From the NCBI GenBank assembly GCA_037892935.1, contig JAYXKI010000010.1, positions 1,488,001 to 1,552,000 of the forward strand: a stretch of DNA of 64,000 nucleotides, given 5' to 3'. The position numbers and the translations under genes are program-made. The number at the start of each line of letters is the position of its first letter. The stretch's first letter is position 1. This stretch comes from Phlebopus portentosus (taxonomy: Eukaryota > Basidiomycota > Agaricomycetes > Boletales > Boletinellaceae). Shown piece by piece: positions 1 to 64,000 of the stretch. A model generated the notes under the pieces. It had not been told where the DNA came from. It ran no database searches and saw only the letters and a program-made list of their open reading frames with translations.

Positions 1-1852
1 GTTGCTGCTGCTTTTCCCTTTCACGCTCGAGCGATTGTGCACGCGTCGACTCGGCGCGAGAGCGCGAGCTGCTCGTCGGTGCCGCATGCGAAGGTGATCC
101 CGTCGGCGTCGTGCGTCCCGTCCCATTCCCATTAGTGACAGTCGTCACACTTCCTACAGAAGGTCGTCTTCGCTCTGGTCTCTCTGGAGGCTTTTCTTTC
201 TCAGCAACGCTTGACGATGATGACAGCGAAGATGGTTCCATCGGCAGACTTGTCGTACTCGCACTACGTATCCCCGATCCGCCTGGCTGCGACATGGCGG
301 TCCGGAGCCGCAGTCTGCTCGCGGCATTCACACCTGCGCTCGGACTGAGCGGCGGTCGCGAAGGTCGTGGGGGTATAGGAGAAGCATTCCGTGGCGTTTG
401 ACTCTGAGAAGCAAGGGACGTCGGCGTGGTCGGCGAAGGAGGAATGGACCGTGTAGGAATAGGGTTCGTGACTGAGCGACTGAGTGTATGCGGTGAGGAC
501 GAAGTGCTAGAACTCGTTCCGGCTGAATGAGAGGTGGACTGGATAGGAGCAGGGCGGGGCCGCGTGCGAGGAGCGAGTGGTGGTGCGGGTGAGGGGACCG
601 GTGCTATTCCTGGAGATGGTGTGGTGTTCGGAGTCGAAGTAGCACCATTCGATAACGTGGGAGAAGCAGAGGACGAAGGCGAGGAAAGCGAAGGTGAAGA
701 AGGTGATGTCAGCTTGATGCGGGAGCGCGATTCGGTCGGAGATATGCGTGGAGGTGGTGATGGCGAGGGCGGCGTGCGTTTATGCGGCGGCGGGGGAGGA
801 GGAAGGGGCGATGACGCACGCACTGTTCCTTTTTCTTCTTCTCGGTCGCGATCTCGGTCACGCCGCGTGGTCGAGGTTGACGTTGTTGAGGTGGAAACGT
901 CGAGGGCTGATGTGGAAGCTGACGGATGCGAGGTGAGCGAGGGAGCGAGGAAGGACCACTTCTTGGAGCGCGTGCGTGTCGTTGTCGGATCCTCCTTTTC
1001 TTTCTTGTCCCTGTCTCTGTCTCTATCTTTAACCGACTTGTCGCGTTCCTTGCGCAGCTTCGTCGGGCCTGATATTGAGATTGACAGAGGCGGGGAGGAC
1101 GAGTGCGAGGAAGTAGTAGTAGCAGTAACAGGCGCACCGGCGGAAGTGATGACTTCTGGTCGAGTAGCCTCTCGACTCGAAAGTCTTCGTAAACCGACCT
1201 TGCTCTCGAGTTTGCGAAGTCCACCACTGAAGCGCGATGTATGCGAGGTCGATGTGCGGTCACTTGCAACAGTAACAGGAGCGGCGAGTTTCTCCCTCTC
1301 CCTCTCCTCCGAGACGCGCCGTCGCTCGCGTTCGCGTTCGCGTTCCCGTTCCCGATCGCGACTACGCTCGATACCGACAAAGTCGACCGAGGCACGGTGC
1401 TTGCCCTTTTGTGAAGGTGCAGGGGGTGGCATTGGCAAAGAGGCTGCAGCAGCTGCCCCCGCCTTGTGCGGCTGTGCTGAAAGTGGAGCTGTAGGAGAGT
1501 AGTGTGTATTAGTAGTAGTTGAATCGCTGGCAGAAGGTTTTTGGTGGGGGATGCGCGAAGCCGGGTTTGGTGATGATGCCGACAAAGCCGGTGGTTGCTG
1601 TGGATGAGAGGAATGGGGCTGCTGCTCCCTGCGGGATCTGGCACCGGCAGCAGCGGCGGCTCGGAGTGTGTGTTCGAGGGAGGTACGGAGGCGGCGGAAC
1701 GTCTTTTTCTGAGCGTTTGTGGATTGCTCAGCGTCAGGAGCGATAGGTGAGCTCGGGCCGGCGCCAGGAGAGGAAGAAGAAGAGGAGGAGGAAGGAGGAA
1801 GAGAATGAGATAGAGAGATGGATACATGAACAGGCGGCGGGGAGACAGCCAT
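1..1852 (-). CDS. Ser/Pro/Arg-rich low-complexity protein, N-terminal part (runs off left edge)
   Basis: One frame is open from an ATG at 1852 to the left edge, about 617 codons with no stop. This frame, not the opposite-strand ORFs, looks real because its composition is coherent. It begins MAVSPPPVHV and has poly-Ser near residue 25. A basic segment KKTFRRLRTSLEH follows at about residues 48-60 and could be a short helix. A run of alternating Arg-Glu/Arg-Asp dipeptides lies near residue 170, and long Ser/Thr/Pro tracts with Arg-Asp repeats follow. No catalytic domain is visible, and the part seen is probably intrinsically disordered. Arg-Asp/Arg-Glu repeats occur in RNA-processing and scaffold proteins, but that alone does not assign a function. 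The 3' end lies outside the window, so any folded C-terminal domain is unseen. The pyrimidine-rich sequence upstream to about 2250 is a plausible promoter/5' UTR. Confidence 0.6.
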   Translation of the reverse strand, partial: MAVSPPPVHVSISLSHSLPPSSSSSSSSPGAGPSSPIAPDAEQSTNAQKKTFRRLRTSLEHTLRAAAAAGARSRREQQPHSSHPQQPPALSASSPNPASRIPHQKPSASDSTTTNTHYSPTAPLSAQPHKAGAAAAASLPMPPPAPSQKGKHRASVDFVGIERSRDRERERERERERRRVSEEREREKLAAPVTVASDRTSTSHTSRFSGGLRKLESKVGLRRLSSREATRPEVITSAGAPVTATTTSSHSSSPPLSISISGPTKLRKERDKSVKDRDRDRDKKEKEDPTTTRTRSKKWSFLAPSLTSHPSASTSALDVSTSTTSTSTTRRDRDRDREEEKGTVRASSPLPPPPPPHKRTPPSPSPPPRISPTESRSRIKLTSPSSPSLSSPSSSASPTLSNGATSTPNTTPSPGIAPVPSPAPPLAPRTRPRPAPIQSTSHSAGTSSSTSSSPHTLSRSVTNPIPTRSIPPSPTTPTSLASQSQTPRNASPIPPRPSRPPLSPSAGVNAASRLRLRTAMSQPGGSGIRSASTTSLPMEPSSLSSSSSVAEKEKPPERPERRRPSVGSVTTVTNGNGTGRTTPTGSPSHAAPTSSSRSRAESTRAQSLEREREKQQQ

Positions 1853-3819
1853 AGAGATCCTTTCCTTAGCTTCGTCTTAGCTGGCAGTACTGGTATGGTA
1901 TGATGATGACGATGGTAATAGTAGTGGCAGTCAAGATCACATCTAACAAGCATATCCTGTCCATCCACAGTGACGGAAAGAAAATGCACACAGAGGAAGT
2001 GGAAGTGGAAGAGCGTGAGGGCAGGGAAGAGCGAGGCAGGGGGCGCGATACTACGACACGCGTCAATTCAACGATGCGATGTGTTTTTATTTCAACAGCA
2101 AAGGCGAAGGAAGGGAACGAACAACATGACATGATCCTGTGTTTGTCTTTGTTTCCCATCGTCCTCGTCCTCCCATCACCGGCGGCGTCCCCGGTCCACG
2201 TTCCACGTTCCACGTCCACGACGCATGCACATGCACATGTACATGTACTCGCAATGCGTGGCACATCATGTAGCTAGTCTTTATTCGCTACAACTGGACT
2301 GTTCTGCCCTGGTACTATGCGTACTTAGTTTCATCTATTGTACCTTACTATTGGCTGCTTGCTCATACCCAGATGCCCGACTCCACCGCCGCCCTCCCCG
2401 TGCCCGTGCCCTTGTCCTGTTCCTGCGCCGCTCTAGTTATGTCTTCGCGAAGACCACCCGGCTCTCTGGGGGTCTCCTGTATCTAACCTACCTACCGCGG
2501 GGTTGTACCATATGTTTCCCTAACCCATTCCCATACCCTCTGACAAATTCGGAAAGCATTCGGAAGTTAGAAGCCAGAAGCCTCGCATCTCCCGTGTCCC
2601 ATCCCATCCATTTGGGCCTCACTCATTGACTTATCCCCACGGTCTCTTCTTCCTTCATCTTTGCCGTCCGTTCTGTCTATGTTTGGTTCGTAGACACTCT
2701 CTCCTGACGCTATCCCGTATGTGGTCACTCATCCCGGGCACTTTGCGCGTATATTTGGTAACAGAGGCGCTCAGGCAACCCGCCCGCGCGCGTGTGTTAT
2801 CTGCTTTGGTCTGCTATGTGGAATGCGCGTGACGGCAAATCCCTCTTAACTCGGAGAGATCCAGATCCCCTCGCGCATATGATCGGAATGACGCATCGCG
2901 TCTATCGCATCGGCCCATTGCCGATATCCTCATTCAATTCCGATGGGCTCGTTGCCATTGGAGATCACGGCATCGCCTTTGAACTTTGAACGATATTGGA
3001 TTGGAGCAACCTCATTACTTATTCTCCGTTGGCCCATTCCCATATTCAGTTTTCTTCCCTCAAGAAGCGTCCGCGTATGCCGACCTCCTTCTTTCCTGCC
3101 TACTCTTATTCTTATTTGCCTACCGGGGACAACTAACCTAACCTTCCTCTCTTCCAGAAGAATCTCATTCAGCCCACGTGTGCCGGGACGTATATTCACT
3201 GATCATGACACCGACTGACAAGCAAAGTCGTATCTCTGATCTGACGTTCGTGCTGAGTCATTTGTTCACAACTCCCGTCTTTATGCGCGGATCGGACGGA
3301 ACTGATGGGACTTTGATAACGGTGGAAAGACGAAGAACGAAGGACGAAAGTCTCGAAATACTCGTGTCTCCTGTGAACAGAATCAGGGATCAGACTTTCC
3401 CCCGTCCCGGAATGACTAGCCGATAACTCATCTCAACCTATCTCAACTCGTCTTATCAAATAATAGCTGTTTGTCGCCGAGTACCAGTCGATGTACGGCT
3501 CCACGACACGACACGACAGTGACGGCGCAGATCGTGCCGGACATCTCACCCTTCCTCAATTTCACTCAGGCTAAGGACCAGTGCGACGTCCACTCCGCTG
3601 CAACTTATCATATCCTAGAAGAAGGACGCACGCGTTTTCTGTTTCTTTTGTTTCCTTCCTGCTTTCCGTTTTTCCATTTGTCTTCTACAGGACGAGCTTC
3701 CATTTTCATCTGTCCAATATAATACTGTAACGGACAGTGACTCCATGAGGGCATATGTCTTCTAAAAAAGAAGGACAGAAGGAACACGCTGAATCGATAC
3801 TCCTGAAAGTGGCATGAAG

Positions 3820-4402
3820 TACTACTCTACATGGCGACGGACTTGCTTCTCCTGGACTGGACCTGGAACATCCACGGACCGTCCAATCTATCTCGACCTT
3901 CCTCCGTGGAGAATTTGAAATTCCAGGCCGAAGCTGGTGATTCTGTGCTGGAATTCTAGAAGACATATATGATATTGATGTGAGTAAGTACTGTATCAGT
4001 GTATGTGTTGCTCTCACTCGATGGTCATTGTGTATTGTACATCCTTTTCAGAGAACACTAGGATTCAACAGATACATAATCGTTGGCTTTACGGTGACAG
4101 ACTTGCTTCTCCTGGATATACAGTGCCAGAGAACTCATTTCCGTCCAGCCTTTCTCCGAGGAGAACTTGAAATTCTCGGCCAACGCCAATTCTTAAGTTT
4201 ATATACATGTACATATACATAACCGTTTGTTCTACATGGCGGCAGACTTGCTTCTCCTGAATATACGGTACTGTACTGTAACAGATTCCAGTTTCCGTCA
4301 GACCGTTCTCCGAGGAGAATTCGAAATCTTGCCCAACGCCGACTCTGTGCAGTTCTATCCAGAAGATAGGTAAAGACACACTGATATTGATGTGAGTATG
4401 TA
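3820..4402. repeat. Three diverged copies of a ~110-170 bp hairpin-containing repeat
   Basis: Three related blocks start near 3820, 4085 and 4228. Each carries GACTTGCTTCTCCTG near its start, then about 60-80 bp later a short inverted repeat (TTCTCC-GA-GGAGAA in copies 2 and 3, degenerate in copy 1), followed by TTGAAATTC-like sequence. Copies 1 and 3 also share GATATTGATGTGAGTA near the right end. ORFs here are merely open frames through the repeat. Function unknown. Confidence 0.65.
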
Positions 4403-5128
4403 TTCTGATACTCAGGCTTCTTTGAAACTCTGTGGCATGAAGCCGGGATAATCCGTCCTTGTAAGTAAGTAAATAACACGAGTGCAGCAAATCGTAGAAA
4501 TGATTAGAACGCGCGGTAATGAAGGGAGAAGAAATAGAAAGGACATATGCATAATACGTCAAGAAAGAAGTACAATCACAATCACAATCACAATCACATC
4601 AATACGATGCCGAGCTAAAATTCACTGTATCAGGAGTCGTTCTTCGCCACGGCCACTTCGTAACGTCTAGCATGCCACGTGTTGTATCGTGGCGTCCACG
4701 AGTGTCGTTGACTACAAGCAAACAAACAATCCAAGGGCGTAAACAACGCATTGGTACTACTGATAGTGATGGTAGTGAAAACTGTGCATTCGTGAAGAGA
4801 ATACACACTAGTACTGTCATCGTCAACAGCCGAGCGGGAAGGTCAGCCTAGGTCGAATGAACAGGCAAGACGATTGAGTCAATAGGCACATACATCTGCT
4901 CGAGTGCTCGAGTGGAATCGCACATCACCGAACTTTGCCGCCACAACAACGCGCTCAATCGTTGTTCTTCTTTCCTTCTTGTCTTCTTGTCTTCTCTTGG
5001 AGCCTCGAGTCTGTTCTTCCAAGCAACCGCGTGTGTTGATGTACTTGATGTACTTGATGTATAACATGTATCTATGTATGAATTAATTTGAGGCTGTGTT
5101 TGCAAATACATACATACATACATACACA

Positions 5129-5924
5129 CAGTCATGGACCGGTCCTTGAAACACCACCAGTCCTTGAAACACCCCTTTTGTAACTCAGCTGCAGAACATC
5201 TCTATGATCTAAGAAGTGTTTTTATGGACTGTAAACCCCATAATTTACTGTCAGAAAAAAAATTGTGTATTTCCATAATGTAGTTGTGGAGATATAGCTA
5301 AGATACTGCTTTTTTGGTGGTGATCTGCACCTTCTTAAAAGCATTCTGTCCAATTATTTGAGATGTATATTATCTGTGGAAAAAACAAAAAATATAGTAG
5401 TTATCCATGTTATGAAAAGTACATCTGTGCAAATTTTCATGTAAGAATACTGAGCGGTTATTTATAAATAAATTCAGGATGTCTCTGAGGCAAGTCTTGA
5501 GGATGATCTGCGCTATTTGCATAAGTCATGTGACTGGCATGCCAAGTAAATGTAGACTTTGACCTTCAAACACAGACTAGATATTCACAAAGTATGGCAT
5601 CATTATTAGGCTGAGACTCTCAAAAGAGGCCAAGGATGAATCATAACTAATTGACATGCCAAATATCAGATAGAGAGACACAGAACTCGAAATCTACTAA
5701 GCGTGGGAAAGTTGTGTTTCAAGGAGTGGTGTTACGAGAATTTGGACTGAAATGATGAATCAGATATAACAATTTTTCTACTCGACATTTCTGCTCGAGA
5801 TTTTGTGTAGACAATCACTGTAGATGCTGTTTCCATGTGGTAAATTTTGTTTGAAATGATATTATGTAAATTTAATAGAAAAGCGGAATCAAAATGTACT
5901 GTTTCAAGGACCGGTCCATGACTG
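5129..5924. mobile_element. Non-autonomous Tc1/mariner-like element (MITE), 796 bp
   Basis: A perfect 24-bp inverted repeat bounds the element: CAGTCATGGACCGGTCCTTG... at 5129-5152 and its complement at 5901-5924. The right flank is TA. The left flank is CA inside an ATAC microsatellite, consistent with a TA target duplication hit by one mutation. Inner copies of the TCCTTGAAACACC motif recur at 5160-5175 and, inverted, near 5714-5733. No transposase ORF is present, so it would need a transposase in trans. The CAGT terminus and size resemble the element at 36333-37116. Confidence 0.8.
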
Positions 5925-8900
5925 TACATATGTACATATCTGGATGATCGATATCAATACAATGACTCGGACTGACTCCCGTAGATGACATTGGGTGAGA
6001 TGCTTGTGAGTCAGTCGAATGATGGACGAAGGACATATCTATCTATCACTGCGGACATTCGACATGCCGTGCGTCGGACACCTTCCGTCAAATTCGACGG
6101 TGCTTTCCCCGTTGCATTCGATTTCCCACAAATTGAAATATTTATTGTGTGTGCTGCTGCTGCGGTTTTGCACTGCGTCGGCAATAGAGCGTAGACTCGG
6201 GACGGAAGAAGCCTCAAGCTCAAGCTTGGTGCGTCTTCAAGGTTTGTTCGACCCCTCTTCCTTTCGCCGAGTCCGAGTCTATAAATGTTGTTTCTGGTAG
6301 CCAATGCTGATGAGGCTTGAGTGCTGCGGATCGTCACTCATCTCGGACTTACCATTATCACTACGAGTGCACGCATCAAATCTTGTCCATTCACGAAATC
6401 ATTCACGAAGAATGAGCAAACCGTGTAAGGGAGAAGAAGATCGGGATAATCCGATCCGAACTCTTTCTGGGCCTTTGTTGTTCCCATTCTCGCCGACAAC
6501 GCCGCACTGAAGTCGCAAAGGCAAAGGCAAAAAGGACGAAGTGAGGACAAAGATACCTTCCAGTATCATGGCGTCATTCGCAGTATTCCGCCGGATAATG
6601 CTAAAGTTCGACAAGAATAGAGGTGCTCCGAAGACAATAGCGGCCCTGCGTTGTGGGAAATTTGAATAAATGCTAAGAATAGGCTTGGGACGGCTTCTCC
6701 CTCCGTCTTGGCTTTGAATCTTCGACCCCGGCATGGACTTTATTTCTCATACCGTCAGGAAGGAATCAAAATATATACCTAATGGCACTGCCTTTTCCCG
6801 TTTTTACACTGGTTTGCGCAGCAGTGAGCGGATCTGGGGTCTAGAGCTGAGTAGTATTTGTTCGGAGACGGGGATGGACATGCGTGTAGATCGATTTTAG
6901 TTGAAATTCCCATGTCCCGTGTCCTATGTATGCGTCTTGATTCAATAATACTTTTGATAGCCCTGCGCCGACCGTTCTTGTTTGCGCCCTGCCCTGTGCT
7001 TCTCGGAATACGCGTCGGGAGAACTCAATCGTCAAGTTAACCCGCACCGATTGCAAAGAGCCACGATAACTGATAGCGGACAGCTCTGGTCCTGGCGTTA
7101 TCTCGTACTCTGTTTAATTAATATATACTGGCGCGGAGAACTTGAAACAGTAGAAATGCGAGTTGCCCGATTAATCTGAGTTCGATTCGACGGTCCAAAC
7201 GGACTATCGCAATCAGGGGAAGTTGGATAGCAAGAAGCAGATCAGGGAAGAGACTGAGATCGGTAGCACATAGGGGCGCCGAGTTGTCCGCCTGAGGACC
7301 TTCCAAAAGTCCTTCGCACGTATGCATCCACATTCTCAGCTTTCCAAGAAGCATAAGTGTCCAAGTGCTCGTCTTCTTCGTTGTATCGTCGTATACATAC
7401 GAGGCTGAATACACCAACAGAATCCGATCAGGCAACCCACAGGTAGCGCAAAGGTTCGGCATCAGGCATTGTGTGCTTCGGCGAACACATTTGGACTCGT
7501 GGCGTTTACAGTAGGAGAGGGTCCTTGCGAAAATATTCATCCCGGTAGATGTGTTGCCGGACTCCCGGATCCAAATTGCGAGCATCGTTTCTCCAGTTAG
7601 CATTGGCGCGAAGATCACGAGCTGTGCTGTCTCCTCTTAGTGAACTTGTTGATTCGCCAAGTGTCGAAATACTTTGGTAAGGTGTCCGGGCGCCGACGTT
7701 CAGCATCTAAATCCAATGCTCCTGAGAGAGCCACGATTACTAGTACCCGCAAGGACTATATCTTCATCTTCACCATCCCCCTCTTGATCCGCTATGAATG
7801 AAAGAAGACCGGGCAAGCCTCCAACGCGCCCCACACCCGCTTATCGCAAGTTTTGAGTGCTATCACGAGGTTTAAGGCGGCCATTGATTAATCTGTTTTG
7901 ATGAAACAGAAGAGTGGAGATACGCCTCTTCGCTGAGTCACGCGTGGGCCGAATGAGCTCCGGCAAGTTGGACAGACAAAGGGCTCGGGACACGTAGGCG
8001 TCGTATCGTTCTGATGATGATTCGCGATAAGATCAATACGAACGGTAATCGCAATGCATAGTCAGGACACCCTCTATACATTTCAGGAAATGGCTTTACC
8101 AGCATCGCTCCGACCGAGATAATTAATACACTCAGATCAAAGACGCCTTCCAAGCCGATAAAAACATAGCATGCCTTCAACTCAAAATGCATCAGCTTAC
8201 TAGAAATGAAGCTTCTTTGACAGGGGCTGTTGTCCCGAAACGAACTTACGAGATCTTTCCAAAAATGTAGAAGGGACAAGGAAGCTATAGGGAGCTTCCC
8301 ATCTTCTTCTCGCGCACGTTTTCGCTTGATTTGTCATTCGAAGGAATCCGAACCTTAGGAAAAGCACTGAAAGGCGAAACACCTTTGAATCGGACTTGTT
8401 ACAGGTCATATTAGAATAGGCGAAAGTGACGCTAGGATAGAACTCACCGATTGATAATGGAATGAACGTTCGTCGGTATGTCTTGATATAACAAATGTAA
8501 GCTACTGCTCAATTTAGACCGGCTTCGTCCCAAGTGAAACATGCAGTGCACAGATATTCGAATGGAACGCGCAAGCTTTTTAGTCTTTATGTTCGCGCAT
8601 AGAGCCTCCAATATCATCTTTCAAGAAGTGAACACGTGTCGATCATAACAGCAATAACTATCGGTAGAGACGATAAATGTGCTGGATTGAAGCTTTGAAG
8701 AATATCGAAAAAGTGTTGTCGGTGGCGGCGTTGTGAACTAGACTCACGCGAGAAATACCAGAGTGCCTTCGGGAATTGCAACCCACTAGCAGTTCCCGAT
8801 CCTTCTCGAGTCTAGACATTGCGCCAATGCCGAGGACCTAAGCCTATCCTAAGTAGGAGTCATTGGTGCCGTATGCAAAAAATGAATTGAGCTCGATGGT

Positions 8901-9309
8901 GGGTACAAAACCCTCAGAGAGGCAAATTCAATGTATTAGGGGGTCCTAGGCAAATAAGAATGGGAAAAAAACGGTCTGTCCCGTCGGCGCAGCTTTCAAG
9001 ACTTACCCATGGTTTTCGGCAAGCAGGGTCTCGACTCATGAATAGAAACGTCGGGCGGCCACTTGCATGAGAAATTAAAGAGAGAAGAACAGAGATCATG
9101 CACCACATATATTGCGCAATGGACGTGATCCACTGTATTCCCATTTACACGCTATCGCATCGCGACCTACGCGTTTTTAAAAAATATACTTAACTTTAAC
9201 GACGATCCCGTGATCTGGTAATCCTGTGACTCAGTAACGGAGAGTTGGAACCTTACGTAACGTCGTATCTTCTGGTCCCTATACCACATACCGCCATCTT
9301 TGTTACCTC

Positions 9310-10806
9310 ATGCTCACAATGTCTCCGCAAACTGAAGAGGCTCTCAAGGCAGAAATTGCAAGATTATCAGGTATTATTGTCGCCTTTCGTTCCTATACCA
9401 AAAGCCTCAGACAAAGCTTACTAATCGTTTGTACGTTAGGTGCCATCAACGCTCATAAGGCAGGCAAAACTGGCACTTTCTCGTCTAGGAGTAATTTCTA
9501 CCTCAATCCACATCACAAACCTCCTTCAAAGCTTCCCTTTCGCTCAAAAGCGTCCACATTCCAAAGGTCTTTGGGTGGACCTGCTACTGCTTCCCCTTCT
9601 AGTCAGCCTCGGGACGTAGTCATCGACGGCGTTGCCTTCCAGTCCTCGAAGCACAGTCTTGTCAGGAAAGATCGTAAGCGCTTGGTTCTCGATGATTAGC
9701 GGTTTCGGGAGTGCTGCGAACTCCGCAGTCCTACTGACTCCTTTTTGCAGTTGCTAAGCCCCCTTCAACTTCCAAACCTTCATCCTCAAAGTCCGTTCAG
9801 CCTCCGCGCCATGAGTACGCAAGAAAATATCCTGGAACTCGTTCCATTCAACGACCATACAAGTCCAAAGCTTCACGTCGCGTTCCTAGAAATAACAACA
9901 TGACTCTTGAAAATGGAAGGAAACCTATTAGGTTCGTCCCTTGTCCGGGTCATAGCAAGTTGTCCGTGAAGGCTGGATTTATTATTTACTCCAGAGTTGG
10001 TCGGAAGACTAAGTCTATCAAATATGTTGACAAGCAATGTCCTCGTTTTTCGACAACCGGTATGCCCTCCCCCATGTACTTTGGAAGTAGCTGACGAAAC
10101 TTGCGCTAACTACCACGGAGTAACAGGAGTCTGCACCAAAGGCCTGATCTGTTGCTACAAACATGACCCGGCAAAGATTGCGATCTGTTGGCCATTCTTG
10201 AACGGAACCTGTCCCAACACTTCTGAGTCATGCTGCCTATCTCACGATCCAATCGCGGAACGTACTCCTCTTTGTGTCCACTTTGCTAACAACGGACGAT
10301 GCAAGAATGGGAACGAGTGTCTCTTCCCACACGTGCGCGTCGGTCCTCGGAAGGGTATCTGTCGGGATTTTGCTGTACTTGGCTACTGCGAAAAGGGCAT
10401 CGATTGTGAAAATCAGCATGTTAGGGAGTGTCCCGACTTTGCTGAAAAGGGCGCCTGCCCGAATCCGCGTTGCAAACTACCGCATGTCATACGTGCGAAT
10501 AATCAACGAAGAAGTGCCGAAGCTGGAAAAGCGGCGAGTTGTACGGATACCACAGCACCGGTGGCTCCTGCAGGTACATCTGAGAAGAGTCCCGAAAGTT
10601 CGGGACAAACATATGTCGAGGATGGTAACATTGGTGATGAGTTCATTTCACTAACATTCCATGAAAGTGAAAACAGCGAGGACGAAGAGGAAGATGACTC
10701 GGAGGAGACCGGTTCCGATGAGGATGCTGATGGTGGCGAGGACGAAGACGGGGAAAGCGAAGATGATCAGAATATCAAGAAGGACGAACTGGAGGTGCAT
10801 CCCTAG
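9310..10806 (+). CDS. CCCH-type zinc finger protein, five fingers (ZC3H3-like)
   Basis: Exons 9310-9370, 9440-9673, 9751-10059 and 10127-10806 join in frame; introns are 67-77 bp and intron 3 has a clear CTAAC branch site. The N-terminus carries a conserved-looking ALKAEIARLSGAI helix. The C-terminal half has five consecutive CCCH fingers of the C-x7/8-C-x4-6-C-x3-H type, encoded from about 10037 to 10487. A strongly acidic Glu/Asp tail ends the protein. Arrangement and N-terminal helix resemble ZC3H3-type RNA-binding proteins, which act in nuclear poly(A) mRNA export and 3'-end processing; that role is inference. A further 63-bp segment (9932-9994) could be an in-frame intron, since removing it gives a smoother sequence. 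Translation could also start at the second ATG, 9319. Convergent with the kinase gene downstream. Confidence 0.85.
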
Positions 10807-11057
10807 CCTTTTTCTTGTTTGCATTCCCTCGTATTTCCTTTGCATTGCTCTTGCAGAATGTATATTATTTAGCCTGTGTAGCGTATATCAACGTCAATAA
10901 AATTGCATTGGCTCCATGATAGCGCGTTTTGTTTTCGACATTGGTTTCGGAACCATCGTTAGAACGACATGCAAGATAGATTGTACATGAAATTCACTTA
11001 TACATCAGTGACGCATATTTATTTTGTTAATTTGACCCGCCTATGCCATTCGCGCAC

Positions 11058-13416
11058 CTAAAGGTTTTCCAAAATGACTTTCACTCCCCAAGCACCTGGA
11101 TCCGCGACTTTCTCTTTCTTCAGGAAGTCGCTTTCAACATATGCACTCCTTCCTGCCTTAGCATCGAGGTTTCTTGTATCCTCTGCAGCGGCAGCGGCAG
11201 CCTTCACGGCATTTGCAAAGTCGGAAGATGAGAATGTCTGGACGAAGGCTGCGAGAGGATCAACGAGGGTTCGCGAGGGAGGTCGGGCGCGCGTGTACGA
11301 GAAGAGACGATCGAGAGCATATTCCAGCGCTGAGGACCAGACCTTCGGAGTCACCTTTATAGCTTGCGAAGTGACTGTCGAAGAAAGCCCTTGAGCTAGT
11401 GACGAGAAGAAGATCCTGGTAATGCCGTCAGTTCTTTCTCTTTGCAGGAAGGGAGGAAGACGATCTTACGAATAAAGCGCTCCGCTGGTGCCACCCATCT
11501 GTACCTCTGCTTGTTTCGCGATAGAAAGAACGGAGCCGATGATGTCGTTTCCGGTAATATTACCATTATCGACCTCCTTGAGTACACCTAGGCATTGACA
11601 AAACTCTCAGATCTCGTTTGAAGCTGAGGTGAATAGAGGTGAATGACCTTCTGCCCCGGCCTTGAGTGTGAAACCGCAATCTCCATCCCCAGCAATTTTA
11701 TCCATTTGCGTAATATCCGGTTCTGCTACAATAAGTGCCTTGCAAGCCTTAGATATCACGCTGACGAATCCTTGTGCACTAGGCGCAGCAATCTTCGGAT
11801 AGTTCTGTGCCGATTTGCTTTCGGTCGAAGGTACGGAGGTGATTTGAGAGATCGGAATAGGAGGCTGTGTGGAGGACCATCTCCAACCTGGAGCCTCTAC
11901 CTTTTCATCCAACAGAGCAAGAATGTCTGATGTTGAAGGTGCGTTGGAATCTGAAGAGCGCGGTAGAAGCAGGAGAGTAAGTGAGAATCCGGGCATGTTC
12001 AAGCTCGTCTAAGGAATGCTTAGCAAAAGACTTAGATGTGCCGGTAAGCGGTCTCACCATGAAGCTCCCAATCAGGACTCGGTGTATCTTTCCTTTACCT
12101 CCCAGGATCTTCACTGCTTCGCCCGCAATACCAGACATCTCGAGTTCGCTCAAACCGCCCAGGTTGTTCACCATAAGCACGACCTCATCAGACCCATCAT
12201 TCTTGAACGGCAGGAAGGAACGGTCATTGTCTGTTGTTGACATGATAAGATCAAGTAATTGCGAGACCAGAGCGTTTAGAGGTGGGATGGGAGAAACTCG
12301 CGTATGGCCAGGCTCGTTGTGGATACCCATGCCGATTTCAACTTCGTTCTCGGATAGATGGAATCTAGCGGCTTCTGTACCAGGGACCTAAAATGATTCG
12401 TACTGAGCTCCGTCTGATGAATAGCACAGAGAAGATAACAATACATGACAATGTTCAAGTCCGACACCGACTGTGCCAAGTCGAGCAGATATCCAAGTTG
12501 TCAGATCGTAGACTTGGACAAGACTCGCACCGGAACGTGCAAGAGCTCCAGCTATTTTGTATGCGAGAACGGTCCCCGCAAGTCCTCTGTACTCAGAGTC
12601 AGGATTATTGTTGCGGACCTCGATAGTTAAATTTATACCGTCTTCCAACTATCTTTCCCTGAGACCTCCCGACTGCAACATCGTCTCCAATGTTCACAAA
12701 CTTGACTTTGTTGGATTTATCGGGATGAGATGCGGCGTAGTTCTCCTTTGCGAGGCCGAAATTCAGAACGTCCCCAGTATAGTTCCTAATGTTGAATATA
12801 TGCACAATTACTCAGCTCGGGGTACCGAAAATTTGTTATCTTGCATACTTGACAATTATCAGAGTGCTGAAATATGAGATGAATCAACCCGAAGTTGAGC
12901 GAGACCTGGGAGAGAATAGGCATACCCTTGGTCGTTGTCAACCAGTTCAATTCCACGTCGAACCTGACTTGCATTTGGCGATGCAAATATGTTCCCGCAG
13001 ACGGCAGCTTTCGGTCAAGAAGCATAAACTTGTCAATCTGCGCAAAGGCTCGAGAATGCTCACCGGTCAGCATGCCGTTTCCTGGAAATTCATTGCGACC
13101 TTGAGACCGACCGGAAGGCAGGAATGAGGACCCTCACGCACCTACGAATCCCGCATGCGCAGGTTCATGGCCCGAGCCACCTCCGCAAATCAACGCAACC
13201 TTGCTCCTGTCTGGATTAGCTTGGTAGAGCACTATACGTCGAACAAACGGATTCATCAATCGAACGTCGCAAAAGCCCAATTCTCATCAAACAGAAAGAT
13301 CGACCTTTATTCTCAGCATCCAGTTTGAGATTCGGATTTGCCGCGCAGAGGCCTTTGAGCGAGTCGACAACGAGCGTCGAAGGTGAGTTGAGGAAGTGCT
13401 TGTCCGAGCCGAGCAT
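11058..13416 (-). CDS. DAK1: Dihydroxyacetone kinase
   Basis: Multi-exon gene, ATG at 13416, TAG at 11058-11060. It phosphorylates dihydroxyacetone with ATP, detoxifying it and feeding glycerol carbon into glycolysis in the cytosol. The DhaK half is recognised by the glycine-rich GGGSGHEPAHAGFVG substrate-site segment, GMLTAAVCGNIFASP, IVKNYTGDVLNFGLA and VGVGLEHCHVPG, which contains the His that binds substrate covalently. The DhaL half shows MDKIAGDGDCGFTLKAG and the DNGN/GND segment, whose Asp residues bind Mg-ATP, then a C-terminal helical bundle ending in VILENL. Firm introns include 13232-13304; others lie after the GFVG, GMLT, DNDQG, IVK and GRR segments. Fusion of DhaK and DhaL in one chain is the normal eukaryotic form. 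No inactivating change seen. Confidence 0.92.
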
Positions 13417-13646
13417 GGTGGTCCCAGTCCAAGTGACGATACTTCTCAAGACATCGGCTTAAGTATTACTATATGCCGAGAATGAGAGGAACGGTCACTT
13501 GCTTATTTCGACCATCACGTGCGATTTACAATTATCTATACTAGTCTCTACTCGCCGCGAACGGGTCTTGAGTAAGCAATTTTACCTGATGGTGATGAAA
13601 CGAGAACGGAATGCATCCAGCGCAAAACAAAAGAAAGATCATCATT

Positions 13647-14035
13647 TCATTTAGTAAATCTTCGTAGAACTCCTAGGACTTCGTTGTCAACATCTACTAG
13701 ACTCGCCTCCTTGCGTCCTATCTCCATGAACACGTTCCCTTTTACATTTCCGACAAGACCACGTTTCACCAGATGCCAGTCCTGAGGATTTTGTCCACGA
13801 GAATACACTTCTTGCAAGTCCGAATTCCTAGATAAACAGTATAAGGAAATGAGCCACGATAGGATATAAAAGTGACTAACAACTCTAACGCCCTGTTTCC
13901 CTCGTGAAGATGCCATGAAGTAGCTGAGAACGACACACTCGAGTAGGTTAACTGGTTAGGCGAGGATATGGCGTGTTGTGATTTTTGCAGCACACTTTGT
14001 ACAGGAGAGGAAGAAAATGCGCTTGCTCTAATCAT
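13647..14035 (-). CDS. Small unknown protein, 110 aa
   Basis: Two exons, 14035-13884 and 13827-13647, join across a 56-bp GT-AG intron to give 110 residues. The N-terminus (MIRASAFSSSPVQSVLQ) is Ser-rich with a basic residue and few acids, compatible with a mitochondrial presequence. The second exon has a compact, conserved-looking DWHLVKRGLVGNVKGNVFME segment. I do not recognise the family. The ATG lies only 12 bp downstream of the CCZ1 stop on the same strand, so the promoter must lie in the CCZ1 3' region, or the two share a transcript. The in-frame join across consensus splice sites is the main evidence that it is real. Confidence 0.6.
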
Positions 14036-14047
14036 TTCATTAGTATT

Positions 14048-15964
14048 TCAAGGATAAGATTGAAATTCTCGACCGTACATCTTCTCCTGCTCAACTTCGA
14101 CAATCTCCTTGAGCCGCTCGATTAGCTCGGCGCTTCGCTCGGCCAGATCCTGGCAGAGGGCACCACCTAGAGCATTGTTTGAATTCTCTAGCGTGGGTAC
14201 TAATGCGAACAAGATATTATCCGTCTAGATACGAAGTAAGGAAACGGGAAAGGTATCATAGAAAAATGCAGTTACTCACACAAAGGTATCTTATGATTCT
14301 ACAACGGGTATCTGTAGAGTCTGAATTCGAAAGATGAACACGAAGTTCAGAGAAAGATGGTGACGGCGATGATTTGGGTGATGTTCGATCCGTATCGGAC
14401 GTGGGTGCATTCTCGGGTGCGTATGCTTCTATTAATGACTTGTCTTCCAGGTTGGAAGCGTCATTAGAGATGGCTGAGCTGGGACCTTCGTATTCTTGTG
14501 GAATATCACGATTAGGCTCATCTGGTGGCGTGCTATCCGTTCGCAAGGTCTTCTCGTCAGCGTTGGTGGAGACAACCACACCTGTCTCAGATGACAGAGC
14601 GTCTTGCAGAGCTTGCGAATCGACAACTGACCCGGGACCGGAATGAGAATTCTCAGTTCTGCCCGATTCGGATCCCTTCTGCGTGTCGGCGGTGTCTTCT
14701 TGAACTTTCTCATTAGCACCATCGACTCTCCCTTTTTGATTCGAGGAAGAACCACCCAGGCCGAAAGTCAGATAATTTGACCAATTCCACTTCCGAACAT
14801 CCATATTTGCATTCATATTTAATCCGGGAATACCTAGAAATGTCTTGCTAGCCGATCTAGAGTGGTTTCGTTCAGTTGCCGGGACCGCAGAAGCTTTCGA
14901 GTCCCGCGATGGTGTGTTTCCGTTCGGAACATTAGCTGCTGCTACTAATACACGCCGAGATGCGGTTGTCCGAGCTTCTAGTATGCGTAAGAGATGCCGA
15001 ACAAGAGCAGGGGAGCATTGCGAGGGCGTCGACTTTGAAGCTACTATAGACGAGGAAATGAGAACAATCGGAAAAAAGTGCGGCGGTAGTTTGTCTTCGA
15101 GCACGTCAATTAAGGGCATGAGTTGGGTACTAAGCGGATGTACACGGATACCTGTGATAATAATAGGCACTCAGGGTCCACACAGCAGGAAAATGCGTGC
15201 TTACCCAGGTAATCAGCGAAGGACATGTGCCTTCCGAAATCAAAGCTCCATATCCATACTGTGAAGAAACGTTCAAGCTGCAGTTCCAATGCTTCTTTGC
15301 CCAGTTGGTTGAGGATTGACGTGAACGAGCCATGAATGATCTGACATAAGAATCCCGGTACGCGCATGGAATATGTCAACAATGAACACCGACTGTACCT
15401 TGAAAGCCTCATATCCTAGAAGGAGTTGGGTCTGCAGGGCCGCGTCATGAAGAGATGCCTCGTTATAATCGTACACTGGATCCTTTTGTTTAGCCTTGCC
15501 CTTGTCCTCCTTACGAGATATTCGAGGGACCTTCTCTAGTTCAAAGCACTGTCTTCCTTGGTAATTAGGACAAGTCGCTTTATATTAATGACTTATGTAG
15601 AAACTGACGGAGTGCATCCAAAAGTTAGGCTCAGGGGAGAGCATAATCATCCTTCTGGATTGAGAATGGACCGATTCGCAAGACGCTCTTGGGTCAAATA
15701 TTCTTGAATCGGCTTTAGCGCTGAGTGCGAGTGAGTGTGGATAGTGTATTGTGCTCACGTCGTGAAATTGGCCAGAGCCTTTGCAAGCCCAACCTGGCGT
15801 AAGACCCTGTCCTTCGAGACTGCATGGTCGTTAGCAGTATAGAAGAGGACATGAGCCTGCTCCTGTGCGTCCTCGTCGTCTGCGTCTGACCGAGTGGAAT
15901 CTGGAGGTTGTAGTGTTGGATTGTATATGATTAGATACAAAAGACTCGGCGGCAGCCTGCTCAT
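14048..15964 (-). CDS. CCZ1: CCZ1, vacuolar/endosomal fusion GEF subunit
   Basis: Multi-exon gene starting MSRLPPSLLYLIIYNPTLQP (ATG 15964). The opening matches the first longin domain of CCZ1 (YNP, then VLFYTANDH and VGLAKALANFT). A later exon reads RRMIMLSPEPNFWMHS, typical of the family, followed by the DYNEASLHDAALQTQLLLGYE and ILNQLGKEALE segments. The second longin region (HPLSTQLMPLIDVLEDKLP) precedes a long Ser/Thr-rich insert (about 14350-14900). The last exon supplies TDNILFALVPTLENS and a charged helix, ending at 14048-14050. CCZ1 with MON1 forms the guanine-nucleotide exchange factor for Rab7/Ypt7 on late endosomes and vacuoles. The last intron starts at a GTGAGT donor and joins in phase 0. 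The gene is divergent from the ubiquitin protease gene. Confidence 0.85.
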
Positions 15965-16157
15965 GAATGAATGCTGTTTATGTTTGTGGACGGGCGAATA
16001 CAAGACAGGCCGGGCTGAATGTGGCGCCCCACGCATCTTTAGGTGTAAGGACAAAAAAGGAAAGAATGATCGGCGCTCGGAACTGACGCGTCGAGTCGAA
16101 GTAACTCACTTTAAGTAAGTACTACTTAGCCACTAGCCATCTTCCGCCCTTTGCTTC
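15965..16157. promoter_or_regulatory. Bidirectional promoter, CCZ1 / ubiquitin protease
   Basis: 193 bp separate the two divergent start codons, so both core promoters must lie here or overlap the first exons. No TATA box stands out. A GTAAGTACTACTTAG stretch at 16114-16128 is locally palindromic. Confidence 0.6.
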
Positions 16158-20286
<4,129 letters not shown>

Positions 20287-21772
20287 AAGTCATGTATAAA
20301 TATTATTGCTGGTCGCTTCATCAATTATTAACACTAGACTTTTAAACTTTGTATTTCATCGCAGACCATCATACTCAGCAATTGCAATAATTTGTATTAC
20401 AGTAATATTGAAAGCTTTCTAAGAAACAAGGTCTCGTAAAGCGAATCAAAGTTCGATACGCAGATTGTGTCCAGAAGATCTATCTTGTACAATAACGTGC
20501 TTTTGAGATGAACGGACGTCTCAGTCATGAAAGCAAATGCAAACGTGTCTGTGGTACCGAACAAGTTCCGCTATCGTTTGTCCGCCAAACGAAACGTCTG
20601 AAAAGGAGCGACCGGATGGCTAGTATAGAAATCGAGAACATTCTCGCGAAGTACGCCTGAAGATTGTCGCAAAGAAAGTTAGCTTACCCAAAGACGAAGT
20701 GGTGTCTCATGAAGAGAACCAAAGAGGCCCTGCATAAATCATGACTTCGACTCGTCCTGAATTTGCCAGATTGACCAAGAACTAACGAAGTGCCCTACGA
20801 CGAAAGATTCACATAAAGTGGACCTTCGCCCGGAGGGGCACTTCAATCATCGCCAATGCTTGACAACAAATGAAGTTCTCTGCCATCGTGGTTCTCCAGG
20901 CGCACATTACCCCCAGGGGGGGGGGGACAAGGTACGAAGAACCTCTTGATGTTCGTCATCCAGGTCGGATTTGGTACGATCCAGCCATTAGTTTCGGATG
21001 TCCCCAGGGCAGGCTGGTGATGACGACACGGAGAAACTGCTGCTAGGATTACCAACGCAACACAAGATTGCTGCAGCCAGCCTACAGAAAGACTTGCAAG
21101 ATTGTCAGTTGCCGAAAGGCGAGTATGGTAGCGACTATGGTAGCGACTTCTGAGGATAGAAGACAGCAAAACAACACAGTTCGACTTCGTCGTTGAATAA
21201 TCTCGCGAGCGCTCTGCGGACTCCTTTCGAGCAACATAAACACGAGATCTTATCACATCTATAAAGCCTTGAGCGAAAAGACGGGATATCATCTGAGTAA
21301 GCTTGGACTTTCAGGCCCCTTCATCTCGTATGAAGTATAGAGAAGACAATGAACCATGCAACGATTCTCCGCGAACAAGCTTGTCCCGACTACCGGGGTC
21401 TCGACCAGCTACTCTCTTTTGACTGTGTGCCTGTTATGATGGAGATGGTAAATACAGCGACTTGTTCTTGGGGTATAATACATTATCACGTAGAAATCAC
21501 CAGATCCTACCATGAACGGGACTTACTGCGCTAGTGGTGTACGTGTGGAATATATTGCAGGACTGTACGAGATTGAATGTGAACGTTTACTTGCTCCGTG
21601 TCGACGACTGAGATACTTATACTTGTAAGGATTATGTAACATAGTTGATGCTGCGTGTGAAATCTAAACTATACAGCATCGCCGGAAACGGACAGCGCAA
21701 GATCGACATCGACATCTCCAGGCAGGCATTGACTTTCACAATTCCCGACGACGGTGACCAATTCTCAATAAA
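20287..21772. other. Intergenic region upstream of RPL43
   Basis: About 1.5 kb with no supported gene. A minus-strand ORF at 20843-21292 (149 codons) is open but has no recognisable motif or splice continuation. It contains a run of eleven G at 20916-20926. The right end presumably holds the RPL43 promoter. Confidence 0.45.
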
Positions 21773-22269
21773 ATGGTGAGCTGCACTGACGCATTGAGGA
21801 CGGCGTTTCTGATGCTACCGGGTATAGACAAAGCGAACTCGCAAGGTCGGCGTCACCGGAAAGTACGGTACTGTGAGTGGAGCTCTCCTACACGGGTGCG
21901 AAGACAGATGCTCAGACTTCGTGTATAGCGCTACGGCGCATCCTTGCGCAAGCAGGTAAAAAAGATGGAAATCACGCAGCACGCCCGTTATACATGCACA
22001 TTCTGCGGCAAGGTGAGAGTCCATTTCGTTCGTTGTTTTTGCTATGGCATTGATACGGTTGCCTCATTGCAGGATTCCGTTAAGCGCACTGCTGTTGGTA
22101 TCTGGGGGTGCCGTGCGTGCAAAAAGGTCATTGCAGGAGGTGCTTGGACAGTGTCAACGACTGCTGCTGCCACCGTCAGAAGGTGCGGTGAAATTTTGTC
22201 TTTGTCTTTGCTTGTATTAACATATACTTCAGTACTATTCGTCGGCTTCGCGAAATCACCGAGGCTTAG
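21773..22269 (+). CDS. RPL43: Large ribosomal subunit protein eL43
   Basis: Five exons: 21773-21775, 21828-21872, 21929-22011, 22073-22182 and 22233-22269, all with GT-AG introns of 50-61 bp. The spliced product is 92 aa and opens [15 protein letters not shown]. It carries the zinc-ribbon CTFCGK...GCRACKK (C-x2-C-x14-C-x2-C) and ends in RRLREITEA. It is a structural protein of the 60S subunit. The first coding exon holds only the ATG; the intron follows directly. No long ORF exists because every exon is short. Convergent with the F-box gene downstream. Confidence 0.95.
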
Positions 22270-22535
22270 ATACTCGATATATTTCCTATGTACTCGCGTG
22301 TTTCTGTTACCGCTATCCATGAAATGACCCTGCTTCGATTTGATGGTGTCCCGTGGAAAGTTGCTCGAATATCAACGTTTCGATCTATCAGGCCATCTCA
22401 GTGCGAAGAAATGTGATTCTGAGCGCTGCAGGGATCTGCTGAGCCTGAGACTCTGGCGATTAGGCAGTCAAATAAGCCAGCGAGACATGTATTAAAGAGG
22501 TTGTTATTGTTGTGAGATTAAAGATCGTTAATCAA

Positions 22536-24158
22536 CTACACACTTCTCCAGTCGGGAGGTCTGCTCCAGAGATCAAGCTCAATGCCCTGCTGATTGCAGG
22601 CTTCTTGCGCATCTGGGCACGGATGACTCACGGGATCTCCATTCTCCTCGACGGGTGCACGGTAGAATGGAATCTCGTAGTTGAAGATGACAATCTTCTT
22701 GAGTTTCTTCATCCGTTCATTTCTGACCAATTCTGGTAGATGTCTCTCGACCAGATTCCAAGGGCTCATCCACATATCGAACCAACTGAAGCACAGCTCT
22801 TCCGTCGTTGACGGAATAATGTCCAAGAATTCCGTTACCGGCGCTGTTTGGCCTTGTATGTGAAGATGCCTGGCGCCTGAGCATGCTTGCAGAAGAGTTC
22901 GTGCCTGGGCTAAGTTGAACTCCACGAAGCCACCTTTATTAATGAGGTGCAGTGTATCTAGATTCGCCAATGCCTCCTGAGCGCCGGGATATAGTCGGAA
23001 TACCTCCGCAATCCTGAGAGTTCCGATTAATGTTATATCCAGCGTTAGCTTAGTCCTTCTGCTGTCGACAGCGAGGGCCTGCAGGAGCCAGCCGACTCTG
23101 TTCAATTGCATGTCACCTGGCGAAATACAGATTCGAAGCTCGGTAAGCTGACGTCGAAGATGCGCACCAGCCAAGGCTCCAGATGCTGCGTGAAAGCTCC
23201 AGCCACTAATCTCTAGGACCGTCAACTTCGGAAGACGTTGGAGAGCATCTGCTAGGTACGCAAAGTCGCAGCTTGGGTATCCGTGCGCACAATGCCACGA
23301 TAGACTCTCTAGCGTATTGATTTGGGAAATTACAGGCAGCAGCATGTCTTCGCGCAACCCGCTTTCCTTCAACGTCAGGCCTCGTAGTTTCGGCAGACGC
23401 TTGAGAAGGTTACAGAGGTCTATCTCGACCTCGCCAGGCCGTGCAGGTGCATCTATGCTTCCAAAATGGTAGCCGTGGTTCCATACATCACCAAGCGCCA
23501 CAACAAGTTCTCGAGTATGACGGCCCGGAAGTGGACTTCGCAGAAGGCGCAAGATAGCTAGAGGAGACCTAGCAACGATGCGAGCTGCAAGACGTTGTTG
23601 GCTTGGGACAGTCCATGAGCGGTGAACAAGAGCCAAGGAGCGAAGACAATCCTCCCTCTGTCGCTCCGGTGCATCTACAAGCGGAATTTGAGGCTGCAGC
23701 GGTTCGTCAACCAGCTCCGGATCTGTTGCAATTGAGTCTAGGATCCGCTCCAGGATAGGGAATGGGACCTCTCCGAGGCTGCTGTGCTTTTCGTTTTCAG
23801 CGCCACTCGAAGAGAATGGACGGGAGGGCACGATCCCTTCTCGTACTCTCTGCATATTCAACCTGTGGTTGGCAACCGCAATGTCGATTTCAGAGGCATC
23901 ATTCAACGTAATTTCTTCAAGTTTGAATTCCGGATGGTGCAGAATGTCAAGAAACAAATTTAAAGTTGGTACGCCGAGACCTGATTCGAGTCGTAGTCGG
24001 GCGATGAGAGCGTCCGCAGTGCTAGGAAAAGGCGTTGAAGTCCTGGAGCCAAGATCATATGCGGATAACGGATCTTCAAGGAGACTAGAACTACTCGTCG
24101 GAAGAGCAACTGAGAATTCGAGTTGACCTTGACTTGGAGCACGTCTTTCTATCGACAT
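22536..24158 (-). CDS. F-box/leucine-rich-repeat-like protein, 540 aa
   Basis: A single uninterrupted ORF with ATG at 24158 and stop at 22536. Residues about 130-210 read like a degenerate F-box (LGEVPFPILERILDSI ... LRSLALVHRSWTVPSQQRL), with the proline and the closing W typical of fungal F-box-like proteins. The rest has irregular leucine-rich segments such as LPKLRGLTLKESGL, INTLESLSWHC, LPKLTVLEISGWSF and TEELCFSWFDMW. Such proteins are expanded in agaricomycetes and are thought to select substrates for SCF ubiquitin ligases; the target is unknown. Absence of introns contrasts with its neighbours and fits a recently expanded family. Confidence 0.75.
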   Translation of the reverse strand: MSIERRAPSQGQLEFSVALPTSSSSLLEDPLSAYDLGSRTSTPFPSTADALIARLRLESGLGVPTLNLFLDILHHPEFKLEEITLNDASEIDIAVANHRLNMQRVREGIVPSRPFSSSGAENEKHSSLGEVPFPILERILDSIATDPELVDEPLQPQIPLVDAPERQREDCLRSLALVHRSWTVPSQQRLAARIVARSPLAILRLLRSPLPGRHTRELVVALGDVWNHGYHFGSIDAPARPGEVEIDLCNLLKRLPKLRGLTLKESGLREDMLLPVISQINTLESLSWHCAHGYPSCDFAYLADALQRLPKLTVLEISGWSFHAASGALAGAHLRRQLTELRICISPGDMQLNRVGWLLQALAVDSRRTKLTLDITLIGTLRIAEVFRLYPGAQEALANLDTLHLINKGGFVEFNLAQARTLLQACSGARHLHIQGQTAPVTEFLDIIPSTTEELCFSWFDMWMSPWNLVERHLPELVRNERMKKLKKIVIFNYEIPFYRAPVEENGDPVSHPCPDAQEACNQQGIELDLWSRPPDWRSV

Positions 24159-24955
24159 GCGGGTTTGGTGGAGGTAAAAGTTCTACGATCCATCTCGCCG
24201 CTCGAATATAAAAGAGATGCACGGCAGCAGCTGAGGATCCGCCGGGGTAAGTATAGTGGACAGATCCATTTGGGTAGGGGATGTGATTCGCCGCACGCCA
24301 CGCAGCGTTGCAGCCTCCCGAAATAAATTGGACGCCTCGCGCGAGACTTTTCCGAGACAAACATCGGACTGTGTGGCGAAATACCCTCTGAAGTTACTTT
24401 GTGCGGCGTATAAATTTATGGGTCTAAATACAAGTCGGAAACGTTGTAGTACTCTCATACTGGATGAACGTCGTGGCTGTAGAAAGAGTTTCAGTTTCAA
24501 TTCCATGTCGTGGTAATTACACGTACATAGCACCAATCAAGGCCAAATATGATAAAACAAATTTTCTTCTCTTTTTGTTACCAGATAAATACAAGTTTAC
24601 AACAAGTCTGCGCATTAGCCCCTTTACTACTAAATGTCCAGAATTGATCGATCGATCGATTTACTTCTTTGACTCTCGTCATACTCCCGTGAGATGAGTA
24701 AGGCGGTAGCGGGGAAAGAAAAATGTTATAGAATACAGCTGCTGTTGTGATGGTTGGTTGGTATAAAAAAGAAACGAACAGGCAACAAGCCGACGACAAA
24801 CAAACAGGCAGATAGACAGACAGGTAGAAAAAAAATTGCAGTCTACTCCGTTCATGCATGCACGTGTCGAGTCTAGGGCTGCGCACAAGACTCCGATAAC
24901 GAAATAATATGGACAAGAAATGGGAATTGGTAATTAACCAAAGGGTCGAAAACCG
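24159..24955. other. Intergenic spacer with simple repeats
   Basis: About 800 bp between the F-box gene start and the CDC55 stop. It holds a GATC repeat (GATCGATCGATCGAT near 24646-24660), a CAGGCAGATAGACAGACAGG microsatellite near 24805-24825 and AT-rich sequence that may serve the CDC55 terminator. No gene seen. Confidence 0.5.
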
Positions 24956-26747
24956 CTATGCTGCACTGTAAAGGAAGAGATTATTTGTCGCCGCGATCTA
25001 CAGAACAACAGCGTCAGACAGTATTGAGAGACTGTGACGGCAGACATAAGGTGAAAAAGACGTACGGCAATCGTATTTTCTCTCGGGTGCCAGCTCCCAT
25101 GCAGTATCTTCTTATTGAAGTCGAGTGTCTCCAGGTTCATCTGTTCCTTTAATCCGCCTGGTCGGACACCGTTCTTTTGCGGTACTCCTTTATTGAGGCC
25201 ATGCACGCCCATCTTCTTCGCCTTGAAAGCCGACTTGTCCGCTTGCAGGACAATATCGTTTGTCGAGTCGTTCGGCGACTCTACGTCAAATATCCGGAAA
25301 TAATTATGGTACGACCCCGTCATTACATGCCTACAGAAACAAATGGCATTAGAGTCGAAGAAGTAGAGATAGCGGAAAGAATTTACGATCCATCCCCACT
25401 AAACATGCATTCAAACTTGTCGAATATGCAATCATTTTCGTATAAATCGCAGAGCTTCCCTCGTAGATGATCGTGGATTTGTATAGTCTTCAGAGGTCGA
25501 GACTCCATGTTGACGTCCCAGATCTTCAACGAGAGATAGTCGCGCGAGAGAACGTATCGTCCATCACGACTGAACTTGACATCGGAGATAGATGATATAA
25601 TCTCTGAGAAAAACGAGCGCGTTGACGGATCCTCCTCTTCCTCGAATACTACAAACACATGATAAGTATCACTGACTATTACTAAGCCACCGCACTCACG
25701 TTTGACGTGTCGGTCGCACAGAGCTGATTCGCGCATATCGGCCAACTTTATCGTTCCTTTCGAGCTCGAATACATGAAAAGATTGCACTGTGTGGGATGG
25801 AACTCCGCGGCTGTTATCACCTCTGTTAGCTCTTCCATGTTGACCGGCTTGATATCAACGATGTCTAAAGGCGAATGTCAAAGGCGATTGGCCTGAATAT
25901 GGGAAAAAGACGAACTGAAGCTCTGATCACTGATGTTCAAGTTCCATAAATTGATTCGAAGGTCGTCAGCTGATATATACGTCTCTCCATCCGAGTTTAT
26001 GGATATCGAGTTGATATGGTACGCATGTGCGTTTGAATAGACCTTCCGCGGAACGGCGGTGACAATGTTGTCTTGTGCGACCATACGTGGAAGTCGAAGA
26101 GCACCGGGGTTTAGAGGTGGCGCAATCTGTCGTTGCCCGTCATGGTGGTTGGATTCTGCGACGACCTTTAGTGACCGCTCAAACACTTTCCATAGTTTGA
26201 TTGTTTTGTCTGTACGGAGTTTAGCCGGGCCCCGGAAGATGGTGGGGAAAGGCCTACCGTTTGTAGATAACAGGAAATGTGCAGAATTTTGACGCTTGCA
26301 CCACTTGATTTTGTTTATTTTTTCCTCAATTTCCAGAGATTTTAGATAGTCGAATTCCGGTTCGTGTGATTGGAATTCTGTGTAAAACTTGTATTCGCAA
26401 CCCTTTTTCTATTTGAGGAAGAGATGAACACGCATGCAAGCAGCATGAGGTGTAAGTGAGGGTCTTGCCCTGCCACGAGTAGCGAGAGGAGAGTGGACTT
26501 ACCGCCTCATTGCGCTCGAAGAGGACTACCCGACCACCCTTGTCACCGGTAGCGAGATAGTTTCCTGTTGAATCGAACTCGACGGTTGATATGATGTCGG
26601 CTATTCGAAGAAGAGTGAGATAAAGGAAAGAAACAGACACCATAAATATAATGCGGCACCTTCAGTAATATCCTCGACCTCTCCCTTGTCCCCGAAGCAT
26701 TGCGCAAATCTCCAGCCTCCTGAGCCAGATGCGTCACTATCCATCAT
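24956..26747 (-). CDS. CDC55: PP2A regulatory subunit B (B55/PR55), WD40
   Basis: Multi-exon gene. The first exon starts at tandem ATGs (26747/26744) and reads through [19 protein letters not shown], joining [20 protein letters not shown]. Family hallmarks follow: [106 protein letters not shown] and [10 protein letters not shown]. The last exon gives [13 protein letters not shown] and TAG at 24956-24958. The product is a seven-bladed beta-propeller that directs PP2A to its substrates, with roles in mitotic control and stress signalling. The last intron carries a GTACGT donor and a TGTAG acceptor. No damage seen. An in-frame upstream exon ending CCTAG just before the ATG is possible but not needed. 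Confidence 0.93.
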
Positions 26748-27132
26748 TTGAATAGCTAGGAATGAATAGGAGTGAAGAGAATGCCGAGAGAGGAGAGTGC
26801 TGGGGACTGAGGAAGGGCGGAGGGTGTCAAATGCGACACTGTAGATGTAACGATGACCGGAAGATGCGATGCTCTAGGTTGTTGAAGAGTGCCTGCTCGC
26901 CGAGGACGATGAGAGATGAGAGAAGTGCGGTGTGGATGGCGAGTGGAGGGCGGGCGTTGAGATGAGGATGAAGGTAAGTAGACGCTTGAAAGCTTCAAGT
27001 CGCGCGGCAAAGGAAGACTTATTTGGCTTTGTGTACACCGCCTTTGCGCTTTAACCACCCACCACCACCACCACCATCACCAGCACCATCGACCGTAACG
27101 CTTGGCCTGCCGTCCATTTGCCCCATCATACA
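26748..27132. promoter_or_regulatory. Bidirectional promoter, CDC55 / COX9
   Basis: 385 bp between divergent start codons. CCACC/CCACCA repeats lie at 27055-27080, upstream of COX9, and a purine-rich stretch (26760-26830) lies next to the CDC55 start. No TATA element recognised. Confidence 0.55.
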
Positions 27133-27430
27133 ATGCCTATCGCGCCCATCACCGGCACTCTCAGAAAGAGTTTCTTCACTACCCTCTCCGTTGCACTCGG
27201 GCTCGGAACTGCTGGTGCTTACACTTTCTGGTATGTTGTGATTCTTTTCTCGTATTTGCGTTTCGCTGAACATTGCTTCAGGTATGCTGTCCATCTTCCG
27301 CATGGTACGTCTACTACTCTATTCACGACTTATACTGCTTCATCACCTGATACTCATCTTTCCTTCAGCGAAAAAGCAGGAGGAGTACTATCTGAAGCTA
27401 GAGAAACAGAGGGCGGAGAGTTCGTCGTGA
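27133..27430 (+). CDS. COX9: Cytochrome c oxidase subunit (Cox9/COX6C-like)
   Basis: Three exons, 27133-27230, 27282-27304 and 27369-27430, give a 60-residue protein opening MPIAPITGTLRKSF. The IAPITG start, one transmembrane helix (LSVALGLGTAGAYTFWYAV) and a charged EEYYLKLEKQRAE tail are the layout of yeast Cox9, the nuclear-encoded accessory subunit of complex IV in the inner mitochondrial membrane. The middle exon is only 23 bp. Both introns have consensus GT-AG borders. Small size and splicing hide it from simple ORF searches. Confidence 0.85.
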
Positions 27431-27738
27431 AGAAGGATGAGGCTGTTCGTCGTTGCTGTAATAAACGCCAAAATGCGCGTCATCTAAATCAACGCAATAA
27501 CATTCCTTTCTTTTCTGTCATTTTGTTTGAAAATATATGTGACTCTGGCTCCTCGAGAGGACGAGGAACGACGATTGGGACGGCTGCGGGCGCGCTCACG
27601 TGTCGGGACAAATCGAGATGATGAACCCGAACCGACTTCCGTGTTTGCCCTTGCTCTTAATATTGCCAGGCCAGGTCCACGTAAATACTACGCATAATAA
27701 GTAACAGGACAAAATCCTATGTGCAAATATTATATCTA

Positions 27739-29389
27739 TCATCGAACCAACCGCTTGTACTCCTCGCACGTCTCCGGCTTCTCCGCATTAATCGCATTGA
27801 TTGCGTCCCAGTCTGCTCCGATACCAAAGAATCCCCTGCAACAAGAAACGTCAGCACACGTCGAATAAAGCGGCTGAGACAGACGGGTACATTTTTGCTT
27901 CCTTTCTACGCTGTTTTCGCTCTTGATCCCGCTGGCACAACATCAACACTTGCTGTGTATAATCCGATTCCACGGTCCTTTCAAACTTATCCAGCAGACC
28001 CGACTTGGTCGACGATTGCTCCGAGTCCTTGCCGATAGGATGTGCCGAGAACTCTGCCGGGTTGACAAAGTATTTCACGTTATGTCCAGACGTTTCTCGC
28101 CCCATGTTGAACCGTGAAGATGGAGTAAACGAATACCGAGGGTCCGGTACACGTGGCGAGCTGAACAAGTTCGGGATAGCGGATAGGAATGTGATGAGGA
28201 ATAAGACGATAAGTGGTGCAAGCTGAGCAAGTAATGTCCGTATCGACATTTCTTCTCGCCCTCGAGCCTGAGCTCTGGGCCTTGGACCACCCATATGTAC
28301 TCGTGTCGTCCGAAAGCTCCCCGGACCGAAAGAAGCGGTAAACACTGCAGAATTTTATCAGGGAAGCGCGCTAGCTACATAAACGAAGGTAACGATCGTA
28401 CCTCCAGGTCCACCAAATGGACTGCCACCGAGACCGCCACCACCACCGAAGAACATGTTGAATAGCTCTTCAGGAGTGAGCTCACCGTCGAATGTCCCAG
28501 CACTGAACGGATGACCTGCGAATCCGGGCGATCCATTACTTGCAGAAGACATTCCGCCGAACCGTGTATCCGGGTCAGAACCGAACCGGTCGTACTGTGC
28601 ACGTTTGTCGGCATCTTAAAAAGTCTTAGCAACTATGAATCAGAGATAGGAAAGGAGTGATAGCACACCTGAAAGGATCTGGAAGGCCTTCGAGACCACT
28701 ATTTGAAGAGTCAGAATACAAGGGTAGACAGCGTCAAGGTGATACTATCATTGACACACTTTTGAATGCCTCGTCAGCTCCAGGCGCACCATTTTTATCA
28801 GGGTGCAATTGCAAAGCGAGCTATAATCGAAATCAGAATGAACAGCTCGGAAACAAATTCTGAAAAATACCTTTCGATAAGCCTTCTTCACCTCAGCCTC
28901 TGTGCAATCCTTTTTCAACGACATGATCTCGTAATACTCTGTGATCTTGCACGACAGTATTCGTTTGACGACTGCCGCTTGTTCTGGAGTGTAGTCTCTT
29001 TTTTCCTGAGTACTTCCGGTAGATGTTCCATTGGCAGTAGGTTTAGAGGAGGAAGACGAAGCATTTGCATTTTGGTGTCTGTGCTTTGTCCCGGAGGCAG
29101 AGGGATGGGCTTCTGCAGAGGTTGACGAACATGAGGCGTCACCAGACGGAGGCGCAGAGGTAGCTTCAAGTTCGAATATGCGTTCCAGTAACTTTGAGGC
29201 TTCAGGAGTGGGGAATAGACTACGGAATGTGCTCGTTAGAGTCACCTTGATGGAAGATGTCGTTCATAGGTACTGTACATACCTTAACGACTTTTCGGCG
29301 AACCGACGAGCAGAGGGATAGTTCCCTGAGTTACAATGTCGCTGAGATATCGATAAGCACTTGAGCGCCTCGTCCTTGTTGCTCTCCAT
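27739..29389 (-). CDS. Membrane-anchored J-domain protein (DNAJB12/14-like)
   Basis: ATG at 29389, TGA at 27739-27741, several short introns. The N-terminus (NKDEALKCLSISQRHCNSGN) is the short helical repeat seen in DNAJB12/14. The J domain follows (DYTPEQAAVVKRIL, YYEIMSLKKDCTEAEVKKAY, then LQLHPDKN with the essential HPD). Next come a Gly/Phe-rich stretch with FNMFFGGGGGLGG, one transmembrane segment (TLLAQLAPLIVLFLITFLSA) and a C-terminal DUF1977-type region with GHNVKYFVNPAEF. Such proteins sit in the ER membrane with the J domain in the cytosol and recruit Hsp70 for ER-associated degradation. Order and length fit the family. It is divergent from the F-box gene. Confidence 0.88.
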
Positions 29390-29542
29390 GAGACCGTGCT
29401 AGTGTTATGAGAAGACGCCGACGTGGTCTTAAGGTAAGATCAGTGTCATACACGTGACCCTCACGCAAATTTAGATCGCGATTTCGATTTCTAACCTTTA
29501 TCTGACGGAAAGCAAGCATCGAGTCAGGGATATCTGCGACAT
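29390..29542. promoter_or_regulatory. Bidirectional promoter, J-protein / HRT3-like
   Basis: 153 bp between two divergent start codons, the shortest such gap in the window. Both genes relate to ubiquitin-dependent protein turnover, so co-regulation is plausible but unproven. Confidence 0.55.
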
Positions 29543-31284
29543 ATGGACGCGGAGTCGGAAGAGCTGGTCAAGTTTAGGGAGCAATGGAAGGCAGAAATCA
29601 AGCAACGGTCCACTCACTCTCATGTCTCGCCCTCCGGCGATGGAAAGCCTCTACACTACTCTTCTCCTTCAGTTCGTGCTCATCCCTTTGCTGTTCAGCC
29701 TCTGAGTCGGAGTCTTGTATCAGCAGTGGGGACTTACCGGCTTGCGATACAGCACGAGCAGGCAGGAGACCTTGATGAGGCTCTGCGTCTTTACAGGAAT
29801 GCCTTCAGGCTTGATTCTAATGTTGATAAAGCGTACCGTAGAGAGGAACTTCGTCTCGAAGCGGCCGCTTTTCGTGTTGAGAATGGCCACTTCAAGGAAC
29901 ATTCGAGGCGGGACCCTTTCAGTGCGGAGAAAACATTGACGAGTTCGAGGTCGAAGGCGAGACCTATAGTGGGAAAACGCCTGCATACTGGAGCACTCAT
30001 GCGTTTGCTCTCGTCGTTTCCCGATGATTTGGACTTTATTCCTTTGGACTTAGCCAGCAATGTTCCCCTTCGGCTCGTTCCCGATGAAATCATTGTTCTT
30101 ATTTTGAAGATGCTTGATCCTCATTCTATTGAGAGGTTCGCCCTACTCAGCCGGAAAGCCAGAGTTCTATCTCTAGACTCGTCTATTTGGAGGTGCGCCA
30201 CCACGAATCACCTTTGCTGGCTTTGCTGAATAATGCGTAGAGACCTTGTGCAAAAGACATACATTCCACCTCAGATCCCGCACGACTTGACTATCGAGGA
30301 ATTGGCAGACCGATACACGTTTGACTATCGACGGTTCTATATTGAGCATCCCCGGTTGAGACTCGACGGCGTATACATAGCAGTCTGTCATTATGTGTGA
30401 GTCCCTTGTCCCGTCGTAGTATTAGTCACCGAGTAACAAAGACTCCTCAGGCGGCCAGGATTAAATAGCGATAATGTCTGGGTCAGCGTAAGTGTAACCT
30501 ATTTTCCCCCGCTTTTCAGTTGTCATGGCACTCCACGCAACGCTCATGCTCTGCGGACGCGGCGGGTCTAGCAATAAGATGCCGCGACGCACACCGTATT
30601 CGACCATAGAAACTTGCTCAGGCTGTCGCCACCTGTCTCTAGATCGTTTGCCCGTAATGCATACATGACGTTCGTGCGGTGCCATTATTGCTGGAAAGAG
30701 CTGGAAATGGAGCAACACAGGCTAAACGAAACAACACTCTCCAGGTTAGCCACCTCATCACTTACCATAGATACCTGTACGTCGCAGCCTTCAGTCTCTG
30801 TCGCGGACCTCACCTCATCGATATTTAGCCGATTTCTTGCGGATGGGACCGTGATATCTCTTCTAGCTAACGAGGATGTTGAACCACAAACCGTGATTCC
30901 TTTGCTTAAACCGTCTCTTCGCATGAAGGTAGCATTAAAGGCATTATCCTGGGCTTAGAACTGAGTATCGTACAGGGGATGTTTATCGGCGCCTGGTCTT
31001 TAGAAGGAGCCACGATTTACGTCCGGGACCTCGCGGATCCCAGCAGAGGCAACCTCCGCTATACGTTTCAGATGATTTTGACTCTCAAATCCAAGCCTCT
31101 AGGAAGGTGTGTCTGAATGAGGGGCGTGTATTATCTTTTCCCGCTGATCCTGATAACCAGGTGGAACAAATTGGATTTGGCTGGGTACGACTCTGTCAAC
31201 AAAGAAAACGGGGAGGCGATTCCTTTAGGTCTGAAACATGAACGGCCTTTCTGGTTCTCCAAGGTCAGATCATATGTTGCTTAG
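29543..31284 (+). CDS. HRT3: F-box protein, Hrt3/FBXO9 family
   Basis: ATG 29543, TAG 31282-31284, six exons. The N-terminus has a TPR-like helix pair (YRLAIQHEQAGDLDEALRLY). An F-box follows (LVPDEIIVLILKMLDPHSIE ... LSLDSSIWR). The family-specific C-terminal half reads YTFDYRRFYIEHPRLRLDGV, GVYIAVCHYVRPG, VSHLITYHRYL, RFLADGTVISLLANEDVEP, VIPLLKPSLRMKGMF and ends HERPFWFSKVRSY. These proteins are substrate receptors of SCF ubiquitin ligases. Most introns are 46-60 bp, but the intron from about 30489 to 30744 is about 256 bp, far outside the local norm. Its borders (GTAAGT...CTCCAG) and the resulting WVSVSHL junction are good. I saw no conserved element inside it. Confidence 0.87.
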
Positions 31285-31460
31285 TATACGTTTGCTCTCT
31301 GGCTATAGTAGCTAGAACGATTCGTTAGGTTGTCTACCCGATCTTTTGATGACTGCGGAAAGTTGCCAATTAGGGACGTATATTAGCAGTGTGATTATGT
31401 CACCAAATTTATCCATTAACTCACCTCCTGCTCCTGCTCCCGCTTGCCTGTATATTCAAT

Positions 31461-33953
31461 ATGGCCGGTTTTGACGATCTACTCTCATCTTCTCGGCATC
31501 CCTTCGAGGCCAATCCGTTTGCAAATCCATTTGACAAACCTCGTTCGTCCTCTCCAGACCCTTGGTCGACCTTTGGCCAACAAGAGCAAGAGCATGAGGC
31601 ATATGCTGCGGGTTTCGAGGAATTCCAAACATCGGATGAACCTGCGCACGATGTTGTCGGACATGAGGCACATTCTCCAAGGAAATTTCATGAGCATGAG
31701 GGTGAAGAACTTAAAGACACTCGTAGCCCGAGCGAGACGCAATCTACTGATGGAGTTAGCGAGGAATCAGAGACGGATGCTTTGGATAGAGACCTCCAGA
31801 ATCCGGGCTTTCGAGAAAGCATTTCGACCGACGATCATGAAATCGCAGAAGACGTACGTGCCAGGTCACATTCACCCGAGAAATTTGCGGCTGGCTACGA
31901 CGGGTCTAACCCTACAGTGGACGCTCCATTACAGAGTAGCACTCCAAAACCGTCTACACCACCACCAAGCACGAAAGTAGAGCGAACCCAACCCTACTCA
32001 TCTCCCACGCCTGCATCAGCAAAACAGTTTGTTTCCCCTCTTGAATCGCCAGGACCCGGTGTCGTAGCGGCGTTCTCCAGCCTTGCTCTTGGAGGTGAAA
32101 ATACATGCACTGGAGGTTGGCAGGACCCTCCGGCGGAGTATACTGCTCCCGCTTCGCAAAAGTCTGAAGATGCAAGACGAAACGAATCTGTCGAACTCAC
32201 ATCTGAGGCTGCGAAAGAGGTGTGTGTCTTTAAGCCGCAACGACATAAAAAACTGCTTCGAAGGTGACCTTTGACCTTTTATCCTATTTGTCCAGGGCCA
32301 GCCAGCCTCCAGAGAAGGATCTGGAGCGCGACCATTCTTTTCTATTTCCGTAGAGGACCCACAGAAAGTAGGGGACGCGATCCGCCCCTACATTTTGTAC
32401 ACAGTTCATACCAAGGTATGAGATTACTCGAATACGTACATGCCTTATGTCGTGACGGAGCATTGATAACAGACGAATTCTCCTCTCTTCAGCAAGTCTT
32501 CGTTTTCCGTGCTTAGACGCTACTCAGATTTCCTGTGGCTGTATGAAATGCTATGTCTAAACAACCCAGGAGTTATTGTGCCACCCGTTCCGGAAAAAAA
32601 TCCCTTCGGAAGATTTGACAATCTATTTGTTCAGCAGCGGCGACTGGCTTTAGAGATATGTATCCAGAAAATGGCGAGCCATCCTGTTCTAGTCAAGGAT
32701 CCGGACTTCAGGCTATTCCTGGAAAGTGATACCTTCGCTCTTGATGTCAGTGCTGTTTTTGCATTTATATTACCGCATCGTGTTCACTTGCTGAATACGT
32801 GTAAAGATCAAACACAGGAAAACAGAAATGGCACAGGATCGAGGAGGAATACTTTCTAGTATTGGGCAAACATTGACTGGCTCAAAATTCTTGGAAGTTG
32901 ACGATGTATGTATTTGCTGTCCGCGGATAGATACGGATGGTCTCATTACATTTTCAGTGGTTTGACAAGAAGAAAGCATACCTTGACGGTCTAGAATCTC
33001 AGCTGAAGGGCCTCGTGAAGGCTATTGATTCGGTCTCAAAGCAACGAGAAGGCAAGTCCTTGGTCTAGACATCTCCTGTCGAACTAATGGCCTTGTGAAC
33101 TTATTACAGAACTCGCAATTGGCACCGGAGAGTTCTCCCTAAGCATTACAGAACTCTCGGAGTCGGATCTAAGCAAGGAGCTTTGTCATTCTCTCTCTGC
33201 TTTGGGGATTGCCGAGAAAAAAGCGCAGAACCTCCAGCATACCCAAGCGCAGGAAGACACGATTACATTGATGACTACGGGTGAGTCTTCAAATCGATCC
33301 TATATTTATCGTTTGACGGATAGAGAAATCAACGGACGACGTAGTGGAGGAATATTCGCGGATCATCAACTCTGTGCGGGTAAGCATGTCTGACATTCGT
33401 CTTGTCTTGAGTTTGCGGCTAGAATTTCTCAAGATGGCATTCGCTTCGCGCGTGCGCTGCCATTCGCAATGGCAAAATGCGGAAAGTGAACTGCGTCGGG
33501 TCAAGCAGTCGTATGAGAGGGCACGTAGCCAGGGCCGCATTCCTCAAGAACGTACGGGACATGCTCTAGCTCAAATAGCAGAGGTATGCTCTAAAGTTCA
33601 TTCCAAATGGCTTGACTTAGTGTCTTTTCAGGCAGAACGAAGAGCAGTGGATGCTAAGCACGAGTTTGAGCGATGCAGCAGGCTTGTGAAAACTGAATTT
33701 TCGCGATTCGAGGAGGAACGCATTGATGACTTTAAGAAAGCCTTGGAATCGTTCTTGGAGGGAATGATTGAAAGACAACTGGAGGTATGCACCGGCTAAG
33801 ACTCTTGCTTGTATGCGATCTCATCTAAATTCACTTTAGCTGGTAAGGGCGTGGGAAGGTTATCAGGAATTGCTATTGAAAAAAGTCGATGTAAAACCGG
33901 CGACACAGGGCTCCGAAGAGAACCCTGTTGCTGCTAGCAATAGTGCATCCTAA
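31461..33953 (+). CDS. VPS5: Sorting nexin Vps5/SNX1 (retromer)
   Basis: ATG 31461 opens MAGFDDLLSSSRHPFEANPF with NPF motifs that could bind EH-domain proteins, then a long acidic disordered tail. The PX domain follows (SVEDPQKVGDAIRPYILYTV, LRRYSDFLWLYEML, PPVPEKNPFGRF, RRLALEICIQKMASHPVL), including the basic RRYSDF that binds PtdIns3P. The BAR domain comes next (WFDKKKAYLDGLESQLKGL, GIAEKKAQNLQHTQAQEDT, EYSRIINSVR, SQWQNAESELRRVKQSYERA, ERCSRLVKTEFSRFEEERI), ending at TAA 33951-33953. Vps5 pairs with Vps17 to form the membrane-bending part of retromer for endosome-to-Golgi retrieval. About ten short introns are inferred from frame jumps. The 3' end faces MPE1 across 189 bp. Confidence 0.9.
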
Positions 33954-34142
33954 TTTTACTGTCTACATGCCTTACTGAGATATATGCAGAGCCGACATGA
34001 TCACCAATTTGCCCAGGGCGAACGACACCTATGCCGATGTTCAGAAATGACGAGTCGAGCAAGTCTAATCCTCTCCTCAATAACCACGGTGGCTGTAATG
34101 CGCAAGTACCACAGATATATCCTTCTTCCTGATATTCGCCGC

Positions 34143-36162
34143 CTACTCCCAAAACTTTGGCATCTTCACCTGAGGCTCGCCCGTGCCGATTTCTAAGAAG
34201 TCGGAAGGTCGCTCCCTCTTGATATTCCGACGCCTATTGTTGATGGATAGACGTTGGTACGCGGAATCAACTCCCGCCGGTTGTGGATTCGGGAAAGGCG
34301 CCGTAGGCCAAGGAGTCTGTTGAAAGGATGGATTTATACTTCCAGCCGCTTGCTGCGCTGCCGCGGCTGCTGACATATCTGCTGCCAGCGCCGCAAACGT
34401 TTGGGCTTGTTGTAGATGAGCCTGGGTCTGCTGCAATTGAAGCACGGTGGATTGCCGGACCTGATTCGGTAACGACGAATTCTGTAGCATGGTAGATAAC
34501 TGAGTAACCTGACCCTGGAGCTGAGGTATTGTTTCGTTGACGAGCTGAGATAAGTCGAAGTTGGAGCCTGGTTGTTGATCAAATTGCACTTCTGCGTCAG
34601 TGTCAGATCCAGCATCGTCTTTCAAAGTCAGTGTCTGCATTAATTAATTAGCGATTAGAACGTGTTGAAAGCTGCTCGAGATCCCCACTTCTGCAGAGCT
34701 CAAAGCAGCTGCTTCGGCCTCGTTGTTTTCCTTGATAACCTTGTCAATATAGTCGCCAACTCTGGTACGCATTGGTTTATCAATCATAAGACTATCAAGA
34801 GAAGGGATTTTTCTGGAGCATTTTGGACAAATGAAGTCATTTTCGAGCAAGTGAGAATGTATACAGTCTTCGCAGTAGAGCGTGCTGCAGCAAGGTGTTT
34901 TGACAGCTTCCAGAAAAAGTTTGCCATCAATAGGGCATGCCAGAGCAGGATCGGTAAGAGGTTTCTCGCGGACTTCTGCGGGTGTCAAACCCCTCGTACG
35001 AGCAACTTGCTTTTGCCATGAAGCACTATATTTGTTGGTAAGCAGGGCCGAAGTGCAAAAGAAGGACGAGACATACAGATCTGGTTGGGCGACCACATAT
35101 CCACCTTCTGGTGTAACCATGATGCCTTGTGCAAGCTTTCCCTCGGAAGGAGATTCCACTGCTTTGAGGAAACTACGTGGGATGCCAGTAGTTCGTTTGA
35201 TGCGAGGTCGATTATCGTAGTCTCGATCGTTATTGGTGGGACAGTCGTGAATCCAGTGTCCTTTGAATAGGTAAGCACTTTTATAATCATACCGATCCAA
35301 CGGGAACCAACGTACCCTTTGAACCGCATCGATAGCATACGTAACTTGGTGGAAGAGGACGGCCTGTTTGGTGATGAGCTTGACGACTTATGAATGGTTT
35401 TCCACCTCGACCGGTACCCCTCGCACTGTAGACAGGCACGGCACTATAGAAAAAGTTTGCAACGCGTGCATTTATTATGGTGAAGTAACAACAGACAATG
35501 GAAGAAAAATACTAACTGCGACATCTTTTCTTGGGTCTCCTCCCAAACATCAGTCTGCGCTCTAAACATGGCTGCCATCGCCGCAGCTTCATCACCGTCC
35601 GTTGAGGGTGCGACGGGAATTGGTGTCTTTAGATTGAGGTAAACACATCCCAGCGAAACTGAAGACAAGAGAATAGACGTACTGAAGGTTTCACGTCAGG
35701 AGGATCGTCTTTCCCATCGAACCGTACAGTCACTGCGCCAGTGCCCACTCGGGCTCTCATAAGGCTTGAGGTCGGTACCTTGTCCTTTCCATATAATACA
35801 TCTGATTGGGTACCATTTGGGGCCGCTGCTGTAAGGTACAATACTCCTCTCCCCTTCCCAGTCTTTGCAGGGACACGTTTAGCAATGACGGATGAAGACC
35901 GCGGAACTATATGAGTATCATCCTCGTATTCTGTAGAATAAAAGCAAGTTTAGTCTGCAAGGTAAGTCGCATATAGAATAGGCTCGGACGCACCCTGTTC
36001 ATTAGAAGGGTCGAATAGGAGAAGGTCGAAATCGTTCGCCTTGAGATTATTCGCAACAATTATTTCTCTTTTAAGATCGAAAACTGAAATGCCTGTTCCA
36101 TCAAATGATATTTTGGACTCATCCTTTTGAGATTTGAATCTATAGTAAACGAAAGAGGCCAT
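34143..36162 (-). CDS. MPE1: Mpe1/RBBP6-like mRNA 3'-end processing factor
   Basis: ATG 36162 starts a DWNN ubiquitin-like domain (MASFVYYRFKSQKDESKISF, FDLKREIIVANNL). A linker follows, then a CCHC zinc knuckle (CYRCGSKGHWIHDCP) split by an intron near 35250-35310. A basic segment TTGIPRSFLK comes next. A RING/U-box-like module carries CPIDGKLFLEAVKTPCCSTL, YCEDCIHSHLL and CPKC. The C-terminus is Gln/Ala-rich and ends PKFWE. This order is that of Mpe1, a subunit of the cleavage and polyadenylation factor in the nucleus that acts in poly(A)-site recognition. No damage seen. It is the last host gene before transposon sequence begins. Confidence 0.9.
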
Positions 36163-36332
36163 TGCACTCGCAGTACTTGAGAGTATGATACTGAGTATGT
36201 TATGTTGATTGCAGTGAGAGTCGATCAGGATTCAGGACCGGGTTACAGCGAATTCCATAATAATTTTGGCACGTGACTTTCAGCCCCAGCACAGCCACAC
36301 TGGGCAATGACCGAGGTAACTCCCAAGATGTA

Positions 36333-37116
36333 CAGTCCCCTGACAAAAGTTTTGTCACCCCCTTTTTTATATGTTTTTTGCAAATTTCTCTGTCAATTTT
36401 ACTTGTTCCTTCTGAAAAAAATTCAGCATTATTCTGTCATAAGAAGTAACATTCCTGTGAAGTTTCATGAGAAAATACCAGAAATTGAGTTCAAAATATA
36501 ATTTGGATAGTGTCAATTTACATAGAGAAAATGATTGACTCTCAGAGACTCTTTTCTTCATAAAAATATTTTCACACAAGCTACTAGCATGAGACTTTGT
36601 AAACATGCTGTTCTAATAGTATTACATATCATATAAATTTACTGGATTTTTCTTACATGTGTGGAATAGTTTGGAGGGCAATGAAGCTCAAGTGAGATCA
36701 AAGATAGCCAAAACAAAAGGGAAAATTGGCAAAACTGCCACTTTCCAACCACACCAAGTGTAGCCCAGGCTCTCTCGCTTGATACAAAAATCTGAAAAAA
36801 TCATATGTTATTCCTACATATGAGAAATGTAAAAGTGTAAAATTTTATGTTGTTTCAAGGAGTTGTTGAGCCTCTGGAGGTCAAACAATACCGAAAAATT
36901 AGGCCAATTTGGTGCATATAGTCACTTTGGCCTGTTTCCAGTTCCAACTCAGTTTTCAAGTTTTTGCTGTCAAATTTTGCATATATATTGGTTCATATCA
37001 TAGAATGATTGTAAATTTTTTTCAGAAACAAGAGGGCTGAATTGAGCATGAAAAAATGAAGATTACACTAAGAATGGCCTAAAAACATGGGTGATAAAAC
37101 TTTTGTCATGTGACTG
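36333..37116. mobile_element. Non-autonomous Tc1/mariner-like element (MITE), 784 bp
   Basis: 25-bp inverted ends with 22 matches, CAGTCCCCTGACAAAAGTTT... at 36333-36357 and the complement at 37092-37116. They are flanked by TA on both sides (36331-36332 and 37117-37118), the target duplication of Tc1/mariner elements. The interior is AT-rich with no transposase. Length, CAGT end and an internal TTTCAAGGAG motif are shared with the element at 5129-5924. It starts 170 bp beyond the MPE1 start codon and so may affect that promoter. Confidence 0.82.
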
Positions 37117-37118
37117 TA

Positions 37119-39214
37119 TGTAAAAATTTTAAATCTCATGATGTGTCTCACCATATAAGAGATTTAAATTTCTATGCTAGAAAGATTCTAGAATCTCTCT
37201 AGCCCTGAGATCCTTTCTAAGATATTTGATCTATTGAGGGTGCTATATCAGTCACCCTCTAGATAATGTCTACTTTCAGTTTGGTGAGTTACTACAACAT
37301 TATTGAATGCCTCACCTAAACAGCTGACAAACTTGAGATATCACTGATAGAGGACTAGTGCCACTGACAATCAAAGAGATGCACTCTTATTATGAACTAA
37401 TTATCTTGTGCTAAGTGCTCAACTAGGAGATATCTTCATATACTATTATAGTGCATCAAGCATCTATGATCAGTACTTATAGCTATAGTATAGTATATGG
37501 GAGGGGGCAGATTGAAAGCCTGTTAGCACCTAAGTCAGTTGTCACAAACAATTACTACTTATAACTGGTGCATCAAGAATATATCTTTGTGACCAAGCCA
37601 GAACTTTTAACCTAGGATTAATCTAGTGTTATTCACCAACCTTTCCAAGTGGGAACAGTAAGATAGCCTTAACATTATGTTAGGCAATAACCTAACACTC
37701 ACATTGTTAGAGCTCACAAACTAAGAGACAGTCTTAATAAGCAAGAGAACTATCACTCAGATAATTTGAGTAATAGTCAGTAATGTTAAAAACAAGTAGG
37801 TGTATAACTGAAAGATGTAATAAATATTAAGGTAATGTTAGAGATGTAGGCTTGGGGTTACACTAGTTTTGATCCTTTTGCCTAAGCAGTAGTGTGTTGT
37901 GTAGGAGTGATCCATCTACCTATATTTAGCTATATCATGCAGTCCTCTTACTAATCTTTCTGGTCACAGTTTTAATTAAAGATGCTTTTAGATATGAGGT
38001 AGAGTAAGAGCAGATTGGAATTTCCAAAAGGCATAGTAGTATAAAGTACATAGTGAGTTGTGTTAGGACACTATCACCAGTGTGTTAAGAGGATCAAAAG
38101 ATAGAAGAAAGAGGGCCTACTTCTAATACTATTTATACTTTCTAGATAATTTATTTTTCATCCTATTTCTTACTTATCTTCTCTCCACTTTACTCTACTT
38201 TGCTTCATCTTTCTCCACTTCACTCTACCATTATATCACTTCCTTCAAAATTCTGCTCTACTGAGCACTACTTTACTCCAACATATCTTCACTGTGATGA
38301 AATTTTGTGGAGTTGCTAACTAAGACAATAGAGGTGCTACTTAGGTATAGAAAGCTCTACTATCAGTACTCTATTATGATATCAAGTCCATCATCAGGTG
38401 AGATTGTAGCTCTTAATGCAATGTAGACAGCTTGATATGTGACTTTTCACTATTTGTCTTGTAGTCCAAAGAGTATAAGTACAACTTGTACATCAGTATT
38501 GAGATGTCAGATTGGTATAGAGTATAGTCCAATACATATCATAAACTGTATAAATTATGCTAGAAGATGCAGTTGCATTTGAGTGACTAGCTATACTTTG
38601 TCTAGGGGTTGAATATTGCAAATATAATACCATATCTTCCATTGGAGTACCAGTTGTAGTTGCTTAGTGTCCAGATTTGCATTCCTTAGTAAATAAAGGT
38701 TCACTTGTACTGTAGAGGCTAGACTTAGGTTGTGCAGCTCTGGCTTATGCTATCCTAGTATCTTCTAAGTTATTGGGTCTACAGCTTGAGGGGTTTAAGT
38801 TATAAATATGAGTTCTTTATGTCACTCGAGTACTATAGGATTGATGGATTGACATGTAACACTTCTTGCATATGATATTGTACTTCAATTTGGCAGTCAC
38901 ATGTCTGGCTTATAGTATGACATACCACAAAGTTAATCTCATAAAGAACTATATATGTTTGAACATGAGTCTGACAGTACTGGAATGCCAGCAATATCTC
39001 CATTGAGCTCAAATTAACCTTTAGCCTTTAGTCATTAGATATTAGGCTTTAGTAGTCATGTTAGGCTTTAGTAATTATATTTTAGGCTTTTTAGGTTTCT
39101 AGTAGTTTTAATCACTTCTTAACTTCTTTTGATCAGCTCAGATTGAGTGCTTAGTCGGTAGTATTAAGATAATAGTCAGTGGTAATAAATCAGTAGTGGT
39201 AGTTGCTGGTTGGT
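37119..39214. other. AT-rich, CpG-depleted decayed sequence
   Basis: No ORF over 60 codons on either strand across 2.1 kb. Reading the bases, I found no CG dinucleotide from 37119 to 38826, and only a handful after that. Short direct repeats occur (TCTCCACTTTACTCTAC/TCTCCACTTCACTCTAC near 38181 and 38212, and the TTTAGGCTTTAGTA run near 39040-39090). Best read as old repeat DNA eroded by methylation-linked deamination. Confidence 0.6.
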
Positions 39215-39674
39215 TGTTAGGCAGACGGCTCAAGGACTGAGTCGAGGTAGGCTAATACAATAACAAATAAGCGTGAATGAGATAATCCCAAACATGTCAC
39301 TCAAATCAAGACAGCTAAGACAAGGCTTAAGTCCAGACCGTCGAATGCTATGTCGAAGTGAAGGTAAGTACAATTCAATAAACTATTAATACAAGAGTAA
39401 ATACCTATGTCGAAGTGAAGGTAAGTAGAATAGAAAGACAAGGAAATGAAAGAGTCAAACTATCTACTTATATAGACTTTGAGCACAGGAAAGGTCTACT
39501 CTAATAGGAAGTCACATGACAAGGAATGGGATGATTAGTGAACGTGATAGAACATTGTGGAATGTTCTGGCAAATGGATGAATAAGCACATAAGAAAAAT
39601 AAAAGAAAAGAAAAAGAATATTAAAAATAGATGATGATGTAAGAAGGGAAAAGGAAAATGTTCGAGTCCTTACA
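39215..39674 (-). repeat. 3' LTR of the old chromovirus-type element
   Basis: 460 bp, TG...CA ended, pair of 59892-60351. It contains an internal direct repeat of ATGTCGAAGTGAAGGTAAGTA (20-21 bp, near 39350 and 39407). Confidence 0.92.
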
Positions 39675-42600
39675 TTACCCCCCCTTCAAGGTTGGGCATC
39701 CCAACCAACCACATAAGCCTTCTGAGGATGTGAACTTGTACAGCACTCGCAGGCTTTGTTGAGGTATCGTTAACTTCCTCGGAGCTCCAGGATGTTTGCA
39801 ATAGAATTCTTGAATTGATTTCTGTGCATTATCCTTGACGTCAGATTCTGGCTGCCATGTCGCTTCCTCATATCCAACCCACTTGACCAAGAATTGGAGC
39901 TTGCCTCGATGTAGACACGAGTCAAGTATTTCTTCAACCTCGTACTCTTTCTGCTCATCAATGATCACTGGCAGTGGTGGAGGTGGCTTCTTCTGAGATT
40001 CAAAGGACGGTTGGACGGCTGGTTTGAGCAAGATCTCATTGAAGACTGGATGGACCTTCTTCCAGGTCTTCAGTAGTTTGAGTCTGTATGCACTCGCACC
40101 AATCTTTTCCACTACCTCAAAGGAACCAAACCATTTATCATCCATCTTCTTCATCGGTCGGATTGTCTTAATATTTCATCTGTCTAAGAAGACTTTCTGT
40201 CCTGCCTCATAGTTAATGGACTTCCCAACATGACAGTCGTGGACGCTTCATGTCTTCATTCGCTTGGGTTAGGTTACCTTGGGTGAGTTCATGCACCTCC
40301 TTGACATGCTTGGCAAATTCTTCTACTGACAGGTTTGATGATGCTGTTCTAACCCCCGTGAAGTCTAAGGGGTGCATTCCCGTGTTAACAAAGAAGGGAG
40401 ATTGCTTCGTCACTGAATGTTTGTAGTTGTTGTATGTAAATTCTGCGAGAGCCAGCCAGTCCGCCCAGTCCGACTGCCAATGGTTGATGTATAGCTGAAG
40501 GTATTGTTCTAGTTCCTGATTAACCCACTCTGTCTGTCCGTCAGTTTGTGGGTGATACGCTGTCGATGGGTTGCCTTCAATGTGGAGGAGCTTGTATAAC
40601 TCCTTCATCATCTTCGTGTCAAATTGTACCCCTCAGTCATGAATGATCTTCTATGGTAGTCTGTGTAATCGGAAGACGTGGTCTCTGTAGATCCTAGCCA
40701 TGCCTTCAGTCATTAACTTTGTAATTGTCGAAATTGCATAGATTTGTTTGCTAAAGCAATTGACTACTACACAAATTGCATTGAACCCATTCGATTCTGG
40801 CAATTCTCTAATTAGGTTGACTGTAACAATCTGCCATGGTGCCTCCGGCACCTCGTTAGGGTGCAAAACCTTTGCTCTCATTGTCCTTAGAGCCTTCATC
40901 CGCTGACAATGATCACACCCCCACACATACACCCACACATCTGCACTCATCCTCGGCCACCAGTACCTGCATGCTATCAGCTGGATCATCTTTGTTGCTC
41001 CTGGATGTCCTGCCAGGGTCGAGTCATAGTGTTCCTTCATGACAATCTCTCTGACACTTGCTGGTACATATAGCCAACGGCCCTTTCTTCACATGTCCCC
41101 TCTCTTCTCGACGTCCCTTGGCCTCACTCTCTTATCCTCTTGTCTCTGCACTTCTATGACCCTTTCGACGAGTACCTCTCTTGACATCTGAACTGTTCCT
41201 CTAACCAGCCATTCCTTCTTGACAAAAGTCACGTTCTCGTTATCACGCTTGCCCTTGTCATAATCAGCTCAGCATAACAACAGATCGGCTTTTCCCAATG
41301 TCTTTCCAGGCTTATGGACTAGCATAAAATCGAACTCAGCTAAATCGAGTCGCCAACAGGCTTGTCGACGATTTAGCTTCTGCAGCAATCAGAAGTACAT
41401 TAGATTTGCATAGTCTGTCCATGCCTCAAAAGGTTAGTTAGCTCCCTGGAGATATTGTTGCCATTCCTTTAGGGCTTGAACAATGGCAAGCATTTCCTTA
41501 TCGTAAATCTCATAATTTTGCTCTGCCTCTAGGAATGTTGATGACCGATAAGCAATCACCTTCCATTTGCTGTCTTGTTTCTGGAGAAGGACTCCACCAG
41601 TCGCAAAGTCCGACGCATCTGCTTCCACACAGAAAGGGTCCTCATTATTGGGTATCGCTAACATGGGAGGACTACTCAAATGACGCTTCAATTCCTCGAA
41701 TGCTGCCTGTTCATCTTCACCCCACTTTCATTCCACCTTACCCGTCAGTGTAGTCAAGGGTTTGACGACCGAACTGTAATCCTTAACAAAACGTCGCAAC
41801 CAATTTCCTAGTCCCAGGAATTGTTACAGTTCGTGGACATTCTTTGGAACTGGCCAGTCCTATACTGCTGCTGTCTTCTTAGGATCTATTCAAACTTCGC
41901 CATTGCCAATGATGTGCCCGAGGTACTTGACTGTGTCAACTTCAAACTTGCACTTCTGCAGCTTTAGGAAAAGTCCGTTTTGGCGAAGAATCTCAAAGAC
42001 TCGTTTGGTGCACCTGCGATATTCCTCTAGATCATTCGAGAAGATGAGAATGTTATTGAGGTAAATGATGATGATACTCTCATAAATTAGTTCCTGAAAG
42101 ATGTCGTTCATGAAGCCTTGGAACATCACTGGTGCATTACACAAGCTGAAGAACATGACTGTGGGGTTTGAATAAGCCTAGATTCGTCCAAAACACTGCC
42201 TTCCACTTGTCTCCCTCACGAATCCGGATGTTGTAGTATCCCCAACAAATGTTGAGCTTCGTGATGTACTTCACATTCTTGACCTTGTCAATGAGCTCAT
42301 TTATCAGTGGTAACAGGTATTTGTTCTTGACTGTCCCTTCATTGAGCTTTTGATAGTCTTGGATTGCTTGTAAGCTCCTATCCTCTTTCTTGATAAAGAA
42401 GAATGGTGACGCCATTGGAGATTTCGACTGTCGGATATGTCCTGATGCTAGGTTTTCCTCAATGAACTCCCTCATCGCTTCTTGTTCTTTTGGCAATAAC
42501 AGGTAAACCTTGCAGTTGCTAGGTTTGAAGTCCGGTTTCAGGTCAATAGCGTGGTCCTACGTTCGGTGGTTTGGTAAGCATTCAAATGATTCCTCACTAA

Positions 42601-42908
42601 AGATGTCGGCATATTCCTCCAGGTAAGGTGGCCATTTTGCTGCTTCCTTCATTCGCACATTCCTCACAAACTTTTCGTCTATCTCCTCACTCGATAGTGA
42701 CAACTCACATTCATTGGGGCAATGGGTGAACTTAACTGTTTCCAACCTCCAATCAATCTCAGGATTGTGCTTTGTCAACCAGTCATATCCAAGGAAGATG
42801 TTGCTTGATGCTAAGAATGTCACCGCCAGTCGAATCTCTTCCTCGTGTTTCCCAAAGAACATTCGTATGACTATGTATTCCTTGATCAATCCAGCCTTAT
42901 TGCTTGTT
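39675..42908 (-). pseudogene. Disabled pol of the old element: RT, RNase H, integrase, chromodomain
   Basis: Fragments in order: the protease/RT junction and RT N-terminus (42889-42557), RT fingers (42496-42137, [20 protein letters not shown]), RT palm (42156-41890, [20 protein letters not shown]), RNase H (41691-41434, FCVEADASDFATGGVLLQ), integrase zinc finger and core (41040-40651), integrase core end (40611-40213, GQTEWVNQELEQYL) and chromodomain (40154-39675, EYEVEEILDSCLHRG then VKWVGYEEATWQPE). Breaks: an in-frame TAG at 42557 where the family has Trp; a one-base shift at a four-C run near 42160; and further stops. In the integrase, VTVNLI and VVVNCF stand where family members have Asp, so the first catalytic Asp appears to be Asn. 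The element cannot encode its own pol. Confidence 0.88.
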
Positions 42909-42912
42909 CCGT

Positions 42913-44627
42913 TGTAGACTATCAGACTCTCCTAGACAGGGACAAAGGCGGCGGCGGCGGCGTTCGACCACAGGGAGGCGATGTCAAAGGTGTCGAGAGG
43001 AAAAAGGGGAGGTCCTACCAGATCTACAGACTACCTACAGGCTTTCAGAAGCGACACTCAGCTCAGATGTACAAGGATCTGGCCGTTAGGGCAGATCCGC
43101 CGCGCCTTCGAATAACTCGCCGCGGCGATCCGGGCCTCGGCGACTGTATAGGGATCGCCGAGTCCGACTGAACCGGCGAAGGGGTCGCAGCGGCGGACTG
43201 GGTGCGGGGCCGGCGGAGGTTCGCACCAGTGCAATTCCGCCTGGTAGTCGGGGAGATGACGTCGGAACGACACAGAGAGGGTGCGGGAGAGAGAGAGTCG
43301 ACACCACTTAAAAGGGGAGTAGTGTCGGCGGTGGAACGACGCGGAGGCGGCGGAGGCGGCGAGAAGTGGGAGACTGGACTCAGTCGAAAAGGGGCGCCGG
43401 CGCCAACGGAAGGGGTGAACACAAGAAGAGTGACAGCTGCGTCGAGGCGTCGACGAAGTCTAACAGATGCCTAGAAGAGTGACGGCTGCGTCGAGGCGTT
43501 GAGGAAGAATCACAAATGTTCAGGGCCCGAGCGGCGGCGGAGGCTAGAGAGAGAGAGATGGCGATGCAGATATGAGTGGGACGTCCCCGGAGCGATTACT
43601 AGACGAGTGACAGCTGCGCAGAGGGGAGACGACCAGGGCGGCGAATGAGCTCGGCGGCTTCTATCCTGTGAGATCCGGGGCCACGCCGTCAGGACGGGAT
43701 CGGCGAGGGCACGTGACCGGGAGTTCGCCCGATCCGGCTGTCTGGTTCTCTGTATATACTGGTTTCTTGAGGGGGGCTTCTTTACTTGTGGTTGGTCTCT
43801 GGTAACTGCGTTCTAGAGTGTATATCTGCTGCTTTTTAGGATACATACATGCTCTCTATATATACTATGAGTCCTTGGTAAGAAATATCACTTAAAGCGG
43901 CGGGCGGCGAGGCGTGACAGGCGCGCCGCGACGGCGGGGGCCGCCGCCGAGATGCGCCGCCAAGCCACCAAGACCTAGGGGCGCCCCAATCGGAACGGCG
44001 GAGTGCTGGTACGTCGTGTCGAATGTCGGCGCCGTTCGGATCGGTCAGGGCGCGCTCTATATAGATCTGAAACGCCAAGGGGTCGAATAAAACTAAAAGG
44101 GGGAATATACGGACGGCCGCCGGGCGCGCTACCGCGCTCGGCGTACAATGTGGGATGATAAGAATATGAAACAATCAACGAAATGGACCTGAGATTGGCT
44201 ATCGTTCACCCAGCCGGCGCGGCGGCGGGCATACACCTCCGCGATGGCGCGATATACATCCGCCGCAGCGCGTCCGGCCGCCGTGCGAGCACTTCCGAAG
44301 CCCGGAGTCACCGGATTCGGCGGAACCGTTCTTGAGAGAGGCTGGAGAAGGGGAACTAGGATTTGGTCGAAGGGAGGACAAGGTGATCATAAGATAGGAG
44401 TGGAGGCATCGCCGCCGGTTCGTATGGTCGGCGGCGGCGGCGGCGTGGATGCTGTTCCTAGGCCGCCGAAGGTCCGGCGGCCGCTGAGCAGGCTGTATTA
44501 TGGGTAACGGCGGCGAAGGCTGGTTTGCTGGCAATAGTACGCGGGGTGTCCTGGGTATGGCATAGGGGAGTACCGCCCTTACAGGCCTGTGCCGCTGGAC
44601 CGGTACAGGTTAGTGCGGCGCACTACA
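42913..44627 (-). repeat. 3' LTR of the young element
   Basis: 1715 bp, pair of 55689-57394, differing by about six base changes and nine extra bases in a GGAGGCGGC repeat near 43344. Short ORFs inside are identical in both LTRs only because the LTRs are; none resembles a known protein. A TATATA motif lies at 43856-43862. Confidence 0.93.
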
Positions 44628-44752
44628 TCTCCTTCTGACGAAGTAAAAAAATGATTAAAAAAAAATGCTGGGTAGTGTAGGGGAGGTATTTAGGCGAAGT
44701 TGAGCGGGGGTTGTGATGTAACTGGGTGGTATGTCTGTGACTTGCTCCTGGA

Positions 44753-45700
44753 TTAGTCTTCGGTTGTGAGATCGATCATCGGCGGATCGTGGATTGGTGC
44801 GGCGGTGTGCGGTGGAGGGTTGGCTCTGTCCGCCGCATCTTGTTGAGGTACGTTGTTGAGGTATGGGTGATGTTCAATGGATTCCCGAAGCTCGGCGAGG
44901 TGCTCTTCGATGTCCTGGGCGGCTGCGATTGCTGAGAGCGAATACTGTTGTGCTTGGAGTATAATGGCGATGACGTTGGCGGCGCAGTCGCGTATATCAT
45001 CGTCGCCGCGCTCGTCGAAGAGGCGTAAGACTTGGATTATGGCATTGTGGGATAGGTCTGAGGCGGCGTCGGAGTAAATGACAGCGTTTTCGAGTGCAAT
45101 AGGCCCTTCTCTGAGGATGGCGAGGGGGGCATTGGGTAGTACGCCATCGCCGATAGGCGCGCCGAGAATTATGGGGATCGTAGTGAGGGCGCCGCCGATG
45201 CGGAGCGTTTCTCGGATGCGGCAAACGAGTGTCGCTTTGTCGGCAGGCGTCAGATGGTGTCTGGCGAAGAGTTCGGGGATGATCTGAAGCATCGCGGGGA
45301 CGTGTCTGGCGGGGAACGGCATCGCCGCAGGAAACGCGTCGGCGAGGAGGTCGCAAAATGATCCCCAGTTTCCTCCGGAGAGGCGTGGGTCTTGACAGAG
45401 GAGTTGCTGGGCGTCCGGCGAGGCCCAAATGTACAGCAGGAAGATTAGAGTCGCCGTGTCGGGGCAGGGGTGATGAAAACTGCGAAGGGCGGCGATGAGA
45501 ATATTTGGTAGAGCGGTGTAATCAGGGTGCCATGGGTAGAGGAGCATGGGGTGCCCGGGAAGTGTGATTAATTGGGCGAAGTTCAAATCTAAAAGGTGTT
45601 GGGCATGGCGGGGGAAGTGGACTGGGTGCGGGACTTGGAGTAGTGGTGTCGCCGGTGCGAATGGAAACGCTTCGGCGAGGCTGGGAACCAGCTGGGGCAT
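44753..45700 (-). CDS. Accessory 315-aa ORF between pol and 3' LTR, sense to the element
   Basis: Complete ORF with ATG 45700 and TAA 44753-44755. I do not recognise the family. It is leucine/alanine-rich, mostly helical by eye (HPCPDTATLIFLLYIWASPD, WGSFCDLLADAFPAAMPF, NAIIQVLRLFDERGDDDI, NVIAIILQAQQYSLSAIA), with regular hydrophobic spacing as in helical-repeat proteins. No signal peptide, transmembrane anchor or nucleic-acid motif is evident. The last residues, PPMIDLTTED, match the SUMO-interacting motif type (hydrophobic-I-D-L-T followed by acids). Its position after pol is where env-like genes sit in some Gypsy elements, but nothing here looks like an envelope protein. It is divergent from the antisense gene at 46841, about 1.1 kb away. 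An upstream intron or an independent promoter is possible. Confidence 0.65.
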   Translation of the reverse strand: MPQLVPSLAEAFPFAPATPLLQVPHPVHFPRHAQHLLDLNFAQLITLPGHPMLLYPWHPDYTALPNILIAALRSFHHPCPDTATLIFLLYIWASPDAQQLLCQDPRLSGGNWGSFCDLLADAFPAAMPFPARHVPAMLQIIPELFARHHLTPADKATLVCRIRETLRIGGALTTIPIILGAPIGDGVLPNAPLAILREGPIALENAVIYSDAASDLSHNAIIQVLRLFDERGDDDIRDCAANVIAIILQAQQYSLSAIAAAQDIEEHLAELRESIEHHPYLNNVPQQDAADRANPPPHTAAPIHDPPMIDLTTED

Positions 45701-45898
45701 GTTGTAAGGAGCGCCGATGGTATTCGTAATCTGTAGGGTAGATGTTTTGGGGGCGGTGAGTAGTTCGCCGACCGCTTTATATATTTTCGGCGAGTGTTTT
45801 CCGGGTTGGCCGGAAGGTATGACGGCTTTTGGCGAGGTGAAGTTGCCAGTATTATAGTGTAGGGGCCAATATAGGCGAAAGCCGAAGTAGTGTTCTAA

Positions 45899-46245
45899 TG
45901 GAAGGGGGCCTAGGCGAAGGTGTTTCGTGTAGGCGGATCGTCGGCGGGACGAGTAAGTGGGATGGGAGGCTAGCGGCGGGGCTGGGTCGCCGGTAGTTCG
46001 GGTATGGTGGCCTGTAGCGGCGTGGGGCGAAGCGAACTTCGAATGGGAGGGGGCCTGGGCGAAGGAGTTTCGTACAGGCGGGTCGTCGGCGGGACGAGTA
46101 AGTGGGATGGGAGGCTAGCGGCGGGGCTGGGTCGCCGGTAGTTCGGGTATGGTGGCCTGTAGCGGCGTGGGGCGAAGCGAACTTCGAATGGGAGGGGGCC
46201 TGGGCGAAGGAGTTTCGTATAGGCGGGGCGTCGGAGGGACGAGCT
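45899..46245. repeat. 145-bp tandem repeat, about 2.4 copies
   Basis: The GGGGGCC motif recurs at 45904, 46049 and 46194, an exact 145-bp period. The unit includes GGGACGAGTAAGTGGGATGG and TTCGGGTATGGTGGCCTGTA. The array lies between the two divergent accessory genes of the young element, where a shared promoter or enhancer would be expected. Confidence 0.9.
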
Positions 46246-46840
46246 TCGATTTAGAAGGGAGTTCGGAAGTAAAGTTTAAATGGTTAATCATGGAAGGTGT
46301 CGTCATATCATGATCTTGATCTGGTACCAGATATGGATACAATGGCCTTGTAGTCAGGGGTAGTGGTACATCGGAAATACACTTCGGCGGGCTTTTGGCG
46401 GTCCGGGAACCAGTCGGGGACGCCAGGTAGTTAACTAGGGCGGTGTAGGTCGTAGCATATAGGTTGAGGATTTGTTAATGGGTGTAGGTACGGCTAGGGT
46501 AGGGTGTGCGGCGATATTTGATGATCGGCGGGGGGGATCGGCGTAGAATGTTGTATCGGCCGGCTTGGCAGGGGTCTGGAAGGTTGGGGCTGTGTTGTGG
46601 CGGGGTTCGGCGGATTGTTCCGGCGAGTTTTGGAGGGGGGAGAGTCACCGAGGGGTTTGTGGAATTTGAGTGGAGATTGCGGCGGAGCAGTGGGGAGGAT
46701 TTGGTAATTGATTGGTAAAAAGGGGGCGGGGAGGTCGCGTGTATGGAGGGCTGAAATCGGAGTTTGAATTGGGTGCGGCGAGGATATAGACGACGGGGAC
46801 TCGTGTCTGAGTTCCCCGTTTCTCTTTTTCTCTTTCCACC

Positions 46841-48507
46841 ATGGCGCCGACGATTCTCAGCGTCAGCAGCAGCAGCGGCAGCGACAGCGACAGCAGCAGC
46901 AACAACAGCAGGGAGGGGTCGGAGGCTCCCTCCGACCAGATGGAGGTGGACGCCGGGGCGGCGACGGGGGCTCCTGCCGCGGGCGGGATGTCGCGGGCCC
47001 CCAGCGGGCAAGAGGTCCCGCCGGAGTCGCAGGGGGAGACGGAGGAGGAGGGTGGGGGGGGGGGGGGGGGGGGAGGGGGGGGGAGAACTGGACGCGGCCG
47101 TGTGGGCGGCCATTACGGCGGTGAGGGGGTGGATCGAGCGGGCCCGAAACGATGAGGGGCCCGCTGCCGATGAGCTCGATGGGCTCTTGGTAAATTTGCG
47201 TTCCCTTGATAATAACCGTGTGAGCTGACGATCTGGTTTACTTTTTCAGAAGGGGCTTGGGGAGCGCTTCCCCGCGCTATCCGACGACGCGAGGGCTGAA
47301 AAGCCCGAATATTATTGCGCGGGGAGGTGGTTGGTGAACCGGGCGACGGTGGTGCGGATGGCCGCCGGGGAGGCTAAGGACGCCGCCGAGGCGTTGGACA
47401 AGGCCGCCCAGTCGGAGGTGAATCACCTCCGACGCGTCGCGGAGAGGCTGGCCGAGCGCCGGGAGGAGGAGGCTCGTGAGGAGGCGAAGCGGAGCGCGGT
47501 GAAGGTGGCCGAGGAGGCGAAAGCCTCCTTCCTCAAGACGCTCGCCACCCTGCGAGTTGGGGGCCCGGAGGTCGTCGAGGCCTTCTGTAGGTCCTCAGGG
47601 CGCGATGAGGCGGGGAACCTGGTAAGTCGTTGTCTTGAATCTTGTTTTTTACTGTCTCTGATAATATCTTCTTAGGTCGCGGCGCCTAAAACGAGCACCA
47701 AAGCGAAGGTGCAGGCGCGTCCCGCGGCCAGGCCGGCGACGGGAAAGACGATTACTCTTCCTGGGTCGTCGATCCCTGGTCTTGAGGTGGCGGGTTCGTC
47801 CAGCGAGACGCTCAAGGGGGAGAGTGGTCGAGTGACGCGAGGGGGACGCTCGGGGACGGTCACGGGAAAGACCATTACTCTTGAGGTTGAGTCTGATGAG
47901 GGGTCAACGCGAGCGAAAAGGTCGAGTGGAAAGGAGGTATATGTCGATGTGTGTTTTATGTCCTGGATCTTATTCTTCACTGACATGTTTCGTTTCTAGG
48001 TGCCTCCCCTTCCGAAGCGCGTACGTGAGCCGGTGGTCGAGCCGCCGGCGAAACGAGCAAGAGCGCCGGGAGCGGCGGCCTCAGGTGGGGGCAGGGCGAA
48101 AGAGGAGGCGACAGGAAGACGGGACGGGGCGGTGAGTGCTGTCTTGAATTTTGTTCGTGACACTCTCTGACTATAATATTCAGAGGGAGGAGGGGGGTTG
48201 GGAGTTCGAGAGGGTCGGGCGGCTCCCCAGGGGTCAGAGCCGCCGCCTCCTCGAGTTCATGTCGCCGGGGTGCGAGCGGTGCATCGGGCGTGGGGAGGTG
48301 TGCACGAGGCGCCCGCCGGCGCTCCTGTGCCAGGCGTGCCGGGTATCACACCACCGGTGCGATATCTTGGAGTCGGACGTGACCTTCCTGGCGCAGCAGG
48401 AGGTCCTCGCTCTCCGCCGGCAGCTGGAGGGGATGGAGTCGACATTGGCGGGAGAGAGTGCGGGTGGGGGGGTGGAGGAAAAGGCCCAGGGTGAACGCCG
48501 TGGATAG
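46841..48507 (+). CDS. Antisense five-exon accessory gene with Zn(II)2Cys6-type cysteine cluster
   Basis: Exons 46841-47189, 47250-47621, 47676-47936, 48000-48131 and 48184-48507. All four introns are 52-63 bp, GT-AG and phase 0, and the frame holds across each, which is strong evidence for a real gene on the strand opposite to pol. The protein has a Ser/Asp-rich start (ISVSSSSG-like), an acidic/Gly stretch, a WAAITAVRGWIERARNDEG segment, a long charged coiled-coil region (exon 2, Ala/Glu/Arg-rich), a repeated TGKTITL motif (exon 3), a PPLPKRVREP/AKRARAP basic region, and a C-terminal cluster C-x2-C-x6-C-x8-C-x2-C-x6-C followed by leucine-spaced helix LAQQEVLALRRQLEGME. That spacing is the fungal binuclear zinc cluster consensus, although the usual basic residues after the second Cys are missing. 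A poly-G tract in exon 1 (47051-47081) leaves the frame off by one. Function unknown; DNA binding is inference. Confidence 0.72.
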
Positions 48508-48946
48508 GCGGCGAGCCAAACGACGCAAACGGCGTCGGCTCGCGGTCTTCGGCGACCATGAAGCGCCCTTGGGCCGAAAAAAAATATTAAAAAAATAGGA
48601 AAAATATAAAAGTACAAAAATATTGTATTTTTCTTTTTCTTGTGTACTATAGTGGCTTGTAATAACAAGCCGAATGTTTTTCTTGTGAGGATGGTTCTTT
48701 GTGAGATCAGGGAATGTAAGATTGAGATGGGCTGGAGTGAAATAGGGAGGATAGGCGCCCTAAAAATAGCGCCGGGGCCGAAAGAATGACTTGAGTAAGG
48801 TGAAAATGTGGGAGGGGGTGACTCGGCGTCTCGCCGCAGTCGTTTGAGTGATGATTGGAGAGAGTGAAGATAGCGGCGGGTCCGAATAGGTGACTTAGGG
48901 AATGTGTATATAAGGGAGAGGGTGATTATGAGGCTTCGGCGGATCT
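48508..48946. other. Spacer between the antisense gene and pol
   Basis: 440 bp where the two transcription units converge. An A/T-rich island at 48580-48640 with AATAAAA-like runs is a plausible terminator/poly(A) region for the antisense gene. No gene seen. Confidence 0.4.
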
Positions 48947-51900
48947 TCATAAGTTGGATTCGGCGTCTAGGTCATCCGCCGCGGTCTCTTGTGCTAGGTT
49001 GTCGAGTTCCGGCGTGGATTTCTGAGTGAGGTCTTCGACTGAGTCGATGATTCGAGTGCGTGCGTGGTAGGGGATAACTCTGAATGCTGCGTAACGAAGT
49101 GCTGAAATGGCGCCGTTTGCTTCGGCGAGAACGTAGGATCCTCCTTTGGTTCGCCGCACGACAATCATGGGCCCTAGGTATTTCGGCTTTGTCTTCCTGT
49201 TCAGCTCGTTTTCTATCTGGGAGTTCCTGACCAGCACAAGTGAGCCGGGGGCGAAATTGTAATCCTTAATTGTTGCGGCGTGGGTTTTCTCGAAGTCCTG
49301 TATGGATTTGAAGCGTCCCTGGATGACAGATTCCTTGACTCGTTGGAGGTCCTCTGGTCGTTTCTGGAGTGCCCTTGCTCTCGCCGCGATGAGTTGTGCG
49401 TCGGACATCTTGGAGGTGACCGCCGGCGAGATGTACGTCTGTTCGGCGAGGTCGAAGGGGAGTACTGGTTCGACGCCGTGGGCCATAAAGTATGGGCTAT
49501 AGCCTGTGCGGCGTTGGATCGTGATTCGTTCAGCCCAAATGGCGTGGTATATATGCTGGGACCACTTGTCTGGGCTTGCGTCGGCGAGCTTCATTAGGGT
49601 TTCTCTGAGGTCCCGGTGTCGCCGCTCAATGATTCCGTTGGCTCTTGAGTTGTACGGCGAGATTCGGATGTGCTGGACATTGTATTTGGCGAGAAGGCGG
49701 GGTAAGTCCTTGGAGAATGAGGCGCCGTTGTCGGTTACGATCTCCTCGACTCGTCCCCATCTTGACAAAATATCTTCAAAAACGAAGCGTGCTATCGAGG
49801 CGGCGTTATCTTTGCGCAGCATTCGGAATTCGGGGTATCCGGTGAGCGAGTCTCGGGCCTGAACGATATACTTGAATCCGCCGGAGGGCGGCATTAACAT
49901 CGCGTCTATATGCACCCTGGAGAATAGCGGCGCGGGCGTCGGGCTTTGCGGCGTGGTATATATTTTCGTAAACTGCCTCGTTTGGCATCGGTGGCAGGTT
50001 CTGATATACCATTTGATGTCCTGATGCATTCCTGGCCACCAGAATCGGTCTTGAATCGTTGTTCTGACAGAGAAGAAGCCTTTGTGGCCGAGTTCGTCGT
50101 GGGCAGTTCTGATAATGGAAATTCGGCGTTCCGGCGGAATAACGAGTGCGGCGTGACCTTTGTCGTTCTTTCTGTAGAGTTCGCCATGCTGTAGGAAGAA
50201 ACGAGTGGCTCGGCGTACGAACTGTTTGAATTGGGCGTCTGAAAGATCGGCGGGGCAGGATGGGGCGGCGAGAAATTTCTTGATACACTCGAGGTCTTTG
50301 AATCCTTTTTGGGAGGCTTTGTGATCGGGGAGTTGTACGGGATCGCTGTTTGGGGTATAGGCCGTGTCGGAAAGGTCTTGGTTAAGGAAGGAGTATTGAT
50401 GGTCGATCCATTCTTCGAAGCCTTCGTCTCGCGGCGGATCGGTTTGTGCGGCGCCGCGGCGTGATAGGCCGTCTGGGCCGAGGTGTTTGGGCGCCGGCGT
50501 ATGAATGATCGTGAAATTGAAAAGTAAGATGCCGGCGATCCATCTATTGATAGTGGCGTTGGGTTGGAGGTCTGGGTTGTTAATCATGCCTTTAATATAG
50601 CTGGCGTCGACTTCGACGAAAAAGTGATCAATGCCGACGAGGTATATGCGCGCCTCATATAGAGCTCTGAAGAGGCCGAAGAGTTCTAGCTTCGCCTGGG
50701 AGTAGTTTCGTTCTCTGTTGTTCCAAGTTCCGGACATGAAACGGGATGGGACCCTTTCGCCGTTTTCGCCGAGCTGTAACAAGATGGCGCCGTAGCCATA
50801 AACGGAGGAGTCTACACAGAAATGAACAGGTTGTCCTGACTCGTAGTCAATAGAACGAATGGCGCCGGAGGATGCTACGGCGTGTTTTAGTAGATCCATA
50901 GATCGGCGGGCGTCTTCGTCGAATAGGAAGGGCTGGTCTTTGCAGAGTAGTTTGTTGAGACCGGCGGATAGTCTGGCGTAGTTCTTCACGAAGTGTCTAA
51001 GGACGCCGGCCGTACCTAAGAATGCCCGAACATCGTGGACATCCCGTGGCGGCGGCCAATCCATTATCGCCTTGACCCTGGATGCGTCTGGGACTCGGCC
51101 GGCGTAATTACAGGTGTGTCCTACAATGACTGCTTCTGGTGCGGCGATGATGAGTTTCTTACCCGAGACAGTGGCGCCGACTACTTTGAGGCGTTGGAGG
51201 ACGCGGTTGACGTCGTTGAGATGTTCCCAGATGAAGCGGCGGATGTTCGGGTTTCCCGGAATGGTTTCGTAGTTTCCGGCGGCGAGCTCGTATCGGGATT
51301 TAGGCCCTTTTACAGGAATATCGTCGATGTATGGGATACAGACGTGGGGTATTTCATCTTTGAGTACGAAGGTGACGTCGGCGTGCATAATTTGTTGCGA
51401 GTTGGTGTATCCTATAGGAATCGACGTGAGGCGAAACGCGCCGAGAGGTGTTTGGAATGTTGTGAGGTCGCGGGATCGTACGTCGAGCTTTCTCTGGTCG
51501 AAGGCGACGAATAGATCGAGTGTGGTGTAGCAGGCATGGCCGCCGAAGGTCTCGGCGATGTGTTCTGTGGGGTAAGGGACGGAGGGGTCGCGTATGGAGA
51601 CTTTGTTGAGTGGCTGGAGGTCGTGTACAAGTCGAAGGGATTTTCCATCCTTTTTAACGACGCAGAACCATCGGGAGCGGTAAGAGGAATTGGACGGCTC
51701 GTAGACGCCGGAGTTAATTTTGTCTTTGATTATGCGAACCACTTCGTTGAAGATCCCCGGCGGAATAGGGATGTTTTTCATTACCCACGGCGTATGGTCG
51801 ACAGTAGGAATTAGAACCGGCGCGAAGTATTGATAGTCGAGGGAGCCCTTTTCTGTTTCGTCCCAAGCTAGGCCGTCTTCATGTTGTAGAAGGGTCCAGT

Positions 51901-52432
51901 AGGCGAGGTTCTTTTCTTCCTCACTGAGGAAGCCAGTTGGGTCGATGTCTAGGGCGTCGAAGCGCTCTTGTGTAAAGCGGCGTCCTGGAATGAACTCCGG
52001 CGGATCGATAGGGAGCTTCGGTAGATCTGTGAGCGGCTGCGGGTGTGATTTGCGTATGATGCGGTAGTCCTCTGGAAGGGTCGCCGATATAGGTTTGGTT
52101 CGTTGGGCGACCTTTTTGTACTTGTAGGCGTGCCCGGCCGGTTGAGCGGCCGTGGTATTAAGAGTGCTGTTGGAGCGGGGTATTCGGTTGCGTACGGGGA
52201 GTGATTCATCATCGAAAATAGAGTTAATGAAGAAGGCTGGATGTTTTTGGGCTTTGTTCTGGGCTGTGAAACCCTTTTCGGTGGATCGATCAGAAAATGA
52301 GGTGGAGATATCTATGGTGCGGGGATTGAAGGCGATATTTACAGTCGCCGGGCCGTGATGGAGGACATATGCGTCGGGTATGGTTGGGGGTATATGCCGC
52401 ATATGTTCCGGCGGACGCCGCTGGGACGTCAT
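48947..52432 (-). CDS. Pol of the young element: RT, RNase H, integrase (1161 aa, intact)
   Basis: Reverse transcriptase spans about residues 205-440, with Asp306 in TTLDLFVAF and the active-site YIDD at 368-371. RNase H (about 535-655) keeps Asp541, Glu583 and Asp609. The integrase has an HHCC finger (His778, His783, Cys813, Cys816) and a catalytic core with Asp843, Asp901 and Glu936, spaced D-57-D-34-E. The C-terminus has a GPY/F-like module (KYLGPMIVVRRTKGGSYVL) and no chromodomain, unlike the surrounding old element. No stop or frameshift interrupts it. The ATG overlaps the gag-pro stop as ATGA (52432-52429), and an in-frame TAG lies six bases upstream of the ATG. Pol must therefore start at this ATG, most simply by termination-reinitiation. 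Confidence 0.93.
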   Translation of the reverse strand: MTSQRRPPEHMRHIPPTIPDAYVLHHGPATVNIAFNPRTIDISTSFSDRSTEKGFTAQNKAQKHPAFFINSIFDDESLPVRNRIPRSNSTLNTTAAQPAGHAYKYKKVAQRTKPISATLPEDYRIIRKSHPQPLTDLPKLPIDPPEFIPGRRFTQERFDALDIDPTGFLSEEEKNLAYWTLLQHEDGLAWDETEKGSLDYQYFAPVLIPTVDHTPWVMKNIPIPPGIFNEVVRIIKDKINSGVYEPSNSSYRSRWFCVVKKDGKSLRLVHDLQPLNKVSIRDPSVPYPTEHIAETFGGHACYTTLDLFVAFDQRKLDVRSRDLTTFQTPLGAFRLTSIPIGYTNSQQIMHADVTFVLKDEIPHVCIPYIDDIPVKGPKSRYELAAGNYETIPGNPNIRRFIWEHLNDVNRVLQRLKVVGATVSGKKLIIAAPEAVIVGHTCNYAGRVPDASRVKAIMDWPPPRDVHDVRAFLGTAGVLRHFVKNYARLSAGLNKLLCKDQPFLFDEDARRSMDLLKHAVASSGAIRSIDYESGQPVHFCVDSSVYGYGAILLQLGENGERVPSRFMSGTWNNRERNYSQAKLELFGLFRALYEARIYLVGIDHFFVEVDASYIKGMINNPDLQPNATINRWIAGILLFNFTIIHTPAPKHLGPDGLSRRGAAQTDPPRDEGFEEWIDHQYSFLNQDLSDTAYTPNSDPVQLPDHKASQKGFKDLECIKKFLAAPSCPADLSDAQFKQFVRRATRFFLQHGELYRKNDKGHAALVIPPERRISIIRTAHDELGHKGFFSVRTTIQDRFWWPGMHQDIKWYIRTCHRCQTRQFTKIYTTPQSPTPAPLFSRVHIDAMLMPPSGGFKYIVQARDSLTGYPEFRMLRKDNAASIARFVFEDILSRWGRVEEIVTDNGASFSKDLPRLLAKYNVQHIRISPYNSRANGIIERRHRDLRETLMKLADASPDKWSQHIYHAIWAERITIQRRTGYSPYFMAHGVEPVLPFDLAEQTYISPAVTSKMSDAQLIAARARALQKRPEDLQRVKESVIQGRFKSIQDFEKTHAATIKDYNFAPGSLVLVRNSQIENELNRKTKPKYLGPMIVVRRTKGGSYVLAEANGAISALRYAAFRVIPYHARTRIIDSVEDLTQKSTPELDNLAQETAADDLDAESNL

Positions 52433-54907
52433 TGTCTAGGGGGGCGCTGTTTTTCTGTCCCGGCGCCGCGCTGAATCGTCGGGATCGACATGGTTTCGTT
52501 CGTATCGGGATGAGTAAGGTATAGCGTCTGTTCGCCGTCGGCCTCGTCTATGACCTGCGCCCTAGTGTGTACGAAAAACGGCCGGCCTAATAGTAACTGA
52601 AAGGGGGCCTTTTCGACGACCTGGACTTGGACAACAATAGAGAAGGCGCCTATGGTGAGTCTGACGCGAGGGATGAGTCCCGCCGAGCGTGAGGTTTGTC
52701 TGTCGGCGGTTTCTACTGTGATTGCTTGGCTCATTATCGTCGGGGACCCGAGGTCCTTCCATACCTCTTTTGGCACGGCGATAAATGTCGACCCCGAGTC
52801 GAGCAAAGCTTTTACTTCGAATTTATCATCGAGCCAGACCTCGATTTCGCGGAGGGGAATGTTCGGCGGGGCGACGGAAGGATCTTCGTCGCCGAAGTTA
52901 ACCGGCGAGGTGGGCCTCGGGATCGAGGCGTACATTGCCATCTCGTGATCAGGATTTTCCCTAATTAGTTCTCGGCGCCCCGTGACGAATTCTTTACACT
53001 TCTTTCTGATTTCGGGAGAGGCGGCGAGCAGGCTTCGGATCGGCAGGGTGACTTCCGAGTCCAGAATCTTGTCGAAAACGTTCGATACCGCGGCGTCATC
53101 GTATGCTGGTACGGTGGTTCGGTATTGTGGCTTCGGATCCGCCGCGTCGTCCCTGTGCGGCGCCGAGGGCGTGGGCGGCGGGGCCGGGCGTTGTCCGGGT
53201 GGTTTCCCCTTCTTGCTGTTATCTCCCCATTTCGGGTTGGGGTCTCGAGGCGGCTTTCTGGTGGGGATTTCGATTCCGTCGAAAACTTCTCTGGGGCCTG
53301 GCCGTCTTCCGGCGGCGGCGAAGGCATTCTGCGGTTGTTCGGGGGATTCTTCTTGTTCAAAAAGGAGCGCGACTCCGTCGCAGGCATCGTCGTCTGGGGG
53401 GTCTTCTGGGGTGATAGCCTCGAAGTAGTTCGATTCCTGGATTCGCGGCGGCAGGCCGTTCGGCGGATTTGTATTGTAGGCTAAGGGAGGCGGTGCCCGG
53501 TTGAGGCCCTGGTACATAGATTCCTGTGATGGAGGGTGTGACTGATACATGGATTGTTGAGTCGGCGGTTGTCCCTGATATGTGGGATCCTGCCTCGGCG
53601 GAGCGATCCTTGGCAGCGTGTCGGATACGGGCTGAATGGGGAGCTGGACACCAACTGGTGCGTAGTTTGGATTCTCTATGAAGAGCTTATTAATCCTGTC
53701 CAGTACTGACATCCCCGGTTCTCCCTGAGGAAGTCGGCCGTTGGAGGGGTACAAGTACCCTTTGGTGTCGGCGAGCATGATTCCCCTCTGGATCAGGGAG
53801 ATCTTGGTGGGACAGTCGCGGGTAGAGTGCGTTACACTGGCGCATACGGCGCATTTTCCGTTAAATCTGGCTTGTCGGGGCTGCGGCGGGGCTCCTGCGG
53901 TTGGCGGCGGAGCGCGGCGGTTTGACTTCTCGGTGGCTTCACGGAGGGCGCGCATTTCCTGGATTAGGAGGGACACCCACGGTTCTTCTTGCTTGACCTG
54001 GGGTTGGTTGATGACTCCGTAGGCCGGAGCACCGGGCTGCGGCGGCGGCGTGTACGTCGTAACTTGTGTATAGGTGGGCATGGCCGCTGTCGCCGCATAC
54101 ATCAGTGGTTGGTCGGCGGTTGTGAGGCGGCCGCCGGTTAGGATGCGTTCTAGTTCTCTTACAACTGTGTCGATGTCCCAGGGGCACGCCGGTAGGGTGG
54201 TCGTGCTTGACAAACTGCAAATTAAGATCCAGCTCTCTGTTTAGCGTCGGGTGGAGGCCTTCTCTGAACATACGCTTCTGTTCGAACTCTGATAGCATGC
54301 CGGCGTCGATAAGATACGAGGAGACGGTGATAAAGTTCCTATGGTATTCGCCGAGGGCGGCGGTGTTCAGCATAATTTGGTTGCGGCTTATGTTAATAAG
54401 GTTGTGGAGGTCGCCGAGTGTGTACTGGGTCGTAGCGTTTGGGTAGTACTTTAGGATAGCGTCTTTGAATGCCATAAAGTCGTTTCCTCTCGTTTCGGGC
54501 CTTTTGCACCATAGCTGATCGTCTTTAGCGTCGGCGTAGCATCTTGCCCAAGCGATCATTTGTGCATCTGTTAGGCCGGCGCTTCGTCCAAATAGCCGGA
54601 CTCTGTTAAAGAAGATGGGGATTTCTGCGGGGTCGCCGGAGGCGTTGAACTTCGGCGCGCGGCGGTCTCCCGGGTAGGGCATTGTAGCTCCTGGCACTGG
54701 TGGGTTGGAACCACTTAATAGATAGGTGTCTGGGTCACTGAGGTCTGGAAGAGGGGGAAAGGCGCCGGTGGGGGGTGGTGCTGGTGCGGCATAGGCTGGT
54801 GCGGTGAGAGACGGCTGTAGGGGGGGCGGCGGGATTGATCCTGAGGCTGTAGGGGGTGCAGCGGGGTTGCCAGTATGGATGCTGGTCATTGTTGGTATCG
54901 AGGCCAT
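52429..54907 (-). CDS. Gag and aspartic protease of the young element, frame broken once
   Basis: Starts MASIPTMTSIHTGN at ATG 54907. The capsid-like part (APKFNASGDPAEIPIFFNRV, WARCYADAKDDQLWCKRP, YPNATTQYTLGDLHNLIN) is typical of Ty3/Gypsy gag. Near 54184-54181, a four-C run in the sense strand, the frame must move +1 for the sequence to continue as WDIDTVVRELERILTGG. The original frame goes on to a stop at 53939 without meaningful sequence. After the shift come a Pro/Gln-rich linker, a CCHC zinc knuckle (CAVCASVTHSTRDC), a long disordered tail and an aspartic protease with VKALLDSGSTFIAVP, ending in the ATGA overlap with pol. The shift lies upstream of the zinc knuckle, so it may be a mutation or base-calling error in the C run, or a programmed +1 shift. 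The protease Asp is intact. Confidence 0.83.
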
Positions 54908-54934
54908 CTTAGGAGCTGTGCTGGGGGTGGGTGG

Positions 54935-55688
54935 TTAGGAGTTGTCAATTGGGGAGAGCCACGGCCTCTGAGCTGGTGTCGGCGGCGTAAGAGGGGGGGG
55001 GGGGGAGAGCCTCGCCGATCGCTCTTCTTCGACGGGGGATAGTGGAGAGTCGGGGGTGATTGCGTGGCCGTGTACGAGGGAGTCGGGGACGTAAAGGTCG
55101 TCGTCCTCCTGTTCTTCTGCGGCGGAGTATAACTGTAGGCCGGTGCGGCGGTGGGGATCTGGGGGGTTGTCTATGTCGGAGAAGAGGTCGGTTTCGATGG
55201 GGCCGGTGGCTGGAGGTTCCTGGAGGGATATTGACAGGTCCTCGATGCCGCCGGGGACACGAACGTGAGTACTGGGGCGAATTTCGGATTCGCGGAGGTC
55301 TTTAGGAACGTGGATGAAACGAGGGGGAATTATAGGCGATATAGGGTGTGCGGCGGCGGTGCTTGCGCTTTCGCCGGGCGGTGGGTTACGTGTAAAAGGA
55401 GTGATAGATGCTCTTCTGGGACGCCGGGTGGGTGGGTCGTCTGCGGCGATGGACGCGCGTCGACGGTTCGGCGCGGACGGAGATCTGGGTGCGGTGGGAC
55501 GGGGTTCTTCTGTTCGGCCTCTTGTAAAGAGTGTGGAATAATGGTATGGTTGGCCGGCGGTTGTGGCTGAGGCTGTTTGACTGTTTTCCGCCCTTCTTTG
55601 CAGCCTTAGTGAGTATCGCGTGCCCTTGGAAGGGCCTGAGATCGGTTGGAACGACACCTTTTTACCTCCCTCGCGGTGGGCTCCAAAA
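54935..55688 (-). other. ATG-less leading ORF in frame with gag
   Basis: A frame is open from inside the 5' LTR (55747) to a TAA at 54935-54937, about 270 codons with no Met codon apart from a GTG. It is in the same frame as gag, which starts nine codons after the TAA. It reads as Pro/Arg/Ser-rich and acidic sequence (RRASIAADDPPTRRPRRA, ESEIRPSTHVRVPGGIEDL, SAAEEQEDDDLYVPDSL). The TAA lies in CTCCTAAC, a fungal branch-site look-alike, followed 14 bp later by a CAG. The stop could thus be removed by splicing, though no good donor is obvious. It may be translated as a leader of gag, via a spliced exon, or not at all. Confidence 0.4.
55668..55685 (-). promoter_or_regulatory. Candidate primer-binding site of the young element
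   Basis: Three bases inside the 5' LTR the element strand reads TGGAGCCCACCGCGAGG. A PBS normally starts TGG, pairing with the CCA end of a host tRNA. The tRNA was not identified. Confidence 0.5.
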
Positions 55689-57394
55689 TGTAGACTATCA
55701 GACTCTCCTAGACAGGGACAAAGGCGGCGGCGGCGGCATTCGACCACAGGGAGGCGATGTCAAAGGTGTCGAGAGGAAAAAGGGGAGGTCCTACCAGATC
55801 TACAGACTACCTACAGGCTTTCAGAAGCGACACTCAGCTCAGATGTACAAGGATCTGGCTGTTAGGGCAGATCCGCCGGGCCTTCGAATAACTCGCCGCG
55901 GCGATCCGGGCCTCGGCGACTGTATAGGGATCGCCGAGTCCGACTGAACCGGCGAAGGGGTCGCAGCGGCGGACTGGGTGCGGGGCCGGCGGAGGTTCGC
56001 ACCAGTGCAATTCCGCCTGGTAGTCGGGGAGATGACGTCGGAACGACACAGAGAGGGTGCGGGAGAGAGAGAGTCGACACCACTTAAAAGGGGAGTAGTG
56101 TCGGCGGTGGAACGACGCGGAGGCGGCGAGAAGTGGGAGACTGGACTCAGTCGAAAAGGGGCGCCGGCGCCGACGGAAGGGGTGAACACAAGAAGAGTGA
56201 CAGCTGCGTCGAGGCGTCGACGAAGTCTAACAGATGCCTAGAAGAGTGACGGCTGCGTCGAGGCGTTGAGGAAGAATCACAAATGTTCAGGGCCCGAGCG
56301 GCGGCGGAGGCTAGAGAGAGAGAGATGGCGATGCAGATATGAGTGGGACGTCCCCGGAGCGATTACTAGACGAGTGACAGCTGCGCAGAGGGGAGACGAC
56401 CAGGGCGGCGAATGAGCTCGGCGGCTTCTATCCTGTGAGATCCGGGGCCACGCCGTCAGGACGGGATCGGCGAGGGCACGTGACCGGGAGTTCGCCCGAT
56501 CCGGCTGTCTGGTTCTCTGTATATACTGGTTTCTTGAGGGGGGCTTCTTTACTTGTGGTTGGTCTCTGGTAACTGCGTTCTAGAGTGTATATCTGCTGCT
56601 TTTTAGGATACATACATGCTCTCTATATATACTATGAGTCCTTGGTAAGAAATATCACTTAAAGCGGCGGGCGGCGAGGCGTGACAGGCGCGCCGCGACG
56701 GCGGGGGCCGCCACCGAGATGCGCCGCCAAGCCACCAAGACCTAGGGGCGCCCCAATCGGAACGGCGGAGTGCTGGTACGTCGTGTCGAATGTCGGGGCC
56801 GTTCGGATCGGTCAGGGCGCGCTCTATATAGATCTGAAACGCCAAGGGGTCGAATAAAACTAAAAGGGGGAATATACGGACGGCCGCCGGGCGCGCTACC
56901 GCGCTCGGCGTACAATGTGGGATGATAAGAATATGAAACAATCAACGAAATGGACCTGAGATTGGCTATCGTTCACCCAGCCGGCGCGGCGGCGGGCATA
57001 CACCTCCGCGATGGCGCGATATACATCCGCCGCAGCGCGTCCGGCCGCCGTGCGAGCACTTCCGAAGCCCGGAGTCACCGGATTCGGCGGAACCGTTCTT
57101 GAGAGAGGCTGGAGAAGGGGAACTAGGATTTGGTCGAAGGGAGGACAAGGTGATCATAAGATAGGAGTGGAGGCATCGCCGCCGGTTCGTATGGTCGGCG
57201 GCGGCGGCGGCGTGGATGCTGTTCCTAGGCCGCCGAAGGTCCGGCGGCCGCTGAGCAGGCTGTATTATGGGTAACGGCGGCGAAGGCTGGTTTGCTGGCA
57301 ATAGTACGCGGGGTGTCCTGGGTATGGCATAGGGGAGTACCGCCCTTACAGGCCTGTGCCGCTGGACCGGTACAGGTTAGTGCGGCGCACTACA
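55689..57394 (-). repeat. 5' LTR of the young element
   Basis: 1706 bp, partner of 42913-44627. Being the upstream LTR in the element's minus orientation, it should carry the active promoter. A CTATATAT/TATATAC motif near 56624-56632 and TATATAGA near 56825 are TATA-like candidates. Confidence 0.93.
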
Positions 57395-57398
57395 CCGT

Positions 57399-57988
57399 CA
57401 GCATTGAAGACTGGTCTAGGCCGAATGTACCTTTTGAGTGGGGAAACCATACCGTTTGACAAAACCTTTGTCAATGCATGAGCCCATGCATCCTGAGTCA
57501 ATCAGCGCATGAGCATCGATGAAGTTTTCCTCTTCGAGTAGAGGGTTCAACAAGTCCACTTCATCATCACCTGCTACCTTCGGGTGTACAATGCTAACAA
57601 AAGCATCCAACTCTTTTCCTTCTGTCCGCCGCATGAACTGATCTGCATCCACAATGCCCTCGCGCCATACCTCAGCCACGCATCTGCCTACCACATCCCA
57701 CACTGCTTCAGTGATGTTTGCCTAAGCAACAACATTCTCATGGTAAGGTGCTTCTGCCACAACCTCATTTTTTATAGCAGTTTGATTCCGCTCTTCCTCT
57801 CTCAATTCGCCTGCTTGCACATCTGTTCTTCTGACAAATAAATCTTCATAGACTTCAAAGTCGTTGTCGTCATCTTCAGATTCATCTGGTAGTACGTCAG
57901 TAAGGATCTTTCGAAGGGTGAAACCATCACTGATATTTGCATCTTGATATTGTACAACAGGACGATTATATTTTAATGAGTTCAACAA
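57399..57988 (-). pseudogene. Protease remnant of the old element, interrupted by the young insertion
   Basis: Two fragments in one frame (57988-57722 and 57703-57416) carry an acidic linker (DESEDDDNDFEVYEDLF) and the aspartic protease core ENFIDAHALIDSGCMGS. The frame is lost after KVHSA, while the next frame reads RPVFNADG. It then continues on the far side of the young element at 42908 as TSNKAGLIKEYIVI. So the young element landed inside the codons for NADGT of this gene. Confidence 0.85.
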
Positions 57989-58089
57989 AAAGAGTCCTTT
58001 AGGAGACCGACCAGTCGTTCCGACATCTACATCTGGTCTTCTAGAAAACCCTCACCTTCCACTAATTCTTCTAGCTCAGCAGGTACTGC

Positions 58090-59106
58090 TCAGATGTTGA
58101 CCTCTTCGAAGGAGGATTCCTTCGCTTGACTGAGCTCTTTGAGGAGTGCTTCTCTGTCTTCTAGAACAAAGGCCGTGATGATGGCACGTATCGCTTCACG
58201 ACCTCGTGGGCATTCTCTGATGTAGTGGCCCATCTGACCACACTTGTAACAAGCACATGTACAACGCACCTGGTTCATCATCACATCCATGGATTGTCCT
58301 AAGCCTCCATATGTTACTCCCGTTGCATCACGACGATCTTGGGCGGAAGGTACGAAAGGATGAGCTGCTTGTTGAGGCAGCATAGGACGTCTTATCAGTG
58401 GTGCCGGAGCTGGCTTTGTCACTGTCAAGCCAATTGTCTTCCTCCAATGTTCAGCCATCAGGTTCCTGATTTGGCATTTGACCCTGTCGACCTTGACAGC
58501 AGCTTTCTTGAACTCTTCATATGACATCAGTTCATTGAGCAATCTCATGATACCTTCGACGACCTTTGGGCTTAGCACCCTCTTTAGATGACTCATCAAC
58601 CATTCGTCGTGTGCCTCTGTTGCTAGGCCAGTGTCCACTCGGCAAATGTCAAACTTGTTGAAGAACTTGTTGGCATTGAGGTCTCCTTAGTACATCACAT
58701 CTAGTCATTCGAAGGCTTTTTGGGATCTGGCAGGGTCATCGAATGACGTGTCCAGCTTCTTCAAGAAGGTGTCTCAGCTGTCCGTGAACATCAGGTTGCC
58801 ATCTTCATTAACTGCTCCACTAGTGTAACTTTCCACCCAGTGAGCCACAGCACCACTCTTCATGTACAACAGAGTGAACATAATCTTACTTTTGTTCATC
58901 CTGAACTCTGACTCAGATGCATAGATGTAGAGACGCAGCTCTCGCTTGAAGTTCACATAATTGTATTTGCCATCGAAGTCTCTTGGTTTGACAATGTAGA
59001 CCTTCTTCAATGCTTTTGAGCCTTGGTTCACACTTTTGCCTGCAGCTTGGAGTGCTAGTGCAACCGCTGTCACAAGGTTGGTCATAGCTTCCTTCGACAA
59101 CGACAT
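58090..59106 (-). pseudogene. Gag remnant of the old element
   Basis: Starts near 59106 (MSLSKEAMTNLVTAVALALQ). It has the capsid-like segments KPRDFDGKYNYVNFKRELRL and AEHWRKTIGLTV, and a CCHC zinc knuckle (CYKCGQMGHYIREC, near 58205-58250). In-frame stops lie around 58771-58773 and at about 58690-58640, so full-length Gag cannot be made. Confidence 0.85.
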
Positions 59107-59891
59107 TTTGTATTCTTTCTTGTCTTCTTCTTCATCTTCTTTACTTGGTATGAGCAGTGCTGGTTCTCAGAATTTGCCAAATGATAATGAAGGTTTGATA
59201 GGGGGGGCTATTGTCTGAGTAGTTGAAGTTGATGGCCCTGGTAAGGAAATTGTTGGTTGCATTGGGGTAGGGGGCATGGGTTCGTCTATGTCATCTTCTC
59301 ACTTCGCTCTCCAATAGAGGGACTTTTCTCCCCTCTGGGAGTACCACTTCTTTGCAGTTTCGTCTCACCAAGTGTCGAAGACTTGATCTCCTACTTTGAT
59401 GATGTAGTGTCCTCGTGAAGCGCTCCACCTAGAGTTTGCCAGTAGGGCTGCTCATTGGTCATCAGTTAGCTCCACCTTGATAGGCTGGGGGTGGAACAGG
59501 GATCGGGATGGAGTTCGGATGGGTCCTACTTTGGATGATCAGCTCATCTTTGAAATTGATAACTAAGTGAAAGGCTCTGAGGTATACAATGAACGAGATA
59601 CTGGTCGACGACTAGACTCTATGCATCACCTACGAGAATGTCTGATGTTGGTTCCAAAGGAGGGTAATTCTGAGTGCCACAGTGATGTGATTGGTTGATA
59701 CTTCGGGTACTATCCGGTCATGTCGGAGTCAATCGGACTTCGACAGGCAAGATAGGGGTTTGTTGTCTGTACGGTAGAAACCAGGTTTTGTTCGATGTCG
59801 TTCTTCAAAGGTATACTTCAGGGGACACATCACAGGTGAGCGCTCAACAACAACGGGATCAGATGTGAGCCAGAGGTAGGTCTTTCTATTA
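59107..59891 (-). other. Leader of the old element, between gag remnant and 5' LTR
   Basis: 785 bp with only broken coding frames. The family's gag may once have extended further upstream, since an acidic Lys/Glu-rich frame precedes 59106, but stops interrupt it. No primer-binding site starting TGG is seen beside the LTR. Confidence 0.5.
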
Positions 59892-60351
59892 TGTTAGGCA
59901 GACAGCTCAAGGACTAAGTTGAGGCAGGCCAACATAACAATAAACAAGCATGAATAAGATAATCCCAAATATGTCGCTCAGGTCAAGACAGCTAAGACAA
60001 GGCTTAAGTCCAGACTGTCGAACACTATGTTGAAGTGAAGGTAAGTAGAATTTAATAAACTATTAATACAAGAGTAAATACCTATGTCGAAGTGAAGGTA
60101 AGTAGAATAAAAAGACAAGGAAATGAAAGAGTCAAACTATCTACTTATATAGACTTTGAGCACGGGAAAGGTCTACTCTAATATGAAGTCATATGACAAG
60201 GAATGGGATGATTAGTGAACATGATAGAATGTTGTGGAATGTTCTGGCAAATGGATGAATAAGCGCATAAGAAAAATAAAAGAAAAGGAAAAGAATATTA
60301 AAAATAGATGATGACATAAGAAGGAAAAAGGAAAATGTTCGAGTCCTTACA
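59892..60351 (-). repeat. 5' LTR of the old chromovirus-type element
   Basis: 460 bp, partner of 39215-39674, with TTGGT directly outside at 60352-60356. Confidence 0.92.
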
Positions 60352-60389
60352 TTGGTAGTGTTAGGTAACTTACAGAGTTATGTACTTAT

Positions 60390-60940
60390 TGTGTGCTTCT
60401 TAGGCACTTATATATTGCTGTTGATGCCGATGACCATTGCCTTAGTCATGTGAACAGTAGTTTAGTTATGTGATTGCTGAACCTGTTACTAGTTGTGTTT
60501 AGAATGCTGATCCTGCTGATCTGTTGATCATGTCAATCTTGATGCAAAGTTTTGAGCAGATCCTTTTAGGTAAGAGGCCTCTACAAAGAGTCTAGCTATT
60601 TATATAACCTATGAGCCTGAAATAAACTACCAACTAGAAAAAGGAGGGTGATATCATAGGGTACAGAGTTAGATTATATGGTCAGTTAGATTAGAGGAAG
60701 GATTAAAAATGTTAAAGTGAGGTAATGTAGATAATGTAAGTTTTTGAGCAGACCTTTTACATATGAACACTTAGTTAGTTCATTAGTCAAGATCAACATA
60801 ATTAGCAGATCAACAGAATCAGCATTCCAAATGTGACTAATAACAGGTCCAGCAATCACCTGAACTAATAAACATTCACACAATCAAGGTAACAGTCATC
60901 AGCATCAATAGCAATACATAGGTGCCTAAGACGCACTATA
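60390..60940. repeat. Large imperfect foldback (inverted) repeat
   Basis: The arm 60390-60545 (CTTCTTAGGCACTTATATA ... TGTTGATC) pairs with the reverse complement of 60787-60940 (TATGTATTGCTATTGATGCTG on the other strand). Identity is roughly 75-80 percent by eye over about 155 bp. The 240-bp spacer contains two direct copies of a TTTTGAGCAGA-C-CTTTTA motif (near 60550 and 60743). Transcription would give a long hairpin. Confidence 0.7.
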
Positions 60941-60973
60941 AGAAGTATCGACATGTTAGATCTGAGATCACAC

Positions 60974-61300
60974 TGTAGTGTGCTACACTAACCTGTACTG
61001 GTCCAGCAGCATAGGCCTATAAGGGCTCTACCCCTCTATACCATACCTAGGACACTCCATGTACTACTGTCAGTAAACTAGCCTTTACTGCTGATTATCC
61101 AGAATACAGCCTGGTCAGCAGCTACCAGACCTTTGGTGGTCTAGAAACAGTATCTATGCTGCTACCGTCACTAATCATATGAACTGGCAGTAATGCCTCC
61201 AATTCTACCTTATGACCACCCTGTTTCCTTTTTGACCAATCTTAATACTGCCTCTCTAGCCTCTTCTGAGAACCTTTCTGTTATACCCAATGATTCCAGT
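60974..61300 (+). repeat. Decayed LTR fragment of the young element's family, opposite orientation
   Basis: The sequence from TGTAGTGTGCTACACTAACC aligns base by base with the reverse complement of the young LTR end (57394 downward) for about 325 bp. Most differences are CG changed to TG or CA. Homology fades after about 61300. Confidence 0.8.
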
Positions 61301-61316
61301 GTGGTATTGTTGTAGT

Positions 61317-62430
61317 TTATCTGAAGGTGCTACAGATGTCCATCCTACTAAGAGAGCTGAATGTGTAAAGAAGCCTCTAGAAATGAAGCCTCAAGCTATC
61401 AGACTCTAACCATCAACTATCTGGCAGGTGTTAAAGACCATCAGAGATATGGGGGAGTGGCCTAGAGATACCAAGGTATGAAAGAAATAGAGTAGTAGGT
61501 TCACCGGAAGGAAGAGGAGGTTACAGGAGTCCATCGAAGTAGTACAATCTCAGTAGGAGAAAACTAGAGAGCATATATGACAAATATAAGGTATAACATG
61601 TGGCTAGTAGATGATAAGAGTGCCAAAGGGATATCTGATAGGAAGCCTGGGTCATCAGAAGATCACCAAGGTCAAATAGAGGGCTGCCAGAGGGAAGAGA
61701 AGGTCACACAAGTCTGCTGCAGTACTGTAGACTCGATATACAAAAGGTAAAGATGGTGTACACTGAATATAGAGGATAACATATAGCCAGTAGGTAAAAG
61801 AGACACCAAAGGAAAGTAGGATAGGAGGTCTAGATTGCCGGAGGGCCACCGAGGTCAAATAGAGAGTCACTGAGGGCAAGGGAATATCACTCAAGTCTAC
61901 TACAGTAGTATAAACTTGATAGATAAATGAGAGGGACGGTATATGATTAATATAAGGGATAATGTGCAGCCAGTAAATGGAAAGGGCACTGAAGGGAAGT
62001 AGAATAGAAGGCCTGGGTCACTGAAGAGCTGCTAAGATCAAACAGGGGGCCACTGGGGACAAGAGAAGGTCACTCAAGTCCGCCACAGTAGTGTAAACTC
62101 AGTAAATGAATGTCAGAGAGGCAAAGGCATATCAGAGGCACCAAAGGGGAGTAGAGAGATGAATCAGGTGAGTAGAAATGTCAAGGATAATGTATAATCA
62201 GAATAGGGGCTCAGTACATGAGAGGGAGCTCAGAGTGAGGGAATCTCAAACTCTAGCTCTACTATAGTGTGTGCTGTATATGCCATCTGTGCCGATATCT
62301 ACTGATAAATATACACTCTATATATACTCTACTGCTCTCACCAATAATTTCTGCTGTCTGACAATATCTTCTAAGTCACTGGGCTCGCCAAGGGCCGCTG
62401 CCAGAGCATCTAGGAGTTGTCCAAGAGCTA
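61317..62430. repeat. Duplicated block, copy A, with three ~184-bp tandem units
   Basis: Matches 62917-64000 in order (TCTGAAGGTGCTACAGATGT / TCTGAAGGCGCTACTGATGT and onward) at a constant offset of about 1600 bp. It contains tandem units starting near 61565, 61747 and 61931. Each carries a GCCTGGGTCA(C)-like motif and a CAAGTC-ACAGTAGT-TAAACT-like end. No coding potential. Confidence 0.75.
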
Positions 62431-62916
62431 CATCATGAGGAGATCATCCAATAGCATAAAATATTGAGTATCTGCAATAATATAGGTGCCGGTGAAGTCT
62501 GGCTTGGCATGCTGCTGTACTACATATCTAACTACCATATATGGTCTAGGGCCACCCACTGCTTGGGGGATAGTCAGGAAACATTGGGGCTGATGCCTAG
62601 AGGGTAATATCATGTATATAACATAGAGGGCACATCAGTCAGGGTTCCTGGGCTGTTCAAGGCTGCCACTACACTCAATACAGAGCATAGGTGGTCAGTA
62701 GTAACTAAGAAGGAGGCTGGAGCAGTGGATCTACAGGACACTGCTTGATCGGCAGCAGGCATATGGAACTAAGGATACCAGCAGTGGATAAGTGGGAATG
62801 ATAATAGATAAATCTATAGGCCTTGGAAGACTGCCTGGTAAGCTGTAGAATGCTTTAACAAGGGCACCTGAGAATATCTGAGTGGCCGCTATAGTATTCT
62901 GGGTGGTCTCTCTATC
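62431..62916. other. Spacer between the duplicated blocks
   Basis: About 490 bp, repeat-like, no coding frame above 61 codons, no match seen to other parts of the window. Confidence 0.4.
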
Positions 62917-64000
62917 TGAAGGCGCTACTGATGTCCGTCCTACTAAGGGAGCTGAATGTGTGAAGAAACCTCCAGAAACGAAGTCTCAAGCTATCAGACT
63001 CTAACCACTAACCACCTGGCAGGTGCCAAAGACCATCAGAGACATGGGGGAGTGGCCTAGTGATGCCAAGGTATGAAAGGAATGCTTTAGTAGGTCCACC
63101 GGATCGAAGGGGAGGTCACAGGAGTCCACCAAAGTAGCATAATCTCAATAATAGGGAGCTAGGGAGCGTATATAATGAATATAAGGTGTATCATGCGGCC
63201 AGTAGGTGAAAAAGACGCCAAAGAGGAATAGAAAAGGGGGCCTGGGTTGCCAGAGGGCCGCCGAGGTCAAATAGGGGGCCGCCGGGGACGAGGGAGCTTG
63301 TACAAATCTACTGCGGTAGTGTAAACTGGATAAATGAAAGGTAGGGACTGTATACAATGAATATAAGGGGAAATGTGCGGCAAGCAACTGGAAAGGACGC
63401 CAAAGGGATGTAGGACAGAAGGCCTGTGTCACCGGAGGGCCACCGAGGTCGAATAGAGGGCCGCCGGGGATGAGGGAGCTTATATAAATCTACCGCAGTA
63501 GCGTAAACTAGATAAATGAGAAGTAGGGACCATATATGATGAATATAAGGGGAAATGTGCAGCCAGTAACTGGGAAGGACGCTGAAGGGGTGTAGGACAG
63601 AAGGCCTGTGTCACTGGGGGGCTGCCGAGGTCGAATAGAGGGTGCCAGACAGGTACAATGTAGTGCGGCGGACATTTGAGGGTACGTTCCCAGTCCTAAC
63701 TCATACACTGAATGTCAGAGGCACTGAAGGAGTGTAAAACAATAAGTCAAGGGTAGTATATAGTCAAGGGAGGAGCTCAGTACATGAGGGGGAGCTCAGA
63801 GTGAGGGAATCTCGAACCCTGGCCCTTGTATGCTGTATAAGCTCTCTGCTATGTATGTGCTCTGTATCTCTGATGTCTACTGATGAATATACACTCTATA
63901 TATACTCTACTGCTCTCGCCGATGAGTCCTACTGTCTGACAACATATCCTGAGTCAGTGGGCTCACCAAGGGCCACCACCGGAGCATCTAAGAGTCGTTC
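62917..64000. repeat. Duplicated block, copy B, with three 182-bp tandem units (runs off right edge)
   Basis: Tandem units start at about 63159, 63341 and 63523, a 182-bp period. This copy keeps more CpG than copy A (for example GGCCGCCGGGGACGAGGG against GGCCACTGGGGACAAGAG), so it is younger or less mutated. Both copies end in a shared stretch with AATATACACTCTATATATAC near 62305 and 63885. Confidence 0.75.

Follow-up and report, generated by a model that had tools for sequence, protein, structure and literature searches.

Results

A Ty3/Gypsy element with two divergent accessory genes

The window analyzed here is a 64,000-nucleotide stretch of the Phlebopus portentosus genome, and it contains an LTR retrotransposon on the reverse strand whose two LTRs, protease, and pol order (reverse transcriptase [RT], RNase H, and integrase) are those of the Ty3/Gypsy group. 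The 3′ LTR (42913–44627, − strand; 1,715 bp) has TGTAG...CTACA ends, is flanked by the 4-bp sequence CCGT, and pairs by identity with the 5′ LTR (55689–57394, − strand); the two are 99.1% identical, with 6 mismatches and 9 gap positions. On the same strand, the gag region consists of a 270-aa ORF with a GTG start just within the LTR (54935–55747) and a 322-aa ORF (53939–54907), neither of which has a Pfam match. These are followed by a 594-aa ORF with an aspartyl protease domain (52429–54213; PF13650, E 3.4e-9) and by the 1161-aa pol ORF (48947–52432), which matches PF17921 (5.1e-19), PF17917 (4.6e-14), PF00078 (8.9e-7), and PF00665 (1e-6). The RNase H, integrase zinc, and protease domains score above the Pfam cut-offs, with RVT_1 (PF00078) and rve (PF00665) just below them, and a CCHC knuckle gives a weak match (PF14392, E 0.29). 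At 39675–40154 (− strand), a translated ORF resembles, by eye, the chromodomain-bearing end of a pol protein, and the element (42913–57394) seems to be nested in, or adjacent to, a further retroelement.

Two accessory genes lie between pol and the 3′ LTR, in divergent orientation. One is a 315-aa ORF in the sense orientation (44753–45700, − strand), which shows no known domain in Pfam and NCBIfam scans; genome-wide it has 42 matches, of which 24 are full length. The other is the antisense gene that is the subject of this report. Between them is a 1.1-kb spacer (45701–46840), a putative promoter region, in which a 145-bp tandem repeat (45893–46243) varies in copy number, forming one to six stretches among the 25 element copies checked.

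The antisense gene is divided into five exons

The antisense gene (46841–48507, + strand) runs opposite to gag-pol and is divided by four GT-AG introns of 52 to 63 bp into five exons, the last of which encodes a six-cysteine cluster; in these respects, our analysis confirms an earlier sequence-only reading of the locus. Exon 1 (46841–47189; 349 nt from the ATG) encodes an acidic, Ser/Glu-rich segment. It is followed by intron 1 (47190–47249; 60 bp), exon 2 (47250–47621; 124 codons, open in 142 of 3000 shuffles), intron 2 (47622–47675; 54 bp), exon 3 (47676–47936), intron 3 (47937–47999; 63 bp), a basic exon 4 (48000–48131), intron 4 (48132–48183; 52 bp), and exon 5 (48184–48507), which carries the cluster, a predicted C-terminal helix, and the stop codon. 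The introns are much poorer in GC than the exons (0.367 versus 0.695), and each contains a branch-like CTGAC or CTGAT motif 17 to 25 nt before its end. The joint shuffle probability for the open frames of exons 2 to 5 together with exon 1 behind its poly-G tract is ≈2e-4.

That poly-G tract (47050–47083) complicates the reading frame of exon 1. The same reading had described all four introns as phase 0, which holds for this copy when translation is followed from behind the tract; read from the ATG, the frame is lost within it. The tract differs in length among copies and throws many of them out of frame, possibly as a homopolymer assembly error, and it could also be a slippery switch. A full open frame is present in 7 of the 26 full-length copies described below, one of these seven without an ATG.

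Splice dinucleotides are intact in all 26 full-length copies, a result that proves little alone because the introns have barely mutated (13 changes at 229 sites). Better support for the intron model comes from gene predictions in Sanghuangporus. The NCBI model of a Sanghuangporus sanghuang homolog (P0029), which belongs to the family C gene introduced below, places its two junctions where we had read them by eye in copy L072, and the predicted Sanghuangporus weigelae homolog of the gene under study (P0003) aligns without gaps at all four junctions.

Copies of the gene retain their introns and decay by transitions

The DNA of the gene matches 42 places in the genome (38.4 Mb in 23 contigs), and at 26 of these the match spans all 1,667 bp with 95 to 100% identity; we refer to these elements as family A. 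All four introns are present in each of the 26, and none of the partial matches ends at an exon border, although the full-length criterion would have missed any intron-less copy. Introns in this orientation survive reverse transcription because they are antisense to the genomic RNA, and the earlier argument that they persist through the RNA intermediate is thereby supported. Divergence among the copy at 46841–48507 and copies L009 to L033 is nearly all C>T and G>A (230 of 258 changes in the codons used), and 57 to 81% of the decay in deep comparisons falls at CpG, a pattern suggestive of methylation or RIP-like decay.

Related families carry a gene in the same position and orientation

A search of the genome with the RT, in which the best 150 of 355 candidates were scored, yielded 120 copies after removal of 13 fragments and 17 distant RTs at 28 to 30% identity (30 of 150 rows). 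Among those 120, 34 belong to family A (91–100% RT identity) and 86 are related copies at 43 to 66%, 73 of which lie at 60 to 66%. We examined the region downstream of pol in one representative each of family B (L071; 66% RT identity) and family C (L072; 63%), and in both, an ORF on the antisense strand encodes a six-cysteine cluster there, CDQCQKRGRDCVGLPQRTCAPCLKQAKGC in L071 and CERCARTGRVCEGFPGQACDYCRTKARRRC in L072. Searches with the B and C proteins gave further gene places, 75 of 91 rows being kept for B and 32 of 103 for C; the rows dropped were 7 of 42 for A, 16 of 91 for B, and 71 of 103 for C (fragments and family B genes). An opposite-strand gene is found downstream of the RT in 105 of the 120 listed RT copies (30 in A, 50 in B, and 25 in C), with a same-strand neighbor in 5 and no gene in 10. 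Conversely, 36 of 142 gene places, fragments included, have no tallied RT in range when compared against the RT copies listed. In being antisense to gag-pol and located after pol but before the 3′ LTR, the gene fits what has been termed an aORF-3R, and its recurrence in the majority of copies and across related families sets it apart from a one-off transduction. The antisense gene is standard equipment of this element clade and not a stray capture.

Reading by eye gave two phase-0 introns for the gene of family C, and the family B gene has at least one; all seven introns read across the three families are phase 0. By hhalign, the proteins of B and C are homologs of each other (E 8e-10). The A protein aligns with them over the cluster only (E 0.0048 with B and 9e-4 with C; probabilities 7 and 23), and in tblastn, it has no convincing match in L071 and one at E 0.048 in L072. 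Cluster, position, and orientation, taken together, point to a common ancestry of the A gene with those of B and C. In the family B copy L071, we did not find the first exons seen in the protein P0025; the sequence at their place is AT-rich and internally repetitive.

The six-cysteine cluster resembles a Zn2Cys6 module

The cluster in exon 5 (48271–48360, + strand; CERCIGRGEVCTRRPPALLCQACRVSHHRC) has the spacing C-x2-C-x6-C-x8-C-x2-C-x6-C. It conforms to the general pattern of the Zn2Cys6 family (PF00172), C-x2-C-x6-C-x5..12-C-x2-C-x6..8-C, as do the clusters of the B, C, and P0003 proteins; none of 20,000 shuffles of each protein, with copy L020 standing for A, produced the pattern. Exon 5 matches Zn_clus (PF00172) at E 0.13 with 12.9 bits, against a cut-off of 21, and the Pfam scan gave no PF00172 match for the spliced A protein, L071, L072, or P0003. 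Searches of Pfam, NCBIfam, and PDB sequences placed the A, B, and C proteins in no family above threshold, the A protein having entered the PDB search only as part of a profile.

Structure models suggest a similar fold. Foldseek, run with the exon-5 model, gave 13 matches with E no higher than 10, every one of them a Zn2Cys6 transcription factor; the E-values are all 0.2 or worse, the models have pLDDT values of 62 and 75 and pTM values of 0.32 and 0.33, and the cysteine spacing alone may drive these matches. In the model of the family B protein, each C-x2-C marks the start of a helix, and in the A model, residues 66 to 94 of exon 5 (48379–48465, + strand) are predicted to form a helix behind the cluster. 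At the level of the fold, then, the product may be described as a Zn2Cys6-like module with a C-terminal helix, a description that the models score weakly. The regulator-like zinc cluster of the sequence-only reading thus stands as to pattern and, with weak scores, as to fold likeness, and falls short as to the profile score, which is below the Pfam cut-off. Like the fungal factors Gal4, Put3, Hap1, Ppr1, and Pho7, the protein has a cysteine spacing within the general pattern and a helix after its cluster. It differs from fungal Zn2Cys6 factors in scoring below the Pfam cut-off, in having its cluster near the C-terminal end, and in having a more basic second half.

Both LTRs are dense in CGGCGG. 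The 3′ LTR contains 23 clusters of this sequence, or 13 per kb, compared with 4 to 8 per kb elsewhere in the element, and its count of 30 is about ten times that expected from shuffles (3.2); for single CGG triplets, the excess after Markov correction is slight (z 2.0). Zn2Cys6 factors commonly bind CGG triplets, and the CGG-rich LTR is a lead as a candidate binding target. It remains a guess as a target because the B and C loci, which have similar cysteine clusters, contain 0 and 3 CGGCGG clusters in 6 kb each and so nearly lack the sequence.

Homologs occur in Sanghuangporus, and copies within the genome evolve as under neutrality

A database search with the A protein found four Sanghuangporus proteins and 18 polyubiquitin-like proteins that share a short common peptide; searches with the B protein and with a profile of A, B, and C returned only Sanghuangporus among the candidates scored, which in each search were roughly 8,000 sharing most words. 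By these protein matches, the window would be placed in or near S. sanghuang, a wood-decay mushroom. Five of six homologs from other species keep all six cysteines; these five form the cross-species pairs compared, and the sixth, P0004 of Sanghuangporus vaninii, has no cluster in its gene model. The S. sanghuang proteins, treated as coming from the same or the nearest species, were excluded from this count; the gene model of one of them, P0001, is also without the cluster. P0003 is 47% identical to the A protein over nearly its whole length, with no stop. Neutral simulation to this identity gave means of 10 to 11 stops and no stop-free outcome in 1000 runs; the same approach gave 2 stop-free runs in 1000 for B and 76 and 118 in 1000 for C, the latter not significant. 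The deficit of stops for A and B is weakened as an argument for selection by the fact that annotators choose stop-free proteins. In B, the cluster and the next 15 residues are better conserved than the rest of the protein (93–95% versus 79%; Fisher 0.027 and 0.007), which is not the case in A (49 versus 47%) or C (67–71 versus 66–69%).

Comparisons among copies proved less informative. The dN/dS values of old family C copies within the genome, 0.46 and 0.50, might be read as purifying selection, a reading that we reject because neutral simulation with the observed CpG-heavy spectrum gives means of 0.49 (0.34–0.70) and 0.45 (0.32–0.64). For family A, dN/dS of exons 2 to 5 against L034 also falls within the range of the neutral null. 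Across the 26 copies, the ratio of synonymous to nonsynonymous to stop changes is 70:88:6 for singletons and 41:51:2 for shared changes, a similar make-up. The dN/dS test proposed in the sequence-only reading is uninformative within this genome, its values being indistinguishable from neutral CpG decay.

We also searched the genome for a host gene from which the element's gene might derive. A search with the whole A protein, for which part of 169 matches was listed, was repeated with exons 5 and 2 separately, giving 35 and 30 matches, respectively, all in family A except one weak match to exon 5 (C8:515576–515758, − strand; E 0.11, 36% identity over 65 residues). That sequence is a possible host relative, and these exon searches found no clear host homolog of the gene. 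Since the B and C genes are homologous, at least those predate the split of the two families. The idea of a recent capture from the host is not supported on either count. The companion proposal, that the element has long maintained the gene, is supported by the presence of the gene in three related families and by the protein homologs in Sanghuangporus species.

Discussion

Comparison with known antisense genes of LTR elements

The antisense gene had been thought to match no named system. That does not hold, for antisense extra genes are on record in Retand, Grande, RIRE2, and Boty, and HBZ of HTLV-1 is analogous, as far as the accessible portions of the sources describe them. Retand is a plant Gypsy lineage with antisense ORFs, in which TRP28 occurs in 97% of clusters; the region also contains tandem repeats, and a role in regulation has been suggested (accessible text of PMC11963269). 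The tandem repeat at 45893–46243 similarly lies in the accessory-gene region. The present gene differs from the plant case in coming from a fungus and in having four introns, a six-cysteine cluster, and no TRP28: PF04195 has no match at E up to 1 in the A protein, the L071 and L072 ORFs, or P0003. The words intron and zinc do not occur in the main text of PMC11963269.

Elements with an additional gene that is antisense and located between pol and 3′ LTR are listed in the portions of PMC7264820 available to us: Grande (gene23), RIRE2, PvRetro13 (aORF-3R), and Boty of Botrytis cinerea (brtn). Of these, gene23 is preceded by a promoter of its own and encodes a nuclear protein (PMC7264820), and brtn, which we know from the available text of PMC7264820 and PMC8365987 only, shows the arrangement in a fungal element. 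As described there, their domains are different from the present one or not assigned. The word intron does not occur in PMC7264820, a review that, in the part seen, asks that antisense and spliced transcripts be examined.

A functional parallel may be HBZ, an antisense gene with a spliced form that encodes a nuclear transcription factor and lowers 5′ LTR-driven expression (PMC10186651, as far as accessible). The present gene is likewise an antisense gene of an LTR element, with splice signals present. HBZ, however, is a bZIP protein with its promoter in the 3′ LTR, whereas in the present element, 2.2 kb of internal sequence separate the LTR from the start codon, and Pfam gave no bZIP match at E up to 1 for the A protein, the L071 and L072 ORFs, or P0003. 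Group I introns offer another case of a mobile element with antisense, intron-split genes, namely homing endonuclease genes with spliceosomal introns (PMC9548176, in the part available), but that element is a ribosomal DNA intron and not an LTR element. For fungal LTR elements, the accessible portion of the openly licensed literature yielded no antisense zinc-cluster gene with introns, and within that scope, we met with neither several introns nor a zinc-cluster-like domain in an antisense gene of this kind.

A model for the antisense gene and its alternatives

Our best reading of these data, preferred over recent capture, is a long-resident antisense regulator comparable to HBZ. The product is probably the element's own control protein. 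We consider it somewhat better than an even bet that the gene is a resident accessory gene of a fungal Gypsy clade whose spliced mRNA encodes a Zn2Cys6-like DNA-binding protein acting on the promoter of its own element. In this model, the gene would be transcribed from the spacer at 45701–46840 and its introns removed in vivo; given their orientation, the protein could be obtained only from antisense transcripts spliced in the nucleus. The protein would comprise an acidic, low-complexity N-terminal part, basic patches, the six-cysteine module, and the short C-terminal helix, through which it may dimerize. It would enter the nucleus, bind zinc and DNA, and act back on the promoter, either at the CGG-rich LTR or at the tandem-repeat spacer. 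Its effect, of whichever sign, would be to adjust the output of gag-pol RNA, in the manner of HBZ in HTLV-1.

An RNA could exert such control as well. If the antisense transcript paired with the genomic RNA toward its 3′ end, where the two would overlap between pol and the 3′ LTR, it could lower the activity of the element and leave the protein secondary; antisense RNA of Ty1 inhibits transposition in yeast (PMC7175516, as far as accessible), and the available text of the review PMC7264820 names double-stranded RNA silencing as a possible role. We regard an RNA-level role as unlikely in view of a protein that is recognizable between species over its whole length or large parts of it, with six cysteines kept in five pairs, and that has acquired fewer stops in A and B than neutrality gives, none of which a purely RNA-based role would require. 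The protein might instead have the host as its target, for example by counteracting silencing at methylated copies or by acting on genes of the host. The heavy, CpG-biased C>T and G>A decay is a sign of the methylation that an anti-silencing factor could counter; the Pfam and NCBIfam scans, however, contain no chromatin enzyme or known anti-silencing family, and such a role seems improbable.

Basic, low-complexity, zinc-binding proteins often bind RNA, and the gene occupies an env-like position, so that its product could be imagined as a nucleic-acid chaperone, or as a factor that targets integration, at work within the particle or during integration. We think this quite improbable: antisense, spliced expression would uncouple the protein from gag-pol, the element already has a gag region and the weak CCHC knuckle match, and the matches to the modeled fold are transcription factors. 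Very little probability attaches to a functionless passenger, be it a host gene captured long ago or what is left of a nested insertion after decay. Such a passenger would fit the 19 of 26 A copies without a full frame and the neutral character of changes within the genome, but it fits poorly with the same position and strand in three families, the stop-free copies in B and C, the shortage of stops between species in A and B (not significant in C), and the exon searches that gave no clear host homolog.

The regulator model has a bolder form, which we advance tentatively and with some doubt. A fungal Gypsy clade would have kept its own intron-split Zn2Cys6-type transcription factor in antisense while at least three families diverged, as a self-regulating LTR circuit and an independent counterpart of HBZ, with the introns serving as a strand lock that bars the regulator from the genomic RNA. 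If true, retroviruses and fungal retrotransposons would each have evolved antisense transcription factors of their own as a means of self-control. The function of antisense genes in LTR retrotransposons is unsolved, most of their products being without a domain of known role (PMC7264820 and PMC11963269, in the parts available). Unlike most such products, the present one resembles a classical fungal transcription factor, and its gene is split by introns; the 142 gene places, fragments included, and the Sanghuangporus homologs provide material for a direct test. Some "hypothetical proteins" of mushrooms would, by the same token, be retrotransposon genes despite having introns, which are readily taken as the sign of a host gene.

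A minor feature of the protein is a peptide in exon 3, TGKTITLEVE, ten residues identical to polyubiquitin, which may reflect chance, convergence, or an old capture. A second TGKTITL is present in the same exon, and LTGKTITL is kept in P0003 of S. weigelae.
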